DNA from: Sphingobium sp. KCTC 72723
GTDB taxonomy: Bacteria > Pseudomonadota > Alphaproteobacteria > Sphingomonadales > Sphingomonadaceae
Assembly (NCBI RefSeq): GCF_014280435.1
Contig: NZ_CP060388.1
Coordinates: forward strand, 3,299,501 to 3,363,500
DNA length: 64,000 nucleotides
Reading direction: 5' to 3'
The notes under the pieces are model-generated. The model was not told the DNA's origin. It saw nothing but the letters and a program-made list of their open reading frames with translations, and ran no database searches. Position numbers and translations under genes: made by a program. The stretch's first letter is position 1. Each line of letters starts with the position of its first letter. Shown here piece after piece: positions 1 through 64,000 of the stretch.

Positions 1-1
1 G

Positions 2-340
2 TTCGATGCAACGCCCGACGACCAATGCTGGCACCCCGGCCCGGTCGATCTGTTCCGCTTTTCCGCCGTGACATTCAACAGCCACCGCATCCATTACGAC
101 CTGCCCTATGCCCGTGACCAGGAAGGCTATCCCGACCTCGTCATCCATGGTCCCTTCACCGCTGCCCGCCTGTTCGGCCATGCCCGGCGTAACGGACTGA
201 CCCCGACCCGTTTCGCCTTCCGTGCCGTCGCGCCGCTCTTTTGCGGGCAGGACGTGACGCTGCGGCAGGATGAACCCGGCAGCGTGCGCGCTATCCGCTG
301 CGACGGGACCGACGCGATGCTGGCGCAGGTCGCTTACTGA
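2..340 (+). CDS. MaoC/HTD2-like acyl-CoA hydratase, 3' part (start outside window)
   Basis: Open from the left edge, so only the C-terminal 112 residues are present. The segment runs WHPGPVDLFRF, then FNSHRIHYDLPYA and GYPDLVIHGP, the typical C-terminal hot-dog pattern of FAS1-like dehydratases and of mesaconyl-C4-CoA / itaconyl-CoA hydratases. It probably hydrates an enoyl-CoA in the cytoplasm. It ends 26 bp before an acyl-CoA dehydrogenase on the same strand, so it is likely part of that operon. A methylsuccinyl-CoA-dehydrogenase-like gene (7151) and a CitE-like lyase (41654) in the window make a C5-dicarboxylyl-CoA substrate possible. The exact substrate cannot be read from this fragment. 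Confidence 0.75.
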   Translation, partial: FDATPDDQCWHPGPVDLFRFSAVTFNSHRIHYDLPYARDQEGYPDLVIHGPFTAARLFGHARRNGLTPTRFAFRAVAPLFCGQDVTLRQDEPGSVRAIRCDGTDAMLAQVAY

Positions 341-366
341 CATTCCGATCTGACAGGAGAAATTCC

Positions 367-1521
367 ATGGACGCCGAAACGTTCGACATGTTCCGCACCA
401 CCGTCCAGCGCTTCGTCGCGGAAAAACTGATCCCGGCCGAGGATGCCGTCGAAGAAGCCGATGCGGTGCCGGAAAACATTATCCAGCAGATGCGCGACAT
501 GGGCCTGTTCGGCCTTTCGGTGCCGGAAGAATATGGTGGCATCGGCTGCACCATGGCGGAAGAAGCGGCGATCATCCGCGAGATTACCCGCGCTTCAGTG
601 GTGTTCCGGTCCGTCATCGGCACCACGGTCGGCATCGGCAGTCAGGGCATCGTCATGGATGGGACCGAGGAGCAGAAACGGGAGTGGCTGCCCAAATTCG
701 CGACCGGGGAAGCCATTGCCAGCTTTGGCCTGACCGAGCCGGAAGCCGGATCCGACGCGGGATCGCTACGCACCGTGGCGATCCGCGATGGCGACACCTA
801 CCGCATCACCGGCACCAAACGCTACATCACCAATGCCCCGCGCTCGAGCGTGTTCACGCTGATGGCGCGGACAGAGCCGGACGTGAAGGGCGCGGCGGGC
901 ATTTCCGCCTTCATCCTGCCCGCCGATACACCGGGCATCTCATTGGGCAAGCCGGACAAGAAGATGGGGCAGAAGGGCGCGGTCACGACCGACGTTATCC
1001 TGGACGATGTGGTGGTGCCTGCCAGCGCCATCATCGGCGGGGTGCCGGGGCGTGGTTTCAAGACCGCGATGAAGGTGCTGGATCGCGGGCGCATCCACAT
1101 CGCCGCCGTCGCGCTGGGCATGTGCCAGCGGCTGATCGACATGAGCCTGCAATATGCGATGGAGCGCAAGCAGTTCGGCCAGCGCATTGCTGATTTCCAA
1201 CTGGTGCAGGCGATGCTGGCCGACATGAAGGTCGATATGCTGACGACCGAGGCATTGATGCAGTCAGTCGCCGCCAAGTTCGACGCAGGACTGCCGGTCA
1301 GTTTGGAATGCGCCGCGCTCAAATTTCATGCTTCCGAAGCGGTGGGCCGCGTCGCTGACCGCGCGGTGCAGATCTATGGCGGCGCGGGTTATATGGCCGA
1401 ATATAAGGTCGAGCGCTTCTATCGCGATGTTCGCCTGCTGCGCATCTACGAAGGCACCAGCCAGATTCAGCAGACCATCATCGCCAAGCAGATGATCCGG
1501 CAGGCGCAAGCCGCCGCCTGA
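367..1521 (+). CDS. Acyl-CoA dehydrogenase (384 aa)
   Basis: A full-length FAD-dependent acyl-CoA dehydrogenase of usual family length that introduces the alpha,beta double bond of an acyl-CoA. Visible signatures are FGLTEPEAGSD (FAD/substrate loop, about residue 120), ITGTKRYITN, and the C-terminal LRIYEGTSQIQ, whose Glu362 matches the catalytic base of the family. RKQFGQRIADFQLVQ and QIYGGAGYM are also standard. The start is supported by AGGAGA seven bases upstream. It lies between a MaoC-like hydratase fragment and a thiolase on the same strand, a normal beta-oxidation grouping. Substrate chain is unknown. Confidence 0.93.
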   Translation: MDAETFDMFRTTVQRFVAEKLIPAEDAVEEADAVPENIIQQMRDMGLFGLSVPEEYGGIGCTMAEEAAIIREITRASVVFRSVIGTTVGIGSQGIVMDGTEEQKREWLPKFATGEAIASFGLTEPEAGSDAGSLRTVAIRDGDTYRITGTKRYITNAPRSSVFTLMARTEPDVKGAAGISAFILPADTPGISLGKPDKKMGQKGAVTTDVILDDVVVPASAIIGGVPGRGFKTAMKVLDRGRIHIAAVALGMCQRLIDMSLQYAMERKQFGQRIADFQLVQAMLADMKVDMLTTEALMQSVAAKFDAGLPVSLECAALKFHASEAVGRVADRAVQIYGGAGYMAEYKVERFYRDVRLLRIYEGTSQIQQTIIAKQMIRQAQAAA

Positions 1522-1551
1522 TCCTCCTTCCCGCTAAACAAGGACTATCCC

Positions 1552-2748
1552 ATGCGCAGAGCCGCCATCGTCGCCCCGATCCGCACCGCCGTCGGCAAAT
1601 ATGGCGGGTCGCTGAAATCCATGAGCGCAGGCGATCTGGGCGCGGTCATATTGAAGGCGCTGGTCGAGCGCACGAAGATAGACCCCGAACGGATCGACGA
1701 CGTGGTGTTCGCGCAAGGCTATGGTAATGGCGAAGCGCCCTGCATCGGCCGCTGGTCGGCGCTGGCGGCCGGGTTTCCCGAATCCATTCCCGGCGTGCAA
1801 CTGGATCGCCGCTGCGGGTCCGGGCTGCAAGCGGTGATCGACGCAGCGATGCGGATCCAGACCGGCGCAGCGGACATCGTGATCGCGGGCGGCGTGGAAA
1901 GCATGTCGAATGTCGAATATTATTCGATGGACCATCGCTGGGGCGCGCGATCCGGCTCGACCCAGTTCCACGACCGGCTGACGCGCGGGCGGGTGATGTC
2001 GCAGCCGATCAGCCGCTATGGCGTGATCAGCGGGATGATCGAGACGGCCAATAACCTGGCCAGCGATTATGGTATCAGCCGCGAAGCGTGCGACGACTAT
2101 GCCGCGATGAGCCATCAGCGCGCGACGGCGGCATGGGCAGCGGGCAAATTCGACGACGAACTGGTCCCGGTGGCAGTGCCGCAGCGCAAGGGCGATCCGC
2201 TGATCTTCGCGAGGGACGAAGGCATCCGCGCCGATGCAACGGCCCAATCGCTGGGGTTGCTGAAACCCATCGAAAAAAATGGCGTGGTGACGGCGGGCAA
2301 CGCCAGCCAGCAGAATGACGCTGCGGCGGCCTGTCTGGTCGTGGCGGAAGATAAGCTCGAAGAATTGGGGCTTGAACCGATGGGCTTTCTGCATAGCTGG
2401 ACGGCGGCGGGATGCGACCCGTCGCGCATGGGCATCGGGCCGGTGCCTGCGGTCGAACGGCTGTTCGCGCGCACCGGGCTGGGGTGGAAGGATATCGACC
2501 TTGTCGAATTGAACGAAGCCTTTGCGCCGCAGGTTCTGGCCTGCCTGAAAGGATGGGGCTGGGACGACCGGGACAAGCTGAACGTCAATGGTTCGGGCAT
2601 CTCGCTGGGCCATCCGATCGGCGCGACCGGCGGGCGCATCCTCGCTACGCTGCTGCGTGAATTGCAGCGGCGCGACGGGCGCTATGGGCTGGAAACCATG
2701 TGTATCGGCGGCGGTCAGGGATTGGCGGCAGTGTTCGAACGCGCCTGA
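1552..2748 (+). CDS. Thiolase / acetyl-CoA acyltransferase (398 aa)
   Basis: Type I thiolase that cleaves a 3-ketoacyl-CoA with CoA, or runs in the condensing direction. The acylated cysteine lies in LDRRCGSGLQAV. The catalytic histidine is in SLGHPIGATGGR and the second cysteine in CIGGGQGLA. The length is normal and AAGGA stands before the start. It follows the acyl-CoA dehydrogenase by 30 bp, so the two are probably cotranscribed with the hydratase at the left edge. Its last 34 bp overlap the end of the convergent DMT transporter gene. Specificity is not visible. Confidence 0.92.
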   Translation: MRRAAIVAPIRTAVGKYGGSLKSMSAGDLGAVILKALVERTKIDPERIDDVVFAQGYGNGEAPCIGRWSALAAGFPESIPGVQLDRRCGSGLQAVIDAAMRIQTGAADIVIAGGVESMSNVEYYSMDHRWGARSGSTQFHDRLTRGRVMSQPISRYGVISGMIETANNLASDYGISREACDDYAAMSHQRATAAWAAGKFDDELVPVAVPQRKGDPLIFARDEGIRADATAQSLGLLKPIEKNGVVTAGNASQQNDAAAACLVVAEDKLEELGLEPMGFLHSWTAAGCDPSRMGIGPVPAVERLFARTGLGWKDIDLVELNEAFAPQVLACLKGWGWDDRDKLNVNGSGISLGHPIGATGGRILATLLRELQRRDGRYGLETMCIGGGQGLAAVFERA

Positions 2749-3608
2749 TCGGGCGACAGCGCGATGATCGCGACGCCCAGCAGTGCGAGCAGGCCGCCGC
2801 CGATCATCCCGCCCGTGATCGGCGTGGAAAAATACAGCGACGCAGACATAGTCGACAGTAGCGGCGAAGCGAGCATGAAGGGCATGACGGTAGAGATCGG
2901 ATAGCGTTGCAGCAGCCATGCCAATGCGCCCTGCCCCAATAGTGTCGCGCCGATGCAAGTGAACGCGAACCAGCCGACTGCATCCCCCCTTACATGGGCC
3001 AAACCAGCAATGGCAGGGCGCTCCAGCAACAAGGCAAAGGGGATCAGCATGACTGCGCCCATCAGGCCGTTCCATGCCTGCCCGTTCATCACGCTGACCC
3101 CGGCCAGTTTGCGCTGGACCAATGTGGCGCCACCCCACACGAGCGCGGCGGCCGTCATGACCAGCAGCGCGGGCAGTTCCGACCCGATATGCGGATCGAA
3201 CCCCAGTGTCGCGACCCCGGCAAAGGCCAGCAGCACGCCCGCCACCTTACGCCGGTTGAGCCGTTCGCCCAGCAGCAGCGCGCCGAGCAGCAGCGAGAAA
3301 GGCACGCTCAACTGACCCGCGATCGCCAGCACCCCGACATTGGTTGCCATCGACAGGGCCAGATTGAGCAGCAGCAGGAACAGCCCGCCATTGAGGAAGC
3401 CGTAGAGCATCAGCCACCCGGTGCGCCCCGGCAAAGTCCGCAGCGCAGGCGCGCACAGCAGGAATACGACGCCCATACGGAGCGCACCCGACAGGAAGGG
3501 CGCGCTGGCATCCACCACCACCTTCATCGCGATGACATTCAGCGCGAACAGGATATTGGCGAGCAACAGGAACGCCATGGCGCGGGGTCCGAAACGGACG
3601 GGTTCCAA
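2715..3608 (-). CDS. EamA/DMT-family membrane transporter (297 aa)
   Basis: Inner-membrane protein with about ten hydrophobic helices in two repeated EamA halves, the layout of drug/metabolite exporters. Motifs such as LLFALNVIAMKVVVDASAP and a second half beginning near LPALLVMTAAALVWGG support this. The start is taken as TTG at 3608 because GGAGG lies six bases upstream. An ATG 12 codons later (MAFLLLANILF) is an alternative. It is convergent with the thiolase and divergent from the cytochrome c gene. Transported substrate is unknown. Confidence 0.85.
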   Translation of the reverse strand: MEPVRFGPRAMAFLLLANILFALNVIAMKVVVDASAPFLSGALRMGVVFLLCAPALRTLPGRTGWLMLYGFLNGGLFLLLLNLALSMATNVGVLAIAGQLSVPFSLLLGALLLGERLNRRKVAGVLLAFAGVATLGFDPHIGSELPALLVMTAAALVWGGATLVQRKLAGVSVMNGQAWNGLMGAVMLIPFALLLERPAIAGLAHVRGDAVGWFAFTCIGATLLGQGALAWLLQRYPISTVMPFMLASPLLSTMSASLYFSTPITGGMIGGGLLALLGVAIIALSPDQARSNTAANP

Positions 3609-3717
3609 GTCAATCCTCCCAAACAGTCTTCAAACGCCATTCACAATCGGGCCGCTATAGCCAGAACATTGCACATGCGTATAGAATCAGACGCAATATA
3701 CAAGGACGAGGACAAGG

Positions 3718-4101
3718 ATGACGATCGCTTATAAACTGACCAGTATCGCGCTGGCCGTCGCTGCCGTCGGGAGCATCTCCACACACGCGCAAGTCGGGGA
3801 CGCGACAAAGGGCAAGGCCGTGTTCGCGCGCTGCGCGCTATGCCATGACGTAAAGCCCGGCCCCAAGAAAATGGGACCGAACCTGTCGGGCCTGTTCGGC
3901 CGCACATCGGGAACGACCGCAGGCTTTGCCTATTCCCCGGCGATGCAGAAGGCGAAGATTCGCTGGGACGTCAAAACACTCGACGCTTTCCTGACCAAAC
4001 CGACAGGCGTGGTGCCGGGCAACCGCATGGCCTTTGCCGGACTGCCCAATGCCGCCGACCGTGCCAACCTGATCGCTTATCTGAAGACGGAAGCGAAATA
4101 G
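3718..4101 (+). CDS. Secreted class I (c2-like) cytochrome c (127 aa)
   Basis: Small soluble periplasmic electron carrier. Residues 1 to about 24 form a signal peptide ending THA. The mature part has one haem site, Cys39-Cys42-His43 (CALCH), and a likely axial methionine at Met104 in VPGNRMAFAG. GPNLSGLFGRTSG is typical of this class. GAGG precedes the start. It may accept electrons from the two PQQ dehydrogenases of the window, but it is not next to either, so that link is only an inference. It is transcribed alone, with an upstream gap of about 110 bp shared with the divergent exporter. Confidence 0.92.
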   Translation: MTIAYKLTSIALAVAAVGSISTHAQVGDATKGKAVFARCALCHDVKPGPKKMGPNLSGLFGRTSGTTAGFAYSPAMQKAKIRWDVKTLDAFLTKPTGVVPGNRMAFAGLPNAADRANLIAYLKTEAK

Positions 4102-4242
4102 CGATCAAAAGTATCCACCAGTGCAATAATTCTTGTGCTGCTTGCCTGTACCCGCTATCTGTTCGATCACAAGATGCGACACAGCGCGGGGACGGGAGCG
4201 GATGCGAGTCTTTGAGGATATGATGGCAAGGACGGCGCAGCC

Positions 4243-5496
4243 ATGAGCGGCCGGGCGCTGGACGGCATAAAGGTGCTGGATTTGTCGCGCGTGCTGGCTG
4301 GCCCATGGTCGACGCAGATATTGGCCGATTTCGGCGCGGACGTGATCAAGATCGAGCTGCCCGGCGCGGGCGACGACACGCGCGCATGGGGGCCACCCTA
4401 TCTGACCGGCGCAGATGGCGCGCCGGAAATCGGCACCAGCGCTTATTATCTCGCCTGCAATCGCAACAAGCGATCCGCCGCAATCAACCTGGCGAAGCCG
4501 GAAGGTGCGGCGCTGATCCGCAAACTCGCCGCGCAGGCCGATATATTGGTCGAGAATTTCAAGGTCGGCGGCCTGAAGAAATATGGCCTTGATTATGACA
4601 GCCTGCACACGCTGAATCCGCGCCTCGTCTATTGCTCCATCACCGGCTTTGGCCAGACCGGTCCCTATGCCGACCGAGGCGGCTATGATTTCGTGGCGCA
4701 GGGCATGGGCGGTTTCATGAGCATCACCGGCGATGAGAATGGCGGGCCACTCCGCGCAGGGGTCGCCATGGCGGACCTGTCCACTGGCATGTTCGCTACC
4801 GTCAGCATCATGATGGCGCTGCGCCACGCCGAACGCACGGGTGAAGGGCAACAGATCGACGTGTCGCTGCTCGACACCCAGATTGCGATGCTGGCCAATC
4901 AGGGGATGAATTATCTGGTCGGGGGCATCGTGCCGGGGCGGCTGGGCAATCGCCATCCGACCGTGGTTCCGTACAAGACGTTCGAGGTTGCCGACGGCAT
5001 CATGATCATCGCCATCGGCAATGACCGCCAGTTTCGAGCCTTCTGCACGGAAATGGGGCATCCCGACCTTGGCACCGATCCACGTTTTGCCACCAGCGCG
5101 GCCCGGCTGACCAACCGCGACGCCATCGAAGCGATCGTGCAGGACATCGTCCGCCCCTTCCGGCGCGACGATCTGATGCCCCGGTTCGTGGCCAAGGGCA
5201 TCCCCGCCGGGCCGGTCAACACGATCGAGGATGTGTTCAACGACCCGTTCGTAGAGGCGCGACAGACCGTGCATCGCTTTGCGCGCGCGGAGGATGGCGT
5301 GGAGATCCCCACGGTTGCCTATCCGGGCAAACTGTCCGCCACACCCGCCGATTACCGATACTGCCCGCCGCGCGTGGGCGAACATAGCCGCGATATATTG
5401 GGCGAATGGCTCGGCATCGACGATCCCGCGCTCGACGCGCTGGCCGCCGATGGCGCGATTGCCCAACGCGCGCCCAAGCAAAGGACTGACACATGA
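4243..5496 (+). CDS. CaiB/BaiF-family (class III) CoA-transferase (417 aa)
   Basis: Transfers CoA between carboxylic acids in the cytoplasm. The N-terminus LDGIKVLDLSRVLAGPWSTQ with ADVIKIELP is the hallmark of the family. The catalytic aspartate is Asp211 in IDVSLLD. Length is normal. The start has AAGGA ten bases upstream. It opens a tight operon, sharing ATGA with the next SDR gene, followed by a crotonase and a long acyl-CoA dehydrogenase. It probably activates the acid that this operon degrades, taking CoA from another thioester. Donor and acceptor are unknown; a branched or dicarboxylic acid is plausible given the last gene. Confidence 0.92.
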   Translation: MSGRALDGIKVLDLSRVLAGPWSTQILADFGADVIKIELPGAGDDTRAWGPPYLTGADGAPEIGTSAYYLACNRNKRSAAINLAKPEGAALIRKLAAQADILVENFKVGGLKKYGLDYDSLHTLNPRLVYCSITGFGQTGPYADRGGYDFVAQGMGGFMSITGDENGGPLRAGVAMADLSTGMFATVSIMMALRHAERTGEGQQIDVSLLDTQIAMLANQGMNYLVGGIVPGRLGNRHPTVVPYKTFEVADGIMIIAIGNDRQFRAFCTEMGHPDLGTDPRFATSAARLTNRDAIEAIVQDIVRPFRRDDLMPRFVAKGIPAGPVNTIEDVFNDPFVEARQTVHRFARAEDGVEIPTVAYPGKLSATPADYRYCPPRVGEHSRDILGEWLGIDDPALDALAADGAIAQRAPKQRTDT

Positions 5497-6275
5497 TCCT
5501 GAACGACACTATAGCCGCCATCGTCACTGGCGGGGCTTCGGGGCTGGGCGAAGCGACCGCGCGCGCGCTGGCGGCAAAGGGCGTGAAAGTCGCGCTGTTC
5601 GACTTTAACGAGGAGACAGGCAACGCAGTCGCGGCGGATATCGGCGGCAAATTCTGCAAGGTAGATGTCACTGACGAGGCATCGGTCGATGCCGGTTTCG
5701 TGACCGCGCGCGCCGCCCATGGGCAGGAACGCATCATCGTCAATTGCGCCGGCACCGGCAATGTCATCAAGACCGCGACCCGTGACCGGGAAACCGGCGC
5801 GATCAAGGCGTTTCCGACCGACCAGTTCGAACGGATCATCCAGATCAACCTGATCGGCACTTTCCGCTGCTGCGCCAAGGCGGCGGCGGGGATGCTGACG
5901 CTGGAACCGCTGGCGGACAATGCGCGCGGCGTCATCATCAACACGTCGAGCGCCGCTGCGCTGGACGGGCAGATCGGCCAGGCGGCCTATGCGGCGTCCA
6001 AGGGCGGTATCGTCAGCCTGACGCTGCCGATGGCGCGCGATCTGATGGGTGAGGGTATCCGCGTCAACGCCATCCTGCCCGGCATATTCGACACGCCGCT
6101 GATGGCGCGGGCGAGCGAGAAGGTGCGTGACGCGCTGTCCGCAACGGTCCCCTTCCCCAAGCGATTCGGCAAGCCGGAGGAATTTGCTGCGATGGCGCTG
6201 GCGCTGATCGAGAATGATTATTGCAACGGCGAATATGTGCGGCTCGACGGCGGCCTGCGTATGCCGCCGCGCTGA
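5493..6275 (+). CDS. SDR, HSD10-like 3-hydroxyacyl-CoA dehydrogenase (260 aa)
   Basis: Classical short-chain dehydrogenase with the NAD-binding glycine motif TGGASGLG, NCAG in place of NNAG, and active-site YAASK. The overall pattern, including LPGIFDTPLM and the long loop near KAFPTDQFERIIQIN, resembles type II 3-hydroxyacyl-CoA dehydrogenases (HSD17B10). The likely reaction is NAD-dependent oxidation of a 3-hydroxyacyl-CoA, often branched. It overlaps the CoA-transferase by 4 bp and is 12 bp before the crotonase, so it is translationally coupled in the operon. The role is inferred from family resemblance. Confidence 0.88.
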   Translation: MILNDTIAAIVTGGASGLGEATARALAAKGVKVALFDFNEETGNAVAADIGGKFCKVDVTDEASVDAGFVTARAAHGQERIIVNCAGTGNVIKTATRDRETGAIKAFPTDQFERIIQINLIGTFRCCAKAAAGMLTLEPLADNARGVIINTSSAAALDGQIGQAAYAASKGGIVSLTLPMARDLMGEGIRVNAILPGIFDTPLMARASEKVRDALSATVPFPKRFGKPEEFAAMALALIENDYCNGEYVRLDGGLRMPPR

Positions 6276-6287
6276 AGGAGAGACAAG

Positions 6288-7154
6288 ATGACCGAGGAAG
6301 CGCAGCCCGAATATGTGACCTACCGGGTCGAAAGCAATGTGGCATGGGTGATGCTGAACCGCCCGCAATATAGCAATGCGCAAAATTATCGGCTGCTGGC
6401 GCAGTTGGACGATGCGTTCCGGCGCGCGGTGGAGGATGATGATGTGAAAGTCATCGTGCTGGGCGGCGAGGGCAAGCATTTCACTGCAGGTCATGACATA
6501 GGCACGCCGGAAAAGGACAGCCATATGGAGCGCGAGCGCGTCCATCTGTGGCCAAACCATCTGACGCGAGGCGGGGCGGAACGACAATATGTGCTGGAAC
6601 AAGATGCCTATCTGGGCCTGTGCCGCCGCTGGCAGGACATCCCTAAACCGACCATCGCCATGGTGCAGGGCGCGTGCATCGCGGGCGGGCTGATGCTGGC
6701 ATGGGTGTGCGACCTCATCATCGCGTCGGACGATGCCTTTTTTCAGGATCCCACCGTCCGCATGGCGCAGCCGGGCGTGGAATATTTCGCCCATGCCTTT
6801 GAATTGCCGCCGCGCGTCGCCAAGGAATTACTGTATCTGGGGCGACGGATGCCCGCTCAACGCGCCTATCAGTTCGGCATGGTCAACGAGATTTTCCCGC
6901 GCGAAACTTTGCGGGAGGAAGTGGCCAAGATTGCGGCGGAAATTGCCGAACGCAACAGCTTTGGCCTGACGCTGACCAAGCAGGCCGTCAATTTCGTCGA
7001 GGATCTGCGCGGCAAGCGGCAGGCGATGGATGGCGTGTTCCACATGCACCATCTGGCCCATGCCCATAACCAGTTGATGACGGGCAATCTGGTCGGTGGG
7101 CTGGATGCCAAGGCGATGGCCGCGGCGAACAAGAAGCAGGCAAGCGAGGGATGA
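6288..7154 (+). CDS. Crotonase-superfamily protein lacking both hydratase glutamates (288 aa)
   Basis: Has the crotonase fold: oxyanion-hole segments HFTAGHDIG and GACIAGGLMLAWVCDLIIA are clear. Where ordinary enoyl-CoA hydratases carry two catalytic glutamates, this protein has Met (AGGLMLAW) and Thr (FQDPTVRM). Simple hydration is therefore doubtful; an isomerase, hydrolase or another crotonase reaction is possible. AAGGAGA precedes the start. It overlaps the next gene by ATGA, so it acts in the same pathway as the neighbouring CoA-transferase, SDR and acyl-CoA dehydrogenase. Confidence 0.85.
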   Translation: MTEEAQPEYVTYRVESNVAWVMLNRPQYSNAQNYRLLAQLDDAFRRAVEDDDVKVIVLGGEGKHFTAGHDIGTPEKDSHMERERVHLWPNHLTRGGAERQYVLEQDAYLGLCRRWQDIPKPTIAMVQGACIAGGLMLAWVCDLIIASDDAFFQDPTVRMAQPGVEYFAHAFELPPRVAKELLYLGRRMPAQRAYQFGMVNEIFPRETLREEVAKIAAEIAERNSFGLTLTKQAVNFVEDLRGKRQAMDGVFHMHHLAHAHNQLMTGNLVGGLDAKAMAAANKKQASEG

Positions 7155-8833
7155 GCGCGACGATGGAAATCGACCGCGATACGCTGGTGCTGGCCGATCT
7201 GCCTGCGCTGTTGGCGGGGACGGCGGATGCGGCGCAGGCGTTCGTCGCGGCGGCGCGATCGCCGGTCAGGGCGCGGATCATCGACGCCGATGGCAAAGTC
7301 GACCGCGTGCTGGCGGATGTCGAACAGCATATCGTCCATGGCTTTGGCTGGTTCGCTTCCTATGCGGAAATGATGCGGGAAGTGGCCAACTGGGCCGCCG
7401 CGCTCGATGCGGAGGGCAGTTTTGGAGAGATTGAGGCGCTGCTGTCGCAATTGCTGTTCGCCGAATATGGCGCGCAGATGCTGGGCGGCATCCCGATGAA
7501 TCAGGGCGAAGTGATCCGCGCCACCGACCTGACCGATGATCTGTCGGCGCTGGACGCACCCGCGTTCCGCACGCTGGTGCGCCGGGGTGGCGGGCAGACG
7601 GTCAAGAGCGCGATCGCGCGCCATCTGGTCGAGCGGCGCGGCAATGCCACGCTGGAAAATTGCGGGTTGGACGACATGTTCGATATGGTGCGCGAACAAT
7701 TCTTCGCCCTGTCGAACGAGAAGGTCGCGCCCTTTGCCCATGAGTGGCATCTTAAGGACGAGTTGATCCCGCTGCCGCTGGTCGAGGAGCTGGGTGCGAT
7801 GGGCGTGTTCGGCATGACCATCCCCGAAACCTATGGCGGGCTGGGCATGGGCAAGACCGCGATGTGCGTGGTGTCGGAAGAATTGTCGCGCGGCTGGATC
7901 GGCGTCGGGTCGCTGGCCACCCGGTCGGAAATTGCCGCCGAACTGATCCTGACCGGCGGGACGGCGGAGCAGAAGGCCCATTGGCTGCCGCAGATCGCCA
8001 ATGCCTCTATCCTGCCGACCGCCGTGTTTACCGAACCTGACACCGGATCGGACCTTGGCGCGCTGCGCACGCGCGCGACGCTGGCGGAGGGCCACTATCG
8101 GGTCAGCGGCAACAAGACATGGATCACCCATGCCGCCCGTGCCGATGTGATGACGCTGCTGGTGCGCACCGATCCGGCGACCAAGAATTACAGCGGCCTT
8201 TCGATGCTGATCGCGCCCAAGCAGCGCGGTAGCGTGGCCGACCCCTTCCCCACGCCCGGCATGAGCGGGGGTGAGATCGAAGTGATCGGCTATCGCGGGA
8301 TGAAGGAATATGAGATCGGCTTCGACGATTTCGCCGTGCCTGCCGCCAATCTGCTGGGCGGGGTCGAGGGGCAGGGTTTCAAGCAATTGATGGCGACGTT
8401 CGAAAGCGCACGGATCCAGACGGCGGCGCGCGCGATCGGCGTGGCGCAGGCGGCGCTGGACATTGGCCTGTCCTATGCGCTGGACCGCAAGCAGTTCGGG
8501 CGGCCGATATTCGAATTTCCCCGCGTCGCCAACAAGCTGGCCATGATGGCGGCGGAAATCATGGGTGCGCGCCAGCTCACCTACTTTGCCGCGCGGCGCA
8601 AGGATGAGGACAAGCGCTGCGATCTGGAAGCGGGCATGGCCAAGCTGATCGGCGCGCGGGTCGCCTGGGCGGCGGCGGACAATGCGCTGCAAATCCATGG
8701 CGGCAACGGCTTTGCCACCGAATATGCGGTCAGCCGTTTGCTGGCGGATGCGCGCATCCTGAACATCTTCGAAGGAGCAGGCGAAATTCAGGCGCAGGTG
8801 ATTGCCCGCCGCCTGCTCGACGGGGGCAACTGA
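7151..8833 (+). CDS. Long acyl-CoA dehydrogenase, methylsuccinyl-CoA dehydrogenase-like (560 aa)
   Basis: Acyl-CoA dehydrogenase with about 170 extra residues at the N-terminus. The core has VFTEPDTGSDLG, RKQFGRPIFEF, IHGGNGFATEY and NIFEGAGEIQ with the catalytic Glu541. The extension and the segment GGIPMNQGEVIRATDL recall (2S)-methylsuccinyl-CoA dehydrogenase (Mcd) of the ethylmalonyl-CoA pathway, which makes mesaconyl-CoA. The general class is certain. The Mcd assignment is a resemblance from memory, and related alkylsuccinyl-CoA substrates are possible. No crotonyl-CoA carboxylase or ethylmalonyl-CoA mutase lies in the window, so a complete ethylmalonyl-CoA pathway is not shown. Last gene of its operon. 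Confidence 0.85.
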   Translation: MSATMEIDRDTLVLADLPALLAGTADAAQAFVAAARSPVRARIIDADGKVDRVLADVEQHIVHGFGWFASYAEMMREVANWAAALDAEGSFGEIEALLSQLLFAEYGAQMLGGIPMNQGEVIRATDLTDDLSALDAPAFRTLVRRGGGQTVKSAIARHLVERRGNATLENCGLDDMFDMVREQFFALSNEKVAPFAHEWHLKDELIPLPLVEELGAMGVFGMTIPETYGGLGMGKTAMCVVSEELSRGWIGVGSLATRSEIAAELILTGGTAEQKAHWLPQIANASILPTAVFTEPDTGSDLGALRTRATLAEGHYRVSGNKTWITHAARADVMTLLVRTDPATKNYSGLSMLIAPKQRGSVADPFPTPGMSGGEIEVIGYRGMKEYEIGFDDFAVPAANLLGGVEGQGFKQLMATFESARIQTAARAIGVAQAALDIGLSYALDRKQFGRPIFEFPRVANKLAMMAAEIMGARQLTYFAARRKDEDKRCDLEAGMAKLIGARVAWAAADNALQIHGGNGFATEYAVSRLLADARILNIFEGAGEIQAQVIARRLLDGGN

Positions 8834-8840
8834 CGAGGGT

Positions 8841-9338
8841 TCAGCCCTGCCCCGCCGGGATGCGGATGGGGCAGGACTGGCTGATTTCCATCACTGCGTT
8901 CAGGCGGCCCAGCCCCAGCCATTTGGCGCAATGGGCCGCCAGTTCGACCAGTTGGTCGGGAGAAAAGGCTGTCGTCAATCTTCCCCAGAAATCATCGTCG
9001 AACGCGGGCTGTCCAACACAAAATCTCTTTGCAAAATCAATCGCCAATGCTTCAAGATGGCCATAATCGCCGCGCCGTTCCGCGACAGCGACATGGACAT
9101 AGAAATCATTATTCAGCCCATGCCGCTCCATATCCTCGACCCGCGTGTCCTGACAGGGGATGCAGCCGTTGATGAGGGCGATGCGGATGCGGGCGGCTTC
9201 GCGGACGCGGACGGGCAAAAGCGCGCCTGCCTGCAATGTGTCGCCGAAGGCGCGGACGGCGTGGCCAAGGTCTGGGCGGAGCGACCATAGACGCGCGCCC
9301 TCCTCCCCATCACCGGGCGGGAGGGAGATGCGCGCCAC
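8841..9338 (-). CDS. Carboxymuconolactone decarboxylase / AhpD-like protein (165 aa)
   Basis: Small all-helical CMD-family protein. It has the CxxC pair at Cys59 and Cys62 in NGCIPCQDTR, but the histidine that usually follows in AhpD (CxxCxxxH) is Arg66, so full AhpD peroxidase chemistry is uncertain. The start is GTG at 9338, three bases after the stop of the upstream thiolase, so translation is probably coupled. A 20-bp sequence inside it (9084-9103) is repeated at 42476-42495. Possible roles are a thiol-dependent reductase or a pathway accessory protein; the reaction is unknown. Confidence 0.82.
   Translation of the reverse strand: MARISLPPGDGEEGARLWSLRPDLGHAVRAFGDTLQAGALLPVRVREAARIRIALINGCIPCQDTRVEDMERHGLNNDFYVHVAVAERRGDYGHLEALAIDFAKRFCVGQPAFDDDFWGRLTTAFSPDQLVELAAHCAKWLGLGRLNAVMEISQSCPIRIPAGQG
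9084..9103. repeat. Copy of dispersed repeat GACAGCGACATGGACATAGA
   Basis: Exact 20-bp copy shared with 42476-42495, here inside the CMD-family gene on the opposite strand to the coding sense (encodes FYVHVAV on the minus strand). A 17-bp version is at 19891-19907. Confidence 0.5.
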
Positions 9339-9341
9339 GAG

Positions 9342-10514
9342 TCAGAGCCGTTCTATGATAGTGACGTTCGCCATGCCGCCCGCTTCGCACATCGTCTGAA
9401 GCCCGTAGCGGGCGCCGCGATCATGCAGGGCGCTGACCAGCGTCGCCATCAGCTTCGCCCCTGACCCGCCAAGCGGATGGCCCAGCGCAATCGCGCCGCC
9501 ATGAACGTTCATCCGCGCCGGGTCGGCCTCCATCGCCTGCGCCCAGGCGAGTGGGACGGGTGCGAAGGCTTCATTGACTTCATACAGGTCGATGTCGCCC
9601 ATCTGCATTCCGGCCTTCGCCAGCGCGCGCCGGGTCGCGGGGATCGGCGCTTCCAGCATGATGACCGGGTCGTGGCCCAGCACCGTCATCTGGTGGATGC
9701 GCGCCAGCGGGGTGAGTCCGTGGGCCTTCAGTCCCGCTTCATTGACGACCAACAGAGCCGCCGCGCCGTCGCAAATCTGGCTGGCATTGGCGGCAGTGAT
9801 GACGCCGCCTTCGGTCAGCAGCTTGACGCTGGCAATGCGTTCCAACGTGGCGTCGAAACGGATGCCTTCATCGACGGCATGGACCATGGCTTCGCCTTCC
9901 GCCGAGACGACATCGAGCGGCACGATTTCCGCGTCGAACTTGCCGCCCTGAACAGCGGCAGCGGCCCGGCGATGGCTGTCGAGGGCATAGGCGTCCAGCA
10001 TGTCGCGGGTCAGGCCATATTTGCGCGCCAGCATCTCCGCGCCGCCAAACTGGCTGAACGGAGTGTCGGGATAGCGCGCCTCGATACCGGGGCTGCGGTA
10101 GGTGCCGAAACCATGCTTGGCCGCCAGCGTCCAGGGCAGGCCCATCGGCACGCGAGTCATGCTTTCCACGCCCGCCGCGATCACCACGTCCTGTATGCCC
10201 GCCATGACCGTGGCGGCGGCAAAGTGGAGCGCCTGTTGCGAGGATCCGCATTGCCGATCGACATGGGTGCCGGGGACCGATTCGGGCAGGCCGCCCGCCA
10301 GCACGGCGTTGCGGGCGATGTTCGCGCCCTGCTCGCCACCTGGGCAGGCGCAGCCCATGACGACATCCTCGACCGCTGCCGGGTCGATCCCGCTGCGCGC
10401 CACCAGCGCCGCCAGCACCCGCCCGCCAAGGTCGGCGGGATGCACGCCTGCCAGTCGTCCGCCGCGTTTGCCACCGGCGCTGCGCGCCACGGCGGCGATA
10501 TAGGCCTGCGCCAT
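9342..10514 (-). CDS. Thiolase / acetyl-CoA C-acetyltransferase (390 aa)
   Basis: Type I thiolase with acyl-accepting cysteine in VDRQCGSSQQAL, histidine in ALGHPLGGSG and the second cysteine in MCEAGGMAN. The start is placed at ATG 10514 with GGGAGG seven bases upstream; a TTG 15 bases earlier lies within that ribosome site and is less likely. The gene follows cofC by 73 bp on the same strand, so it may be in the same transcript as the F420 genes or have its own promoter. The CMD-like gene follows at once. The physiological substrate is not visible. Confidence 0.92.
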   Translation of the reverse strand: MAQAYIAAVARSAGGKRGGRLAGVHPADLGGRVLAALVARSGIDPAAVEDVVMGCACPGGEQGANIARNAVLAGGLPESVPGTHVDRQCGSSQQALHFAAATVMAGIQDVVIAAGVESMTRVPMGLPWTLAAKHGFGTYRSPGIEARYPDTPFSQFGGAEMLARKYGLTRDMLDAYALDSHRRAAAAVQGGKFDAEIVPLDVVSAEGEAMVHAVDEGIRFDATLERIASVKLLTEGGVITAANASQICDGAAALLVVNEAGLKAHGLTPLARIHQMTVLGHDPVIMLEAPIPATRRALAKAGMQMGDIDLYEVNEAFAPVPLAWAQAMEADPARMNVHGGAIALGHPLGGSGAKLMATLVSALHDRGARYGLQTMCEAGGMANVTIIERL

Positions 10515-10587
10515 GCTCGATCCTCCCAATTATATCCTTTAATGCAGATTTTACCTATAGGCCGGATCACCGTCAGGACCAAGGCAA

Positions 10588-11172
10588 TTATGCACGAAGG
10601 GGCAGGAATTTGAGATCGTCGGGTAGGTCGATATCCTGCGCCAGCCCGTGCCGGGCAATGACGGCCAGCGTCGCGCCGGCCAGTTGCGCCGCCCGTTCAT
10701 GCGCCGCCCGGCTGCCCGGACCAAAAGCCATGGGGATGATGCCGGGGCGGACCAGCCACAGCGCATTGGTCCCCCGCCCCGCATGATCGGTGGCCAGCAC
10801 GATGTCGGCGGTGCGGGCCTCTATGCCCATCGCCAATATGTCCTCGACGCTCAGCAGCGGCAGGTCGACATTGAGGACCAGCACGGGCCGGTCGGCGGGC
10901 AAACGCGCCAGCCTGTGGTCGAGCGCGGGGTTGTGGCCGTCCGCGCCGTCCCGATGGACGGTGGCACCCTGCTCACTGGCCAGGTCCAGAACATCGGCAT
11001 CGGGGCTGATCACATGGACCTGCGCGCCGAGCGTCGGGTGCAGGGCCACGCCCAGCACATGGCGCAGGAAATCCCGGCCCAGCGCGGCCCGCTCCATCGG
11101 GGTCAGCACCGGCGAAAGGCGCGTTTTCCCATAGGCGAAGGACCGGACCGGGATCAGGATCGACAGGGTCAT
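10588..11172 (-). CDS. cofC: 2-phospho-L-lactate guanylyltransferase-type enzyme CofC (194 aa)
   Basis: Nucleotidyltransferase of F420 biosynthesis. It joins GTP to 2-phospholactate, or to phosphoenolpyruvate in the bacterial variant (FbiD), giving the activated donor for CofD. The N-terminus ILIPVRSFAYGKTRLSPVLTP is diagnostic, followed by VLVLNVDLPLLSVEDI and IVLATDHAGRGTNAL. It is slightly shorter than many homologues. The start overlaps the cofD stop (ATGA). It is the last gene of the F420 set. Which three-carbon acid is used cannot be decided from sequence alone. Confidence 0.92.
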   Translation of the reverse strand: MTLSILIPVRSFAYGKTRLSPVLTPMERAALGRDFLRHVLGVALHPTLGAQVHVISPDADVLDLASEQGATVHRDGADGHNPALDHRLARLPADRPVLVLNVDLPLLSVEDILAMGIEARTADIVLATDHAGRGTNALWLVRPGIIPMAFGPGSRAAHERAAQLAGATLAVIARHGLAQDIDLPDDLKFLPLRA

Positions 11173-12110
11173 GGCCCGGCCTGTGCCAATGTCCGGGCAA
11201 AGGCCATGACTTCGCGCGCCAACCGTTGCTGGTCGGCAGGGTCGCGCATCAATATGTTGGTGCCGTGGAACGCGACGCCGACCGGCGCACCCGCGCCCAG
11301 ATCGGCATCATCGACCACCAGCCCGTCGATCAGCCCGGCATAATGCGTCGCGACGGTGGCGGGCGTGGTCGGCAGGCCCAGTTCGCCCATGATCTTGGCC
11401 GCCGGCCCCTTCACCGCCTGACCCGCGATGAAGGGCGACAGCGCGACGCAGGGAACACGCCGCGCGGCGATCCGTTCGCGCATCCCCGGCACGGCCAGGA
11501 TCGGCCCGATCGACAGGATGGGGTTGGAAGGGCAGAGGATGATCGCTTCGAGTGCCGGATCGTCCAGCGCGGCGAGAATTGCGGGCGCGGGCCGGGCCTG
11601 CGCCGCGCCCGCGAACCGGATGGCGTGGAAGCGGGGCGCGCATTGGTAGCGGACAAAATAATCCTGAAAATTCAGGTCGCCCCGGTCGCTTTCGATGATG
11701 GACGCAACGGGATCGTCGCTCATCGGCACGACGGCCTGCTTTATGCCGAGGCGCGCGGTGAGGTCCGCCGTAACGGCGGACAGCGGCGCATCACGCAGCA
11801 GGTGCGTGCGCAGGACATGGGTGGCAAGGTCGCGGTCGCCCAGATTGAACCAGTCCTCCCCGCCCAGATCGCGCAGGGCGGCCATGAACGCCCAGCTTTC
11901 ATCGGCCATGCCCCAGCCGCGTACCGTATCGTTCAGGCCCGCCAGCGCATAAGTGACGCTGTCGATGTCGGGACAGATGGTCAGGCCCAGATGGGTGAAA
12001 TCATCGCCGGTATTGACCGCAATGGTCAGCGTGCCGGGCGGCAGGATGGCCGCCAGCCCATTGGCGAGTTTCGCGCCGCCGACCCCGCCTGCCAGTGCCA
12101 ATACGCTCAT
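11169..12110 (-). CDS. cofD: 2-phospho-L-lactate transferase CofD (313 aa)
   Basis: Transfers the phospholactyl (or phosphoenolpyruvyl) group to the deazaflavin Fo, giving F420-0 or its dehydro form. The start LALAGGVGGAKLANGLA is the nucleotide-binding signature of the family. VNTGDDFTHLGLTICPDIDSV, GDRDLATHVLRTHLL and ILCPSNPILSIGPILAVPG are highly typical. The start is the ATG at 12110, which overlaps the cofE stop as ATGA; more upstream codons would run into cofE. Coupled to cofC by a second ATGA overlap. Confidence 0.95.
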   Translation of the reverse strand: MSVLALAGGVGGAKLANGLAAILPPGTLTIAVNTGDDFTHLGLTICPDIDSVTYALAGLNDTVRGWGMADESWAFMAALRDLGGEDWFNLGDRDLATHVLRTHLLRDAPLSAVTADLTARLGIKQAVVPMSDDPVASIIESDRGDLNFQDYFVRYQCAPRFHAIRFAGAAQARPAPAILAALDDPALEAIILCPSNPILSIGPILAVPGMRERIAARRVPCVALSPFIAGQAVKGPAAKIMGELGLPTTPATVATHYAGLIDGLVVDDADLGAGAPVGVAFHGTNILMRDPADQQRLAREVMAFARTLAQAGP

Positions 12111-12880
12111 GGAAACAGGTCCAGCGCCGGTTCGCGGATCAGGTCCGCCGCGCACCCGCTTGCCGGGCCGCGCGCGATGCCGCGCGCCAGCACGACGGGG
12201 CGGCCTTCGCCCCCCTGCCCCATCACCAGCGACGCGGCGGCGGCAACTTCGTCGGCCAGCCCCAATTCGCTGGTCTGGAGCGGACGGCCATGCAGGTCCG
12301 GCACCCCGCGCAGGTCGAGCAGCCCGGCCATGCCCGCAACGCCAATGGCGATGCCGCACGTCCCCTTGCGCCAAGCCCGGCCCAGACTGTCGATGATGAC
12401 GACAGCAATGTCCGCCCCGCTAAGAGCGGCCAGACGGTCGCGCAACGCCGCTGCGCTGGCGTCGGGATCGACGGGCAGCAGCAGGGCGACGCCATCGCCA
12501 TCCTGCGCGATGTTGGACTGGTCGATCCCGGCATTGGCCAGCACCAGCCCCAGCCGGTGCCGCACCACCAGCACGCCGCGCCGCACCCGCATGACGCTGT
12601 CGGTTTCCGACAGGATCAGTTCGACCAGCCGGGCATCCTTGTCGCATTGTGCCGCCAGTTCGATCGCGCGGGGTGACGGCGTGACATCGGCCAGCCGCAC
12701 CGCGCGCCCTTCCGCCTTCGACACGATTTTCTGCGCGATGACGATGATGTCGCCGTCGCGCAAAACCTGTCCCCCGCCATCCAGCGCGGCGATCAGGATC
12801 GCGCCCAGATCGTCCCCCGGTTGCACCATGGGGACATTGCCCAGGGCCAATAATGTCACGGCAGCCGGTTCGACGATCAT
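12107..12880 (-). CDS. cofE: Coenzyme F420-0:L-glutamate ligase CofE (257 aa)
   Basis: GTP-dependent ligase that adds the gamma-linked glutamate tail to F420-0. PMVQPGDDLGAIL, GDIIVIAQKIVSKAEGR, RRGVLVVRHRLGLVLANAG and VVIIDSLGRAWRKGTCGIAIG are clear family motifs. It is a stand-alone CofE: the nitroreductase-like C-terminal domain of actinobacterial FbiB is absent. Tail length and the reduction of dehydro-F420-0 cannot be predicted from this gene. It lies 10 bp after npdG and is coupled to cofD. Confidence 0.94.
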   Translation of the reverse strand: MIVEPAAVTLLALGNVPMVQPGDDLGAILIAALDGGGQVLRDGDIIVIAQKIVSKAEGRAVRLADVTPSPRAIELAAQCDKDARLVELILSETDSVMRVRRGVLVVRHRLGLVLANAGIDQSNIAQDGDGVALLLPVDPDASAAALRDRLAALSGADIAVVIIDSLGRAWRKGTCGIAIGVAGMAGLLDLRGVPDLHGRPLQTSELGLADEVAAAASLVMGQGGEGRPVVLARGIARGPASGCAADLIREPALDLFP

Positions 12881-12890
12881 GGCGTTATAT

Positions 12891-13556
12891 TCAGACCCCC
12901 GTGATGCGGATGCCGGATCCTGGCACCTTGTACCGGCGATTGAGGGCGATCAGCACCGACGTCAAGCCTTCTGCAACGACCGAATTGCACAATGGCCCGG
13001 CATTCCAGGCGCGCAGGCCGATTTCCTGCGCCAGCGCGACGACGGTTTCGGCCGCTTCGCTGTCATCGGCGCAGACCAGCACGTCGCATTCGATTTCCTC
13101 GTCCAGTTTGGTCAGGTGATGGGCGCTGATATTCTGGAATGCGGACACGACGCGCACGCCATCGCCCAGCATCTTCTGCACCGCTTCGACGGCGGAGCCG
13201 CCTTCGGGCAGATGCACCCGGCTGACCTTTGGCGGGACGAGCGGGACCGTGACGTCGATCATTATCTTGCCCGCCAGCCCGGCGGCCACTTCGCGCGCGG
13301 TCGATTGCTGCGCCGCATAGGGGACCGCCAGCACGATGATGTCCGCCGCTGCCGCAGCATCCGGGTTGGCCGCGCCGCTGACCGCTTCGCTGCCAAGGGT
13401 AGCGTTCATGGCATCGGCCGCCTCCTGCGCCCGTTCGGCCGTGCGGCTGCCGATGATGACGCGGTGCCCCTTATGCGCCCAGCGCAGGGCCAGCCCGCCG
13501 CCTTCCTTGCCCGTTCCGCCAAGGACGGCGATCGTCGCCAATGTCTCATTCTGCAT
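12891..13556 (-). CDS. npdG: NADPH:F420 oxidoreductase, NpdG-like (221 aa)
   Basis: Small Rossmann-fold enzyme that exchanges hydride between NADP(H) and F420. The N-terminal IAVLGGTGKEGGGLALRWA plus VIIGSRTAERA (NADP-type) match F420-dependent NADP reductases. It contains AVPYAAQQSTAREVAAGL and IDVTVPLVPPKVSRVHLPEGGS. Its start overlaps the 3' end of fbiC by 11 bp and it sits inside the cofactor operon, which strongly supports an F420-specific role. It would supply F420H2 from NADPH to any client enzyme; no glucose-6-phosphate F420 dehydrogenase was seen. Confidence 0.93.
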   Translation of the reverse strand: MQNETLATIAVLGGTGKEGGGLALRWAHKGHRVIIGSRTAERAQEAADAMNATLGSEAVSGAANPDAAAAADIIVLAVPYAAQQSTAREVAAGLAGKIMIDVTVPLVPPKVSRVHLPEGGSAVEAVQKMLGDGVRVVSAFQNISAHHLTKLDEEIECDVLVCADDSEAAETVVALAQEIGLRAWNAGPLCNSVVAEGLTSVLIALNRRYKVPGSGIRITGV

Positions 13557-15957
13557 ATGCCAACCTCTCCTGTTGTTCTTGTGTCGCGCGCCGCTTTTTG
13601 GGCGGAGTCAGGACCATGGGGGTAAGTTCCGCCGCAGCCATGCCGCGTGCGTGAATATCATCGGCGATTCCCGTGTAAGCCGTGCTGCGCTGGCGCGGGA
13701 TCCTGTCGATCGACAGGATGAGCGCCTCCATGGCGGCGGGCGGCATTTCCTGCCCGTGCTGGGTGCCGGCCGCGCGGCTGATGCTTTCGTTCATCAACGT
13801 GCCGCCCAGATCATTCGCGCCCGATTGCAGGCAAGTCTTGACGCCTTCGGCACCCAGTTTCACCCAACTGGCCTGGATCGAGCGGATATGAGGGTGCAGC
13901 GCCAGCCGGGCGACGGCGTACATCAGCCGCACTTCACGAAAGGTCGGGCCATGGCGTGCCTGCCCGCGCAGGCCCATCGGCGCTTCCATATGAACGAAGG
14001 GCAGCGGCACAAATTCGGTGAAGCCCCCGGTGCGGCGTTGCAGGTCGCGGATATGGATCAGGTGGCGCGCCCAGTGGCCCGGCGTATCGACATGGCCGAA
14101 CATGATCGTTGCAGTGGTGCGGAAACCGACGCGATGGGCGGTTTCGATCACTTCGATCCACTGGTCGGTGGTCAGCTTGTCCGGGCAAATGAGGGCGCGC
14201 ACCTCATCGTCCAGTATCTCCGCCGCCGTGCCGGGCAGCGTGTCCAGCCCCGCCGCCTGCAATTGTCGCAAATAGGTATCGAGCGGCAGGCCTAGAGTTG
14301 CCGCGCCCTGCCACACTTCCAGCGGTGAGAAAGCGTGAATATGCATGTCCGGCACGGCAGCGCGCACGGCGCGGGTTAGGCCCAGATAGGTGTCGCCGGT
14401 ATAGTGCGGGTGGATGCCGCCTTGCAGGCAGACTTCGGTGCCGCCCCTGTCCCAAGCCTCCCGCGTGCGGCGGACGACTTCTGCCAGGTCCAGGTCATAG
14501 GGTTTGCCGCGTAACTGCTGCGCCTTGTCGCCCTTGGAAAAGGCACAGAAGCTGCATTTATAGACGCAGATATTGGTGTAGTTGATGTTGCGGTTGACGA
14601 CATAGGTGACGCAGTCGCCCATTTCCCGTGCGCGCAGCGCGTCGGCGCTTTCACACACATGGTCCATGTCCGCTTCGCGGGCGGTGAACAAGGTGGCGAT
14701 GTCCGCTTCGTCCAGCAGATCGCCGTCCATGGCGCGGGTCACGATCCCCGCGATCGCCGGATCGACCGGCAAGGTGGAGGGGCGCAGCACGCGCGGTTCC
14801 AGCGGGATGCCCGGCGACCATGCGTCTTCCCGCGCGAAGCCAGCCGCATCGCTATGCGCCAGAACATGGCGGGTCATGGCCGCGTCCTGCCAGCGGTCAT
14901 TATCTTGCGCATAGCCAGGATAGACCGGCAGGCGCGCGACCAGCATCCGACCCTGCGCCTCGGTCGCCATGCGCAGCCGTTCGACTTCGGGCCAGGGCGC
15001 TTCGGGGTTCACATGGTCCGGCGTGACCGGCGATACTCCGCCCCAATCGTTGATCCCGGCCGCGACCAGGCGCGGAAAGTCAGCCGCCGACAGGTTGGGC
15101 GGTGCCTGGATATTCATGTTCGGGCCAAGGATCAGCCGCGCGACCGCGATGGTCCAGAGCAGGTCGTCCATGTCCGGTTCGGGTGCGTCCGCCATCACCG
15201 TGCGCGGTTTTGCGCGGAAATTCTGGACGATGACTTCCTGAATATGGCCATAGCCATCATGCAGGTCGCGGATCGCCTCCAGCGCTTCGATCCGTTCGGT
15301 GCGGGTTTCGCCGATGCCGATCAATATGCCCGTGGTGAAAGGGACGCGCAGTTCGCCCGCCAGCCTTATCGTTTCCAACCGGGCGACCGGCTCCTTGTCG
15401 GGGGAGCGATAATGCGGGCCGCCCTTCTGGCACAAGCGTGACGACACTGATTCGAGCATCAGCCCCTGCGACACCGACACGCGGCGCAGCATCGCCATTT
15501 CCTCGCGCGTCATGACGCCTGCGTTGATGTGCGGCAATAGCCCGGTTTCGTCGCGCACCAGCGCGGCCATTTCGGCCAGATAGGACAGGGTGCTGCCATG
15601 GCCCAGCCGCGCCAGTTCATCGCGCGCGGCGGCAAAGCGCAGTTCGGGCTTGTCGCCCAACGTGAACAACGCTTCCGTGCAACCGGCCGCCTGCCCAGCG
15701 CGCGCGACAGCCAGGATTTCCTCGCGCGTCATATAGGCATTTTCGCCGGGCTTTGGCGGCTGGGTGAACGTGCAATAATGGCAAAGGTTGCGGCACAAAT
15801 GGGTCAGCGGCAGGAAGACCTTGCGCGACCAGCTTTGCACCCGGCCATGACCCGCGTCGCGCAGCGCAGCGGCGGCGGCCAGCAGATCGCCCAGCGGTGC
15901 GTCGAGCAGCCATGCCGTCGCCTGTGCATCCTCGCCGATCCTGTTGCCTGCTTCCAT
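13546..15957 (-). CDS. fbiC: FbiC, fused CofG/CofH Fo synthase (803 aa)
   Basis: Two-domain radical-SAM enzyme that builds the deazaflavin chromophore Fo from tyrosine and the ribityl-diaminouracil of flavin synthesis. The N-terminal CofG half has the iron-sulfur motif CRNLCHYC at Cys55, Cys59 and Cys62. The C-terminal CofH half has ICVYKCSFC near residues 461-468. QAPPNLS, INDWGGVSPVTPDHVNPE (CofG) and SIQASWVKLG with NDLGGTLMNESISRAAG (CofH) are diagnostic. The fused form is the one known mainly from actinobacteria, while many archaea have separate proteins. It is the first enzyme gene of the operon, 47 bp after tetR. Confidence 0.96.
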   Translation of the reverse strand: MEAGNRIGEDAQATAWLLDAPLGDLLAAAAALRDAGHGRVQSWSRKVFLPLTHLCRNLCHYCTFTQPPKPGENAYMTREEILAVARAGQAAGCTEALFTLGDKPELRFAAARDELARLGHGSTLSYLAEMAALVRDETGLLPHINAGVMTREEMAMLRRVSVSQGLMLESVSSRLCQKGGPHYRSPDKEPVARLETIRLAGELRVPFTTGILIGIGETRTERIEALEAIRDLHDGYGHIQEVIVQNFRAKPRTVMADAPEPDMDDLLWTIAVARLILGPNMNIQAPPNLSAADFPRLVAAGINDWGGVSPVTPDHVNPEAPWPEVERLRMATEAQGRMLVARLPVYPGYAQDNDRWQDAAMTRHVLAHSDAAGFAREDAWSPGIPLEPRVLRPSTLPVDPAIAGIVTRAMDGDLLDEADIATLFTAREADMDHVCESADALRAREMGDCVTYVVNRNINYTNICVYKCSFCAFSKGDKAQQLRGKPYDLDLAEVVRRTREAWDRGGTEVCLQGGIHPHYTGDTYLGLTRAVRAAVPDMHIHAFSPLEVWQGAATLGLPLDTYLRQLQAAGLDTLPGTAAEILDDEVRALICPDKLTTDQWIEVIETAHRVGFRTTATIMFGHVDTPGHWARHLIHIRDLQRRTGGFTEFVPLPFVHMEAPMGLRGQARHGPTFREVRLMYAVARLALHPHIRSIQASWVKLGAEGVKTCLQSGANDLGGTLMNESISRAAGTQHGQEMPPAAMEALILSIDRIPRQRSTAYTGIADDIHARGMAAAELTPMVLTPPKKRRATQEQQERLAYAE

Positions 15958-16004
15958 CGTTCCTGCTCCATATATCTTTGTTCTGCTTGTTCTTTTCTGC
16001 GCGC

Positions 16005-16715
16005 TTAGCCGACCGGGCCAGGCGGATCATGGATCGGTTGCCCCATGTCCGCCAGCATCGCAGGCGGCAGATCGACCGGTGCCGACACCAGCGCCACCAG
16101 CGACTGGAGGAAATGTTCGAGGCTGACATCGCTGCCCCACATCGGATGATCCCGGCTATGATCGGCCAGCGCCCGCTGCCGCGCGGACAATATCGCACTG
16201 ATATAGGCACCCATGAACACGAAGCGCTGATTCTGGAGCGCGGGGGTCAGATGCGGGGTCAGGCGGCGCAGATGATCGAGGCAGCGGCCATAGGCACGGT
16301 TCCACGCCGGGTCGATCGCGTCCAGCATCATGTCGCGGTGCGTCATCGCGAAAATGACGACGAACGGGACATAATGATCGTCCGGCAGCGCCAGCACGGG
16401 CCGCACCAATATGTCGATCACCACGCGAATCGTCGCCGGGCCACCCTGCGCCTCTATCGCGTCCAGCGTATCGTTGCGCGCCCGGTCCAGCGCCATCGCC
16501 CCGTCCATCACGAGGGCGCGGACAAGCGCTTCCTTCGACCCGAAATAATAGCCGACCGCGCCGTGATTCTTCTGCCCCGCCGCCGCCGCGATTTCGCGCA
16601 CGGTAACGCCGTCCACGCCCCGTTGCGCAAACAGGCGCATGGCGACCTGCTTGATCTGATCGGCGGCGTTTCCCCGCATGGCATCATCGGCCTTGGCAAG
16701 TTGAAGTCTGACCAT
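16005..16715 (-). CDS. TetR-family regulator heading the F420 operon (236 aa)
   Basis: One-component repressor with an N-terminal helix-turn-helix, QVAMRLFAQRGVDGVTVREIAAAAGQKNHGA... continuing into YYFGSKEALV, and a ligand-binding C-terminal half. The chosen ATG (16715) has only a weak ribosome site; an ATG 12 codons later is possible. It ends 47 bp before fbiC on the same strand, so it could be cotranscribed with and control the F420 genes. It is also divergent from the kinase operon starting at 16811. A 17-bp dyad directly upstream (16719-16735) is a candidate operator for both directions. Ligand unknown. Confidence 0.88.
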   Translation of the reverse strand: MVRLQLAKADDAMRGNAADQIKQVAMRLFAQRGVDGVTVREIAAAAGQKNHGAVGYYFGSKEALVRALVMDGAMALDRARNDTLDAIEAQGGPATIRVVIDILVRPVLALPDDHYVPFVVIFAMTHRDMMLDAIDPAWNRAYGRCLDHLRRLTPHLTPALQNQRFVFMGAYISAILSARQRALADHSRDHPMWGSDVSLEHFLQSLVALVSAPVDLPPAMLADMGQPIHDPPGPVG

Positions 16716-16718
16716 GTG

Positions 16719-16735
16719 TGCAATTTCTCATTGCA
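16719..16735. promoter_or_regulatory. Inverted repeat between tetR and kinase operon
   Basis: Perfect dyad TGCAAT-TTCTC-ATTGCA (6-bp arms, 5-bp spacer) placed four bases upstream of the tetR start and 76 bp before the divergent kinase gene. Size and position fit a TetR-type operator used for autoregulation. Binding is inferred only. Confidence 0.5.
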
Positions 16736-16810
16736 ATCCACTTTCGTCAAGCGCATTATCCATTTGATCTAATCGACGGTCAACAGTCGGTAAAAGCGAG
16801 GGATGCCTAG

Positions 16811-17833
16811 GTGGAATCAGCGGTGGACATCGAGTCGCTGGCGCGGTGGATGGACGGACAGGGGCTTGGCTCTGGTCCCATCACTCATGTCACGCCGCTT
16901 GCGGGGGGGACGCAGAACATCCTGCTGCGCCTGACCCGTTCGGCGCGCGACTATGTGTTCCGCCGCCCGCCGCTGCACCCCCGCCCGACCAGCAATGAAA
17001 CGATGCGCCGCGAAGCCCGCGTGTTGCGCGCGCTGGCCGATACCAATGTGCCGCATCCCGGCCTGATCGCCGATTGCGGCGACGAAAGTGTGCTGGGCGT
17101 CGCCTTCTATCTGATGGAGCCAGTCGATGGCTTCAATCCGGTGGGCCAATTGCCCCAGCCCCATGCCGGGTCACCGGACATCCGCCATGCCATGGGGCTG
17201 GCGCTGGTCGATGGCATAGCGGCGCTGGGCGCGGTGGATTATCGCGCGGTGGGGCTGGACGGCTTTGGCAAGCCCGACAATTTCCTGGGGCGGCAGGTCG
17301 ATCGCTGGCGCACGCAACTGGCGGGCTATGGCGAATTTGCCGGCTGGACCGGGCCGGATGCGCTGCCTTCGGTCGCGATGGTCGGCGACTGGCTGGAACG
17401 GCACCGCCCGGCGGCCTTTACCCCCGGCATCATGCATGGCGACTATCACCTGGCCAATGTCATGTATCGCCATGACGCGCCGGGGCTGGCCGCGATCATC
17501 GACTGGGAACTGGCGACGATCGGCGATCCGCTGCTCGACCTGGGCTGGGTGCTGGCGACATGGCCGGATGGCAGCGGGGCCAGCACGGTGACGGTCACGC
17601 CATGGGACGGTTTCCCGGCGGCGGGCGATCTGGTGGCGCGCTATGCCGCCGCGTCGGCGCGCGACCTGTCGGCGGTCGATTGGTATCATGTCCTGGCTTG
17701 CTACAAATTGGGCATATTGCTGGAAGGCACTCATGCGCGGGCCTGCGCGGGCAAGGCGCCGCGCGAAACGGGCGACAAGCTGCACGGCCGCGCCATCCAC
17801 CTCTTCGAACGCGCACAGGCGCTGATCCGCTGA
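16811..17833 (+). CDS. APH-fold acyl-CoA kinase, ACAD10/LvaA-like (340 aa)
   Basis: Aminoglycoside-phosphotransferase-fold kinase. LAGGTQNILLRLTR and VFRRPP form the nucleotide region, GIMHGDYHLANVMY is the catalytic loop, and AIIDWELATIGDPLLDLGW the metal-binding segment. Such kinases next to an ACAD11-type dehydrogenase phosphorylate the 4-hydroxyl group of 4-hydroxyacyl-CoA (mammalian ACAD10/11; LvaA in levulinate degradation). That pairing exists here (gene at 18633). No small LvaB-like partner was found. The GTG start has GAGGGA eight bases upstream. First gene of a long plus-strand operon, with the next start one base after its stop. Confidence 0.88.
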   Translation: MESAVDIESLARWMDGQGLGSGPITHVTPLAGGTQNILLRLTRSARDYVFRRPPLHPRPTSNETMRREARVLRALADTNVPHPGLIADCGDESVLGVAFYLMEPVDGFNPVGQLPQPHAGSPDIRHAMGLALVDGIAALGAVDYRAVGLDGFGKPDNFLGRQVDRWRTQLAGYGEFAGWTGPDALPSVAMVGDWLERHRPAAFTPGIMHGDYHLANVMYRHDAPGLAAIIDWELATIGDPLLDLGWVLATWPDGSGASTVTVTPWDGFPAAGDLVARYAAASARDLSAVDWYHVLACYKLGILLEGTHARACAGKAPRETGDKLHGRAIHLFERAQALIR

Positions 17834-17834
17834 C

Positions 17835-18596
17835 ATGCAGGAAGGACGCATCCCCTTGGGCAACGAACTCGACTTTACCGGAAAGACGGTGCTGGTGGTC
17901 GGCGGATCGAGCGGCATCGGCAATGCCATGGCGCAGGCATTCCGGGCGCGCGGCGCGGCGGTGCATGTGTGGGGGACGCGGCCAAGCGCGGCGGACTATG
18001 CAGGGGAGGAAGGGTCCGACCTTGAGGGGCTGGGCTATAGCCAGGTGGATGTCAGCGATGCCGCCGCCATTGCCGCTGCCCCGGTGCCGTTCGATGCGCT
18101 GGACGTGCTGATCCATTCGCAAGGGTCCGTCCTTTATCGCCGCAAGGAGTTTGCGGCGGAGGGATGGGACAAAGTGATGGCGATCAACCTGGATTCCATC
18201 CTCCATATCTCCAACCTGTGCCACGCAGCGCTGGCCGCCGCGAAGGGCAGCGTGATCGCGGTCAGTTCCATCGGCGCATTCAAGGCGACCTTCGCCAACC
18301 CCGCTTATGCCGCGTCGAAGGCCGGTGCGGTCAATCTGGTCCGCGCGCTGGCCATCGCCTGGGCCGGCGATGGCATCCGCGTCAACGGCATCGCCCCCAG
18401 CCTGGTCGATACCAAGATGACCAAGGTGACGATGGACAATGAAGAACGGCGCGACCGGGCATTGTCGCGGATTCCGATGGGCCGTTTCGGGTCGACGGAC
18501 GAAATGGCGGGGGTGGCGCTGTTCCTCGCCTCGCCGCTGGCTGGCTATATTTGCGGGCAGACCCTGATCGTGGATGGCGGCCTGACGCTGACCTGA
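17835..18596 (+). CDS. Short-chain dehydrogenase/reductase (253 aa)
   Basis: Classical SDR: nucleotide motif VVGGSSGIG, then IHSQG where NNAG is usual, active-site YAASKAG and C-terminal FLASPLAGYICGQTLIVDGG. ATG 17835 is one base after the kinase stop. A TTG at 17856 preceded by GGAAGGA is an equally good start and would give a protein beginning with GNELDFTGKTV. It lies between kinase and dehydrogenase in the operon, so it probably handles a hydroxy- or keto-intermediate of the same substrate; a 4-keto/4-hydroxy interconversion would fit but is not shown. Confidence 0.88.
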   Translation: MQEGRIPLGNELDFTGKTVLVVGGSSGIGNAMAQAFRARGAAVHVWGTRPSAADYAGEEGSDLEGLGYSQVDVSDAAAIAAAPVPFDALDVLIHSQGSVLYRRKEFAAEGWDKVMAINLDSILHISNLCHAALAAAKGSVIAVSSIGAFKATFANPAYAASKAGAVNLVRALAIAWAGDGIRVNGIAPSLVDTKMTKVTMDNEERRDRALSRIPMGRFGSTDEMAGVALFLASPLAGYICGQTLIVDGGLTLT

Positions 18597-18632
18597 CCGC
18601 TGCCCTTCCCCTTTTCCACAAGGACTATCCCC

Positions 18633-19859
18633 ATGAATTTCGACTATTCCGACAAGGTGAAGGCGTTGCGCGCGCAGGTGACCGATTTCATGGACGCCCA
18701 TGTCTATCCGATCGAAAAGGAACGGGACCATTTCCATCACGATCCGGCGAACCTTTGGAAGCGGTGGCCCGGAACCGAGACGATCAAGGCGAAGGCCCGC
18801 GCGGCGGGGCTGTGGAACCTGTTCCTGCCGCATGAATATGGCGCATGGAGTCCTGGCCTCACCAATCTGGAATATGCGCCGCTGGCCGAACTGATGGGCC
18901 GGGTGTTCGGCGCATCGGAATATTTCAACTGCGCCGCACCCGACACCGGCAATATGGAAGTGCTGGCGCGCTATGGTTCGCCCGATCAGCAGGAACAATG
19001 GCTGAAGCCGTTGCTGGCCGGAGAAATCCGGTCCTGCTATGTCATGACCGAACCGGACGTCGCATCGTCCGACGCCACCAATGTCGCCACCACCATCGTT
19101 GCCGACGGCGACGACTATGTCGTCAACGGGCGCAAATGGTGGATTTCCGGCGCGCTCGACCCGCTGACCAAAATCTATATCCTGCTGGGCCGCACGCCCA
19201 ATGACGGCCCGCGCCACCAGCAACATTCGCAGATACTGATCCCCGCCGACACGCCGGGGATAGAGATTGTCCGCCCGCTCGACGTGATGAACGCGCTTCA
19301 TTCGCCCAGCGGCCATGCGGAAATGATCTTCCGCAATGTCCGCGTGCCAAAGAGCAACCTGATACTGGGCGAAGGGCGCGGGTTTGAAATTGCGCAGGGG
19401 CGCTTGGGGCCGGGCCGCATCCACCATTGTATGCGGCTGGTCGGGCAGGCGCAGCGCGCACTGGAATATATGGCTCGCCGCGTCGACAGCCGCACGGCGT
19501 TCGGCCGCAAGCTGGCCGATCAGGGCAGCATACGGCAGGACATCGCCCTGTCCTTTTGCGAAATCGAACAGGCGCGGCTGCTGACGCTCAAGGCCGCCGA
19601 CGCGATGGACCGACATGGCAACAAGGTCGCCAAGGATCTGATCGCCGCGATCAAGATCGTTGCTCCGCGCATGACCCAGCTGGTTGCCGACCGGGCGATG
19701 CAGGTGTTCGGCGGCATCGGCATGGGCAGCGATTTTCCACCGGCGCAGGCCTTCATGAGCGCGCGCTACCTGCGCCTGGCCGACGGCCCGGACGAGGTGC
19801 ATATGGCGCAATTGGGCAAGCTCAAGATCGCCGAACTTTCCGCGCTGCCGCTGCGCTGA
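18633..19859 (+). CDS. ACAD11-type acyl-CoA dehydrogenase (408 aa)
   Basis: Closely follows the ACAD10/11 pattern: [46 protein letters not shown] and [24 protein letters not shown]. In these enzymes the position of the usual catalytic Glu is in ADGPDEVH, here Asp384 instead of YEGT. Family members act on 4-phosphorylated acyl-CoA, eliminate phosphate and give an enoyl-CoA. With the APH-type kinase at 16811 this forms a two-step dehydration of 4-hydroxyacyl-CoA. AAGGA precedes the start. A downstream FadJ-like enzyme and thiolase could finish the degradation. Confidence 0.92.
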
Positions 19860-19878
19860 AGCACGGGCAAGGAGCCGG

Positions 19879-21228
19879 ATGATGAAAACCCGCGACAGCG
19901 ACATGGACGGACATGACGGCGAGCGCCTGACTACCGCATGGTGGATGGTGGCAGTGTTGTTTGGCCTTTATGTCCTGTCCTGGGTGGACCGTCTGATATT
20001 GTCCATGTTGGTGTCGCCGATCAAGGCGCACCTGATGCTGACCGATGTGCAGGTCAGCATGGTGACATCCACATCCTTCGCCATATTCTACGCCATATTC
20101 GGCCTGCCGATCGGCTGGGCAGCGGACCGTTTTTCGCGCCGCTGGATCATCTTTGGCGGGGTGCTGCTGTGGGCGGTGGCGACCACGGCGTGCGGTTTTG
20201 CGCAAAGCTATGAAGCGCTGCTGGTCGGGCGGATATTCGTAGGCGTGGGCGAAGCGGCTTTGCTGCCTGCTGCCTATTCGCTGATCGCCGACGCCTTTCC
20301 CACACGGCTGTTGACCCGCGCCACTTCTACCTTCCAGATGGCGGGCAAGGTCGGGTCGGCCACTGCCTTTGCACTGGGCGGGGTCGCCATCGCTTTTGCC
20401 ACCGCGAATAGCGGCATCCAGATCCCCTTTCACGGCCCGGTCCAGCCCTGGCAACTGGTGATGATGATGGTCGGCCTGCCCGGCCTGCTGATCGCGCTGC
20501 TGGTGTTCACCTTTCCCGATCCGGGCCGCCGCCGCGCGCCGGGCGTCGCTGCCAATGCACCGCAAGAAAAGGGCGCGATCCAGACATTCGTGCGCGCCAA
20601 CTGGCGCCTGCTCACGCTGATGCTGATCGGCACGTCTTGCCTGGCCATGTGCGGCTATTCCATGACCAACTGGGTGCCGGCCTATATCGAGCGGCATTTC
20701 GGGTGGAAGCCGGTGCAATATGGGCTGGCATTGAGCCTGATGAACATCGTGTCGGCCGCGTCTCTGGTCGCCAATGGCTTCATCGTAGACCGGCTGTTTT
20801 CGCGCGGGATGCAGGACGCGCATCTGCGCTTCTACAGCTGGCTGATCGTCGCGCTGTTGCCGGTGGTCGCCTATATGTTCTTTGCCACCAATGTCTATGT
20901 CTTCCTGGTCTGCTATTGCGTGGCGCAGTTCATCACCGTGCCGTTCATGGTCTATGTTTCCTCGATCATCGGCCTGATCGCGCCCGCGACGATCCGGGCG
21001 CGGATGCTCGCCTTCTTCCTGTTCGTGTTCACCATATTGGGGCTGGGCGCGGGACCGGCGATCGTCGCGGCGCTGACCCAATATGTGTTTCAGGATGAAG
21101 CCGCCCTCGGCCAGTCGCTCGCGGTGGTCGTCACCGCCTGCACGCTGATCGCCTTTCTCTCCTTCCGCATGGCGCTGCGCTATCTGGGCGCCGCCATCTC
21201 TGCCCGAAAGGAAATGCCATGTCCCTGA
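19879..21228 (+). CDS. MFS transporter (449 aa)
   Basis: Major-facilitator protein with about 12 hydrophobic helices. The first starts at TTAWWMVAVLFGLYVLSWVDR, and the A-motif-like loop GWAADRFSRRW is clear. LVGRIFVGVGEAALLPAAYSLIAD is typical of organic-acid and hexuronate-type permeases. AAGGAG precedes the ATG pair at 19879. The N-terminal DSDMDGHDGE is encoded by a repeated DNA word (see 19891-19907). It overlaps the ligase gene by 10 bp, so it is probably the uptake system of the acid activated by that ligase. Confidence 0.9.
   Translation: MMKTRDSDMDGHDGERLTTAWWMVAVLFGLYVLSWVDRLILSMLVSPIKAHLMLTDVQVSMVTSTSFAIFYAIFGLPIGWAADRFSRRWIIFGGVLLWAVATTACGFAQSYEALLVGRIFVGVGEAALLPAAYSLIADAFPTRLLTRATSTFQMAGKVGSATAFALGGVAIAFATANSGIQIPFHGPVQPWQLVMMMVGLPGLLIALLVFTFPDPGRRRAPGVAANAPQEKGAIQTFVRANWRLLTLMLIGTSCLAMCGYSMTNWVPAYIERHFGWKPVQYGLALSLMNIVSAASLVANGFIVDRLFSRGMQDAHLRFYSWLIVALLPVVAYMFFATNVYVFLVCYCVAQFITVPFMVYVSSIIGLIAPATIRARMLAFFLFVFTILGLGAGPAIVAALTQYVFQDEAALGQSLAVVVTACTLIAFLSFRMALRYLGAAISARKEMPCP
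19891..19907. repeat. Copy of dispersed repeat GCGACAGCGACATGGAC
   Basis: 17-bp word identical to parts of 9082-9098 and 42474-42490. It codes for DSDMD near the N-terminus of the MFS transporter, the same five residues found at the C-terminus of SpeD. Confidence 0.45.
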
Positions 21229-22754
21229 CCATCGGCGGGATCGATCCCGCACGGCACAATGAAATGGCGCTGGCCGACGAGCGGGTGAGCCTGAACTGGC
21301 GGCAGCTCGACAGCCTGCTCAACCACGCGGCCAATGCGCTGGCCGGGCTGGCGTTCGTGGAACGGCGGGTGGCAGTGTTCGCGCCCAACAGCGCCGAAAC
21401 CGTGATCGCCTATGTCGCTTGTCTGGAGGCGGGCATTTCCAGCGTGCCGGTCAGCTTCCACCTGACCCCGTCTGAGGCCGCCTATATCTTCCGCGATAGC
21501 GGCGCAGTCGCAATCCTCGTCGGGCAGGAAACGATGACGGCGGGGCTGGCCGCTGCGGCGGAGGCGGGCGTGACGACGGTGATCGGCTGGCGCTGCCCGG
21601 ACGCGCCAGGCCTGATCCATTGGGAGGATTGGATCGCCGCCGCGTCGGACATGGAGCCGGACCCGACCGTGCCGCCGCTGCCGCACCTTCACTACACGTC
21701 CGGCACCACCGGACGGCCCAAGGCGACTGAGACGCCGCCGCAATATTTCCCCCGCCTGCCCACGGTGCAGGCGCTGGCGGAATCGGTGCGCGCGCGTATC
21801 ACGCCGTCGCCCGGCATCGCGGTCGGGCCGCTCTATCATACCGGGCCGCTGGGGATGGCGCGCAACGTCTTTGGTGGCATGAGCCTGATTACCGTCGCGC
21901 ATTTCGATGCGGAAAAGGCGCTGGCGCTGATCGAGACGCATAAGGTCAAGGGATCGGTCATGGTGCCGACTCATTTCCAACGGCTGCTCGCCCTGCCCGC
22001 CGAAGTGCGCGAACGCTATGACGTGTCGAGCATCCAGCGGCTTGCCCATACCGGCGCGGCCTGTCCGCGTGGCGTGAAGCAGGCCATGATCGACTGGTTC
22101 GGGCCAGTGCTGGTGGAGGCCTATGGCGGGACCGAGGCGGGATCGACCACTTTCATCACGTCTCAGGAGTGGCTGGAACGGCCCGGATCGGTGGGCAAGG
22201 CGCTCGCCCCGTTCGAGACGGTCATCTATGGCGATGACGGCCAGTTGCTGGGCGCGGGCGAGGTTGGCCTCGTCTACTTCCGCGACACCAGCGGCCATGG
22301 CATCGTCTATCGGGGCGACCCGGAAAAGACCGCCGCTGCCCATATCGCACCTGGCGTCTTTACGCTGGGCGAAATGGGCTATGTCGATGCCGACGGCTAT
22401 CTTTTCATAACCGATCGGGTATCGGACATGATCGTGTCCGGCGGGGTCAATATCTATCCGGCGGAATCCGAGCAGGTGCTGTTGCGCCATCCCAAGGTCG
22501 CCGACATCGCCGTGGTCGCCGCACCCAACCCGGAAATGGGCGAGGAAGCCCGCGCGCTGGTGATCCCGGTCGATCCCTCCGATCCACCGAGCGCGGAGGA
22601 ACTCAACGCCTTTTGCCGCGCATCGCTGGCCAGCTATAAATGTCCGCGCGGGTATGAAATGGTGGACGACATTGGCCGCACCATCATGGGGAAGGTCAAC
22701 AAGAAGGCGCTGCGCCAGCGTTTCTGGCCATCAGACCGGACGATCGGCGGATGA
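21219..22754 (+). CDS. AMP-forming acyl-CoA synthetase (511 aa)
   Basis: Adenylate-forming ligase: ATP loop HYTSGTTGRPKA, A5-type EAYGGTEAGS, A8 region VSGGVNIYPAE and the C-terminal catalytic lysine in IMGKVNKKALR. It activates a carboxylic acid to its CoA thioester in the cytoplasm. The length is normal. Its start overlaps the MFS gene and its stop shares ATGA with the PQQ dehydrogenase gene. In the operon it would make the 4-hydroxyacyl-CoA for the kinase/ACAD11 pair (role comparable to LvaE). Substrate is an inference from neighbours. Confidence 0.93.
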   Translation: MSLTIGGIDPARHNEMALADERVSLNWRQLDSLLNHAANALAGLAFVERRVAVFAPNSAETVIAYVACLEAGISSVPVSFHLTPSEAAYIFRDSGAVAILVGQETMTAGLAAAAEAGVTTVIGWRCPDAPGLIHWEDWIAAASDMEPDPTVPPLPHLHYTSGTTGRPKATETPPQYFPRLPTVQALAESVRARITPSPGIAVGPLYHTGPLGMARNVFGGMSLITVAHFDAEKALALIETHKVKGSVMVPTHFQRLLALPAEVRERYDVSSIQRLAHTGAACPRGVKQAMIDWFGPVLVEAYGGTEAGSTTFITSQEWLERPGSVGKALAPFETVIYGDDGQLLGAGEVGLVYFRDTSGHGIVYRGDPEKTAAAHIAPGVFTLGEMGYVDADGYLFITDRVSDMIVSGGVNIYPAESEQVLLRHPKVADIAVVAAPNPEMGEEARALVIPVDPSDPPSAEELNAFCRASLASYKCPRGYEMVDDIGRTIMGKVNKKALRQRFWPSDRTIGG

Positions 22755-24835
22755 TGCGCCTGCTCGCCCTTTCCCTGCTGGTGCTGCTGGCGGCCTGTAC
22801 ATCGTCGGGCGAAGTGCAGCGCGATGGCAGCGATTGGCCCGGCTATGGCGGGATCGACGAAAATCATTACAGTCCGCTAACCGAAATCAACCAGCGTAAC
22901 GTAGCGCGGCTGGGGCTGGCTTGGTCGCATGACATCACCGACGGCGGTAGCGCCCTGTCCGCGCCGATCGCGGTCGGCGGCATCCTCTATTTCGCCTCTG
23001 GTTATAGCCATGTCCGCGCGCTCGATGCGGCTACAGGGCATGAACTGTGGCATGTGGACCTGAAAGCTACGCAAAAGGCCGGGGCCAAGATGCGCGCGGC
23101 GTGGGGGATACGCGGCCTTGCCTATGATGGCGGCAAAGTCTTTGTCGGCACCATCGACGGGCGGCTGACCGCGATCAACGCGCAATCGGGCCATGTCGCG
23201 TGGAGCGTGATGACGGTCGGCAAGGACGACGAACGCTATATCAGCGGCGCGCCATGGGTGTTCAAGGGCAAGGTGCTGATCGGCCATGGCGGCGCGGATT
23301 TCGCGCCGATCCGGGGCTATGTCACCGCTTATGACCAAAACAGTGGCGCGCAGTTGTGGCGTTTTCACACTGTGCCGGGCGACCCGTCGCTGGGGTTCGA
23401 GAATAAGGCGATGGGGATGGCCGCCAAGACCTGGACCGGGGAGTGGTGGAAATATGGCGGTGGCGGCACGGCGTGGAACGCCATGGCCTATGACCCCAAA
23501 TATAACCGCATCTACATCGGCGTCGGCAATGGCAGTCCCTGGAACCAGAAGATCCGCAGCCCGCAGGGAGGCGACAATCTGTTCCTTTGTTCCATCATCG
23601 CGCTGGACGCGGATACCGGCGAATATGTCTGGCATTATCAGACCAATCCGGGCGAGACATGGGATTTTAACAGCGCCATGGACATCGAACTGGCCCGGCT
23701 GAAGATTGGCGGTCGGGAGCGTGACGTGTTGATGCACGCGCCCAAGAACGGTTTTTTCTACGTGATCGACCGCGCCACCGGAAAGCTGATCTCCGCGCGC
23801 AACATCGTGCCGGTCAACTGGGCCAGCCGCATAGACGTGCAAAGCGGGCGTCCGGTCGAAAATCCCGCCGCGCGCTATCCCGATGGCAAAGCGGCGGTCG
23901 TCTACCCCTCCCCGTTCGGCGCGCATAATATCGAGGCGATGGCGTTTAATCCGGGGACGGGCCTCGTCTATATCCCGACGATGGATCAGGGCCGCGTCTA
24001 TATCGACCCGGCCGAACCCTTGCAGGGCTGGAAGCATCTGGACGGGCAACGGATCAGCGTCGGCACCGGCGCGCCGCCGCCCGGCGTTGTGCCGGATCGC
24101 AAGGCGACCAGCTTTCTGCTCGCATGGAACCCGGTGACGCAGAAAGAGGCTTGGCGCATTGCGATGCCCGGCCTGCGCGGTGGCGGCGGCACGGCGACGA
24201 CGGCGGGCGGCCTGCTGTTTCAGGGTAATGCCGGGGGCAGGTTCGTCGCCTATGCCGCAACCAGCGGCAAGCCGCTCTGGTCGTTCGACGCGCAGACGGC
24301 GGTGATGGCGCAGCCGATCAGCTACCGTGCGCGCGGGCGGCAATATGTCACCGTGATCGCCGGATCGCGCTTCCCCAGCGCCATTGGCCTGCCGCGCGAA
24401 TGGAATTACCGTGCGCAACAATGGCGCGTCCTCACCTTTGCGCTGGATGGCAAGGCCAGCCTGCCCGTCGCAGCGCCGATGGACATGCCGGTGGTTGATC
24501 CGTCCGACTTCGTGGTCGATCCGGCCAAGGCCGCCATCGGCGCGACTGTCTATGGCCAGCGGTGCAGCATCTGCCACGGCGCCAATGCGGTGTCGGGCGG
24601 GGCTGCGCCGGACCTGCTCCAGTCTGGCGTGCCACTGGACAATGCGACTTTTACCAGCGTGCTGCATGACGGCGCGCTGCGCGAACGGGGGATGCCCCGG
24701 TTCGAGGATCTGACCGGCGACGAGATGGCCGGGCTGCAACATTATTTCCGCCAACGCGCCCGGCAAGTGCTGGCCGCGCAGACCGCGCGCCAGCCAGGCG
24801 CACAGACAGATAGAGGCTTGCATGAAGGTCAATGA
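22751..24835 (+). CDS. PQQ-dependent quinohemoprotein dehydrogenase, lipoprotein (694 aa)
   Basis: Beta-propeller PQQ dehydrogenase fused to a C-terminal cytochrome c. The N-terminus MMRLLALSLLVLLAAC is a lipoprotein signal with lipobox LAAC, so it is anchored on the periplasmic side. GETWDFNSAMDIELA holds the likely catalytic Asp; the residue two further on is Asn, not the second Asp of lanthanide enzymes, so calcium is expected. The haem site CSICH is near residue 604. The vicinal cysteine pair of classical alcohol dehydrogenases is missing (KMRAAWGIRG stands there). It oxidises an alcohol before uptake. No PQQ synthesis genes were seen in the window. Confidence 0.9.
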   Translation: MMRLLALSLLVLLAACTSSGEVQRDGSDWPGYGGIDENHYSPLTEINQRNVARLGLAWSHDITDGGSALSAPIAVGGILYFASGYSHVRALDAATGHELWHVDLKATQKAGAKMRAAWGIRGLAYDGGKVFVGTIDGRLTAINAQSGHVAWSVMTVGKDDERYISGAPWVFKGKVLIGHGGADFAPIRGYVTAYDQNSGAQLWRFHTVPGDPSLGFENKAMGMAAKTWTGEWWKYGGGGTAWNAMAYDPKYNRIYIGVGNGSPWNQKIRSPQGGDNLFLCSIIALDADTGEYVWHYQTNPGETWDFNSAMDIELARLKIGGRERDVLMHAPKNGFFYVIDRATGKLISARNIVPVNWASRIDVQSGRPVENPAARYPDGKAAVVYPSPFGAHNIEAMAFNPGTGLVYIPTMDQGRVYIDPAEPLQGWKHLDGQRISVGTGAPPPGVVPDRKATSFLLAWNPVTQKEAWRIAMPGLRGGGGTATTAGGLLFQGNAGGRFVAYAATSGKPLWSFDAQTAVMAQPISYRARGRQYVTVIAGSRFPSAIGLPREWNYRAQQWRVLTFALDGKASLPVAAPMDMPVVDPSDFVVDPAKAAIGATVYGQRCSICHGANAVSGGAAPDLLQSGVPLDNATFTSVLHDGALRERGMPRFEDLTGDEMAGLQHYFRQRARQVLAAQTARQPGAQTDRGLHEGQ

Positions 24836-26900
24836 CGTCGTCAGCTATGTGGTGGAGGGCCAGATCGCGGTCATCACCGTCGATTCCCCCCCGGTCAACG
24901 CCCTGTCCAATGCCGTGCGGCAGGGGGTGGCAGGCGCGATCCAGACCGCGATCGGCGACACAGGCGTGGGCGCGATCGTCCTGATCTGCGAAGGGCGGAC
25001 TTTCTTTGCCGGGGCCGATATCACCGAATTGGGCAAGCCGCCGGTCGAACCGACGCTGCGCAACCTGCAACTGGTGCTGGAAAATGCGAGCAAGCCGATC
25101 GTCGCCGCCATCCATGGCACGGCGCTGGGCGGCGGGCTGGAACTGGCGCTGGTGGCGCATTATCGCATCGCCGTGCCGTCGGCCAAATGTGGTCTGCCCG
25201 AAGTCAATCTGGGCCTGCTGCCCGGCGCTGGCGGGACGCAGCGTTTGCCGCGCGTCGTCGGCGTGGCCAAGGCGCTGGAAATGGTGACGAGCGGGACGCC
25301 GATTGCGGCGACCGCGGCAAAGGAGGCCGGGCTGCTGGACGAACTGGCGCGCGAGGGCGATCTGCGCGCCGACGCCATCGCCCTTGCGCAACGAGTGCTG
25401 GACGAAAGGCGACCGCTGCGCAAGGTGCGCGACCGCACCGACCGGCTGGACGAAGCGCGGGGCAAGCCGGAGATCTTCGCCGATTTCCGCAAGGCCAATG
25501 CACGTAAATTTCGCGGCTTCCTGGCGCCGGAATATAATATCCGCTGTATCGAAGCGACATTGGTGGACCAGCCTTTCGACGAGGCGATGGCCTATGAGCG
25601 ATCTTTGTTCAACGAACTGATGGCCGACAGCCAATCCGCTGCGCAGCGCCATGTCTTTTTCGCGGAACGACAAGCGGCCAAGGTCGATGGCCTGCCCGCC
25701 GATACCGCGACGCTGCCGATCGCCAAGGTTGGAGTGATCGGTGCCGGGACGATGGGCGGCGGCATCGCAATGAACTTCGCCAATGCCGGCATTCCCGTGA
25801 CGATCGTGGAGACGAGCGAGGAGGCGCTGTTCCGTGGATTGCGCATCATTCGCGGCAATTATGAAACGACCGCCGCCAAGGGCAAGATGAAGGCGTCGGA
25901 CGTCGACACCCGCATGGGGCTGTTGACCGGATCGGTCGCGATGGAGGATCTGGCCGATTGCGACCTGATCATCGAAGCGGTGTTCGAGCAGATCGACGTC
26001 AAGCGAGCGGTGTTCGGCAAGCTGGACGCCATTGCCAAATCCGGCTCGATATTGGCGACCAATACCAGCTATCTGGACATTGATGACATCGCCGCTGCCA
26101 CCAAACGCCCCGCCGATGTGGTGGGACTGCACTTCTTTTCGCCCGCCAATGTCATGAAATTGCTGGAAGTCGTGCGGACCAAGGATACGAAACCGGAGAT
26201 CGTCCTGACCGCGATGAAGCTGGCCAGGACGATCGGCAAGATCGGCGTGCTGGTCGGCAATGGTTATGGCTTTGTCGGCAATCGCATCCTGGCCGCGCGC
26301 AACGCGCAGGCCGACGCGCTGGTGCTGGAAGGGGCGACGCCCTGGGCCGTCGACAAGGTGCTGTACGACTTTGGCTTCGCGATGGGGCATTTCCAGATGC
26401 GCGATCTGGTGGGCCTCGACGTCGGGTGGAATGCCAAGGCGACGGCGTCCGCCAATGTCCGCGAAATCCTCAACGAAATGGGACGGCACGGGCAGAAAAC
26501 GCGCGGCGGCTATTATGATTATGACGACAAACGGGTGCAAACTCCCTCCCCCGTCGCGATGCAGGTGATCGAGGATTTTGCCGCGAAGCAGGGTATCGTC
26601 CGGCGCGAAGTGAGCGACGCGGAAATCCACGACCGCATCCTGTTCGCCATGGTCAATGAAGGCGCGCGGATATTGGACGAGGGGATCGCTGCGCGCGCGT
26701 CCGACGTCGATATCGTGTGGGTCACTGGCTATGGCTGGCCCAAATATCGCGGCGGGCCGATGTTCTGGGCCGACCTGCAAGGATTGCCGACCGTGCTGGA
26801 GACACTCAACGCCCTGAAAGCCGCGCATGGGGACGCTTTCACCCCTTCGCCGCTGATCGAACGGCTGGTGGCGCAAGGCAAAGGGTTGAAGGACGCATGA
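24822..26900 (+). CDS. Bifunctional enoyl-CoA hydratase / 3-hydroxyacyl-CoA dehydrogenase, FadJ-like (692 aa)
   Basis: N-terminal crotonase domain (1 to about 190) with both hydratase glutamates, in [11 protein letters not shown] and [19 protein letters not shown]. An NAD domain starts near residue 300 ([18 protein letters not shown]), followed by two 3HCDH C-terminal parts including [16 protein letters not shown] and [11 protein letters not shown]. It hydrates trans-2-enoyl-CoA and oxidises the product to 3-ketoacyl-CoA. It overlaps the PQQ gene by 14 bp and couples by ATGA to the SCP2-type thiolase. It provides the core beta-oxidation steps of this operon. Confidence 0.93.
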
Positions 26901-28048
26901 TGCAGGGCAACAAGATCGCCGTCACCGGCATTGGCGAAACCGCTTTCCTGCGCAAGGGCGAGGAAACGGTGATGCAGATGATGACGCGCGCCAGCCTGAC
27001 CGCGATCGCGGACGCGGGCCTGACCCCGGCCGACATAGACGGCTATATCAGCAACAAATATGCCGGCCACCCGTCGGAGGAAGTCGCCCATGCCATTGGT
27101 GCTGGCGAGCGGCGCTTTACCGCCGTGGCGGACACGGCGGGCGGCACCGCGACCACGGGTGACGCGCTGCGGCTGGCGCAACTGGCGATCGAGGCGGGAT
27201 TGGCGCGGCACATCCTCGTCCCCTATGCGATCCGGTCGACCAAGCCGGGCGGCGTCTATGGCTTTCATGCGCGCGAACCGCAGAAGGCGGGACTGGAAAT
27301 GCCAGTCGGCTTCTTTGGCCAGCCGACCTATTTCGCGACCATGGCCAATCGCTATGCCCATGATTTCGGCATGAGCGAGGAGGAACTGGCGGCAGTCGCG
27401 ATCACCTACCGCGCCTGGGCCACGCTGACCCCGTCGGCGCAGCGGCGCGAGGTGATGGATCTGGAAGGCTATCGGCAAAGCCCGATGATCTCCACCCCGT
27501 TGCGGGTCGCCGATTGCTGCCTGACCACGGATGCGGGCTGCGCCTATGTGGTGAGTGCGGTGGCGGACGCGGGCGACATGCCGCATCCGGTGGTGGCGGT
27601 GCAGGGCGTGGGGATCGGCTATAACAACTATCCCCATGGCGTGCTGTTTTCGCAAAAGCCCTGCACCTATGACTATCCCGGTTGGGAATCCGCGCGGCAG
27701 GCCTATGCCATGGCGGGCGTCGATCCTAAGGATCTGGATCTGGCGCAGGTCTATGACGGCTTCTCCATTTCCGCCTTGGTCCAGACCGAAATGCTGGGCC
27801 TGTGCGAACGGGGCGAAGGCGCGCGCTTCTATGCCGCCGGGTATGGGATGCCGGGAGGCAAGATGCCCATCAACACCAGTGGCGGACATATGTCGGGCGG
27901 CTATGTGCCGGGCATCACGCTGCTGATCGAAGCGGTGCGCCAGTTGCGCGGACAGGAAGGCGCGCGGCAGGTGCCGGACGCGCGGCTGTGCGCGGTCGCA
28001 GGGCTGGGCGGCAACAATCATTCCACCACGATTTTGGCGAAGGGCTGA
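26897..28048 (+). CDS. SCP2/SCPx-type thiolase-like protein (383 aa)
   Basis: Thiolase-superfamily protein of the lipid-transfer (SCP-x) branch. It starts [17 protein letters not shown] and contains TGDALRLAQLAIEAG, CCLTTDAGCAYVV, GGKMPINTSGGHMSGGYVPG and a C-terminal GGNNHSTTIL. ATG 26897 overlaps the stop of the FadJ-like gene; a longer upstream reading would run through that gene. Such proteins usually work with a DUF35 OB-fold partner, which is exactly the next gene. It probably performs the C-C cleavage of the ketoacyl-CoA made by the preceding enzyme. Confidence 0.9.
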   Translation: MMQGNKIAVTGIGETAFLRKGEETVMQMMTRASLTAIADAGLTPADIDGYISNKYAGHPSEEVAHAIGAGERRFTAVADTAGGTATTGDALRLAQLAIEAGLARHILVPYAIRSTKPGGVYGFHAREPQKAGLEMPVGFFGQPTYFATMANRYAHDFGMSEEELAAVAITYRAWATLTPSAQRREVMDLEGYRQSPMISTPLRVADCCLTTDAGCAYVVSAVADAGDMPHPVVAVQGVGIGYNNYPHGVLFSQKPCTYDYPGWESARQAYAMAGVDPKDLDLAQVYDGFSISALVQTEMLGLCERGEGARFYAAGYGMPGGKMPINTSGGHMSGGYVPGITLLIEAVRQLRGQEGARQVPDARLCAVAGLGGNNHSTTILAKG

Positions 28049-28051
28049 TCC

Positions 28052-28468
28052 ATGGGCATACCCATCTATCCCGTGCATCTGGAAGACCCGTTGTTTCAGG
28101 GCTTTTACGATGGCCTGGACGCAGGCGAACTGCGCATCACTGCCGACGCGGCAACCGGCGAATGGATCTGGTATCCGCCCGAAGTGGTGCCGGGCAAGCC
28201 CGACGCGAAGCTGGAATGGCGATCCGTATCGGGCGAGGGCAAGGCTTACACATTCACGACCGTCGTGCGCAGCCTGCTGCCCGGCGACCACAAAAGCGAA
28301 GTGCCGTTTACGGTGGTGCTGTTCGAGCCGGACGATGCGCCCGGCGTGCGGGTCGCGGGGATATTGGTCGATGACGAAGGCGTCGAACCGGCCTGCGACA
28401 TGCGGCTGCGTTTTCGTGCCGTGGAAGCGGGCGACCATGGCATCCCCGGCTTCGCGCCGGTGCGCTGA
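28052..28468 (+). CDS. DUF35 OB-fold protein, thiolase partner, zinc ribbon lost (138 aa)
   Basis: OB-fold acyl-CoA-associated protein typical of SCP2-thiolase partners: LEWRSVSGEGKAYTFTTV and FTVVLFEPDDAPGVRVAG match the family. The N-terminal rubredoxin-like zinc ribbon normally has four cysteines; here that region (GEWIWYPPEVVPGKPDAK) has none, so zinc binding is not expected. It lies three bases after the thiolase stop, and the two very likely form a complex. A chaperone or acyl-CoA channelling role is known for relatives; the present one is inferred. Confidence 0.85.
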   Translation: MGIPIYPVHLEDPLFQGFYDGLDAGELRITADAATGEWIWYPPEVVPGKPDAKLEWRSVSGEGKAYTFTTVVRSLLPGDHKSEVPFTVVLFEPDDAPGVRVAGILVDDEGVEPACDMRLRFRAVEAGDHGIPGFAPVR

Positions 28469-28471
28469 GCG

Positions 28472-29491
28472 ATGTTCGACCGACGATCGGTAGTGCTGGG
28501 CGGGATGGCGCTGGCCGGGTGCGCAGGGCAAAGGGTGCTGGCGTCGCCTGCGCCGCTGACGGTCGCGGATTTCACGATGGTCCTGTCGGGCATTGACCAT
28601 GCGGAGGGGGCCGCGACCAGCCCGGACGGGCGACTGTTCCTGTCCAATGGCGGTGGCGCGATTGGTATATTGGAGCCGGATGGCCTGTTGCGACAGGTCG
28701 GCAGGCCGCTGATGCCCACCGGGGTTGCAGTGGACCGGGAAGGCCGGGTCATCATCGCCAATATGGGGCTGCTCAATGGCGGGCCGGGGTCGCTCCAGCG
28801 TGTCGATGTGAAGACGGGCGCGGTCGAAACGCTGGTCGACAATATCGAAGGGCGCGCCCTGGTCGCGTCGAACGGGCCGGTCGCAGCGCGCGACGGAACG
28901 CTTTATTGCACACACAGCACATGGGGTCCGGTTGCCAATATCGGCACGACGACGCCGGCGGGCTTCATCTACAAGGTAACGCCCGATGGCATGGCGTCCA
29001 TCGTCGCGCGCGATTTGCGCGGGGCAAACGGCCTGTGCCTGTCGCCCGACGAGCGCTATCTTTATTGCGCACTGACGGCGGAGGGGCGCGTGCGGCGCTG
29101 GCGGCGGCAGGTGGACGGGACGCTGAGCGATCCGCAGGATTATGGCCCGCAACTGGGCGTGGTGACACCCGATCAGGGGTTCAGGGCGATCCTGGCCTTG
29201 CCTGCCAACGAGCGCGCCGCATTGGGCTATTGCGATGGTATTGCGTTCGACCGGGCGGGCAATTTGTGGGTGACTCTGCCTTTTGCAAACCGCATCGTTG
29301 CGATCACGCCGGACGGGCGCAAGGTGGATGTCGTCCATGATCCCGACGGCACGATGATCGACATGCCGACCAACCTCTGCTGGGGCGCGCCGGATCTGCG
29401 CACGCTCTATGTCGTGTCGCGGGCCAAGGGGATGATCGTGCGCGCGCGGACCGCTGTAGCGGGTGCGCCGCTGGCCAACTGGCCGGGCTGA
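28472..29491 (+). CDS. SMP-30/gluconolactonase-family lactonase, exported lipoprotein (339 aa)
   Basis: Six-bladed propeller of the SMP-30/LRE family, with repeated GRLFLSNGGG, TGVAVDREGRVIIANMG, NGLCLSPDERYLYCA and CDGIAFDRAGNLWVT segments. The N-terminus DRRSVVLGGMALAGC combines a twin-arginine-like start with a lipobox, so a periplasmic lipoprotein is predicted. Family members hydrolyse lactones with a divalent metal. As the last gene of the operon with 4-hydroxyacyl-CoA enzymes, it could open gamma-lactones to 4-hydroxy acids before uptake. It converges with the oxidoreductase gene at 29496 with only four bases between. Confidence 0.85.
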   Translation: MFDRRSVVLGGMALAGCAGQRVLASPAPLTVADFTMVLSGIDHAEGAATSPDGRLFLSNGGGAIGILEPDGLLRQVGRPLMPTGVAVDREGRVIIANMGLLNGGPGSLQRVDVKTGAVETLVDNIEGRALVASNGPVAARDGTLYCTHSTWGPVANIGTTTPAGFIYKVTPDGMASIVARDLRGANGLCLSPDERYLYCALTAEGRVRRWRRQVDGTLSDPQDYGPQLGVVTPDQGFRAILALPANERAALGYCDGIAFDRAGNLWVTLPFANRIVAITPDGRKVDVVHDPDGTMIDMPTNLCWGAPDLRTLYVVSRAKGMIVRARTAVAGAPLANWPG

Positions 29492-29495
29492 ACGG

Positions 29496-30470
29496 TCAGC
29501 CCATCTCCACCACCACCTTGCCCATCGCCTTGCCGTCCATGACCCACCGGATTGCGGTGGCCGCGTCCTCCAGCGGGAAGCGATGGCTGATTTCCGGTCG
29601 CAATGCGCCTTGTGCATACCAGTCGTACAACCGCGCGATATTGGCGGCGTTCATTTCCGGCTCCTTTGTCAGGAACGCGCCCCAGAACACGCCAATGATC
29701 GCCGCGCCCTTGACGAGAGGCAGGTTGAGCGGGATCGCGGGAATATCGCCCCCGGCAAAACCAATCACCAGATAGCGCCCGTCCCATGCCATCGCGCGGA
29801 ACGCCGGGTCGGCCAGCGCACCGCCAACCGGATCGAACACCATATCGACGCCGCGCCCGCCAGTCAGCGCTTTCAACGCCGTTTTGAGGTCAGTCGCGGC
29901 ATAGTCGATCAGATCGTCCGCACCATGCGCGCGCGCCAGCGCCAGCTTGTCCTGCGAGGATGCCGCCGCGATCACACGCGCGCCCATCGCCTTGGCCGTT
30001 TCCACCGCTGCCAGCCCCACGCCGCCCGCTGCGCCCAGCACCAGCAATGTCTCGCCCGGTTGAAGCCGTCCGCGCTGCGCAAGCGCATGGATCGCGGTGC
30101 CATAGACCATGGTGAAACCCGACGCGACGTCGAACGGCATGGCGTCGGGAAGGATGAAGCAACGGGACGCCTGCACCACCACGGCATCGGCAAAGGCACC
30201 CCATGTCGTCATCGCCGCGACCCGATCCCCCACGCGCAGGGCCACGCCCTCCCCCACCGCATCGACCACGCCTGCTGCTTCGCTACCCGGCGAAAAGGGC
30301 AGCGGCGGCTTGGTCTGGTAGAGATTCTGGATGATCAGGCTGTCGGGAAAATTGACGCTGGCCGTCTTCACCCGCACCCGCACTTCGCCCGGTCCCGGCT
30401 GCGGGATCGGCATGTCGCGTAGCATCAGCGTTTCAGGCAGGCCATGCGCCTCGCACATCAGCGCGCGCAT
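29496..30470 (-). CDS. Zinc-free MDR quinone oxidoreductase-like enzyme (324 aa)
   Basis: Medium-chain dehydrogenase/reductase of the quinone oxidoreductase group: PFSPGSEAAGVVDAVGEGV, then LVLGAAGGVGLAAVETAKAMGARVIAAASS for NADPH. No structural-zinc cysteines are seen. It probably reduces an enone, quinone or enoyl-CoA double bond. Last gene of a minus-strand operon after a SnoaL-like protein, LLM oxidoreductase and fused CoA-transferase, with only three bases to the previous stop. Confidence 0.88.
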   Translation of the reverse strand: MRALMCEAHGLPETLMLRDMPIPQPGPGEVRVRVKTASVNFPDSLIIQNLYQTKPPLPFSPGSEAAGVVDAVGEGVALRVGDRVAAMTTWGAFADAVVVQASRCFILPDAMPFDVASGFTMVYGTAIHALAQRGRLQPGETLLVLGAAGGVGLAAVETAKAMGARVIAAASSQDKLALARAHGADDLIDYAATDLKTALKALTGGRGVDMVFDPVGGALADPAFRAMAWDGRYLVIGFAGGDIPAIPLNLPLVKGAAIIGVFWGAFLTKEPEMNAANIARLYDWYAQGALRPEISHRFPLEDAATAIRWVMDGKAMGKVVVEMG

Positions 30471-30473
30471 GGA

Positions 30474-31115
30474 TCACACACCCATATACTGCTGGCGCAT
30501 CCGGTAATAATCGTCGCTGGGGAATTTCTCGCTATGCTGTCCGGCGGGCCAGTCCGCATAGGGGGTGGCGGCGGGCTGCGGCGGCGACGTATAGTCCGAC
30601 AGGCCACGGCGGCGGATGATCCGCCACTCGCCGTTGCGCCGTTCCAGATCGTCGAGATAGCGGCCCTGAAAGAACACATCCTCCTCGCCGCCGCCTTCCT
30701 TGCGGTCGCGGCGGTGTTGCGCGAAATAATAGCATTCGGAAAAGGCGCGGTCGCCCTGCACCTCCACCGCCACATTGCTGATATGGTGGCAGGCATATTT
30801 GAGCGTCGCGACGATCTTGAACGCGAAGCCGACGAAATCGAGCGACTTCCCCTCAAACTTGCCATGTTTGTGGGTGGATTCGGGCCAGAAGCAGGATTTG
30901 AGCAGCGCTTCGTCGGCGCGGTCGTTGGCGCGGGCATAGGCGTAGAGTAATTCGGTAATGGCTTGCTTCGATTCGATGACGTCCAGCCGTTGCGCCATGT
31001 CCATCGGCTTCTTTCCCTTCGATGCGGCCGAGGCCTGCGACGCCATGGCCATGCCGACCGGCAGCACGAACATGGCGGCCAGCGCAGTGCGGCGATTGCG
31101 ATCGTCCATGCTCAT
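30474..31115 (-). CDS. Exported NTF2/SnoaL-like protein (213 aa)
   Basis: Cone-fold NTF2-like protein; AQRLDVIESKQAITELLYAYARANDRADEALLKSCF is typical of SnoaL-like dehydratase/isomerase relatives. Before it lies a probable signal sequence with RNRR and AMFVLPVGMAMASQASA, so export is likely, possibly by Tat. The start is ATG 31115, overlapping the LLM stop as ATGA. Family members range from aromatic-ring hydroxylase small subunits to polyketide cyclases; the function here is unknown beyond membership of this operon. Confidence 0.8.
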   Translation of the reverse strand: MSMDDRNRRTALAAMFVLPVGMAMASQASAASKGKKPMDMAQRLDVIESKQAITELLYAYARANDRADEALLKSCFWPESTHKHGKFEGKSLDFVGFAFKIVATLKYACHHISNVAVEVQGDRAFSECYYFAQHRRDRKEGGGEEDVFFQGRYLDDLERRNGEWRIIRRRGLSDYTSPPQPAATPYADWPAGQHSEKFPSDDYYRMRQQYMGV

Positions 31116-32119
31116 TGCCCCACCCCTTCCAGCAGACCAGGCTCGGCGCGCAGGCGCGGCAGCACCTCTTTCTCGAACAGGCGCAGGCTGCGCCAGGACA
31201 CTTCCGGGTCCAGCCCGCCCAGTAAGGCGTGGAAGGTCACGGCGGTGCCATGGCCCAACCCTTTGAGATAATCGAAGCACTCGGCGGGGGTCAGCACCTT
31301 GATATTGGGCATCGCCTTCAATCCCTCGATCGTTTCGGCGGGCTGGTAGCGAGTCTGGCCGGTGCCGCGTTCCTTGGCCCATTCGGCATAGGCGTTGGTG
31401 GCATAGGCGACATGGGGGGCGACCAGCGGCCAGTCGCGGTCGGGATCGTCTGTCACATAGAGGAAGCTGGCGGCAGGCTGGCGCAATTCTTCGGGCGCGG
31501 GGAAACCGGCGGCGGCGCGCTCCGCCTTATACAGCGTGAACAGATCGGGATGGCCGGGGAAATATTGATAGCCGCCCTTTGCCGCGCGGATCGCCGACTT
31601 GTCGGTCGATCCGCCCATATAGATTTTGGGGCCACCCGGCGTCGCGGGCGCAGGCGTCACCCGCACGGTGCGGTCGCGAAATTCGAACGGCTCGCCGGTC
31701 CATGCGTTTTTCAGCGTCGCCATCGCTTCATTCTGGATGGCGAGGCGCTTGGTAATGTCTTTCCCGAACATCTCGAACTCATGCGGGCGATACCCCATCC
31801 CGGCGGTCAGCCAGATACGGCCCGGCGCGATATTGTCCAGCACGGCCAGATCCTCGGCCAGCCGCAGCGGATCGTGCATCGTCACGACGAGGGCGGACAG
31901 ATGCGCAACGATATTCTCCGTCGCGCCAAGGATAGAGGCGGCCTGGATCATGGAAGACGGGCAATAGCCCCCCTCCGCGCCATGATGTTCGGCCAGGAAC
32001 ACCTGCGTAAAGCCTAAATTGTCCGCCCATACCGCCTGCTCGATTGCGGTGCGGTAAAGGACGGGGTGCGGCGCGCCGAAATCGGGCCGGTTCATGTCGT
32101 AGCGAAGGTTCAGTTGCAC
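31112..32119 (-). CDS. LLM-class flavin/F420-dependent oxidoreductase (335 aa)
   Basis: Luciferase-like TIM-barrel enzyme: TQVFLAEHHGAEGGYCPSS, LVVTMHDPLRLAEDLAVLDNIAPGR and TAGMGYRPHEFEMFG are standard. The family uses FMNH2 or F420H2. The complete F420 operon at 10.6-16.0 kb makes F420 a real option here, and a flavin reductase gene (34672) makes the FMN route equally possible. The sequence alone does not decide. It lies between the fused CoA-transferase and the SnoaL-like gene, so it probably oxidises or reduces an intermediate of the same pathway. Confidence 0.88.
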   Translation of the reverse strand: MQLNLRYDMNRPDFGAPHPVLYRTAIEQAVWADNLGFTQVFLAEHHGAEGGYCPSSMIQAASILGATENIVAHLSALVVTMHDPLRLAEDLAVLDNIAPGRIWLTAGMGYRPHEFEMFGKDITKRLAIQNEAMATLKNAWTGEPFEFRDRTVRVTPAPATPGGPKIYMGGSTDKSAIRAAKGGYQYFPGHPDLFTLYKAERAAAGFPAPEELRQPAASFLYVTDDPDRDWPLVAPHVAYATNAYAEWAKERGTGQTRYQPAETIEGLKAMPNIKVLTPAECFDYLKGLGHGTAVTFHALLGGLDPEVSWRSLRLFEKEVLPRLRAEPGLLEGVGQ

Positions 32120-32156
32120 CGTAGGAGGCTCCTCTCGATCAGTTTTTATCTCTGGG

Positions 32157-34550
32157 TCAGGCGGCCGAAACCCGCGATGCGATACGACCAGTCACATCGG
32201 CGGCCTGCGCCGCCTTGCCGCTGGCGATCAGCGCGTCGATTGCATCCGGCGCGTAGCCGACTTCAGCCAATATCTGGCTTGTATGTTCGCCCAGGCGCGG
32301 CGCGGATTTCTGCGCATGGCCCGGCGTTGCGCTCAGATGGATGAAGCTGCCGAACTGGCGGACATGGCCATACATGGAATCGTGGTTTTCGATCACCCGG
32401 TTGCTGGCGAGCGCCCAGTCCTGCCACAAGGCTTCGCGCACCCAGCTGGTTTCACGCGCGATTTCGCAGGGAGCGCCTGCCGCATCGAGGGCGGCGAAGG
32501 CGTCGGCGCTGGTCCGTTCGGCAAAGAAGGGGGACAGTGCTTCGATCAAGGCAGCATCCTGCGCCGCCCGGTCACGCGGCGTGGCAAAGCGCGGGTCGGC
32601 GATCAGGCCGGGCTGTCCCACGGCGCGGGCAAGCGCCGCGAAGCGATCATCCTGTCGGCAGGCGATGCAAAGATGGCCGTCCTGCGTGCGATAAAGGCGG
32701 TCGAGCGCGTTATAACCCATTTGCTCCCGATCAAGGCGGAAGCCATAGACGACCTGCTTGTCGGCATCGAGGAAATGTTCGGACGTGGTCCACAGGCTGG
32801 AATGGAGTTGGGGACATTCCATATAGTCCCCCTCCCCCGTGATCGCGCGCCGCTCCAGCCCCATCAATATGCCAGCCGCGCCGAGGAAGCCGTTATTGTA
32901 ATCCTCGTTACCGAACACCGACCGGGTCGGGGGATTGCCCACGCCACCGCCTTCATAAAGCAGGCCGGTCCAGCCAGATACCAAGGGCGCAAAGCTTTTG
33001 AGCAGCGACTTTGGCCCTTTCGAGCCATAGCCGGGCAAATAGACATAGAGCAGGCGCGGGTTGATTTTGGACAGGGCTTCATAGCCTATGCCCAGCTTGT
33101 CGGCCTTGCCGGGGCGCAAATTATGCGTGACGACATCGGCCTGTGCGACGAGCTTCAGCGCCGCTTCCAGCGCCTCCGGGTGCTTGAGGTTCAGCACGAT
33201 GTCGCGCTTGCCGCGTTGCGCCGCGTCGAAACAGTCGGGCAACGGGCGCATCTGGTCGCCGTCGGGCGTCTCCACCTTGATGACGTCCGCGCCCAGATCC
33301 GACAATAGCCGCCCGCCAAAGCCGACCGCGAAGAAGGAGGAGAAATCCACCACCTTGATCCCCGCCAGCGGCCGGTCGAGCGGCTTGCCTTCCGCTGCCA
33401 GCGTTTCCCGGCGGCGCGCGATCAGGTCGGCCAGTGCGCCATTGTCCGCGCCGACCATCGGCGCAGGACGCGGCGGAGCGCAAGGCGTCTTGTCGAACCG
33501 CACGGCAGGCGCGGCCTGGTAGATGGTACCGAAATCCGGGTCGGGCAGCGCGACCCGCTGGCCCACAAATTCGACCTGTTCGTCCAGCAAGACTTGTGCG
33601 GGTTCCAGCACCGGCAGCGCGGCGACATCCGCCGCCTGGAACAGCGCGATCCATTCGGCGCGAGACTTGCCTTTGAACGCTTCGAACACTTCCACGCGGG
33701 CGATATGATATTCGTCGTCGCTCAGCGGCACGGACATTTCGGCCGCGCCCGTCACTCCCTGCACCCGGTCGCCAAAGCCTAGCACGTCCATCGCTGCCTT
33801 GAACCCGCCCTGCCCGCCGGTATGGATTTGCAGGAACAGGCCATCGCCACATTCGAACATGCCAGTGACCAACCGGGTGCGGCCGAAACGGTCGACCGCA
33901 CCGGAATCACCCGCCTTGATGTAGGAAATCCCCTCTTCCTGCCACCAGTTGTTCATGGGCGATTGCGCCAGCATCGCGTCGAGCAATGAGGCTTCGACTC
34001 GCTGACCGCGCCCGATCTGCCGCCGCGCCCGCACGGCGGTCAGCGCGCCGATGACGCCCAAAAACGCCTGCCCATAATGGAGCGCAGGATGGCCCAGATA
34101 GACCGGGCCGGGTCGAAACGGGCTACCCTTGTCGACCATCGTGCCGAGCAGCGCGGCGGCCAGTCCTTCACCACGGGGCCGGTCGGCAAAGGGCGTGTCC
34201 GCGCCATAAGCGGTCAGCGCAACGACGATCAGGTTGGGGAAATCGCGCGCCAGACTGTCGGCGTCCAGTCCCAGCGCAGCGGCCTGCCCATCTTCCAGCG
34301 CGTGCAGGAAAATATCCGCGCCTGCCAGCAAGCCCCGCAGCGATGTGCCATCCGCTGCCACGTCAATTTCGACGCTGCGCTTGGACCTGTCCCAGCTTTT
34401 GCGGGTCAGTTCATGGGCGAAATAGCTGCCGCCTACCGGCTCGACCTTCACAACGTCCGCGCCATGATCGGCCAGCAACATGCCCGCAATCGCGACTGGC
34501 ATTTCGGTGGCCAGTTCGATGACGATCAGATGGTCCAGAGGGCCAGGCAT
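32157..34550 (-). CDS. Fused double CaiB/BaiF CoA-transferase (797 aa)
   Basis: Two class III CoA-transferase domains in one chain. Domain 1 (about 1-370) has ADHGADVVKVEPVGG and VEASLLD with the catalytic Asp191. Domain 2 (about 395-797) has LAGIKVVDFSSFFAVGFGG and ADVIKVETPDGD, but the position of the catalytic Asp is His583 in ECPQLHSSL. So only the first half looks catalytically complete; the second may be structural or bind CoA. Family members of this double form exist in sterol and terpenoid clusters (from memory). First gene of the minus operon that continues with the LLM enzyme. A TTGCACCA site lies 100 bp upstream. Confidence 0.9.
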   Translation of the reverse strand: MPGPLDHLIVIELATEMPVAIAGMLLADHGADVVKVEPVGGSYFAHELTRKSWDRSKRSVEIDVAADGTSLRGLLAGADIFLHALEDGQAAALGLDADSLARDFPNLIVVALTAYGADTPFADRPRGEGLAAALLGTMVDKGSPFRPGPVYLGHPALHYGQAFLGVIGALTAVRARRQIGRGQRVEASLLDAMLAQSPMNNWWQEEGISYIKAGDSGAVDRFGRTRLVTGMFECGDGLFLQIHTGGQGGFKAAMDVLGFGDRVQGVTGAAEMSVPLSDDEYHIARVEVFEAFKGKSRAEWIALFQAADVAALPVLEPAQVLLDEQVEFVGQRVALPDPDFGTIYQAAPAVRFDKTPCAPPRPAPMVGADNGALADLIARRRETLAAEGKPLDRPLAGIKVVDFSSFFAVGFGGRLLSDLGADVIKVETPDGDQMRPLPDCFDAAQRGKRDIVLNLKHPEALEAALKLVAQADVVTHNLRPGKADKLGIGYEALSKINPRLLYVYLPGYGSKGPKSLLKSFAPLVSGWTGLLYEGGGVGNPPTRSVFGNEDYNNGFLGAAGILMGLERRAITGEGDYMECPQLHSSLWTTSEHFLDADKQVVYGFRLDREQMGYNALDRLYRTQDGHLCIACRQDDRFAALARAVGQPGLIADPRFATPRDRAAQDAALIEALSPFFAERTSADAFAALDAAGAPCEIARETSWVREALWQDWALASNRVIENHDSMYGHVRQFGSFIHLSATPGHAQKSAPRLGEHTSQILAEVGYAPDAIDALIASGKAAQAADVTGRIASRVSAA

Positions 34551-34649
34551 CGCTTACTCCTGTGGCGGTCTGCGCCGCACCTTTTGGGGAATGGGGGCTG
34601 TTCGCCCCTTCCCGGTCAAGAGACACCAAAATCATCCATGGCGCAAGTA

Positions 34650-34660
34650 ATATTGCACCA
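34650..34660. promoter_or_regulatory. ATATTGCACCA site upstream of fused CoA-transferase
   Basis: The 11-mer ATATTGCACCA in the 121-bp gap before the minus-strand CoA-transferase operon. The same word occurs twice in the 39.2-39.35 kb promoter gap. Around it, TTGCA and TTCAAATT form an imperfect dyad similar to the perfect one at 36205-36228. A shared regulator is inferred. Confidence 0.45.
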
Positions 34661-34671
34661 TGGGTTCAAAT

Positions 34672-35313
34672 TCATTCAGGCTTGGCGATCCGTTCAGGAT
34701 CGTAACGCGGGCGTTCCAGCTGGAAACTGTCGCTGTTGCGGACATACCAGCCGCTGCCATGGGTGCGGCCGATCAGCTTCATCGCCGGCGTGTCGAAATA
34801 GACCCGTTCGCGGTCGGTGATAAATTCGTCGCGAATATGCGCCATCAGGATTTCGCCGATCACCACAGTCTGGAAACTGCCAATATCCAGCGCGGCCACC
34901 TTGCGACATTCGAAGCTGACCGGGCTGGTCGCGATCAGCGGCGGCGCGACCAGCACCGACGGCGCCGTCTGCACCCCGGCATATTCGATTTCGCTGACAT
35001 CGGCAGGCGCATCGACGCTGCACTGGTTCATCCGTTCGGCGTCATCCTCACACACCAGATTGACGACGAATTCGCTGGTGGCAATGATATTGGCGGCAGT
35101 GTTTTTCAGGCCGCGCGTGGCTGGATCTTTAAGCAGGCCCAGCGTGACCAACGGCGGTTCTGTGCCGACGCAGTTGAAGAAGCTGTAGGGCGCGGCATTG
35201 ACCACACCGGCTTCCGACCGGGTAGTGATCCACGCGATCGGGCGCGGGGTGATGGTGGAATTGACGATCTTATATCGGATCGCCATCGGCAGGGCGCGCA
35301 TGTCGAATTGCAT
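34672..35313 (-). CDS. Flavin reductase-like split-barrel protein (213 aa)
   Basis: Flavin-reductase-domain protein: ITPRPIAWITTRSEAGVVNAAPYSFFNCVG and TEPPLVTLGLL are the flavin-binding signature, with DSFQLERPRYDP at the C-terminus. It probably binds FMN and uses NAD(P)H, either as the reductase partner of an oxygenase or as a stand-alone reductase. The start is ATG 35313 with AAAGGA upstream, four bases after the crotonase stop; a more upstream start would overlap that gene. It could supply FMNH2 to the LLM enzyme at 31112. Confidence 0.88.
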   Translation of the reverse strand: MQFDMRALPMAIRYKIVNSTITPRPIAWITTRSEAGVVNAAPYSFFNCVGTEPPLVTLGLLKDPATRGLKNTAANIIATSEFVVNLVCEDDAERMNQCSVDAPADVSEIEYAGVQTAPSVLVAPPLIATSPVSFECRKVAALDIGSFQTVVIGEILMAHIRDEFITDRERVYFDTPAMKLIGRTHGSGWYVRNSDSFQLERPRYDPERIAKPE

Positions 35314-35317
35314 CGGA

Positions 35318-36133
35318 CTATCCTTTCGCCTTGGCAGCCGCCCGCGCCGCAGCGCGCGCCTTGAATTTCTCCCGCGCACGCGGCACTTCCGCGCCCGCCT
35401 GGCAGACATGGCAATAGACCAGTTCCAGCGCATGGGCCGCGCTCAGGTCGCTACTCTCCGCCTGCGCCAGCAACCGCTTGGTCAGTTCGACCGCATGGGC
35501 GTTACCGTCGCCGATCGACGCACCCAGCGCCAGCGCCGTGTCCACGGCGCTGCCCGCAGGCACGACCCGGCTGACCAGACCCAGCGCGAGCGCTTCGCCC
35601 GCGTCCAGCGTCCGCCCCGAAAAGATGATGTCCGCCGCGCGCGCCCGGCCCAGTTGCCGGGTGAGAAACCATGCCGCGCCGCCATCAGGCACCAGCCCAA
35701 ATTCAAGAAAAGGCGCGCCGAATTTTGCGTTGTCGGCGGCAAAGATCATGTCGCACGCCATCGCCAGGCTCCAAGACACACCGAACGCGCCGCCTTCGAC
35801 CGCTGCCACGCTGGGGATCGGCAGCGCCATGATGCGGCGGATGATCCGTTGCCCCATTTCCAGCCGTGCGGCGAGCGCCAGCGCGCCTTCGCCGCGCGCG
35901 GGGGGGAGCTTCACATCGCCGCCATTGCTGAAATAATCTTCCGCCCCGCACAGGATCAACATCCGCGCAGGCGTGTCATTTTCCAGCCGGTCGAGTGCGG
36001 CGGAAAATTGCGCCCACATGGTGAAGGAAACGGTATTCTTCGCGCGCGGACGGTTGAGGGTGATGATGGCGATACCATCGTCACGCATGTCCAGCAGCAA
36101 TTCCGGCGCGCCTGCGGCCTCGTCCATGCTCAC
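35318..36133 (-). CDS. Crotonase-superfamily protein without hydratase glutamates (271 aa)
   Basis: Enoyl-CoA hydratase/isomerase-fold protein: oxyanion parts DYFSNGGDVKL and EGGAFGVSWSLAMACDMIFAA are present. The two hydratase glutamates are replaced by Ser (SWSLAMACD) and Phe (FGAPFLEFG), with VPDGGAAWFL following. An isomerase-type reaction using another acid, or hydrolysis, is more likely than hydration. The paralogue at 40863 has the same substitutions. The promoter gap before it holds a strong dyad (36205-36228). First gene of a two-gene operon with the flavin reductase. Confidence 0.87.
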   Translation of the reverse strand: MSMDEAAGAPELLLDMRDDGIAIITLNRPRAKNTVSFTMWAQFSAALDRLENDTPARMLILCGAEDYFSNGGDVKLPPARGEGALALAARLEMGQRIIRRIMALPIPSVAAVEGGAFGVSWSLAMACDMIFAADNAKFGAPFLEFGLVPDGGAAWFLTRQLGRARAADIIFSGRTLDAGEALALGLVSRVVPAGSAVDTALALGASIGDGNAHAVELTKRLLAQAESSDLSAAHALELVYCHVCQAGAEVPRAREKFKARAAARAAAKAKG

Positions 36134-36204
36134 TCCCCTTACCTTGCTTACCCGGCCTCAGCTTTGGCTCGATGATTAGCCAGGCCTGTCGGGGGAAGGC
36201 AAGT

Positions 36205-36228
36205 AAATTTGCATATATGTGCAAATTT
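36205..36228. promoter_or_regulatory. Perfect 9-bp-arm dyad, likely TetR operator
   Basis: AAATTTGCA, six bases, TGCAAATTT: a perfect inverted repeat, AT-rich, 72 bp before the crotonase gene and just after the end of the tetR gene at 36238. It has the TGCA-N6-TGCA core also found at 37024-37037 and 39242-39255. The most likely binder is the TetR protein encoded next to it. Confidence 0.6.
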
Positions 36229-36237
36229 ATGCAGCGA

Positions 36238-36963
36238 TCACCCCTTGGTCCGCTTGCGCATGGGCAGCGCATCGATACCCTGCTGCGACAGCGCGACGAT
36301 CAGCGATTCCACTTCCTTGCGCGCCGCGCCCTTCAATGCGCCCAGCACGCAGGTCAGGTAGCTGCCGACCAGTCGCACGATCACGGCGTCGTCGGGGATG
36401 CGCCCCTGCGCCCAATCGTTGATCGTGGCATATTCGAACCGCACCAGATCCTCGACCAGCCCGTCGACATCGACCCAGGGTTGCAACTGCTTCTTCTTTT
36501 CCAGCGCCGCGATCCAGGTGCGATTATGTTCGACGGCGGGGGAGTGCATCGCGGTCCAGATGTCATGGTCGACATCCGAACTGAAATAGAGCGCCATGAT
36601 CGCGCGGATATAGTTGCGGATCTTGCGGTTGCGCTGGACGACCGAAATCATCCGTTCCAGATTATATCGCAGCGTGCCGGGCGCGCTCGCATAGTCGATG
36701 CGGCTGACATATTCGTCGAAATATTCCTGAATGGCCGACGCGATCATGCGTTCGCGGGTCTGGAACGCATTATAAAGCGTCCGCTTCGCGACTCCGGCGC
36801 GCTGGCCAATCTCGTTCATGCTCAGCGCGGCGATGCCCTGTTCGGCGATGACCTTGCGCGTTTCTTCCAATATGCGGCGACGCCGTTCCAATATGGCGGG
36901 ACTGGAATAGGTTTGCGGCCGGTCCCCGCTGTCCTTCAGGTCGATACTATCCTTCGTCGCCAA
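36238..36963 (-). CDS. TetR-family regulator of the 30-42 kb cluster (241 aa)
   Basis: N-terminal helix-turn-helix in KVIAEQGIAALSMNEIGQRAGV and KRTLYNAFQTRERM, followed by a helical ligand domain of normal size. TGCA-N6-TGCA dyads lie both upstream of its own start (37024-37037) and in the promoter gaps of the crotonase gene and the PQQ-dehydrogenase/esterase pair. This argues for autoregulation and control of the surrounding catabolic genes. The effector is probably an acyl-CoA or the substrate; nothing in the sequence names it. Confidence 0.9.
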   Translation of the reverse strand: MATKDSIDLKDSGDRPQTYSSPAILERRRRILEETRKVIAEQGIAALSMNEIGQRAGVAKRTLYNAFQTRERMIASAIQEYFDEYVSRIDYASAPGTLRYNLERMISVVQRNRKIRNYIRAIMALYFSSDVDHDIWTAMHSPAVEHNRTWIAALEKKKQLQPWVDVDGLVEDLVRFEYATINDWAQGRIPDDAVIVRLVGSYLTCVLGALKGAARKEVESLIVALSQQGIDALPMRKRTKG

Positions 36964-37023
36964 TGCCGTCGCCTTCCCATCATGCCCCGGTCACCGGTGC
37001 AGACCGACCATCATAGCGGTTCT

Positions 37024-37037
37024 GCATGAACGTGCAA
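37024..37037. promoter_or_regulatory. TGCA-N6-TGCA site upstream of tetR
   Basis: TGCATGAACGTGCA followed by ATTTT, 61 bp upstream of the tetR start. It matches 11 of 14 positions with the core of the perfect dyad at 36210-36223. Candidate autoregulatory operator. Confidence 0.45.
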
Positions 37038-37074
37038 TTTTCATCTGTTCGCGGGCGCGATGGCGAACAAGAAG

Positions 37075-37107
37075 CCCCGCTCCTTTGGCTGGCAAGGGAG
37101 CGGGGCA
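37075..37107 (-). terminator. Rho-independent-like terminator after PQQ dehydrogenase
   Basis: Perfect 10-bp stem GCCCCGCTCC / GGAGCGGGGC with a 13-base loop, 45 bp past the stop of the minus-strand PQQ dehydrogenase. On the minus strand it is followed by TTCTTGTT, a modest T-rich tail. It separates that gene from tetR. Confidence 0.65.
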
Positions 37108-37152
37108 TGTGTCGCGCGCCCAAGGGGGAGACGATCGAGCGCGCAAGGGAGG

Positions 37153-39201
37153 TCAGTTGCCCTTGGGCGCGGTTTCACGCGCGCGCTGGCGAATATAGTG
37201 GCGCAATCCTTCCAGATCGGCGTCAGTGAGCTGGGTAAAGGATCCCATGCCCCGCGCCATCAATGCGCCGTCATGGACCACGGCCTTGAACGTATCGGCA
37301 TCCATCGGCACGGCGGATTTGCGCAGGTCGGGTGCAGCCCCGCCCGCCATCATGCCCGACCCGTGGCAAATGATGCAGCTGCTGTTGTAGATGCCCCCGC
37401 CGATCTTGGCCTTGGCTGGATCGATGATGAAGGCGGGATCGTCCTGGTTCGGCTGATCCACCCGTTCGAAGGCGGGCAGCGCCTTGCGTCCGCCAATGGC
37501 GAAGGTCAGGACGCGGCGGCGCTGCTGGCCATAATCCCAGTTCGGCGTGTTGGGAAAGCTGCTGCGAAAACCCGTGATGATCGACACATATTGAATGCCG
37601 CCCACGCTATAGCTGATCGGCGCGCCCAGCATCCCGTTCTGCGCATCGAACGCCCACAGCTTGCGCCCGGTGCTGGCGGAAAAGGCGTTGAAGCTGCCAT
37701 CATTGGTCCCCTGAAAGACCAGATTGCCTGCCGTGGCCATCGTCCCGCCGTTGAATACGCCCGGTTGCGGGACCGACCATGCCACCTTGTTGCCAGCCAC
37801 GTCCCACGCGACCAGCTTGCTGGTGGCGGTCGGCGGCACCAGATTGGCGGGCGGCGTTCCCAGCCCGGTATTGACCATCATGCCCGGCTTATAGGTCCAG
37901 TCCTTCACATTCGGCGGATCAACGAACACCCGGCCACCTTCCATCACCGGAATGTAGGTCAGTCCGGTTTTCGGGCTGAACGCCATGGCCTGCACCCCAT
38001 GCGCACCATTGGGGAAGGGATACATCATGAACGGCTTGCCGCCGGGATATTGCGCTTCGGGGTTGATTTCGGGGCGGCCGGTCACGGGGTCGATCCGCTT
38101 GGCCCAATTCTGTTTCGCAAATTCCCCGGCGGAAATCAGCTTCCCATTTTCCCGGTCGATGACATAGAAAAAGCCGTTCTTGGGCGCGTGGATCAGGACG
38201 GAGCGCGGCTTGCCGCCGATCGTCATCTCGGCCAGTTCGATGTCCATCGCATTGTTGAAATCATGGCTGTTTTCCGGGTTCACCTGATAATGCCAGACAT
38301 ATTCCCCCGTTTTGACATCCAGCGCGACGATGGACGAGAGATAGAGATTGTCACCGCCGCCGGGCGAGCGGATCTTCTGGTTCCAGGGCCAGCCATTGCC
38401 AGTGCCGATATAGATGCGGCCATATTTCGCGTCATAGGCCATGGCGTGATAGACGGTGCCACCGCCGCCAAATTTCCACCATTCCCCGGTCCAGGTCTTG
38501 GCGGCGACTTCCATCGCCTTATTCTCGAACCCCTTGGCCGGATCGCCGGGGACGACGAACCAGCGCCATGATTTCTTGCCGGTCTTGATGTCGTACGCCG
38601 TCACATAGCCGCGCGTCGGGCTGTAATCCGCCCCGCCAAAGCCCACGACGACCTTGTCGCCAGCCACCCATGGCGGGCCAGTGATATAGCCATGTTCGGC
38701 TTCGTCCAGCGTCTGGACCGACCAGCGCGGCTTGCCCGTCTTTGCGTCCACCGCGATCAGCCGCCCTTCGCGCGTGGCGGTGAACACCATCCCGTCCTTA
38801 TACGCGATGCCGCGCGTACCCCATCCTGCGCGCATCCGCGTTTTGGCTTCGGGCTGGCTGGCGACGTCGGGATCATATTGCCACAACAGCTTGCCGGTAC
38901 GCGCGTTCAGCGCATGGACGACGCTTAAACCGACAGCGAAGTAGACGATGCCATCAACTTCGAGCGGCTGGGTATAGCTGTCGAACGTGTCGATGTCATA
39001 GGACCAGGCGAGGCCGAGCTTGCCGACATTGGCGTCGCTGATCTGGGCCAACGGGCTGTAATGTTGTTCGCGGTCGTCGCCGCCATAGCTGGACCAGTTG
39101 GCCCCCGCCGGAGCCGCGCCCTGTACCGACCGGGCGACGACGCCGCCAGTCAGCGCCATCATCGCGACGCCAGCGATCGCCGTGGAAAAACGCAGCTTCA
39201 T
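37153..39201 (-). CDS. PQQ-dependent quinohemoprotein dehydrogenase (682 aa)
   Basis: Second PQQ propeller with C-terminal cytochrome c. The start is ATG 39201 with GGAGAGG upstream and a Sec signal (KLRFSTAIAGVAMMALTGGVVA); codons further upstream are probably noncoding. WSSYGGDDREQHYSPLAQI begins the mature part. NSHDFNNAMDIELAE carries the catalytic Asp with Asn two places on, so calcium is expected. As in the paralogue at 22751 the vicinal cysteines are missing (RMRAGWGTRG). The haem site CIICH is near residue 609. Periplasmic alcohol oxidation is likely; the substrate is unknown. Divergent from the carboxylesterase gene. Confidence 0.92.
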   Translation of the reverse strand: MKLRFSTAIAGVAMMALTGGVVARSVQGAAPAGANWSSYGGDDREQHYSPLAQISDANVGKLGLAWSYDIDTFDSYTQPLEVDGIVYFAVGLSVVHALNARTGKLLWQYDPDVASQPEAKTRMRAGWGTRGIAYKDGMVFTATREGRLIAVDAKTGKPRWSVQTLDEAEHGYITGPPWVAGDKVVVGFGGADYSPTRGYVTAYDIKTGKKSWRWFVVPGDPAKGFENKAMEVAAKTWTGEWWKFGGGGTVYHAMAYDAKYGRIYIGTGNGWPWNQKIRSPGGGDNLYLSSIVALDVKTGEYVWHYQVNPENSHDFNNAMDIELAEMTIGGKPRSVLIHAPKNGFFYVIDRENGKLISAGEFAKQNWAKRIDPVTGRPEINPEAQYPGGKPFMMYPFPNGAHGVQAMAFSPKTGLTYIPVMEGGRVFVDPPNVKDWTYKPGMMVNTGLGTPPANLVPPTATSKLVAWDVAGNKVAWSVPQPGVFNGGTMATAGNLVFQGTNDGSFNAFSASTGRKLWAFDAQNGMLGAPISYSVGGIQYVSIITGFRSSFPNTPNWDYGQQRRRVLTFAIGGRKALPAFERVDQPNQDDPAFIIDPAKAKIGGGIYNSSCIICHGSGMMAGGAAPDLRKSAVPMDADTFKAVVHDGALMARGMGSFTQLTDADLEGLRHYIRQRARETAPKGN

Positions 39202-39241
39202 GCCATCCTCTCCTGCCCGGCGCGGCTTGCACGCCATTTCC

Positions 39242-39259
39242 TGCACATTGGTGCAATAT
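39242..39259. promoter_or_regulatory. TGCA-N6-TGCA / TGGTGCAATAT site, PQQ-DH promoter gap
   Basis: TGCACATTGGTGCA overlaps TGGTGCAATAT, the reverse complement of the ATATTGCACCA word at 39312 and 34650. It is 41 bp upstream of the PQQ dehydrogenase start in a 150-bp divergent gap. Candidate operator. Confidence 0.45.
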
Positions 39260-39311
39260 TTGTTCGATGTCAACGCGGCAGGCGTTGACTTGGTCGCATC
39301 ATCGCCGCATT

Positions 39312-39322
39312 ATATTGCACCA
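39312..39322. promoter_or_regulatory. ATATTGCACCA site, esterase promoter side
   Basis: Second copy of the 11-mer in the divergent gap, in opposite orientation to the first and about 53 bp from it, 30 bp before the esterase start. Facing copies suggest control of both directions. Confidence 0.45.
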
Positions 39323-39351
39323 TAGGTCATAATTGAACGGGAAGGATGCGC

Positions 39352-40866
39352 ATGACGCGGGCAAGCGGATGGTGGCTCGCGCTGGCGGGATTGTCCGTCG
39401 CCACGACCGCCATGGCCGGGCTGCCACGGGTGCGCCTGTGGGATGGCACGATCACGGGCGGGCAGCGCGATGGCGTGAGCTTTTTCGGCAATATTCCCTT
39501 CGCCGCCGCGCCGACCGGCGGCAATCGCTGGCGCGCGCCACAGTCGGTCGCGCCGTGGCCCGATGTGCGCGATGCGTCCCGCCCCGGACCCGACTGCCCC
39601 CAACCGCGCCGCGCTGGCGACGATGGCGCGGCGCAGAGCGAGGATTGCCTTACGCTCAACATCGCAACGCCCCAAGCGCGCAGCGGCGCAAAGCTGCCTG
39701 TGCTGGTCGTCATCCATGGCGGTGCCTATTTCGTCGGTTCGGGGCGCGAACCGTTTGAGAAAGGGGTGCCGTCGATGGTACAGCAGGGCGTCGTGCTGGT
39801 CGCGCCCAATTATCGACTGGGGCGGCTGGGCTTTTTCGCCCACCCGGCGCTGACCGCCGAAGCGCCCGGTGCGACCGCAAATTACTGGCTGATGGATCAG
39901 GTTGCGGCGCTCAAATGGGTCCATGCCAATATCGACCGTTTCGGCGGCGATCCTGCCAATGTCACCATCATCGGCTGTTCGGCGGGCGGGTCCAGCATCA
40001 ATGCGCTGATGGCGACGCCGCCCGCGCGCGGCCTGTTCGCGCGGGCCAGCGCCCATTCGGCGGGCGGATTGTTCAACGCCAATCGCCCGCTGGATCAGGC
40101 GCAGGCGCAGGGTGCTGCCTTTGCCACGCGGGTCGGGGTGACGGGGGCGGATGCCTTGGCGCAGTTACGCGGGCTGTCCGTGGCGCAAGTGCTGGCGGGC
40201 GATAGCGGCGCGCCCGATTTCGGCGCGGTGGTCGATGGCCACTGGCTACCCCGGCCACTGTCCACCCTGTTCGCCAGCGGCGCCATCGCGCGCGTGCCGA
40301 TCCTCAGCGGATCGACCGACAATGAAGCCAGCGTGTTCGGACTGATGGGGTTCGACCGCGCCGGAATGACCCGGCGCTTCGGCATAGATTTCGACGCGGT
40401 AGCCCCGATTTATGGCGCGCGCGACGAAGCCGAACTGCTGCGGCAGGTGCAGACCGATTTCCTGTTCACCACCGCCGCGCTGGGCATGACTCAGTTGGCG
40501 GCGAAGGCGGGCAACCCGGCATGGTCCTATCATTTCACCCATGTCCCGCCCGACCAGCGCACAGCGAAGGTTGGCGCGGACCATTGCGCCGACCGCCCCT
40601 ACTGGCTGGGCCAGCCGCCCGCCGCCGATACGCAATCGGTCGCACTCGCCCGCACGATGCAGGGCTGGCTGCTCAACTATGTCCGCCGGGGCGACCCCAA
40701 TGGGCCGGGCCTGCCGCTGTGGCGCATGACCCAGCCAGGCCGGGCGAACCCGCTGCTGATCGGTGAGACGATTCGCCCCGCCCCCGATTTCCGCGCGGCG
40801 CAACTCGCACCCTGGTATGCGCGATGGGAGGGCGACAGCGGGCAGCGTTTCGGCTGGACGCCATGA
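39352..40866 (+). CDS. Secreted type-B carboxylesterase (504 aa)
   Basis: Alpha/beta-hydrolase of the carboxylesterase type B family. The nucleophile lies in IIGCSAGGSS (GxSxG), the oxyanion loop in LVVIHGGAYFVGSG, and the probable histidine in GADHCADRPYWLG. The N-terminus (ASGWWLALAGLSVATTAMA) is a signal peptide, so it acts in the periplasm or outside. ATG 39352 is preferred since AAGG lies six bases upstream; ATG 39346 abuts the ribosome site. It overlaps the next crotonase gene by ATGA. It may release an alcohol or acid that the divergent PQQ enzyme and the cluster then degrade. Confidence 0.9.
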   Translation: MTRASGWWLALAGLSVATTAMAGLPRVRLWDGTITGGQRDGVSFFGNIPFAAAPTGGNRWRAPQSVAPWPDVRDASRPGPDCPQPRRAGDDGAAQSEDCLTLNIATPQARSGAKLPVLVVIHGGAYFVGSGREPFEKGVPSMVQQGVVLVAPNYRLGRLGFFAHPALTAEAPGATANYWLMDQVAALKWVHANIDRFGGDPANVTIIGCSAGGSSINALMATPPARGLFARASAHSAGGLFNANRPLDQAQAQGAAFATRVGVTGADALAQLRGLSVAQVLAGDSGAPDFGAVVDGHWLPRPLSTLFASGAIARVPILSGSTDNEASVFGLMGFDRAGMTRRFGIDFDAVAPIYGARDEAELLRQVQTDFLFTTAALGMTQLAAKAGNPAWSYHFTHVPPDQRTAKVGADHCADRPYWLGQPPAADTQSVALARTMQGWLLNYVRRGDPNGPGLPLWRMTQPGRANPLLIGETIRPAPDFRAAQLAPWYARWEGDSGQRFGWTP

Positions 40867-41633
40867 GCATCACCCTGCAACGCGACGGTTCGGTAGCGGT
40901 GGTGACGATCGACAGGGCGGCGCAGCGCAATGCCTTCACCATGGCGATGCGGGGGGAAATGGCGGACGCCTTCACCATGCTGGCCGATGATGAGGCGGTC
41001 CATGCCGTTGTGTTAACGGGCGCGGGCGGGCATTTTTGTTCGGGCGCGGATACCGGCGAAATGGGGCGCAGCGACAGCGCTGCCTTTCTGCACCGGATGC
41101 GTATGCTCCACCGCATGGTCCGGGCCATCGCCGCCTGCCCCAAGCCAGTGATCGCGGCGGTATCAGGCAGTTGCGTGGGTGCGGGATGGAGTCTGGCGCT
41201 GGCCTGCGACATGGTGGTCGCGGCACCGGACGCGCGCTTTTCGCAGGTCTTTGGCCGGATTGGCTATGCGCCGGATGCTGGCGCAATCTGGCACCTGACC
41301 CGGCTGGTCGGGCCGATGCGGGCGAAGGAAATCGTCTATTCGGGCCGGATGATCGGCGCGGCGGAAGCGCTGGCATTGGGGCTGGTGCTGGATGTCGTGA
41401 CGGACCACCCGGTGCTGGACCATGCGATCGCGCTGACCCGGTCGATGGCGCAGGGTGCGCCACTCGCCAATGCCATGGCCAAGCAATTGTTCGACACGGC
41501 ATCTGCCCAATCGCTCGACCAGTTTCTGGCGCAGGAGAAATTGGTCCAGCCGTTGCTGGCCACCACCGCCGACCATCGTGAAGGCGTGGCTGCGCTGCGC
41601 GACAAGCGCCCGCCAGCCTTCACGGGCCGATAG
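40863..41633 (+). CDS. Crotonase-superfamily protein (256 aa)
   Basis: Crotonase fold with GAGGHFCSGADTGEMG and SGSCVGAGWSLALACDMVVAAPDARF. Like the protein at 35318 it lacks the two hydratase glutamates (Ser in GWSLALACD; RFSQVFGRIG at the second site) and has APDAGAIWHL, so isomerisation or a related reaction is more likely than hydration. ATG 40863 overlaps the esterase stop. Followed 20 bp later by a CitE-like lyase. Probably belongs to the same pathway as the minus-strand half of the cluster. Confidence 0.87.
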   Translation: MSITLQRDGSVAVVTIDRAAQRNAFTMAMRGEMADAFTMLADDEAVHAVVLTGAGGHFCSGADTGEMGRSDSAAFLHRMRMLHRMVRAIAACPKPVIAAVSGSCVGAGWSLALACDMVVAAPDARFSQVFGRIGYAPDAGAIWHLTRLVGPMRAKEIVYSGRMIGAAEALALGLVLDVVTDHPVLDHAIALTRSMAQGAPLANAMAKQLFDTASAQSLDQFLAQEKLVQPLLATTADHREGVAALRDKRPPAFTGR

Positions 41634-41653
41634 ATTTCAGGGACCAGAATCAT

Positions 41654-42463
41654 ATGACGACATTGCCCCGCAGCTGGCTGTTCACCCCCGGATCGCGCCC
41701 GGATCGCTTTGCCAAGGCGGCAGCGACCAGCGCCGACGCACTGATCCTGGACCTGGAGGACGCGGTGGCGGAGGATGGCAAGGAGGCGGCGCGGGCGCAT
41801 GTCGTCGCGTTCCTCGACAGCCGCCCCGCTATCGGCCAGCAGATCGCCGTGCGGATCAATCCGCTGCGGCGTGCGGTCGGGCTGGCGGACCTGGCCACCC
41901 TCGCCCGGCTGGCGCACGGGCCGGACATCATCCTGATCCCCAAGGCGGAGGAGCCGGGGGATATGGCGCTGGTGGCGGACATGCTGGCAGATGCCGGGTC
42001 CGGCGCGGGGCTGGTGGCGCTGGTGGAATCGGCACGCGGGGTTGCCCATGCGGCGGCGATCGCAGGAGTAACGCCCCGGTTGCGCGCGCTGATGTTCGGG
42101 GCGGCGGATTATGCCGCCGACATGGGGCAGCAGGTGGATCGCTTCCGCCCCGATTTCGCACGGGCGAGCGTCGCCAATGCGGCGGCGGCGGGTGGGATCG
42201 GCGCGATCGATTCCCCTTGTTTCGTCATCGACCGGGCGGATCTGCTCGACGCGGAGTGCGTGGCAGCGCGCGGGTTCGGTTTCCATGCCAAGGCAGCGAT
42301 CCATCCCGCGCAACTGGCCGCGATCGGCCAGCATTTCGCGCCCACGACGGCGGAGCAGGAACAGGCGCGGCGGATATTGGCGGCGGCACCCGATGGCGTA
42401 GGCGTTTTGGACGGGCGGATGATCGACATCGCCATGCTGCGCTGGGCGCGGCGGATGGTTTGA
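41654..42463 (+). CDS. HpcH/HpaI-family CoA-ester lyase, CitE-like (269 aa)
   Basis: TIM-barrel lyase: LPRSWLFTPGSRPDRFAKA, LILDLEDAVAEDGK, ALVESARGVAHAAAIA and FGAADYAADMG are the CitE/malyl-CoA lyase signature, with metal-binding Glu and Asp. GFHAKAAIHPAQL is also standard. Members cleave citramalyl-CoA, methylmalyl-CoA or malyl-CoA into an acyl-CoA plus pyruvate or glyoxylate. This could serve the C5-dicarboxylyl-CoA chemistry suggested by the hydratase and Mcd-like genes at the left end. Alternatively it is the final step for the local cluster. Substrate not decided. Confidence 0.88.
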   Translation: MTTLPRSWLFTPGSRPDRFAKAAATSADALILDLEDAVAEDGKEAARAHVVAFLDSRPAIGQQIAVRINPLRRAVGLADLATLARLAHGPDIILIPKAEEPGDMALVADMLADAGSGAGLVALVESARGVAHAAAIAGVTPRLRALMFGAADYAADMGQQVDRFRPDFARASVANAAAAGGIGAIDSPCFVIDRADLLDAECVAARGFGFHAKAAIHPAQLAAIGQHFAPTTAEQEQARRILAAAPDGVGVLDGRMIDIAMLRWARRMV

Positions 42464-42475
42464 GGGCTTTAAGGC

Positions 42476-42539
42476 GACAGCGACATGGACATAGAGTCAG
42501 CGATCAATCGACGCGCGAGTCTATGTCCATGTCGCTGTC
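42476..42539. terminator. 19-bp inverted repeat between convergent citE-like gene and speD
   Basis: GACAGCGACATGGACATAG at 42476-42494 is perfectly complementary to 42521-42539, with a 26-base loop. It follows the plus-strand lyase and includes the last codons and stop of speD. It may terminate both transcripts, although no T tract follows. Its arm is also a dispersed repeat (copies at 9084 and 19891). Confidence 0.5.
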
Positions 42540-42896
42540 TATTTCACCGCCGCGCAGGACCATGGTTTCGCGAATGCAATCGGGTGCCAGCCGGTTGTCC
42601 AGCACTGCCAGCGCGGCGGCGGGATCATGCCGTTCCCCGCACAGGAAAATGTCGATCGCGGCATAGCCATGTTCGGGCCAGGTGTGGATCGACATATGCG
42701 ATTCGGCGAGCAGAGCGATGCCCGTCACCCCGTGGCCCGGCCCGAAATGATGAAGGTGGACGCCAATGACGCTGGCCCCCGCCGCGACCGCCGCCGCGCG
42801 CAGGGCGTCCTCCACCAGCGCCAGATCATCCAGCACCGGGCAGCCATAAAGGTCGGCGAGCAGATGGCGGCCATCATAGGTGAAGGGCGGGGTCAT
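42504..42896 (-). CDS. speD: S-adenosylmethionine decarboxylase proenzyme, SpeD-like (130 aa)
   Basis: Short prokaryotic AdoMet decarboxylase that self-cleaves to a pyruvoyl enzyme. The cleavage site is Glu65-Ser66 in LLAESHMSIHTWPEHGYAAIDIFLCG; His71 and Cys86 match the processing and catalytic residues. It makes decarboxylated SAM, the aminopropyl donor. The last residues (DSDMDIDSRVD) are acidic and encoded by one arm of an inverted repeat, so they may be an acquired tail. It is the last gene of the polyamine/membrane operon; its start overlaps the stop of the FAD enzyme (ATGA). It would feed the spermidine-synthase-like protein two genes upstream. Confidence 0.93.
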   Translation of the reverse strand: MTPPFTYDGRHLLADLYGCPVLDDLALVEDALRAAAVAAGASVIGVHLHHFGPGHGVTGIALLAESHMSIHTWPEHGYAAIDIFLCGERHDPAAALAVLDNRLAPDCIRETMVLRGGEIDSDMDIDSRVD

Positions 42897-44476
42897 AACA
42901 GCGTCTCGAACGGGTGGTTGAGCAAGGCCAGCGCGCTTTCGGCGGCGGCCATGCCCTGATAATGGGCTTCCTCGAAAAGGGACAGGCCGCTCATGTCGCT
43001 ATGCGCGCGGAAGATGGGCGGTGTCGTCGCCGCGCGCATTGCCGGGGCCGTGGTCCAGATATAGCCGGGCGTCGGGCGGATCATCGCATGGCCCCATTTC
43101 CACAGGTCGATGGAACGGATCGCGCCATCAAGGTCGGGGTTGGTCGCCAGCAGATCGTCGCGCACGATTCCCCGCCATGCCGCATCGCTCCGCTCCACCA
43201 GCAGGCGGCGGGCGGTGACGGGCGGCAGGTCGGACAGGGGCAGATACCATGTCAGGACGGTCGGTCCCTGCCGCGATGCGCTTTGATGGGTGGCAACGAC
43301 ATAGCCCAGCGACGCGCTGCTGGCCGAAACATTGTCCCATGCCAGCGCTGCGCCCTTCCCGCCCGGCGCGCGATCGACGGTCACGTTGGCGACCAGCCAT
43401 GGGGCATAGCTATGATCCGCGCCGACCGCCTCACCCAGCAGGCGTCCGGCGATGAAGTGCGGCATGGCGAGGATCAGTGCCTTGGCATGAATGCGAACGC
43501 TGCGGTCGCGCGCCGTGTCGAACAGGTCGAGCGTCGCGCCGGATGGAGTGGCGGCGGCACGGAACGCGACCTGCCCCGTCGCGATCCGGTCGGGGAAGCG
43601 GGCGCGCATCTGGTCGGTCAGGCGGGCGTTTCCTTCGGGCCAGGTCAGTTCATTGTCGCCCCCTGCTGCGGCGAAGCCCCGGCGGCTGGCAAAATAATGG
43701 ATGCCCGCCCAGGCAGACACGGCATCCGGTTCCGTCCCATAATCGTCGCGGCAGGCATAGCGGACATGGGCGCGCAGCACGGGCGAGGTCCAGCCCTTGC
43801 CGTCCAGCCAGCGGGCGAAGCTGATCCTATCGAGCGCCAGCAGGTCGGCGTCGCGGGCGCTATAGGCGATGGGGATGGCGAAGGCGGGGCGGCCTGCTGC
43901 GTCGCGCCGCTTTGCATAGCCCGCCATTGCGGTGTCGAAGGCGGCAAGATCGGCCTTGTCCCTGGCCGACAGGCCCGTGCGCGGGACCAGTCCTTCCTGC
44001 CACCGCCCCTGCCACAGCAGCCGTTCGGGCATGTCGGCGCACAGTTGCAGCGGGTCGTAGACGGGCCGTCCTTCACGGTCGCCAGTAACGATGCCGAACT
44101 GGCGCAGCATATGGCGCAGGCCGCGCGCCTCCATATTGGGGACGGGCAGATAATGTGCGCCCAGCGGAAAGGCGGAGACGGCGTTGCGCCCGCTGCGCGC
44201 ATTGCCGCCGACGCTGGATTCCATTTCGATCAGGCGGAAGTCCCTGAACCCCGCTTCGGCCAGCCGCCAGCCAGCGGCAAGGCCCGCGACCCCGCCGCCC
44301 GCGATCAGCAGGGTGGTGTGCGCCTCCTCGCTCGGTTCGGGGAAGCCCCCGTCGCGCAACCGGTGGCCCAGCGCCATGTCCGCGCCGCCGCTGGTGCCGG
44401 GAGCGGCACGCGGGGCGCAGCCGCTGAGCGCCAGCGCTGCGCCTGCCTGCATCACCGTGCGCCGGTCAGCCTTCAT
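42893..44476 (-). CDS. Exported FAD-dependent oxidoreductase, amine-oxidase-like (527 aa)
   Basis: FAD enzyme with dinucleotide motif LLIAGGGVAGLAAGWRLAEAG followed by SSVGGNARSGRN, the layout of flavin amine oxidases and desaturases. The N-terminus ADRRTVMQAGAALALSGC has a twin-arginine-like segment and a lipobox, so it is probably exported folded and lipid-anchored. In this operon it sits between the SpeE-like and SpeD genes, overlapping both neighbours by a few bases. Oxidation of a polyamine or polyamine-modified compound at the membrane would fit, but is an inference. Confidence 0.85.
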   Translation of the reverse strand: MKADRRTVMQAGAALALSGCAPRAAPGTSGGADMALGHRLRDGGFPEPSEEAHTTLLIAGGGVAGLAAGWRLAEAGFRDFRLIEMESSVGGNARSGRNAVSAFPLGAHYLPVPNMEARGLRHMLRQFGIVTGDREGRPVYDPLQLCADMPERLLWQGRWQEGLVPRTGLSARDKADLAAFDTAMAGYAKRRDAAGRPAFAIPIAYSARDADLLALDRISFARWLDGKGWTSPVLRAHVRYACRDDYGTEPDAVSAWAGIHYFASRRGFAAAGGDNELTWPEGNARLTDQMRARFPDRIATGQVAFRAAATPSGATLDLFDTARDRSVRIHAKALILAMPHFIAGRLLGEAVGADHSYAPWLVANVTVDRAPGGKGAALAWDNVSASSASLGYVVATHQSASRQGPTVLTWYLPLSDLPPVTARRLLVERSDAAWRGIVRDDLLATNPDLDGAIRSIDLWKWGHAMIRPTPGYIWTTAPAMRAATTPPIFRAHSDMSGLSLFEEAHYQGMAAAESALALLNHPFETLL

Positions 44477-45995
44477 AGCGCGCCCATTCCTGCGCGAAGC
44501 TGCGGACCAGCGCCTGATTGTCCAGCCGGTTCACCGGCACCGGACGGCGGGCCATGTCCGGCGGGAATATCATCGCCTGCGCCGCCACGGCGGCCGACAG
44601 GAAGCGGTTGGTGGGCAGCAGCGCGACCTGCATCCCCGGATCGGTCTGCCCCGCCAATATGAAACCCCATTCGCCGAAACTCGGCACATAGGCATGATAG
44701 GGGCGGGTCTGGAACCCGGCAGCCTCCAGCGTCGTCGCCACGGTCCAGAAGGCAGCGGGGGCGACCAGCGGCGACGTGCTTTGCACCACCGCCACGCCGC
44801 CGGGGGCCAGGCGCGGGCGCAGCATCCGGTAGAAGCTTTCGGTATAGAGTTTGCCGACAGAAAAATCGACCGGATCGGGGAAATCCACGATGATGACGTC
44901 GAAGCGCGCCTGCGCCGTGCGTATCCAGCGGAAAGCATCGGCATTGACGATGTGCATCCGGCGATCCGTCAGTGCATTGCGGTTGAGCGTGGTCAGCAGC
45001 GCGGTGTGGCTGAACAGGCGCGTCATCGCGGGATCGAGATCGACGAGCGTGACGCTGCGCACGCCGGGGTGGCGGAACACTTCGCGCGCCGCCAGCCCAT
45101 CGCCGCCGCCCAGGATCAGGACGTTGCGGGGGTGGGCGACGCGGCCCATCGCCGGATGCACCAGCGCTTCATGATAGCGATATTCGTCGCGGGCGGAAAA
45201 TTGCAGATTGCCGTTCAGGTAGAGGCGGACATCGTCATCCTTGCGTGTGAGGACGAGCCGCTGATAGGGGCTGGAAGTGGCGTAGATCACCCGTTCGCCA
45301 TAGGCGGCGATTTCCGACCAGCGCTGGATGCGTTCGGCCATGACGAAGCCTGCGATCAGGCTGGCCGCGACCAGCAGCGCCGACACCTGTTCCCGCAGCA
45401 ACCGCGCTCGTCCCGGCAGCAGCATGAGCAACAACAGCGCGACACCGACATTGAGCAGGCCGAACATCAGTCCGGTGCGGATGAGGCCAAGATGCGGCAC
45501 CAGCAGCAGCGGAAAAAGCAGGGATGCCGCCAGCGCGCCGACATAGTCGAAGGTCAGTACGTTCGACACCGTCTCGTTAAAATCGAACCGATCGCGCAGG
45601 ATGCGCATCAGCAGCGGGATTTCGAGGCCGACGAGGAAGCCGATGACGAAGACGAGGCAGTAGAGGATCAGGCGGAATTGCTCCACCAGCGGGAACAGCA
45701 GAAACAGCCCCGCCGCCGACCAGCCCCCCAGCAGCGCGACGAGGATTTCCACCCGAATGAACAGGCGCAGTTCGTCCCGCTTCACATAGCGCGAACACCA
45801 GCTGCCCACCCCCATGGCGAACAGATAGGTGCCGATGACGGTCGAAAATTGGGTGACGCTGTCGCCCAGCAGATAGCTGGCGATGGTGCCGGCCAGCAGT
45901 TCGTAGATCAGCCCGCAGGTCGCAACTGCAAAGACGCTGGCAAGCAGCAGCGCGACCAGCGTGGAGCGTCCGGGCGCGCGGGGTTGTTCAGCCAT
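44466..45995 (-). CDS. Membrane-anchored spermidine-synthase-like protein (509 aa)
   Basis: N-terminal half (to about 215) has seven or so hydrophobic helices, starting ALLLASVFAVATCGLIYELLAG. The C-terminal half is a SpeE domain: SSPYQRLVLTRKD, YRYHEALVHPAMG, SAM motif LILGGGDGLAAREV, VTLVDLDPAM and DFPDPVDFSVGKLYT. It should move an aminopropyl group from decarboxylated SAM to an amine at the inner membrane. The start is ATG 45995, overlapping the DUF350 gene by 8 bp. It is not the usual soluble SpeE; coupling to SpeD suggests that this operon makes its own polyamine. Confidence 0.92.
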   Translation of the reverse strand: MAEQPRAPGRSTLVALLLASVFAVATCGLIYELLAGTIASYLLGDSVTQFSTVIGTYLFAMGVGSWCSRYVKRDELRLFIRVEILVALLGGWSAAGLFLLFPLVEQFRLILYCLVFVIGFLVGLEIPLLMRILRDRFDFNETVSNVLTFDYVGALAASLLFPLLLVPHLGLIRTGLMFGLLNVGVALLLLMLLPGRARLLREQVSALLVAASLIAGFVMAERIQRWSEIAAYGERVIYATSSPYQRLVLTRKDDDVRLYLNGNLQFSARDEYRYHEALVHPAMGRVAHPRNVLILGGGDGLAAREVFRHPGVRSVTLVDLDPAMTRLFSHTALLTTLNRNALTDRRMHIVNADAFRWIRTAQARFDVIIVDFPDPVDFSVGKLYTESFYRMLRPRLAPGGVAVVQSTSPLVAPAAFWTVATTLEAAGFQTRPYHAYVPSFGEWGFILAGQTDPGMQVALLPTNRFLSAAVAAQAMIFPPDMARRPVPVNRLDNQALVRSFAQEWARYEG

Positions 45996-46200
45996 GAATG
46001 GCGGCGGCAACGACGATGGCCAGGCCAATGGCGATGGCGCCTGCAAATTGCGCGACGGCCAGGTTCTGCTTGTCGCGAATTTCCTCCCACAGCTTGCCGG
46101 GTGTCAGCAGGTCGAGGATGACGAAGCCCAGAACGAAAACGACAATGCCGACCCCGGCATAGAGCAGGCTGTTGAGCAGCACGGACAGATTGACGAGCAT
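45988..46200 (-). CDS. DUF350 small membrane protein (70 aa)
   Basis: Two hydrophobic helices, NSLLYAGVGIVVFVLGFVILDLL and a C-terminal AQFAGAIAIGLAIVVAAAI, separated by TPGKLWEEIRDKQNLAV, which matches single-repeat DUF350 (YjfL-like) proteins. ATG 46200 has GGAGA upstream. It lies between the 48-residue membrane protein and the SpeE-like gene. DUF350 proteins recur in clusters with polyamine or peptide-ligase genes; their molecular role is not established. Confidence 0.88.
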   Translation of the reverse strand: MLVNLSVLLNSLLYAGVGIVVFVLGFVILDLLTPGKLWEEIRDKQNLAVAQFAGAIAIGLAIVVAAAIHG

Positions 46201-46210
46201 CTTGCGTCTC

Positions 46211-46357
46211 CTATTTATGAGTGGGGCCGTAGGCCCGGCCAATGAGCGTGGACCGGCCGCCATCGGCGAAAGGGGAATAGCCCTGCGACGTGCTGGCCAG
46301 GAACAGGCCGACAACGATCAGGCACCAGAGGGCGTAGAGGAAGCTACTGCGGCTCAT
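46211..46357 (-). CDS. 48-residue single-helix membrane protein
   Basis: Short gene from ATG 46357 to stop 46211. Its start overlaps the stop of the DUF4178 gene (ATGA) and it ends ten bases before DUF350, so coupling supports that it is real. It has one hydrophobic helix (SSFLYALWCLIVVGLFLAST) and a short polar tail with SPFADGG. No family recognised. Possible small subunit of the membrane complex encoded by this operon. Confidence 0.65.
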   Translation of the reverse strand: MSRSSFLYALWCLIVVGLFLASTSQGYSPFADGGRSTLIGRAYGPTHK

Positions 46358-47697
46358 GGCGTGGCAAAGCCCCTGATCCAGTCCCCGGCATCCGGGTCCG
46401 CGCCGTCCTTTTGCGCCAGGCGGGCATTTTCGAACAGGCTGTGCAGGATCAGCATCAATATGGGCGGCACCAGCACCAGCAGCACGGCAAGCCACAGGTT
46501 GGAGGCAAAGCGTGCGCCGCGTGCGACCCGGATCATAACGTCCACGGGCGGCTGGCCGGTGGACTGATACTGGCCGGTCTGGGCGTTCCAGTCGAAATTG
46601 CCCGCACTGCCCCAATGATGCGCCTGCGCGTCGACCACCAGATCATAGCTGCCCGCTGGCAGACTGGCGATCTTGAGCGTCTGGCCGCGCGATCCTTCGG
46701 TCCAGTTGCCGTCGCCATCATTGCCGGAATAGCGTTCGTTGAGCGCATAGGCTTCATAGCTGTCCTGCGTCGCCCGGTTGACCAATGCGACGTCGATATC
46801 GACCCAGCCCTGTTCGATATTGGACGTGCGGGTTTCGATCGTCACCCCCTGACGCGGGGCGGGCAGGATGATGGGACCGAAAGTCTGCGAAACTTCGGGG
46901 CCATCGGGCGTGACAGGGAAGCCGAACGTCTGCGGCTGAAACGTCCGCCCGAACAGGAGGAACAGGGCGATCAGCACGGCGAAGGTGACGAGGCCGACCG
47001 GCAGCCAGCCCCTGACCCGGTGGGCGAAGGGCGATGGCTGATGCGCGAGCGGAGTGATGCCGGGCAGCCAGCGTGGCGGGGGCGGCAGGTCGAAGGCGGC
47101 GCGGATTTCGCGCGCGGTCAGAAATTCGCTCACCGTCCAGCTTTTTTCGCGGTCGTCCTGCTCCAGGCTGAGCATGAAGCCGGGGCGGACATAGTCGCTG
47201 GTCCGCACCGTTTCGCCGACCTTGACCCGCCAGTAAAATTCGCCCGCAACCCGCTGCACACGGGCTTCATTATGGTGGTAGAAGGCCGTGAAGCGGCGCC
47301 CGTCCACCACATAGTCGCCGCCGTCATAGCCGGGTGCCGCAGTCAGCATGGTGCCAAGGCTCCACTGGCCGTTTTGTGCGATCAGCCAGCAATAACCCTC
47401 GAACGGGTTGAACAGCAGATATTCGTCCCACTCCGCCCAGCCGTCCGACCGCTGCATCCATCCGATCACGTCCCATTCCACCCCGCGCAGCGTGCCGCGC
47501 GTGCCGAGCGGGATGGCGAGCGATGCCTGTGTTTCATTGTAGCGGGTGATGATCTGAACATCGGGATGGGCGACGTCGATCAGCGATGCGCAATATTCGC
47601 AGGCGATGGTGACGCTCAGCCCCGCCGCGCGAAGGCCAAGCGTCCCGCCACAGGCCGGGCAGGCCAGCGTCCGGGTGGTCGCGGCGTCAGCGGGCAT
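46354..47697 (-). CDS. DUF4178 membrane protein with zinc ribbon (447 aa)
   Basis: N-terminal zinc ribbon (LACPACGG and CEYCASLID), then a DUF4178 domain at about 65-200 with GTLRGVEWDVIGWMQRSDGWAEWDEYLLFN... continuing FEGYCWL. A hydrophobic helix is at about 235-252 (LVTFAVLIALFLLFG). A region of about 150 residues, probably periplasmic, contains NERYSGNDGDGNWTEGS, and a second helix follows (WLAVLLVLVPPILMLIL). It overlaps the shorter DUF4178 gene by 11 bp. The function is unknown; zinc-ribbon DUF4178 proteins cluster with SPFH proteins. Confidence 0.88.
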   Translation of the reverse strand: MPADAATTRTLACPACGGTLGLRAAGLSVTIACEYCASLIDVAHPDVQIITRYNETQASLAIPLGTRGTLRGVEWDVIGWMQRSDGWAEWDEYLLFNPFEGYCWLIAQNGQWSLGTMLTAAPGYDGGDYVVDGRRFTAFYHHNEARVQRVAGEFYWRVKVGETVRTSDYVRPGFMLSLEQDDREKSWTVSEFLTAREIRAAFDLPPPPRWLPGITPLAHQPSPFAHRVRGWLPVGLVTFAVLIALFLLFGRTFQPQTFGFPVTPDGPEVSQTFGPIILPAPRQGVTIETRTSNIEQGWVDIDVALVNRATQDSYEAYALNERYSGNDGDGNWTEGSRGQTLKIASLPAGSYDLVVDAQAHHWGSAGNFDWNAQTGQYQSTGQPPVDVMIRVARGARFASNLWLAVLLVLVPPILMLILHSLFENARLAQKDGADPDAGDWIRGFATP

Positions 47698-48358
47698 AGG
47701 AGGGCATGGTCCAGCCGGGGAGCGGGCGCAGATTGCGGGGGTGCAGGTCGGCCAGCGTTACATATTCGCCGACATAAAGGGCGTGGTCGCGGCTGTCCTT
47801 CTGAAAGGAGGCGCAGCGGCCATCGGCCTTGCGGAAATCGACGCTGAGCGCCTGCCACCCGGTCGGTGCGGAAAAGGGCAATTCCCCCTCCCCCGCCACG
47901 CAGGTGACGGTGCGGATGTCGGCGACCTGATAATCATGGGCGGCGATGGTGGCTGTTTCACCCGGTAGCACGGTTTCCCCGTCGATCAGGCGGCGCAGGA
48001 CTTTGGCCATCGGCGCCTTGATGGCCATTTCGCGCATCGCCATATATTGCCCCATGGCTTCGCCGAGCCAGCCATGGCTGCCATCCGCCATCAGCATCAA
48101 CCATTCATTCCATGCGCCATCGTCCCGGCTCCAGCGGACGCGGCCGATAATGTCGAAGCCCTGCCCCTGCCATTGCCCCTGCGTGCCGATCTGCACCGGG
48201 CTGACGTCGAAAGGCAGGTCGGCGATCATGCCCATCGCCTGCGCGCTGGCGTTGTAGCGCACGACGAGCGTGCGGCATTGGTCGCACACCCTGACCGGCA
48301 AGGCAGGCGAGCGGAACGCGACATCCGCGCCGCAACTGGGGCAGGCAAAATTATGCAT
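47687..48358 (-). CDS. DUF4178 protein with zinc ribbon (223 aa)
   Basis: Soluble companion of the previous gene. N-terminal CPSCGADV and CDQCRTLVV form a zinc ribbon; the DUF4178 domain follows, with QWQGQGFDIIGRVRWSRDDGAWNEW and SHGWLGEAMGQYM. No membrane helix. It lies five bases after the SPFH gene and overlaps the larger DUF4178 gene. Probably an adaptor in the same membrane-associated assembly; biochemical role unknown. Confidence 0.87.
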   Translation of the reverse strand: MHNFACPSCGADVAFRSPALPVRVCDQCRTLVVRYNASAQAMGMIADLPFDVSPVQIGTQGQWQGQGFDIIGRVRWSRDDGAWNEWLMLMADGSHGWLGEAMGQYMAMREMAIKAPMAKVLRRLIDGETVLPGETATIAAHDYQVADIRTVTCVAGEGELPFSAPTGWQALSVDFRKADGRCASFQKDSRDHALYVGEYVTLADLHPRNLRPLPGWTMPSYAR

Positions 48359-48363
48359 GGGAT

Positions 48364-49344
48364 TTAGCGGATGCGACCCAGCAATTCGGCTTTCTTGGTG
48401 TCGAACTCGGCCTGGGTCAGCGCGCCCATTTCCAGCAGCTTGTGCAGTTTTTCGATGAGAGCGAAGGGGTCTTCCGCTGGCGCGGCGGGCGTGCTGCCAA
48501 GCGCGCCGGTCATCGCCTGACCGATCGCCAGTCCCGCCGCTGCGCCCGCGCCGATCGCGGCGGTGCCGCCCGACTGGCCTGCGGCGATCTCGATCGCTTC
48601 GGCGGCCTGGAATTTGGCATAGCGGTCGAGGTCACCCAGCACGCGCATGGAACTGGCCTTGTCGAGATGCTTCTGCACCTCTTCGGGCAGCGACAGGCTT
48701 TCGACGAAGAAGGTTTCGAGCGACAGACCCCACAGGGCAAAGGCGGGCGCGAGGGCGGCCCTGAGCGCTTCGGACAGCGCCGTCTGGCTGGCGGCAAGGT
48801 CGAGGAAGGGCGTGCCGCCACCTGCAACGCCCGTGGCAAGGCCGGTCTGGATCGCGGCGCGCAGTTGCGGCTCGATGTCGGCGACGCGCACTTCCCCCAG
48901 CGTCCCCATGATGCGCGCGGCGAAGGGCGCGACGTCGCGGATGCGGAAGGAATAGCTGCCGAAGGCGCGGACACGCAGTGGCCCAAGTTCGGGGTCGCGC
49001 AGCGTGATCGGCTGGGCTGTCCCCCATTTCAAGCCGATCTGTTCCTTTTCGGAAAAGAAGCAGACATCGGATTTGAAGGGCGATTTGAACCCCTTGTCCC
49101 AATGTTCCAGTGCCGTGAGCAGCGGCAGGGTGGACGTGTCGAGCCTGTGCAGGCCCGGCCCGAACATGTCGGCGATGCGCCCTTCGTTGAAGAAGGCGGC
49201 GATTTGCCCTTCGCGCACGGTCAGTTGCGCGCCGTTCTGAATTTCCCGATCCGCCATCGGCACCCGCCATCCCAGTTGGCCCGGTTCCTCGACCCAATCG
49301 ATAATGTCGACAAATTGTTTCGACAGAAAATCCAATATGCCCAT
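48364..49344 (-). CDS. SPFH-domain protein with C-terminal SHOCT (326 aa)
   Basis: Virion-core/YdjI-like SPFH protein. It begins GILDFLSKQFVDIIDWVEEP, has VREGQIAAFFNEGRIADMFGPG and GSYSFRIRDV, then a helical part ending in a glycine/alanine-rich stretch. The last about 35 residues are a SHOCT motif (DPFALIEKLHKLLEMGALTQ). The start is ATG 49344 with AGGGGA upstream. SPFH proteins form oligomers at membranes; SHOCT helps oligomerisation. It is the first gene of the polyamine/DUF4178/DUF350 operon and may scaffold it. Confidence 0.9.
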   Translation of the reverse strand: MGILDFLSKQFVDIIDWVEEPGQLGWRVPMADREIQNGAQLTVREGQIAAFFNEGRIADMFGPGLHRLDTSTLPLLTALEHWDKGFKSPFKSDVCFFSEKEQIGLKWGTAQPITLRDPELGPLRVRAFGSYSFRIRDVAPFAARIMGTLGEVRVADIEPQLRAAIQTGLATGVAGGGTPFLDLAASQTALSEALRAALAPAFALWGLSLETFFVESLSLPEEVQKHLDKASSMRVLGDLDRYAKFQAAEAIEIAAGQSGGTAAIGAGAAAGLAIGQAMTGALGSTPAAPAEDPFALIEKLHKLLEMGALTQAEFDTKKAELLGRIR

Positions 49345-49455
49345 GCGCGTTCCCCTGACCGTGCGCCATTTTAGAAGAGCGGAACGGGGCGACAAGCGAA
49401 AATGCGCCCCCGTGAAAATCACATTAAACACCGGTACTATTGGCAACGCATGGGC

Positions 49456-49473
49456 GATATGCCCGCGCATATC
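49456..49473. promoter_or_regulatory. Inverted repeat 1 upstream of aldehyde dehydrogenase operon
   Basis: GATATGC-CCGC-GCATATC, perfect 7-bp arms with a 4-bp spacer, 79 bp before the operon start. Candidate operator; the binder is unknown since no regulator gene is adjacent. Confidence 0.45.
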
Positions 49474-49483
49474 TATCCATGCC

Positions 49484-49503
49484 AAATAATATATGCATTA
49501 TTT
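49484..49503. promoter_or_regulatory. Inverted repeat 2 upstream of aldehyde dehydrogenase operon
   Basis: AAATAAT-ATATGC-ATTATTT, perfect 7-bp arms with a 6-bp spacer, AT-rich in a GC-rich neighbourhood, 48 bp before the start at 49552. It likely overlaps the promoter. Confidence 0.45.
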
Positions 49504-49551
49504 ATCCCATGATGCAGGCGGCATACAGCGCCAGCGCACCCGGAGAGAGAG

Positions 49552-51036
49552 ATGGCCTTCACTTCGCCCCCTATCGACATATTGCCGCGCCACGGGGTGC
49601 TGATCGGCGGACGCCGTGGCGAGGGCGGCGGGCAGGTTCATGCCCATATCTATCCCGCGACGGGCGCAGTGACGCGCGAACTGCGGCTGGCCGACGCAAA
49701 TGATGTGGATGAGGCGGTTCGGGCGGCGCGCGCAGCGCACCCGGCATGGCGGGCGTTACCGGGCGACAAAAGGCGCGACATGATGTTCCGGGCGGCGGCG
49801 TTGCTGGAACAGGCGATGGGCGACCTGGCACAACTGAGCGTGATCGAAAATGGATCGATCATGCGGGCCGCGCCGTTCGTGGCGATGGATGCGGCACAGA
49901 AATTCCGCTATTTCGGTGGCTGGGCGGACAAGATTCAGGGTCTGACCGTGCCGACATGGGGCGCGGCGGCGCATGACTATGTCAGTTACGAACCCTGTGG
50001 CGTGGTCGGCGCGATCCTGCCGTGGAACGGGCCGCTGTTCGCTGCGACGATGGTGCTGGCCCCGGCGCTGGCGGCGGGCAATTGCGTGGTCGTCAAAGCG
50101 CCCGAACTGGCCCCCTGGTCGGTGCTGCGGCTGGGCGAATTACTGGCCGAAGCGGGCTTTCCCGCTGGCGTCGTGACGGTCGTTGCGGGCGGGGGCGATG
50201 TCGGCGCGGCGATGGTCGCGCATCCGGGCATCGACAAGATCCAGTTCGTGGGCAGCGGCGCGACCGCAAAGGCCGTGCTAAAGAACGCGGCCGATACCCT
50301 CAAACCCTGCGGGCTGGAACTGGGCGGCAAGTCAGCGGTGATCGTCTTTGCCGACGCGGATATGAAGGAAGCGGCGCGGCGTGGCCTGTCGGGCGGGGTC
50401 AGCGCCAATGGGCAGGGCTGCGTCAACGGCACGCGGTTGCTGGTCGAACGGGCAATCTACGAACCCTATGTCGCGATGCTGGGCGCGATGGCGGGGCATG
50501 TCGTCGCGGGCGATCCGTTCGACCAGACCACCATGCTGGGTCCGGTGATTTCGGACGGGTCGCTGCAACGGATCATGGCCGTGGTCGATGCGGCGAAGGC
50601 CAGCGGCGCGCGGGTCGTGAGCGGTGGCGAGCGGATCGGCGGGGATTGCGCCGGGGGCTATTTCCTGCCGCTCACCATATTGGCCGATGTCGGTCCCGAC
50701 GATGCAGCGGCGCGCGAGGAGATATTCGGGCCAGTGCTGACCGTAACGCCCTTCGACAGCGAGGAGGAGGCAATCGCGCTGGCCAATGGCAATGATTATG
50801 GGCTGGGCGGCTATATCCACACCAGCGACCTGCGCCGCGCGCATCATGTCGCGGCGCGGATCGACGCGGGCCAGATACAGGTCAATGCGTCGGGTGAGGC
50901 GATGACGCCCTGCGTGCCGTTCGGGGGCATGAAGCAGAGCGGCTATGGGCGGCTGGGCGGCGAGGCGGGCCTGCATGAATTTTTGCGGATCAAGAATGTC
51001 TATGTCAACCTGACCCAGCCGATGGTGGCGGCATGA
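49552..51036 (+). CDS. NAD(P)-dependent aldehyde dehydrogenase (494 aa)
   Basis: ALDH superfamily with ILPWNGPLFAATMVLAPALAAGN, catalytic Glu in LELGGKSAVIVF, catalytic cysteine in NGQGCVNGTR, EIFGPVLTV and FGGMKQSGYGR. It oxidises an aldehyde to the acid in the cytoplasm. GGAGAGAG precedes the start. First gene of a five-gene operon with tight ATGA overlaps and two dyads in the promoter gap. The substrate is not evident. Confidence 0.93.
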   Translation: MAFTSPPIDILPRHGVLIGGRRGEGGGQVHAHIYPATGAVTRELRLADANDVDEAVRAARAAHPAWRALPGDKRRDMMFRAAALLEQAMGDLAQLSVIENGSIMRAAPFVAMDAAQKFRYFGGWADKIQGLTVPTWGAAAHDYVSYEPCGVVGAILPWNGPLFAATMVLAPALAAGNCVVVKAPELAPWSVLRLGELLAEAGFPAGVVTVVAGGGDVGAAMVAHPGIDKIQFVGSGATAKAVLKNAADTLKPCGLELGGKSAVIVFADADMKEAARRGLSGGVSANGQGCVNGTRLLVERAIYEPYVAMLGAMAGHVVAGDPFDQTTMLGPVISDGSLQRIMAVVDAAKASGARVVSGGERIGGDCAGGYFLPLTILADVGPDDAAAREEIFGPVLTVTPFDSEEEAIALANGNDYGLGGYIHTSDLRRAHHVAARIDAGQIQVNASGEAMTPCVPFGGMKQSGYGRLGGEAGLHEFLRIKNVYVNLTQPMVAA

Positions 51037-51830
51037 CGATGCTGGACCCGGTGGAGCGCAGCGCGCGCGGCGTGGCGATGGCGGAAGCGATATTGGGCAG
51101 GGTGCCGCGCGACGCCGCGACGCTGTATGAAGCGTCGTGGCGCGATTTCGTCTTTGCTGAAATCTGGTCGCGCGAGGGGCTGGACCGGCGGGCGCGCTAT
51201 CTGATCGCGATGACCAGCGCGGCCAATAATGGCGATGCGGCAATGGCGGGTGCCTATGCGCGCGGGGCGCTGATGTGTGGGGCGCTGACGCTGGCGGAGT
51301 TGCGGGAGGCGGCGGCCCATGCGGCGATCTATTGCGGATGGGGGACCGGCGCGATCATCGACACGGGGACGTCGGCGGCGGCGGACGAACTGGGGCTGGC
51401 GGCGGCGGACAGTCCGCCGATCCGTGGCGCGGGCTGGACCCATGACGCGCGGATGCAGGACGGGATGGCGGCATTTCTGGACGTCATGACCTTTGCCGGG
51501 CCGCCCGCACGGACAGCCTATTTCGAGGCGGGGATCAACGGCTATGTCTTTGGCGAGATATGGCAGCGGCCGGGGCTGGACCAGCGGGCGCGGCGCTGGA
51601 TCACGCTGGTGGGGGTGTGCGATTCCGCTGCCTATACGCCGATCCACACCCATATCTATGCCGCGATGCAGAGCGGTAACACCGATCAGTCCGAGATGTT
51701 CGAATTCGTGCTGCATTATGCGGTCCATTCCGGCTGGCCGAGGGCGTCGGTGGCGCAGGGCGCAGTGATCGAACAGGGCGCGCAGGTGGCCAAGGGGCTG
51801 GCGTTCGGCGTGAAGGCGGACGGGCAATGA
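51033..51830 (+). CDS. Carboxymuconolactone decarboxylase-like protein, two CMD repeats (265 aa)
   Basis: Two CMD repeats in one chain: YEASWRDFVFAEIWSREGLDRRARYLIAM near residue 30-60 and YFEAGINGYVFGEIWQRPGLDQRARRWITL near 165-190, each followed by an alanine-rich helical half. No CxxC pair, so it is not an AhpD-type peroxidase. Relatives include decarboxylases of muconolactone-type compounds, often fused in pairs. ATG 51033 overlaps the aldehyde dehydrogenase stop. Function within this operon unknown. Confidence 0.83.
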   Translation: MTMLDPVERSARGVAMAEAILGRVPRDAATLYEASWRDFVFAEIWSREGLDRRARYLIAMTSAANNGDAAMAGAYARGALMCGALTLAELREAAAHAAIYCGWGTGAIIDTGTSAAADELGLAAADSPPIRGAGWTHDARMQDGMAAFLDVMTFAGPPARTAYFEAGINGYVFGEIWQRPGLDQRARRWITLVGVCDSAAYTPIHTHIYAAMQSGNTDQSEMFEFVLHYAVHSGWPRASVAQGAVIEQGAQVAKGLAFGVKADGQ

Positions 51831-52585
51831 CCCCCGCGTCTATGGCGGGCAAGGTCGCGCTGGTGACCGGCGCGGCGTCCGGGCTGGGGCAGGCGAGCGC
51901 GATCCTGCTGGCCGGGCTGGGCGCGCGGGTGTGGATGGTCGACATCAATGCCGACGGGCTGGCCGATACTGCCGCGCGGATCGCGTCAGATGGCGGCGAT
52001 GCGCAGGTTCATGCGACCGACCTGACCGAGCCGGAGAATTGCGCGGCGGCGGTGGCGGCGGTCATTGCCACGGACGGGCGGCTGGACGCGCTGTGCAATG
52101 TCGCGGGGCGCATGAGTTTCGTGCATACGCCGCAAATGTCGGCGCGCGATTACGGGCTGACCATGGCGATCAATCTGCACGCGCCCTTTCATCTGTGCCA
52201 GGCTGCGATCCCCCACTTGCTGAAAGCTGACGGCACGATCGTCAATGTGACCTCCACCGCTGCCTTTGTGGGCCAGGCCTATCTGGCAGCCTATTGCGCC
52301 AGCAAGGCAGGACTGACGCATATGACCAAGGCGCTGGCGATGGAATATATGCATCAGCCGATCCGCATCAACGCGGTCGCGCCGGGCGGGATGATGACCG
52401 GCATCGTCACCGGCATGACCATGCCGCCGGACATCGACCGAACGCTGATCGACCGTTTTTCGGGGCTGCGCGGATTGGTGGAGGTGGAGGAAGTGGCGCA
52501 GGTGATCGCCTATCTCGCCTCCCCCGCTGCTAGGGGATTTCATGGCGCGTGCATCAACATGGATCGCGGCATCACCGCAGGCTGA
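51827..52585 (+). CDS. Short-chain dehydrogenase/reductase (252 aa)
   Basis: Classical SDR: TGAASGLGQASA, CNVAG for NNAG, active-site YCASKAG, and YLASPAARGFHGACINMDRG at the end. Acidic residue after the second strand (VDINADG) suggests NAD(H). It overlaps the CMD gene by ATGA and is 17 bp before the hydroxyisobutyrate-dehydrogenase-like gene. Probably an alcohol dehydrogenase for the operon substrate. Confidence 0.9.
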   Translation: MTPASMAGKVALVTGAASGLGQASAILLAGLGARVWMVDINADGLADTAARIASDGGDAQVHATDLTEPENCAAAVAAVIATDGRLDALCNVAGRMSFVHTPQMSARDYGLTMAINLHAPFHLCQAAIPHLLKADGTIVNVTSTAAFVGQAYLAAYCASKAGLTHMTKALAMEYMHQPIRINAVAPGGMMTGIVTGMTMPPDIDRTLIDRFSGLRGLVEVEEVAQVIAYLASPAARGFHGACINMDRGITAG

Positions 52586-52602
52586 TGGCAGGAGAGCGGA
52601 CA

Positions 52603-53418
52603 ATGAAGATCGGCTTTATCGGGCTGGGCAGTCAGGGCGGGCCGATGGCGCAGCGATTGTGCGAGGCCGGGCATGACATGACGCTGTGGGCGCGGCGGGC
52701 AGAGAGCCTGGAGCCGTTTCGCGATGGCCCTGCCCATGTCGCAGACAGTGTCGCGGCGCTGGGTGCGCGATGCGGGATCGTGGCGGTGTGCGTGGTGGAC
52801 GATGCGGGGGTGGAGGCCATGTGCGCCGACCTGATCCCGGCGATGGCGGCCGGTGGCATCATCATCATCCATGCGACGGTGCATCCGCAAACATGCGTTC
52901 GGCTGGCGGAACAGGCCGCAGCGCGCGGCATCGCACTGGTCGATGCGCCGGTCAGTGGCGGCGGTGGCGGCGCGACGGCGGGAACGCTGACGGTGATGCT
53001 GGGCGGCTGCGCCGACGCAGTGGCGACCGTGACGCCAGTGCTGCGCGCCTTTGCCGGGCTGATCGTCCATCTGGGCGATGTCGGTGCGGGGCAGACCGCA
53101 AAGCTGATCAACAATGCGCTGATGGCCGCGCATATGGGGCTGGCGCACCATGCTTTGACCGCCGCCGCCGCCATGGGCGTGGACCGGCAGGCGCTGGCCG
53201 CGTTGGTGAAGGTGAGCAGCGGGCGCAGTTTCGGGTTCGACGTCTATGCCCGCCAGCCCGATCTGGCCGCCTTTGCCCATGGTGCGCGCCTGCTGGCCAA
53301 GGATGTGCGCCTGCTGGGCGAAGTGACCGGCGATACCGCCGACTATGCCGCGTTGCAGGGCGCGGCCCAACCCTATCTCGACCATGTCGCCGACAGCCAC
53401 AACCTTCAACCGGAGTAA
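52603..53418 (+). CDS. 3-hydroxyisobutyrate-dehydrogenase-family enzyme (271 aa)
   Basis: Beta-hydroxyacid dehydrogenase: GFIGLGSQGGPMAQRL for the dinucleotide, DAPVSGGGGGATAGTLTVMLGG as substrate segment and the catalytic lysine in GQTAKLINNALMAA. The start is ATG 52603 with AGGAGA upstream; an earlier start would lie inside the SDR gene. It oxidises a 3-hydroxy acid such as 3-hydroxyisobutyrate or an analogue; which one is not shown. Confidence 0.9.
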   Translation: MKIGFIGLGSQGGPMAQRLCEAGHDMTLWARRAESLEPFRDGPAHVADSVAALGARCGIVAVCVVDDAGVEAMCADLIPAMAAGGIIIIHATVHPQTCVRLAEQAAARGIALVDAPVSGGGGGATAGTLTVMLGGCADAVATVTPVLRAFAGLIVHLGDVGAGQTAKLINNALMAAHMGLAHHALTAAAAMGVDRQALAALVKVSSGRSFGFDVYARQPDLAAFAHGARLLAKDVRLLGEVTGDTADYAALQGAAQPYLDHVADSHNLQPE

Positions 53419-53422
53419 CCCC

Positions 53423-54208
53423 ATGTCCTTTTCCATCGACCAGTTTCGCCTGGACGGCAAAGTCGCCATCGTCACCGGCGCTGGCGGGCGCGGCAACAGC
53501 ATCGGGCGGGCCTATGCCACGGGCCTTGCGGCGGCAGGCGCGGCGGTCGTCGTCGCCGACCTGAACGAAGCGGGCGCGCAGGCCGTGGCGGACGAAATCA
53601 TCGCGGCGGGGGGCAAGGCGATCGCGGTCGGGGTCGACATCACGCAGGCCGATCAGGTTGCGGCCATGGCGCAGGCGGCTGAGGCAGCGTTCGGCGGCAT
53701 CGACATTCTGGTCAACAATGCCGCGCTGATGCTGGAACTGGGGCAATTGCATGTGGCCGACGTGCCGGTCGAACAATGGAACAGGATCATGACCGTCAAT
53801 GTGACCGGCGCGCTCCTATGCGCGCAGGCAGTCATCCCGGCGATGCGGGCGCGGGGTGGCGGGCGGATCATCAATCAGGTGTCGGGTGGGGCGTTCCCCG
53901 CGATTTCCATCTATGGCGTCAGCAAGCTGGCGCTGACCGGCCTGACCACCACCATGGCGCGGCAATTGGGCAAGGACGGCATCACCGCCAACGCCATCGC
54001 GCCGGGCAATGTGACGAGCGAGGCAGGCGCGGCGCTGGTGCCGGACGGGTCGCCCTTTGCGCAGTTTCTGGCGATGTCGGTCTGCACCCGCGCCAGCGGC
54101 GCGCCGGACGAACTGGTCGGCGCGCTGCTGCTGCTCTGTTCGCCCGCAGGCGCGTGGATCACCGGACAGACGATCCATGTCGATGGCGGATGGGTGCTGC
54201 GCCCCTGA
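53423..54208 (+). CDS. Short-chain dehydrogenase/reductase (261 aa)
   Basis: SDR with TGAGGRGNSIGRAYA at the cofactor site, VNNAA, active-site YGVSKLA and GAWITGQTIHVDGGW. ATG 53423 has GGAG upstream and lies four bases after the previous stop. Last gene of the aldehyde-dehydrogenase operon. A second SDR in one operon suggests two alcohol or keto groups in the substrate, or two stereoisomers. Confidence 0.9.
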   Translation: MSFSIDQFRLDGKVAIVTGAGGRGNSIGRAYATGLAAAGAAVVVADLNEAGAQAVADEIIAAGGKAIAVGVDITQADQVAAMAQAAEAAFGGIDILVNNAALMLELGQLHVADVPVEQWNRIMTVNVTGALLCAQAVIPAMRARGGGRIINQVSGGAFPAISIYGVSKLALTGLTTTMARQLGKDGITANAIAPGNVTSEAGAALVPDGSPFAQFLAMSVCTRASGAPDELVGALLLLCSPAGAWITGQTIHVDGGWVLRP

Positions 54209-54290
54209 TACAGCGATGGCGGCATTGTCTGGCGGCCGGGCGCGACACCGCCTAAAGGAGGCATGAACGGACGATTTAACGGGGACCGCC

Positions 54291-57200
54291 ATGTCTGCGC
54301 CATTTGCCATGGCAATCCTCTATATGGCGCTGATGTTCGGCGGGACGGCGCTGGCGCATCGCTATCGCCACCGGCTGCACGGGTCGTCCTGGCGGATCTA
54401 TGCCTATACGCTGGCCTTTGCGGTCTATTGCACCAGTTGGACCTATTTCGGCGCGGTCGGCAGCGCCGCGACCGGGGGATGGGCGTTTCTGCCCATCTAT
54501 CTTGGCCCGATATTGCTGATGGCGTTCGGCGGGCGCTTCCTGCGCCGGTTGAACGTGGAAGTGCATAAGGAAGGCGCGACGTCCATTTCGGATTTCATCG
54601 CGTCGCGCTTTGAAAAGAGCCGGTCGGTCGCCGCACTGGTGACGATGATCGCGCTGTTCGGGACGATCCCCTATATCGCGCTGCAATTGCGGTCGGTGGC
54701 GCTGAGTTTTGCGCTGGTGTCGGGAACGCCCGAAAGCACCGGGCCACTGTTCGGCGCGGCGGCGATGCTGGCGCTGTTCGCCATCCTGTTCGGCGCGCGC
54801 CGTTATCAGGTGGCGGGGCAGAATGAGGCGATCCTGTTTGCCGTCGCGTTTGAATCCATCCTGAAACTGGGCGCGATATTCCTGGTGTCAGGCCTGTCGC
54901 TATGGCTGTTGTGGCAGGTGCCGTCGGAACGGATCATGGCGGAACTCACGCCGTTTCGCGCGCATTTTGCGCTGGGCAATCTGGACGCCGACTTTTTCGT
55001 GACGACATTGGTGTCGATGCTGGCGATAATGTGCCTGCCGCGCCATTTCTTCATCAGCGTGATGGAAGCGCGCGACCCCGACGACATCATGAAAGCGCGC
55101 TGGGGCTTTATCGCCTATCTGGTGCTGACCATGCTGGCGGTGCTGCCGATTGCGGCGGCAGGCGTTGCGATGCTGGAACCCGGCGCGATGCCGGACCTGT
55201 TCGTCATCAGCCTGCCCCGGCAACTGGGTTTCGGCACGGTGACGATGATCGTGTTTCTGGGTGGATTGTCGGCGGCAGTCGCCATGGTCGTGACCGAAAC
55301 GGTGGCGATTTCCAGCATGATTTCCAACGATCTGTTCGCGCCGCTGTTGCTGCGCCGGTCGGGTGGCGACGTGCATGTGGGCGAACGGTTGTTGTGGATA
55401 AGGCGCAGCGCGATCATCGCGTTGATGGCGGCCGCTGCGGTCTATGCGATGGTGACGCCGTCCACCACGCAACTGGCGGCGGTCGGCATAATCGCGTTCG
55501 TGGCGATCGCCCAATGCGCGCCTGCGCTGATCCTGGCGGTATGGCGCACGAATAATGACGCGATGGCGGGGCGGGCCAGCCTGATCACCGGATTCCTGCT
55601 GTGGTTCGTGCTGCTGTTCGTCCCCGCGATCAGCGGCGTGGATATGATCGCCCTGCCCACATTCGCCCATGCCAGTCCGGTCGCGTCGGGCGCGATCATC
55701 AGCCTGGGCGGCAATCTGATCGCCTATCTGCTGGTGTCGGCGCGCAAGGTCGGGGGGAGCGGGATCGGCGGCGGGCTGATCGGCCAGCGGGGTATTGCCG
55801 CGATTTCGACCGTCGAGGCGCTGGAGGCGCTGGTGGTGCGGTTCGTGGGGGCGGATGCGGCGGCGCAGGCATTCGGCGCGGACAGCGACCCGGTGCGACC
55901 GATCGACCGGGCGAGCGCGCGCACGGCGGAACGGCTGATCGGCAGCGTGGTGGGCGCGTCATCGGCACGGGCGATCATGGCATCGGCGATTTCGGGTCAG
56001 GGCATGGGGCTGACCGAAGTGACCCAGATGCTGGATGCGTCCGGGCAATCACTGCATTTTTCGCAAGGGTTGCTGGCCGCGACGCTGGAAAATATCGACA
56101 TCGGCGTCAGCGTGGTGGACCGCGACCTGCGGCTGGTGGCGTGGAACAGCCGCTATCTGGAACTGTTCAAATATCCGCCCGGCATGGTCCGCATCGGCGT
56201 GCCGATCGCCGACCTGATCGGGTTCAATGCGCAGCGCGGCGATTGTGGGCCGGGCGCGGTGGAGGATCATGTGTCGCGCCGGATGGAACATCTGCGCAGT
56301 CGCAGCCTGCACAGTTTCGAGCGGCACCGGGCCGATGGCCGCGTGATCAAGACAGTCGGCGGGCCGATGCCCGATGGCGGCTATGTCATGTCCTTTACCG
56401 ACATCACGATCGAGGCGCAGGCGCGGGCGGCGACCGAAACGGCGCGGCGCGACCTGGAACAGGCGGTGGTCGCGCGGACCGCAGAACTGTCCGACGTTAA
56501 CGCACAACTGGCGCGCGCGATGATGGACAAGACGCGCTTTCTGGCGGCAGCGAGCCATGACCTGTTGCAGCCGCTGCACGCCGCGATGCTGTTTTCCGCT
56601 GCGCTGCGCCGCAGGTTGGCGGAGCCGGAGCAGGCGATGCTGTCGCGGCTGGACCGATCGATCGAGGGGGCCAACGACCTGTTGCGCGCGCTGCTCGACA
56701 TATCGAAGCTGGATGCGGGCGGGGTGATGCCGCAGCCGGTGCGCTTTGCGGTGCGGCCCTTGCTGGTCGATCTGGTCGAGAATTTCCAGCCATTGGCGGC
56801 GGAGAAGGGACTGCGGCTGGCGATCGGGCCGGGCGACGGGTGGGTCGAGTGCGACCGGACGCTGTTGCGGTCGATCATGCAGAATTTCCTGGCCAATGCG
56901 GTGCGTTATACCGAAGCCGGCGGCGTGGTGGTGGCGGCGCGCAGGCGGGGCGATTGCCTGCGGCTGGAAGTGCATGACAGCGGCATCGGCATTCCGCCCG
57001 ACAAGCTGAGCGCGATCTTTCGCGAGTTCGAGCGGCTGGGGCAAGGGAGCGAGACGGGGATCGGGCTGGGGCTGGCGATCGTGGAGCGATCCGCGCCGCT
57101 GGTGGGCGGGACGGTCATGGTGCAGTCGGTCGTCGGACGCGGGAGTTGCTTTGCGATTACGCTGCCGATGGTGATGGAAGGCGGGGGCCGCGCCCCTGCC

Positions 57201-57587
57201 CTTGCGCCACCCGCCAGCGCCATCGCGCCGCGCCGGTTGCTGGTGGTCGATGACGACCCGGCCAATCGGGACGCGATGCGCGCCGTGCTGGAAGGGTTGG
57301 GCCATGATTGCGTCACGGCAGCGGGCGAGGCGGACGCGATGGCGGATGGGGGGCCGTTTGACGGGGCGCTGGTGGATTTCCACCTCGGCAGCGGCGGCGA
57401 TGGCATCGACCTGATCGACAGGTTGCGGGTGCGTAAGCCTGACCTGCCGGTGGCGCTGGTGACGGCGGAACGGGGGCAAGCGGTGCTGGACCGGGCGCAG
57501 GCGCGGGATGTGGCGGTGTTGTCCAAGCCGCTGGGCGTAGTGGCGCTGAACCAGTGGATCGCGGCGCGGACGCAGCCGATGGGGTGA
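54291..57587 (+). CDS. crbS: CrbS-like hybrid kinase with SSS transporter domain (1098 aa)
   Basis: N-terminal sodium-solute-symporter-like region of about 12 helices (1 to about 500), a linker (STAC-like), a PAS region near 600-700 (LENIDIGVSVVDRDLRLVAWN), HisKA with His756 in AASHDLLQPLH, HATPase with FREFERLGQGSETGIGLGLAIVE, and a C-terminal receiver with Asp1029 in LVDFHLG. This architecture is that of CrbS/MxtR, sensor of the acetate switch. The regulator gene and acs follow directly, which strongly supports the call. Signal and transport activity are not shown by sequence. Confidence 0.92.
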   Translation: MSAPFAMAILYMALMFGGTALAHRYRHRLHGSSWRIYAYTLAFAVYCTSWTYFGAVGSAATGGWAFLPIYLGPILLMAFGGRFLRRLNVEVHKEGATSISDFIASRFEKSRSVAALVTMIALFGTIPYIALQLRSVALSFALVSGTPESTGPLFGAAAMLALFAILFGARRYQVAGQNEAILFAVAFESILKLGAIFLVSGLSLWLLWQVPSERIMAELTPFRAHFALGNLDADFFVTTLVSMLAIMCLPRHFFISVMEARDPDDIMKARWGFIAYLVLTMLAVLPIAAAGVAMLEPGAMPDLFVISLPRQLGFGTVTMIVFLGGLSAAVAMVVTETVAISSMISNDLFAPLLLRRSGGDVHVGERLLWIRRSAIIALMAAAAVYAMVTPSTTQLAAVGIIAFVAIAQCAPALILAVWRTNNDAMAGRASLITGFLLWFVLLFVPAISGVDMIALPTFAHASPVASGAIISLGGNLIAYLLVSARKVGGSGIGGGLIGQRGIAAISTVEALEALVVRFVGADAAAQAFGADSDPVRPIDRASARTAERLIGSVVGASSARAIMASAISGQGMGLTEVTQMLDASGQSLHFSQGLLAATLENIDIGVSVVDRDLRLVAWNSRYLELFKYPPGMVRIGVPIADLIGFNAQRGDCGPGAVEDHVSRRMEHLRSRSLHSFERHRADGRVIKTVGGPMPDGGYVMSFTDITIEAQARAATETARRDLEQAVVARTAELSDVNAQLARAMMDKTRFLAAASHDLLQPLHAAMLFSAALRRRLAEPEQAMLSRLDRSIEGANDLLRALLDISKLDAGGVMPQPVRFAVRPLLVDLVENFQPLAAEKGLRLAIGPGDGWVECDRTLLRSIMQNFLANAVRYTEAGGVVVAARRRGDCLRLEVHDSGIGIPPDKLSAIFREFERLGQGSETGIGLGLAIVERSAPLVGGTVMVQSVVGRGSCFAITLPMVMEGGGRAPALAPPASAIAPRRLLVVDDDPANRDAMRAVLEGLGHDCVTAAGEADAMADGGPFDGALVDFHLGSGGDGIDLIDRLRVRKPDLPVALVTAERGQAVLDRAQARDVAVLSKPLGVVALNQWIAARTQPMG

Positions 57588-57592
57588 GGCGG

Positions 57593-58288
57593 TTAGCGAT
57601 CTGCGCCCAGACCCAACGCGCGGGCGGCCAGCGCGGCCTGGGTGCGGTTCTGGACGCCGAGTTTCGCCAGCACCGTCGTCATATGCGATTTGATGGTGGA
57701 TTCCGCCACGCCCAGTTCCCACGCAATCTGCTTGTTAAGCTGCCCATCCAGCACGCCCAGCAACACGCGCAACTGGGTGGGAGTGAGCGAGGCGACCTTG
57801 CCCGCCATGGCGTCTATCTCGTCATGGATGAGGATGGCGGGGGCGGGATGATCGCCCGCCAGTGCGGCGGCGATGGCATCCTCTATGACCGACAGATCCT
57901 GATCCTTGCCGATGAAACCGACTGCCCCGTAGCGCCGGGCTTCGGGGGCGGCGACCTGCGCTTCTGCGCTGGAGACGACGAGGATGGGGACCGAGGGGCG
58001 TTCGGCGTGGAGCAGGGCGACGCCGGAAAAGCCCGCCGATCCGGGCATTTTGAGGTCGAGCAGGATGAGCAGCAGATCGCTGGCCGCCGACGCCGCCACC
58101 GCCCGGTCGAGCGTGGCGGCCTCCACGATATGCGCGTCGGGCGCGACATTGCCCGCCGCCATGACCAATGCCTGACGGAACAGCGGATGATCGTCCGCAA
58201 TCAGGATCGTGCCATGCGCGCTCAGTTGCCGTTCCTTTCCGCCGCTATTCCCGTCATCGAAATTGGGGATAGTCCTTGCGCGCTGCAA
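57593..58288 (-). CDS. crbR: CrbR-like LuxR/NarL response regulator (up to 231 aa)
   Basis: Receiver domain (ILIADDHPLFRQAL, phosphoacceptor Asp in ILLDLKMPG, conserved Lys in GFIGKDQ) and C-terminal LuxR helix-turn-helix (LTPTQLRVLLGVLDGQLNKQIAWELG, then AESTIKSHMTTVLAKLG). Converges with crbS (five-base gap) and follows acs on the same strand. Homologues (CrbR/ErdR) activate acs. The start is uncertain: TTG 58288 lacks a good ribosome site, while a CTG at 58225 has AAGGA seven bases upstream and begins near the receiver domain; no ATG or GTG is in frame between them. Confidence 0.88.
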   Translation of the reverse strand: MQRARTIPNFDDGNSGGKERQLSAHGTILIADDHPLFRQALVMAAGNVAPDAHIVEAATLDRAVAASAASDLLLILLDLKMPGSAGFSGVALLHAERPSVPILVVSSAEAQVAAPEARRYGAVGFIGKDQDLSVIEDAIAAALAGDHPAPAILIHDEIDAMAGKVASLTPTQLRVLLGVLDGQLNKQIAWELGVAESTIKSHMTTVLAKLGVQNRTQAALAARALGLGADR

Positions 58289-58295
58289 GGGGGGC

Positions 58296-60239
58296 TTATG
58301 CCCCGGCCATCTGGCTGTCGGCGATCAGGGTTTCGACGACGGACGGGTCGGCCAGCGTGGAAATGTCGCCCAGCGCGCCCGTCTCGCCCTCTGCGATCTT
58401 GCGCAGGATGCGGCGCATGATCTTGCCGGAGCGAGTCTTGGGCAGGCCGGGCGCGAACTGGATGATGTCGGGCGTAGCGATGGGGCCAATTTCGTTGCGG
58501 ACCCAGGCGACCAGTTGACGGCGCAAATCGTCCGACGGTTCCTCGTTCGCGTTCAGGGTGACATAGGCGTAGATGCCCTGCCCCTTGATCGGGTGCGGCA
58601 TACCCACGACGGCGGCTTCGGCGACCTTGGCATGGGCGACGAGCGCGCTTTCGACTTCGGCGGTTCCCATGCGGTGGCCCGACACGTTGATGACGTCATC
58701 GACCCGGCCGGTGATCCAGTAATAGCCATCGGCATCGCGACGTGCGCCGTCGCCGGTGAAATAGCGACCGGGATAGGTGGTGAAATAGGTCTGGAAGAAG
58801 CGCGAATGATCGCCATAGACTGTGCGCATCTGGCCGGGCCAGCTTTTGGCGATGCAGAGGTTGCCTTCGACTGCGCCGTCCAGTTCCTTGCCATCGGTAT
58901 CGACCAGCAAAGGATGAACGCCGAACAGGGGCTTGGTCGCCGATCCGGGTTTCAGGTCGGTCGCGCCGGGCAAGGGGGCGATGAGGATGCCGCCGGTTTC
59001 GGTTTGCCACCATGTGTCCACGATCGGGCAGCGGCTGTCGCCGACGATGCGGTGATACCATTCCCATGCTTCGGGATTGATCGGTTCGCCTACGCTGCCC
59101 AGGATGCGCAGCGACGCGCGGCTGGCCGCCTGCACAAAGCCGTCGCCTTCGCGCATCAGCGCGCGGAGCGCTGTGGGGGCGGTGTAGAAGATCGCCACGT
59201 TCCATTTATCGCAGACCTGCCAGAAGCGGCTGTGATCGGGATAGTTGGGGACGCCTTCGAACATCAGGGTCGTCGCGCCATTGGCGAGCGGGCCGTAGAC
59301 GACGTAGCTGTGGCCAGTGACCCAGCCGATGTCGGCGGTACACCAATAGACTTCGCCGGGGCGGTAATCGAACACCTGTTCATGGGTCATGGCGGCCCAG
59401 AGCAGATAGCCGCCCGTGCTGTGCAGGACGCCCTTGGGCGTGCCGGTGGAACCCGACGTGTAGAGGATGAACAGCGGGTCTTCCGCGCCCATGGCTTGCG
59501 GTGCGTAATCGGGCGCGGCGGCATCGCGGGCGGGGCCGTAGAACAGGTCGCGGCCCTCCACCATCGCCACGTCCGCGCCGGTGCGCTGGACGACGAGGAC
59601 GGTTTGCACCGACGGGCAATGGGCGAGAGCCGCATCGACATTGGCCTTGAGCGGCACGCGCTTGCCGCCGCGTAGCCCTTCGTCGGCAGTGATGACGAGA
59701 CGGGAGTCGCAGTCGCGGATGCGGCTCGCCAGACTGTCGGGGGAGAAGCCGGCGAATACGATCGAATGGACCGCGCCGATGCGGGTGCAGGCGAGCATGG
59801 CGAAGGCAGCTTCGGGGATCATCGGCAGATAGAGCGTCACCCGGTCGCCGCGCTGCACGCCATGGCTGCTCAGCACATTGGCGAAGCGGCACACTTCCTC
59901 ATGCAATTGGGCATAGGTGATGACGCGGCTGTCGGCGGGGTCATCCCCCTCCCAGATGATCGCAGGCTGATCGGCGCGGGTCGCCAGATGGCGGTCGATG
60001 CAGTTGGCAGATACATTGAGCTGACCATCGGCGAACCAGCGGATCGCAAAGTCGGCTTCGTCGAAACTGCTTTCATCGACTGTGGTGAAGGGCGTGATCC
60101 AGTCTAGCCGCTGGGCCTGTTCGCGCCAGAATGCGTCCGGGTCCGCCTGTGCCAGATCGTGCATCCGGGCCGCAGCCTGTGCCGTGACATGGGCGTCGGC
60201 GGCCAGGGCGGCAGGCACGGGGTAAAGGGATTCGCTCAT
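58296..60239 (-). CDS. acs: Acetyl-CoA synthetase (647 aa)
   Basis: Full-length Acs: AMP loop [56 protein letters not shown] and catalytic lysine in [15 protein letters not shown], the usual acetylation site. It makes acetyl-CoA from acetate, ATP and CoA. The start is ATG 60239, giving the standard length. It forms an operon with crbR and is probably activated by that regulator, with crbS sensing. Its promoter is in the 195-bp gap shared with the porin gene. Confidence 0.96.
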
Positions 60240-60434
60240 GTAATTCAGGCCTCTCCAAGCTCTTTGTGCGCAGCGTAACGCGCGAAGGCCGCCCTGCCAT
60301 CCTCGACCAAAGTCGGAGGGGATTGCCACCATGGTCCGCCTTCTCCCCACCCCCTCCCCGCCCGCAGGATGCAAGCATAGCCGGATCGTCAAAGCCCATC
60401 AAAGAAGGGGCGACGACCAAGGAGAGGATAGAGG

Positions 60435-61829
60435 ATGCAACGGATAGCCGTTCATGAACCGGGCCGCAGAGACTGGCGGCGCAGCGTGGCAATGGGCGCG
60501 ATGGCCGTGGCGATGACGACTGCGCCCGGCGCGATGGCGCGGACCCAGCGCGAGGCCGAACTGGAAGCGCGGTTGAACCAGCTGGAAGCCGCCGTATCGG
60601 CGCTCAAGGGCGAATTGACGCAGGCGCGCAGCGATCAGCAGGCGTCCACTCAGATAGCCCAAAAGGCCGACAGCCGGGTCGCCGCACTGGAAACCCGGCC
60701 AGTGGCCGATGGCTTCAAGATCGGTGCGACGACGTTCACGCTGGGCGGATTCGTCAAGACCGTGGGCAGCGCCACCCGTTATGACGATGGCGAAGTGCCG
60801 GGCGGGTCGCTGGGCAAGGAATTCTACCTGCCGCAGCAGATTCCGGTGGGCGGGCGCAGCAGCCGCGACATCATTGGCCATGCGCGCCAGACGCGCCTGT
60901 CGTTCAGCACATCCACCCCGCTGGGCGGGCAGGAGGTCAAAAGCGTGGTCGAGTTCGACTTTGCGCTGGCCGCAGCGCCGCTGGGCGCGCAGCGGGCGAC
61001 CAATCCCTATACGCCGACATTTCGCCGGGGCTTCATCAGCTATGGCAACTGGCTGATCGGGCAGGAATGGACCACGTTCCAGAACCCGGCGCATTTGCCC
61101 GAAACCACCGATTTCGTGGGGCCGATGGACGGCGCGATCTTCGTGCGGCAGATGATGGTGCAATATAGGCAGCCGCTGGGCGGCGGGCTGGACCTCTATG
61201 TCGCGGCGGAAAATCCGCAGACCGAAACGATCACCACGACATCGCCCGCGCTGGGGGATAATGATCAGGACAGGATGCCCGACCTGGTCGCCAAGCTGGC
61301 CTATAAAGGCGCGATCGGCGAACTGCATCTTGCGGGACTGGTGCGCCAACTGTCGGCGCGGGACAATGGCGTGGGCGACACCGCAATGGGATGGGGCGTC
61401 ACGGCAGGCGGCAAGGTGCCGTTCGGGCCGCAGGGGCGGCATGACCTGCGTTTCCTGGCGACCTATGGCCATGGCATGGGGCGTTACTTCACCGTGGGCT
61501 ATGCGCCCGACGCGATTTACGACCCGGCGGTGGGCAACCGGCTGCATGTCGTGGACAATGTCGCCGGGTTTGCGGCGCTGAAGCTGGGCTGGACGCCGAC
61601 CATCCGGTCGACCTTCATGGCCGGATATCAACATGCCGATTATCCCGACGGCATCCTGCTGCCGGGGCTGGCCAATCGGGCGGCCTACAGCTTTGCGGGC
61701 AATCTGTTCTGGTCGCCGGTAAAGCAACTGGATTTGGGGATCGAGTATCGCCATGCTCAACGCGAAGTCGTCTCTGGCCTGAAAGGGCAGATGGACCGCG
61801 TGGAAATGGCCGCGAAATTCACGTTTTAA
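60435..61829 (+). CDS. DcaP-like outer-membrane porin (464 aa)
   Basis: Signal peptide (RRSVAMGAMAVAMTTAPGAMA), then a coiled-coil at about 37-85 (REAELEARLNQLEAAVSALKG), then a beta-barrel with alternating residues (TLGGFVKTVGSATRYDDGE, HARQTRLSFSTSTPLGG, FISYGNWLIGQEWTTF) ending in the terminal phenylalanine EMAAKFTF. Matches DcaP-type trimeric porins for carboxylates. GGAGAGG precedes the start. Divergent from acs and 12 bp before the MHS transporter, so the two probably form an uptake pair for acetate or other acids. Confidence 0.88.
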   Translation: MQRIAVHEPGRRDWRRSVAMGAMAVAMTTAPGAMARTQREAELEARLNQLEAAVSALKGELTQARSDQQASTQIAQKADSRVAALETRPVADGFKIGATTFTLGGFVKTVGSATRYDDGEVPGGSLGKEFYLPQQIPVGGRSSRDIIGHARQTRLSFSTSTPLGGQEVKSVVEFDFALAAAPLGAQRATNPYTPTFRRGFISYGNWLIGQEWTTFQNPAHLPETTDFVGPMDGAIFVRQMMVQYRQPLGGGLDLYVAAENPQTETITTTSPALGDNDQDRMPDLVAKLAYKGAIGELHLAGLVRQLSARDNGVGDTAMGWGVTAGGKVPFGPQGRHDLRFLATYGHGMGRYFTVGYAPDAIYDPAVGNRLHVVDNVAGFAALKLGWTPTIRSTFMAGYQHADYPDGILLPGLANRAAYSFAGNLFWSPVKQLDLGIEYRHAQREVVSGLKGQMDRVEMAAKFTF

Positions 61830-61841
61830 GGGAGAGGGCAG

Positions 61842-63512
61842 ATGGCGACAACATATGACGACGGCCAGCCAAAACATAGCGTGACGGGGCAGAACGAGAA
61901 ACTCGTGATTGCCGCATCGTCGCTGGGGACGGTGTTCGAATGGTATGATTTCTATCTTTACGGTTTGCTGGCGACCTATATCAGCGCGCAATTCTTTTCC
62001 GGCGTGAACGAGACGACCGGATTTATCTTTGCGCTGGCGGCGTTCGCGGCGGGCTTTGCGGTGCGGCCGTTCGGGGCGATCGTGTTCGGGCGGATCGGCG
62101 ACATGGTCGGGCGCAAGAATACGTTTCTGGTGACGATGGGGATCATGGGGCTTTCGACCTTCGCGGTCGGCCTGCTGCCGAGCTATGCCAGCATCGGCGT
62201 GGCGGCCCCTATCATCCTGCTGATCATGCGGCTGGCCCAGGGGCTGGCGCTGGGCGGCGAATATGGCGGGGCAGCGACTTATGTGGCCGAACATGCGCCG
62301 GAGGGGAAGCGTGGCCTCTATACCAGCTGGATCCAGACCACGGCGACATTCGGCCTGTTCGCCGCGTTGCTGGTGGTCATCGGTTTCCGCTTTGCGTTGG
62401 GCGAGGAGGCCTTTGCGGCATGGGGATGGCGTCTGCCATTCCTGATTTCGATCCTGCTGCTGGGCGTGTCGATGTGGATCCGGTTGCAGTTGAATGAAAG
62501 CCCCGTGTTCCAGAAGATGAAGGATGAAGGCACGGTGTCCAAGGCGCCGCTGACCGAAGCGTTCGGCCAGTGGGGCAATCTGCGCTGGGTCATCATCGCG
62601 CTGCTGGGTGCGGTGATGGGGCAGGCAGTCGTATGGTATGCCGGGCAGTTCTACGCGCTGTTCTTTCTGGAAAAGACGCTGCGGGTGGATGGCGCGACGG
62701 CCAATATCCTGATCGCCATTGCGCTGGCGCTGGCGACGCCCTTCTTCGTGTTCTTCGGCTGGCTGAGCGACAAGATCGGGCGCAAGCCGATCATCCTGGG
62801 CGGGTGCGCATTGGCGGCGATCACTTACTTCCCCTTGTTCGGGGCGTTAACGAGCGCGGCCAATCCGGCGCTGGCAGCAGCGCAGGCATCAGCACCGGTG
62901 ACGATCGTGGCGCACCAAGATGAGTGTTCGTTCCAGTTCGATCCGGTCGGCAAGAACAAGTTCGACACATCAAGCTGCGACATCGCCAAAGCCTACATGG
63001 CCAAGACCGGGGTGAGTTACAGCAATGTAGAGGCAGCGGCAGGCACGCCTGCTCTCGTCAGGGTCGGCAGCGCCAGCTTTGCAGCGCCCGATGGTGCGAC
63101 GCTGGCGGGCGGCGGCAAGGCAGCGGCGATCACCGGCTTTCAGGACGAGTTGAAGGCGGGGCTGGCGCAAGCGGGATACCCGCCCAAGGCTGACACGGCC
63201 AAGATCAACAAGGTCGCGGTCGTGGCGATCCTGTGGGCGTTGGCGATGCTGGTGACGATGGTTTACGGACCGATCGCCGCGATGCTGGTGGAACTGTTCC
63301 CCAGCCGGATCCGCTACACGTCGATGTCGCTGCCCTATCATATCGGCAATGGCTGGTTCGGCGGGTTCCTGCCCACGACCGCTTTTGCGATGGTCGCGGC
63401 GACCGGGAATATCTATTACGGCCTGTGGTATCCGGTCGTGGTGGCGGCGGCGACCGTGGTGATCGGGCTGTTGTTCCTGCCGGAAACTTTCCGCCGGAAT
63501 ATCGAACAATAG
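61842..63512 (+). CDS. MHS-family MFS carboxylate:H+ symporter with large loop (556 aa)
   Basis: Metabolite:H+ symporter signature SSLGTVFEWYDFYLYG at the first helix, GDMVGRKNTFL and RLAQGLALGGEYGGAATYVAEHAP. About 12 helices. Between helices 8 and 9 there is an insertion of about 110 residues (346-456) with a possible disulfide pair (ECSFQF and SSCDIAK). Relatives transport organic acids or osmolytes. Following the porin and next to acs/crbSR, acetate or a related acid is a reasonable substrate guess. A terminator follows at 63541-63571. Confidence 0.9.
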   Translation: MATTYDDGQPKHSVTGQNEKLVIAASSLGTVFEWYDFYLYGLLATYISAQFFSGVNETTGFIFALAAFAAGFAVRPFGAIVFGRIGDMVGRKNTFLVTMGIMGLSTFAVGLLPSYASIGVAAPIILLIMRLAQGLALGGEYGGAATYVAEHAPEGKRGLYTSWIQTTATFGLFAALLVVIGFRFALGEEAFAAWGWRLPFLISILLLGVSMWIRLQLNESPVFQKMKDEGTVSKAPLTEAFGQWGNLRWVIIALLGAVMGQAVVWYAGQFYALFFLEKTLRVDGATANILIAIALALATPFFVFFGWLSDKIGRKPIILGGCALAAITYFPLFGALTSAANPALAAAQASAPVTIVAHQDECSFQFDPVGKNKFDTSSCDIAKAYMAKTGVSYSNVEAAAGTPALVRVGSASFAAPDGATLAGGGKAAAITGFQDELKAGLAQAGYPPKADTAKINKVAVVAILWALAMLVTMVYGPIAAMLVELFPSRIRYTSMSLPYHIGNGWFGGFLPTTAFAMVAATGNIYYGLWYPVVVAAATVVIGLLFLPETFRRNIEQ

Positions 63513-63540
63513 ACAGCAAGATGGACAATATGCGGCATGT

Positions 63541-63571
63541 GGCAGCATCCGAAAGGGTACTGCCATTTTTT
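63541..63571 (+). terminator. Rho-independent terminator after MHS transporter
   Basis: Stem GGCAG-C-ATCC, GAAA tetraloop, GGGT-A-CTGCC, then A and six T. Located 29 bp after the transporter stop; it should end the porin-transporter transcript. Confidence 0.75.
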
Positions 63572-63577
63572 ATGGCT

Positions 63578-63589
63578 GTTTACGTAAAC
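63578..63589. promoter_or_regulatory. Palindrome GTTTACGTAAAC
   Basis: Perfect 12-bp palindrome with central CG, just after the terminator. Form similar to LacI-type half-site pairs; binder unknown. Confidence 0.4.
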
Positions 63590-63651
63590 TTTATTATGTG
63601 ATAATTTCTCAAATATATCATGATAGGTAATATTATGTCTTTTCTGTGCAT

Positions 63652-63673
63652 GACTGTAACACCTGTTACAGTC
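63652..63673. promoter_or_regulatory. Dyad GACTGTAAC-ACCT-GTTACAGTC
   Basis: Perfect 9-bp arms with a 4-bp spacer. Strong candidate operator in the AT-rich gap. No regulator gene is adjacent within the window. Confidence 0.5.
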
Positions 63674-63733
63674 CTATGCCGCATCGGGAGAAGGGATTGG
63701 AAACGCCTGTAAAATTCAGGCCATTTTTTGATT

Positions 63734-63745
63734 GCAAACGTTTGC
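63734..63745. promoter_or_regulatory. LacI-type operator GCAAACGTTTGC
   Basis: Perfect 12-bp palindrome equal to the core of the well-known PurR/LacI-family consensus (central ACGT). Suggests control by a LacI-family protein, often a sugar or nucleoside regulator, of the gene to the right. Confidence 0.5.
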
Positions 63746-63891
63746 CGTTTTGCTATTCCTCTTTCAGGGAGTGATTGCGTGTGCGCCGACCATGGCCGTT
63801 CGCGATCGCACATCCCGCCATGTGAAGTGGAAGGTGTCGTCAGGACTGCACGCCTGAAGGTGCCTTCCCCTTCTCATAGAAAAGAGAGAGG

Positions 63892-64000
63892 ATGCGTGAC
63901 GAGATGACCCCTTGCTGGACCGCTGCGCATGTGCGCGCGATTGGCGCTGACAGGGCCGTTGCGCCATCGATCGGCGCGCAGCATGTCGTCGCGGTCGCGC
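63892..64000 (+). CDS. Possible 5' end of a gene cut by the window edge
   Basis: An open frame from ATG 63892 (or ATG 63904 in the same frame) stays open to the window end, 36 codons. GAGAGAGG directly precedes the first ATG and is 13 bases before the second. The residues (TPCWTAAHVRAIGADRAVAP) match nothing I recognise. Real only if the frame continues; in GC-rich DNA a chance opening of this length is common. Confidence 0.3.
   Translation, partial: MRDEMTPCWTAAHVRAIGADRAVAPSIGAQHVVAVA

Follow-up and report, generated by a model that had tools for sequence, protein, structure and literature searches.

Among the systems closest to the locus described here, the E. coli yjfIJKLMC cluster places DUF350 and PspA proteins beside YjfM, a membrane or exported Gly/Ser-rich protein, and a polyamine-using enzyme, and E. 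coli ygiBC likewise joins such a tail protein (YgiB) to a polyamine-using enzyme. The enzymes, YjfC and YgiC, are named 'peptide--spermidine ligase' in RefSeq and are presumably ATP-grasp proteins, while the E. coli tails have Gly-Gly as their last residues (HWGG, SMGG). In B. subtilis, ydjFGHI-type clusters have SPFH beside zinc-ribbon proteins, together with PspA, and are not known to include polyamine enzymes. P. aeruginosa PA4773-PA4775 contains speD- and speE-like genes dedicated to the envelope, and we know of no lysine-tailed peptide there.

The window, a 64,000-nucleotide stretch of the Sphingobium sp. KCTC 72723 genome, contains eight minus-strand genes at 42504-49344, all of which were verified. 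Neighbors overlap by 4-11 bp or are separated by gaps of 5 and 10 bp, and the families matched, so the compact operon described in an earlier sequence-only reading was borne out. Family cut-offs were 25 bits for DUF4178, 26 bits for DUF350, 472 bits (curated) for NCBIfam PRK03612 and 75.65 bits for TIGR03330. The genes are:

48364..49344, minus strand: SPFH (Band_7_1) protein with a C-terminal SHOCT domain, 326 aa (PF13421, 232.9 bits; PF09851, 30.6 bits)
47687..48358, minus strand: short zinc-ribbon DUF4178 protein, 223 aa (PF13785, 43.2 bits)
46354..47697, minus strand: long zinc-ribbon DUF4178 protein with two hydrophobic segments, 447 aa (PF13785, 64.9 bits)
46211..46357 including stop (coding 46214-46357), minus strand: 48-aa single-segment membrane peptide ending ...YGPTHK, the putative aminopropyl acceptor
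45988..46200, minus strand: half-size DUF350 membrane protein, 70 aa (PF03994, 59.1 bits, model positions 4-66 of 133)
44466..45995, minus strand: membrane aminopropyltransferase SpeE of the PRK03612 family, 509 aa, seven predicted helices followed by a catalytic domain
42893..44476, minus strand: FAD-binding oxidoreductase with a Tat-type signal and a monoamine oxidase / protoporphyrinogen oxidase-like fold, 527 aa
42504..42896, minus strand: S-adenosylmethionine decarboxylase proenzyme SpeD, 130 aa

The likeness to the E. coli yjf cluster, already pointed out in the earlier reading, was supported: the operon combines DUF350 and SPFH with a membrane tail peptide, matching the yjf-type pattern, and a related locus (L165) has DUF350, PspA and DUF2170 in common with yjf. 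The differences lie in the tail and the enzyme. Module tails end in Lys (THK in the window) rather than Gly-Gly, and the module enzyme is an aminopropyltransferase; none of the eight assigned ORFs matched a YjfC/YgiC-type peptide--spermidine ligase.

The eight-gene arrangement is not due to chance, as it is found again in other genera and phyla. The earlier reading had proposed a co-conserved membrane polyamine module, and when co-conservation was checked the gene set recurred together, with the module also present in Pseudomonadota, Bacteroidota, Verrucomicrobiota, Gemmatimonadota and others. Our first set held 92 loci, 43 of them with SPFH relatives. Six were excluded: two comparison loci reached via a SpeD outside the module (L126, L127), two cut off at the contig start (L091, L119), and two with SpeE and a flavin gene but without DUF4178, DUF350 or a tail (L078, L122). 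This left 86 DUF4178-bearing loci. The second set was 25 genomes drawn by DUF4178 alone, of which G229, with an isolated DUF4178, was excluded to give 24 module genomes; it is not fully separate from the first, as G283 (L158) and L049 share an identical peptide and probably represent a single genome. No blastn match was obtained for two flanks (5.5 and 5.4 kb) against eight loci, which themselves have short flanks.

The most informative member of the module is its smallest protein. The 48-aa peptide had no family match above cut-off in profile searches, and the earlier reading had treated it as incidental. A membrane or exported tail with a final lysine was nevertheless present in 86/86 DUF4178-bearing loci of the first set, and in 24/24 module genomes of the second, where some tails were recognized by reading with the lysine hypothesis already in mind. 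The end is His-Lys (HK) in 83 of the 86, the remaining three ending in GK (L018, L069) or VK (L019). An automated tail rule gave 75/80, with L099 and L103 being errors of the rule since HK ORFs are present in both. An HK end is uncommon elsewhere, with 3/1719 other small hydrophobic ORFs having it. Codon use at this end varies, with both codons for His, both for Lys and each of the three stops represented, so the constraint on the HK end acts at the protein level. Beyond the end, little of the short peptide is kept (alignment A7); the alignment contains only peptides picked for an HK end, which is why two columns are invariant, and it shows no more than how little else is kept. Many tails are rich in His and Gly. 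In eight loci of one branch (some betaproteobacterial relatives) the tail is fused to the C-terminus of the DUF4178 protein, and it is kept at six first-set loci where no DUF350 turned up. We considered whether HK might arise only as a side effect of the ribosome-binding site of DUF350 and rejected this, as codons and stops vary, HK is present where no downstream DUF350 turned up (L020, L116, L177, L179), and HK also ends the DUF4178 fusions.

The residue before the lysine tracks the flavin enzyme. With tail labels assigned by hand, an HK end was found in 80/81 first-set loci with the flavin enzyme vs. 3/5 without it. The exception with the enzyme is L018 (GK), and the three HK loci without it had no full flavin gene in the stretch covered. 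In the second set, where no more than 57 candidates per genome were scored even if more existed, as in the five FAD-less genomes of family f19, HK was found in 12/12 genomes with the enzyme vs. 1/12 without. What is read directly from sequence comprises the gene set, the lysine end and how it co-occurs with the enzymes, and the fusion. Together, the lysine end, the His/flavin co-occurrence and the DUF4178 fusion point to the tail as the working part of the module.

The proposed partner of this tail is SpeE. The earlier description of SpeE as membrane-anchored held in that it is a membrane enzyme, and is refined here to seven predicted membrane helices. The window protein scored 668.1 bits against NF002956 (PRK03612), which by score makes it a member of the PRK03612 / fused MFS-spermidine synthase family (NF002956, NF037959). 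NF002956 was also matched by each of the 67 other sequences in alignment A3. The family name is polyamine aminopropyltransferase, and a protein-tail acceptor is not in that name. The catalytic domain matches solved aminopropyltransferases. Q244, D298, D320, D352, D370 and D373 (numbering without Met) are invariant in 63 sequences and align with the residues of the solved enzymes; we take them to be the decarboxylated SAM (dcSAM) site and catalytic acidic residues.

The final lysine of the peptide in related operons suggests that the operon attaches a polyamine group to the peptide end. Our best explanation, at about even odds, is that the operon encodes membrane machinery for modifying the C-terminal tail of its small membrane-anchored peptide, with the terminal lysine as the putative SpeE acceptor. 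We infer the chemistry and the sequence in which the steps occur, as well as the membrane side and the scaffold role. SpeD would make dcSAM, and the seven-helix SpeE would move its aminopropyl group onto the side-chain amine of the C-terminal lysine, which can be likened to half of a putrescine molecule. The exported flavoprotein may next act on this modified tail in the branch that has the flavin enzyme and His-Lys tails. The tail and the enzymes would be kept together at the membrane by DUF4178, DUF350 and the SPFH protein (PspA in another branch). Topology rules place the SpeE transferase domain outside the cytoplasm; the charge patterns of both SpeE and the tail, as well as the Tat-type signal, are in line with an outside location, and cysteine content was set aside as weak topology evidence. 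With the domain outside, dcSAM would have to cross the membrane, and we know of no carrier for it. A fuller version of the scheme is only tentatively offered: a widespread protein modification by aminopropylation of the tail lysine outside the cytoplasm, perhaps repeated as in silaffins, with dcSAM arriving via the seven-helix part of SpeE, followed in the His-Lys branch by flavin-dependent oxidation to a reactive or cross-linked group.

DUF4178 and DUF350 are listed in Pfam as a 'domain of unknown function', yet they accompany the membrane SpeE family across phyla, and the lysine tail provides a concrete candidate substrate for the module. If the proposal is true, it would add a protein modification and bring protein tails of the bacterial envelope within polyamine chemistry, while the membrane proteins SPFH and PspA would gain a partner open to study. 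Polyamine-capped membrane tails would then form a class around DUF350 and SPFH/PspA that also takes in the E. coli Gly-Gly / spermidine-ligase clusters.

The same tail could instead be left unmodified, with HK or K being a docking, retention or metal-binding signal and the peptide a small regulatory subunit that holds SpeE and the flavin enzyme. Short conserved C-termini are often binding signals, small membrane proteins are often regulators of larger ones, and the frequent richness in His and Gly would suit such a role. A binding signal, however, does not require lysine in every branch, nor would it predict that the preceding residue tracks an enzyme of amine-oxidase fold, and we regard this explanation as somewhat unlikely.

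The flavin enzyme matched NAD_binding_8 at 43.3 bits and, weakly, Amino_oxidase (27.9 bits). The export assumed in the earlier reading is supported by an RRx-hydrophobic (Tat-type) motif at the start of 66/79 relatives; as only 20/84 family members have a lipoprotein trait by a rough rule, we claim only the Tat-type motif for the family. The predicted model (pLDDT 89.3) has an amine-oxidase-type fold over its whole length, with TM scores of ~0.6 to monoamine oxidase A, spermidine dehydrogenase and putrescine oxidase, and also to protoporphyrinogen oxidase, which was second in the fold ranking. In a PDB profile search the match was limited to the FAD-binding part. Amine oxidases have a conserved lysine close to the flavin. 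In an alignment of 50 flavin-enzyme sequences, no lysine stood at a position that is invariant or almost so. The limited profile match, the rank of protoporphyrinogen oxidase and the missing lysine weigh against the tail proposal, as do the exceptions to the HK/flavin-enzyme association given above. In the version of the earlier reading, SpeE might make a free polyamine at the membrane for the flavin enzyme to oxidize outside, with the peptide, SPFH, DUF4178 and DUF350 as scaffold only. Free polyamines are the substrates of SpeE's nearest solved relatives, and two of the fold matches, spermidine dehydrogenase and putrescine oxidase, fit this. The explanation is unlikely, as it does not account for the lysine end, the DUF4178 fusion or the HK/flavin-enzyme association, and these same features favor the tail over the free amine that the earlier reading had assumed as acceptor.

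SpeD is a likely source of dcSAM, as first read: it scored 121.2 bits against TIGR03330, and its self-processing Ser region is near-identical to that of T. maritima AdoMetDC (ESHMSIHTWPE...CGE vs. ESHLTIHTWPE...CGE). It is the only SpeD detected in the genome. SpeD is carried by 23/24 module genomes of the second set and was not found in the other, G097, a point against the tail proposal. In a survey of 37 genomes of the genus, SpeD was present in just seven, the seven bearing DUF4178, while a carboxynorspermidine-decarboxylase relative was present in 36, so the module SpeD and SpeE look dedicated rather than part of the general spermidine route of the genus. The Sphingobium genome also has a cluster of a PLP decarboxylase, a carboxynorspermidine decarboxylase and a carboxynorspermidine synthase-like gene. 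SpeD and SpeE do fall in the AdoMetDC and polyamine aminopropyltransferase families, as ordinary or spare spermidine synthesis with hitch-hiking neighbors would have it, but the available genomic evidence, including the co-conservation of those neighbors across phyla, speaks against this, and after the genus survey we consider it highly improbable. That the SpeD relative instead decarboxylates ornithine or arginine, a shift that occurs among SpeD homologs and might fit the lack of a SpeD match in G097, with the SpeE-like protein using another donor, is very improbable because ESHMSIHTWPEHGYAAIDIFLCGE closely resembles the T. maritima AdoMetDC sequence, and the aminopropyltransferase acidic residues are kept in SpeE. 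Overall, the earlier interpretation is partly supported.

A defense system was also considered and found no support, as operon proteins matched PADLOC models only weakly and in part: SpeE matched mad2 at 55 bits across 127 residues, and the FAD protein matched C3a186 at 14 bits. The actinobacterium C. glutamicum, used in control searches, had no match for SpeD and matches for DUF4178, DUF350 and Spermine_synth. A polytopic protein, two members of which were tested with no Pfam or NCBIfam match, is encoded after the flavin gene in 33 loci.

Gene coordinates bear out the operon of eight minus-strand genes proposed in the sequence-only reading, which treated the small membrane peptide encoded by its fourth gene as incidental:

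49344-48364, minus strand, SPFH-SHOCT protein (gene 1)
48358-47687, minus strand, short DUF4178 protein (gene 2)
47697-46354, minus strand, long DUF4178 protein (gene 3)
46357-46211, minus strand, 48-aa peptide (gene 4)
46200-45988, minus strand, DUF350 protein, half-size (gene 5)
45995-44466, minus strand, SpeE, a membrane aminopropyltransferase (gene 6)
44476-42893, minus strand, FAD protein, a flavin enzyme (gene 7)
42896-42504, minus strand, SpeD (gene 8)

Junctions overlap by 4-11 bp or leave gaps of 5 and 10 bp. The flanking genes, on the other strand (enoyl-CoA hydratase, HpcH/HpaI-type lyase, aldehyde dehydrogenase, carboxymuconolactone-decarboxylase family), look unrelated to the operon on both sides. 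At 49345-49430, 5' of the SPFH gene, lies a CTTGTCCCG ... TCTAAACT-like pair, common with changes to the window and eight Sphingobium or genus loci; it is possibly a promoter.

A neighbourhood survey showed the gene set to be co-conserved. The same eight genes occur in identical order in six genus relatives and on a Novosphingobium plasmid. A SpeE alignment, scanned against GTDB genomes, hit at least 594 stretches, of which at least 585 were relatives; the top 80 were combined with 12 other loci into a first set of 92 (L numbers denote loci, G numbers genomes). By iterated profile search, 86 of the 92 have a DUF4178-like protein, 87 the FAD protein (in a few cases weak or incomplete), 81 DUF350, 79 SpeD (counting two comparison loci) and 43 SPFH; these counts overstate independent events, as a few large clades supply many loci. 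Gene order is SPFH-4178-4178-peptide-350-SpeE-FAD-SpeD in sphingomonads, 4178-peptide-350-SpeE-FAD-SpeD in Verrucomicrobiota and SpeD-4178-peptide-350-SpeE-FAD in Bacteroidota, where the DUF4178 label comes from iterated profile and position; the only Bacteroidota member scored (L071) is not recognised by the Pfam DUF4178 model. Solitalea agri carries the DUF4178-like/DUF350 pair as a tandem copy (L080:6458-9931).

The peptide lies between the DUF4178 gene and the DUF350 (or SpeE) gene, is mostly 45-90 aa long and has a single hydrophobic segment. A mechanical rule found it in 80/80 loci, ending in HK in 75; two of the five exceptions were rule errors. The 92 loci, 1.62 Mb in all, contain 1802 small hydrophobic ORFs, of which 86 end in HK: 81 lie directly upstream of SpeE, spread over 80 loci, and two (L059, L020) are operon peptides beyond the distance rule. 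The remaining ORFs gave 3/1719, all unrelated. With L116 added by reading, HK ends the peptide in 83 of the 86 DUF4178-bearing loci and GK, GK and VK in the others, so that a C-terminal lysine is present in 86/86. Alignment of 61 HK-ended peptides, in which HK is invariant by selection, gave no other invariant column. The HK codons (CAC/CAT, AAA/AAG) and stops (all three) vary, and the constraint thus acts on the protein. Family searches gave no family above cut-off, and the single annotated record compared reads 'hypothetical protein'; judged from these only, the peptide is undescribed.

The first set is biased towards close relatives of SpeE, so a second was selected on DUF4178 only. Of 398 Pseudomonadota genomes 26 matched, namely the window's own and 25 more; we read the neighbourhoods of these 25. 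The sets overlap in at least one case (G283, probably L049). The module is present in 24 of the 25, with a lysine-ended tail in 24/24, and DUF4178 stands isolated in G229 (L172). Thirteen tails end in HK, as five separate peptides (L157, L158, L177-L179) or, in eight loci, fused to the long DUF4178 C-terminus past its membrane segment (L170, L171, L173-L176, L180, L181); SpeE was not found within the stretch read at L174. Five others end in GRIK or GRVK (L159-L163) and four in GGK (L164, L166-L168), while in L165 and L169 the tail is a longer protein, with an RGK and an SGK end respectively, encoded directly upstream of DUF350. Non-HK tails were chosen by reading with lysine already suspected, so any single one, above all L165 or L169, weighs less.

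The histidine co-occurs with the flavin enzyme. When whole genomes were searched with the FAD alignment, 12 of the 25 proved to encode this protein, and every one of these has HK. Twelve module genomes gave no match, and in 11 of them another residue precedes the lysine. In the remaining one, G134 (L170), SpeE lies 837 bases from a contig start, so a flavin gene was possibly lost to assembly. Fisher's test gives about 1e-5, ignoring kinship; counted by family, the association is 5/5 vs. 1/6. For five FAD-less genomes only part of the candidates were scored, and no flavin gene was found in their operon stretches. In the first set, the FAD protein scores at least 100 bits in 81 of the 86 DUF4178-bearing loci; it accompanies HK in 80 and GK in one, and its absence accompanies HK in three (L051, L070, L111) and another end in two (L019, L069), short downstream sequence limiting that absence in L051, L070 and L019. 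Two further loci lack DUF4178, DUF350 and the tail but have SpeE and the flavin gene; the neighbour, named by eye, is recA in L078 and a transposase-like ORF in L122.

Within the genus, DUF4178 occurs in 7/37 genomes and SpeD in the identical seven, while a carboxynorspermidine-decarboxylase relative (361-398 bits, under the 409 cut-off) is found in 36/37, the exception, G013, being an assembly in about 220 contigs. The window's genome has a single SpeD, the operon's, and one weak Spermine_synth match beyond the operon. Its carboxynorspermidine-decarboxylase relative is flanked by a PLP decarboxylase on one side and a carboxynorspermidine-synthase relative (442 bits vs. a cut-off of 800) on the other, at G000:C1:778000-782000 (L123:3072-6907). 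With roles assigned from family scores, general spermidine is probably made there by the carboxyspermidine route. This cluster and the genus distribution argue that the operon's SpeD and SpeE probably serve something else. Of the 25 second-set genomes, 23 gave a SpeD; the two without a match are G229 and the module-bearing G097.

The SpeE model (63 sequences, pLDDT 88.6) has seven long helices followed by the aminopropyltransferase domain. The N-terminus and loops 2-3, 4-5 and 6-7 carry a mean of 10.9 Lys+Arg and the opposite side 3.3, with the same sign in 89/89 sequences under loop limits set by the analyst; the seventh helix is hydrophobic in 89/89. By the positive-inside rule, this distribution predicts a catalytic domain outside. 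Tail net positive charge is higher on the N-terminal side of the helix in 59/78, lower there in 7 and equal on both sides in 12, and in 66/79 FAD proteins the first 40 residues contain an RRx-hydrophobic motif, a feature of Tat substrates. The three predictions agree on the side of the membrane. Decarboxylated SAM is a cytoplasmic metabolite, and its passage to the predicted outside domain is the weakest point of the scheme.

The FAD protein model (pLDDT 89.3) reaches a TM of about 0.6 to monoamine oxidase A, protoporphyrinogen oxidase, spermidine dehydrogenase and putrescine oxidase. Its best PDB sequence-profile matches cover essentially the FAD-binding part only, and its family has no invariant lysine; context and fold thus make an amine substrate likely. 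Aminopropyltransferases usually act on putrescine, half of which, butylamine, is the lysine side chain. The exposed terminal lysine would be the partner of SpeE, and the preceding histidine that of the amine-oxidase-fold enzyme. On these pairings the module is most simply read as a tail-modifying machine; for aminopropylation of the lysine we see about even chances.

A similar logic is seen in the yjf and ygi clusters of E. coli: beside a polyamine-named enzyme they encode a membrane or exported protein, rich in Gly/Ser, that ends in GG. In K-12, YjfC (L182:8388-10192) and YgiC (L183:3745-5582), named peptide--spermidine ligase in RefSeq, neighbour YjfM (ending HWGG) and YgiB (SMGG), and the yjf cluster also contains DUF350 and PspA. 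L165 has DUF350, PspA and DUF2170 in common with yjf, yet carries SpeE and the RGK-ended tail. The four GGK-ended relatives look as if lysine had been added after an E. coli-like GG. At L164 a neighbouring ORF reads by eye like PspA.

The window's genome has a second, full-length DUF350 (140 aa; G000:C1:2378342-2378725, L125) near a cyclopropane-fatty-acid-synthase relative, a molybdopterin oxidoreductase and cytochrome b561. Directly 3' of the flavin gene, 33 loci (Bacteroidota, Obscuribacter, others) encode a polytopic membrane protein, two members of which, when scored, matched no Pfam or NCBIfam model; it is mostly about 350-395 aa long with His-containing motifs (e.g. L071:13129-14193, L114:13052-14170).
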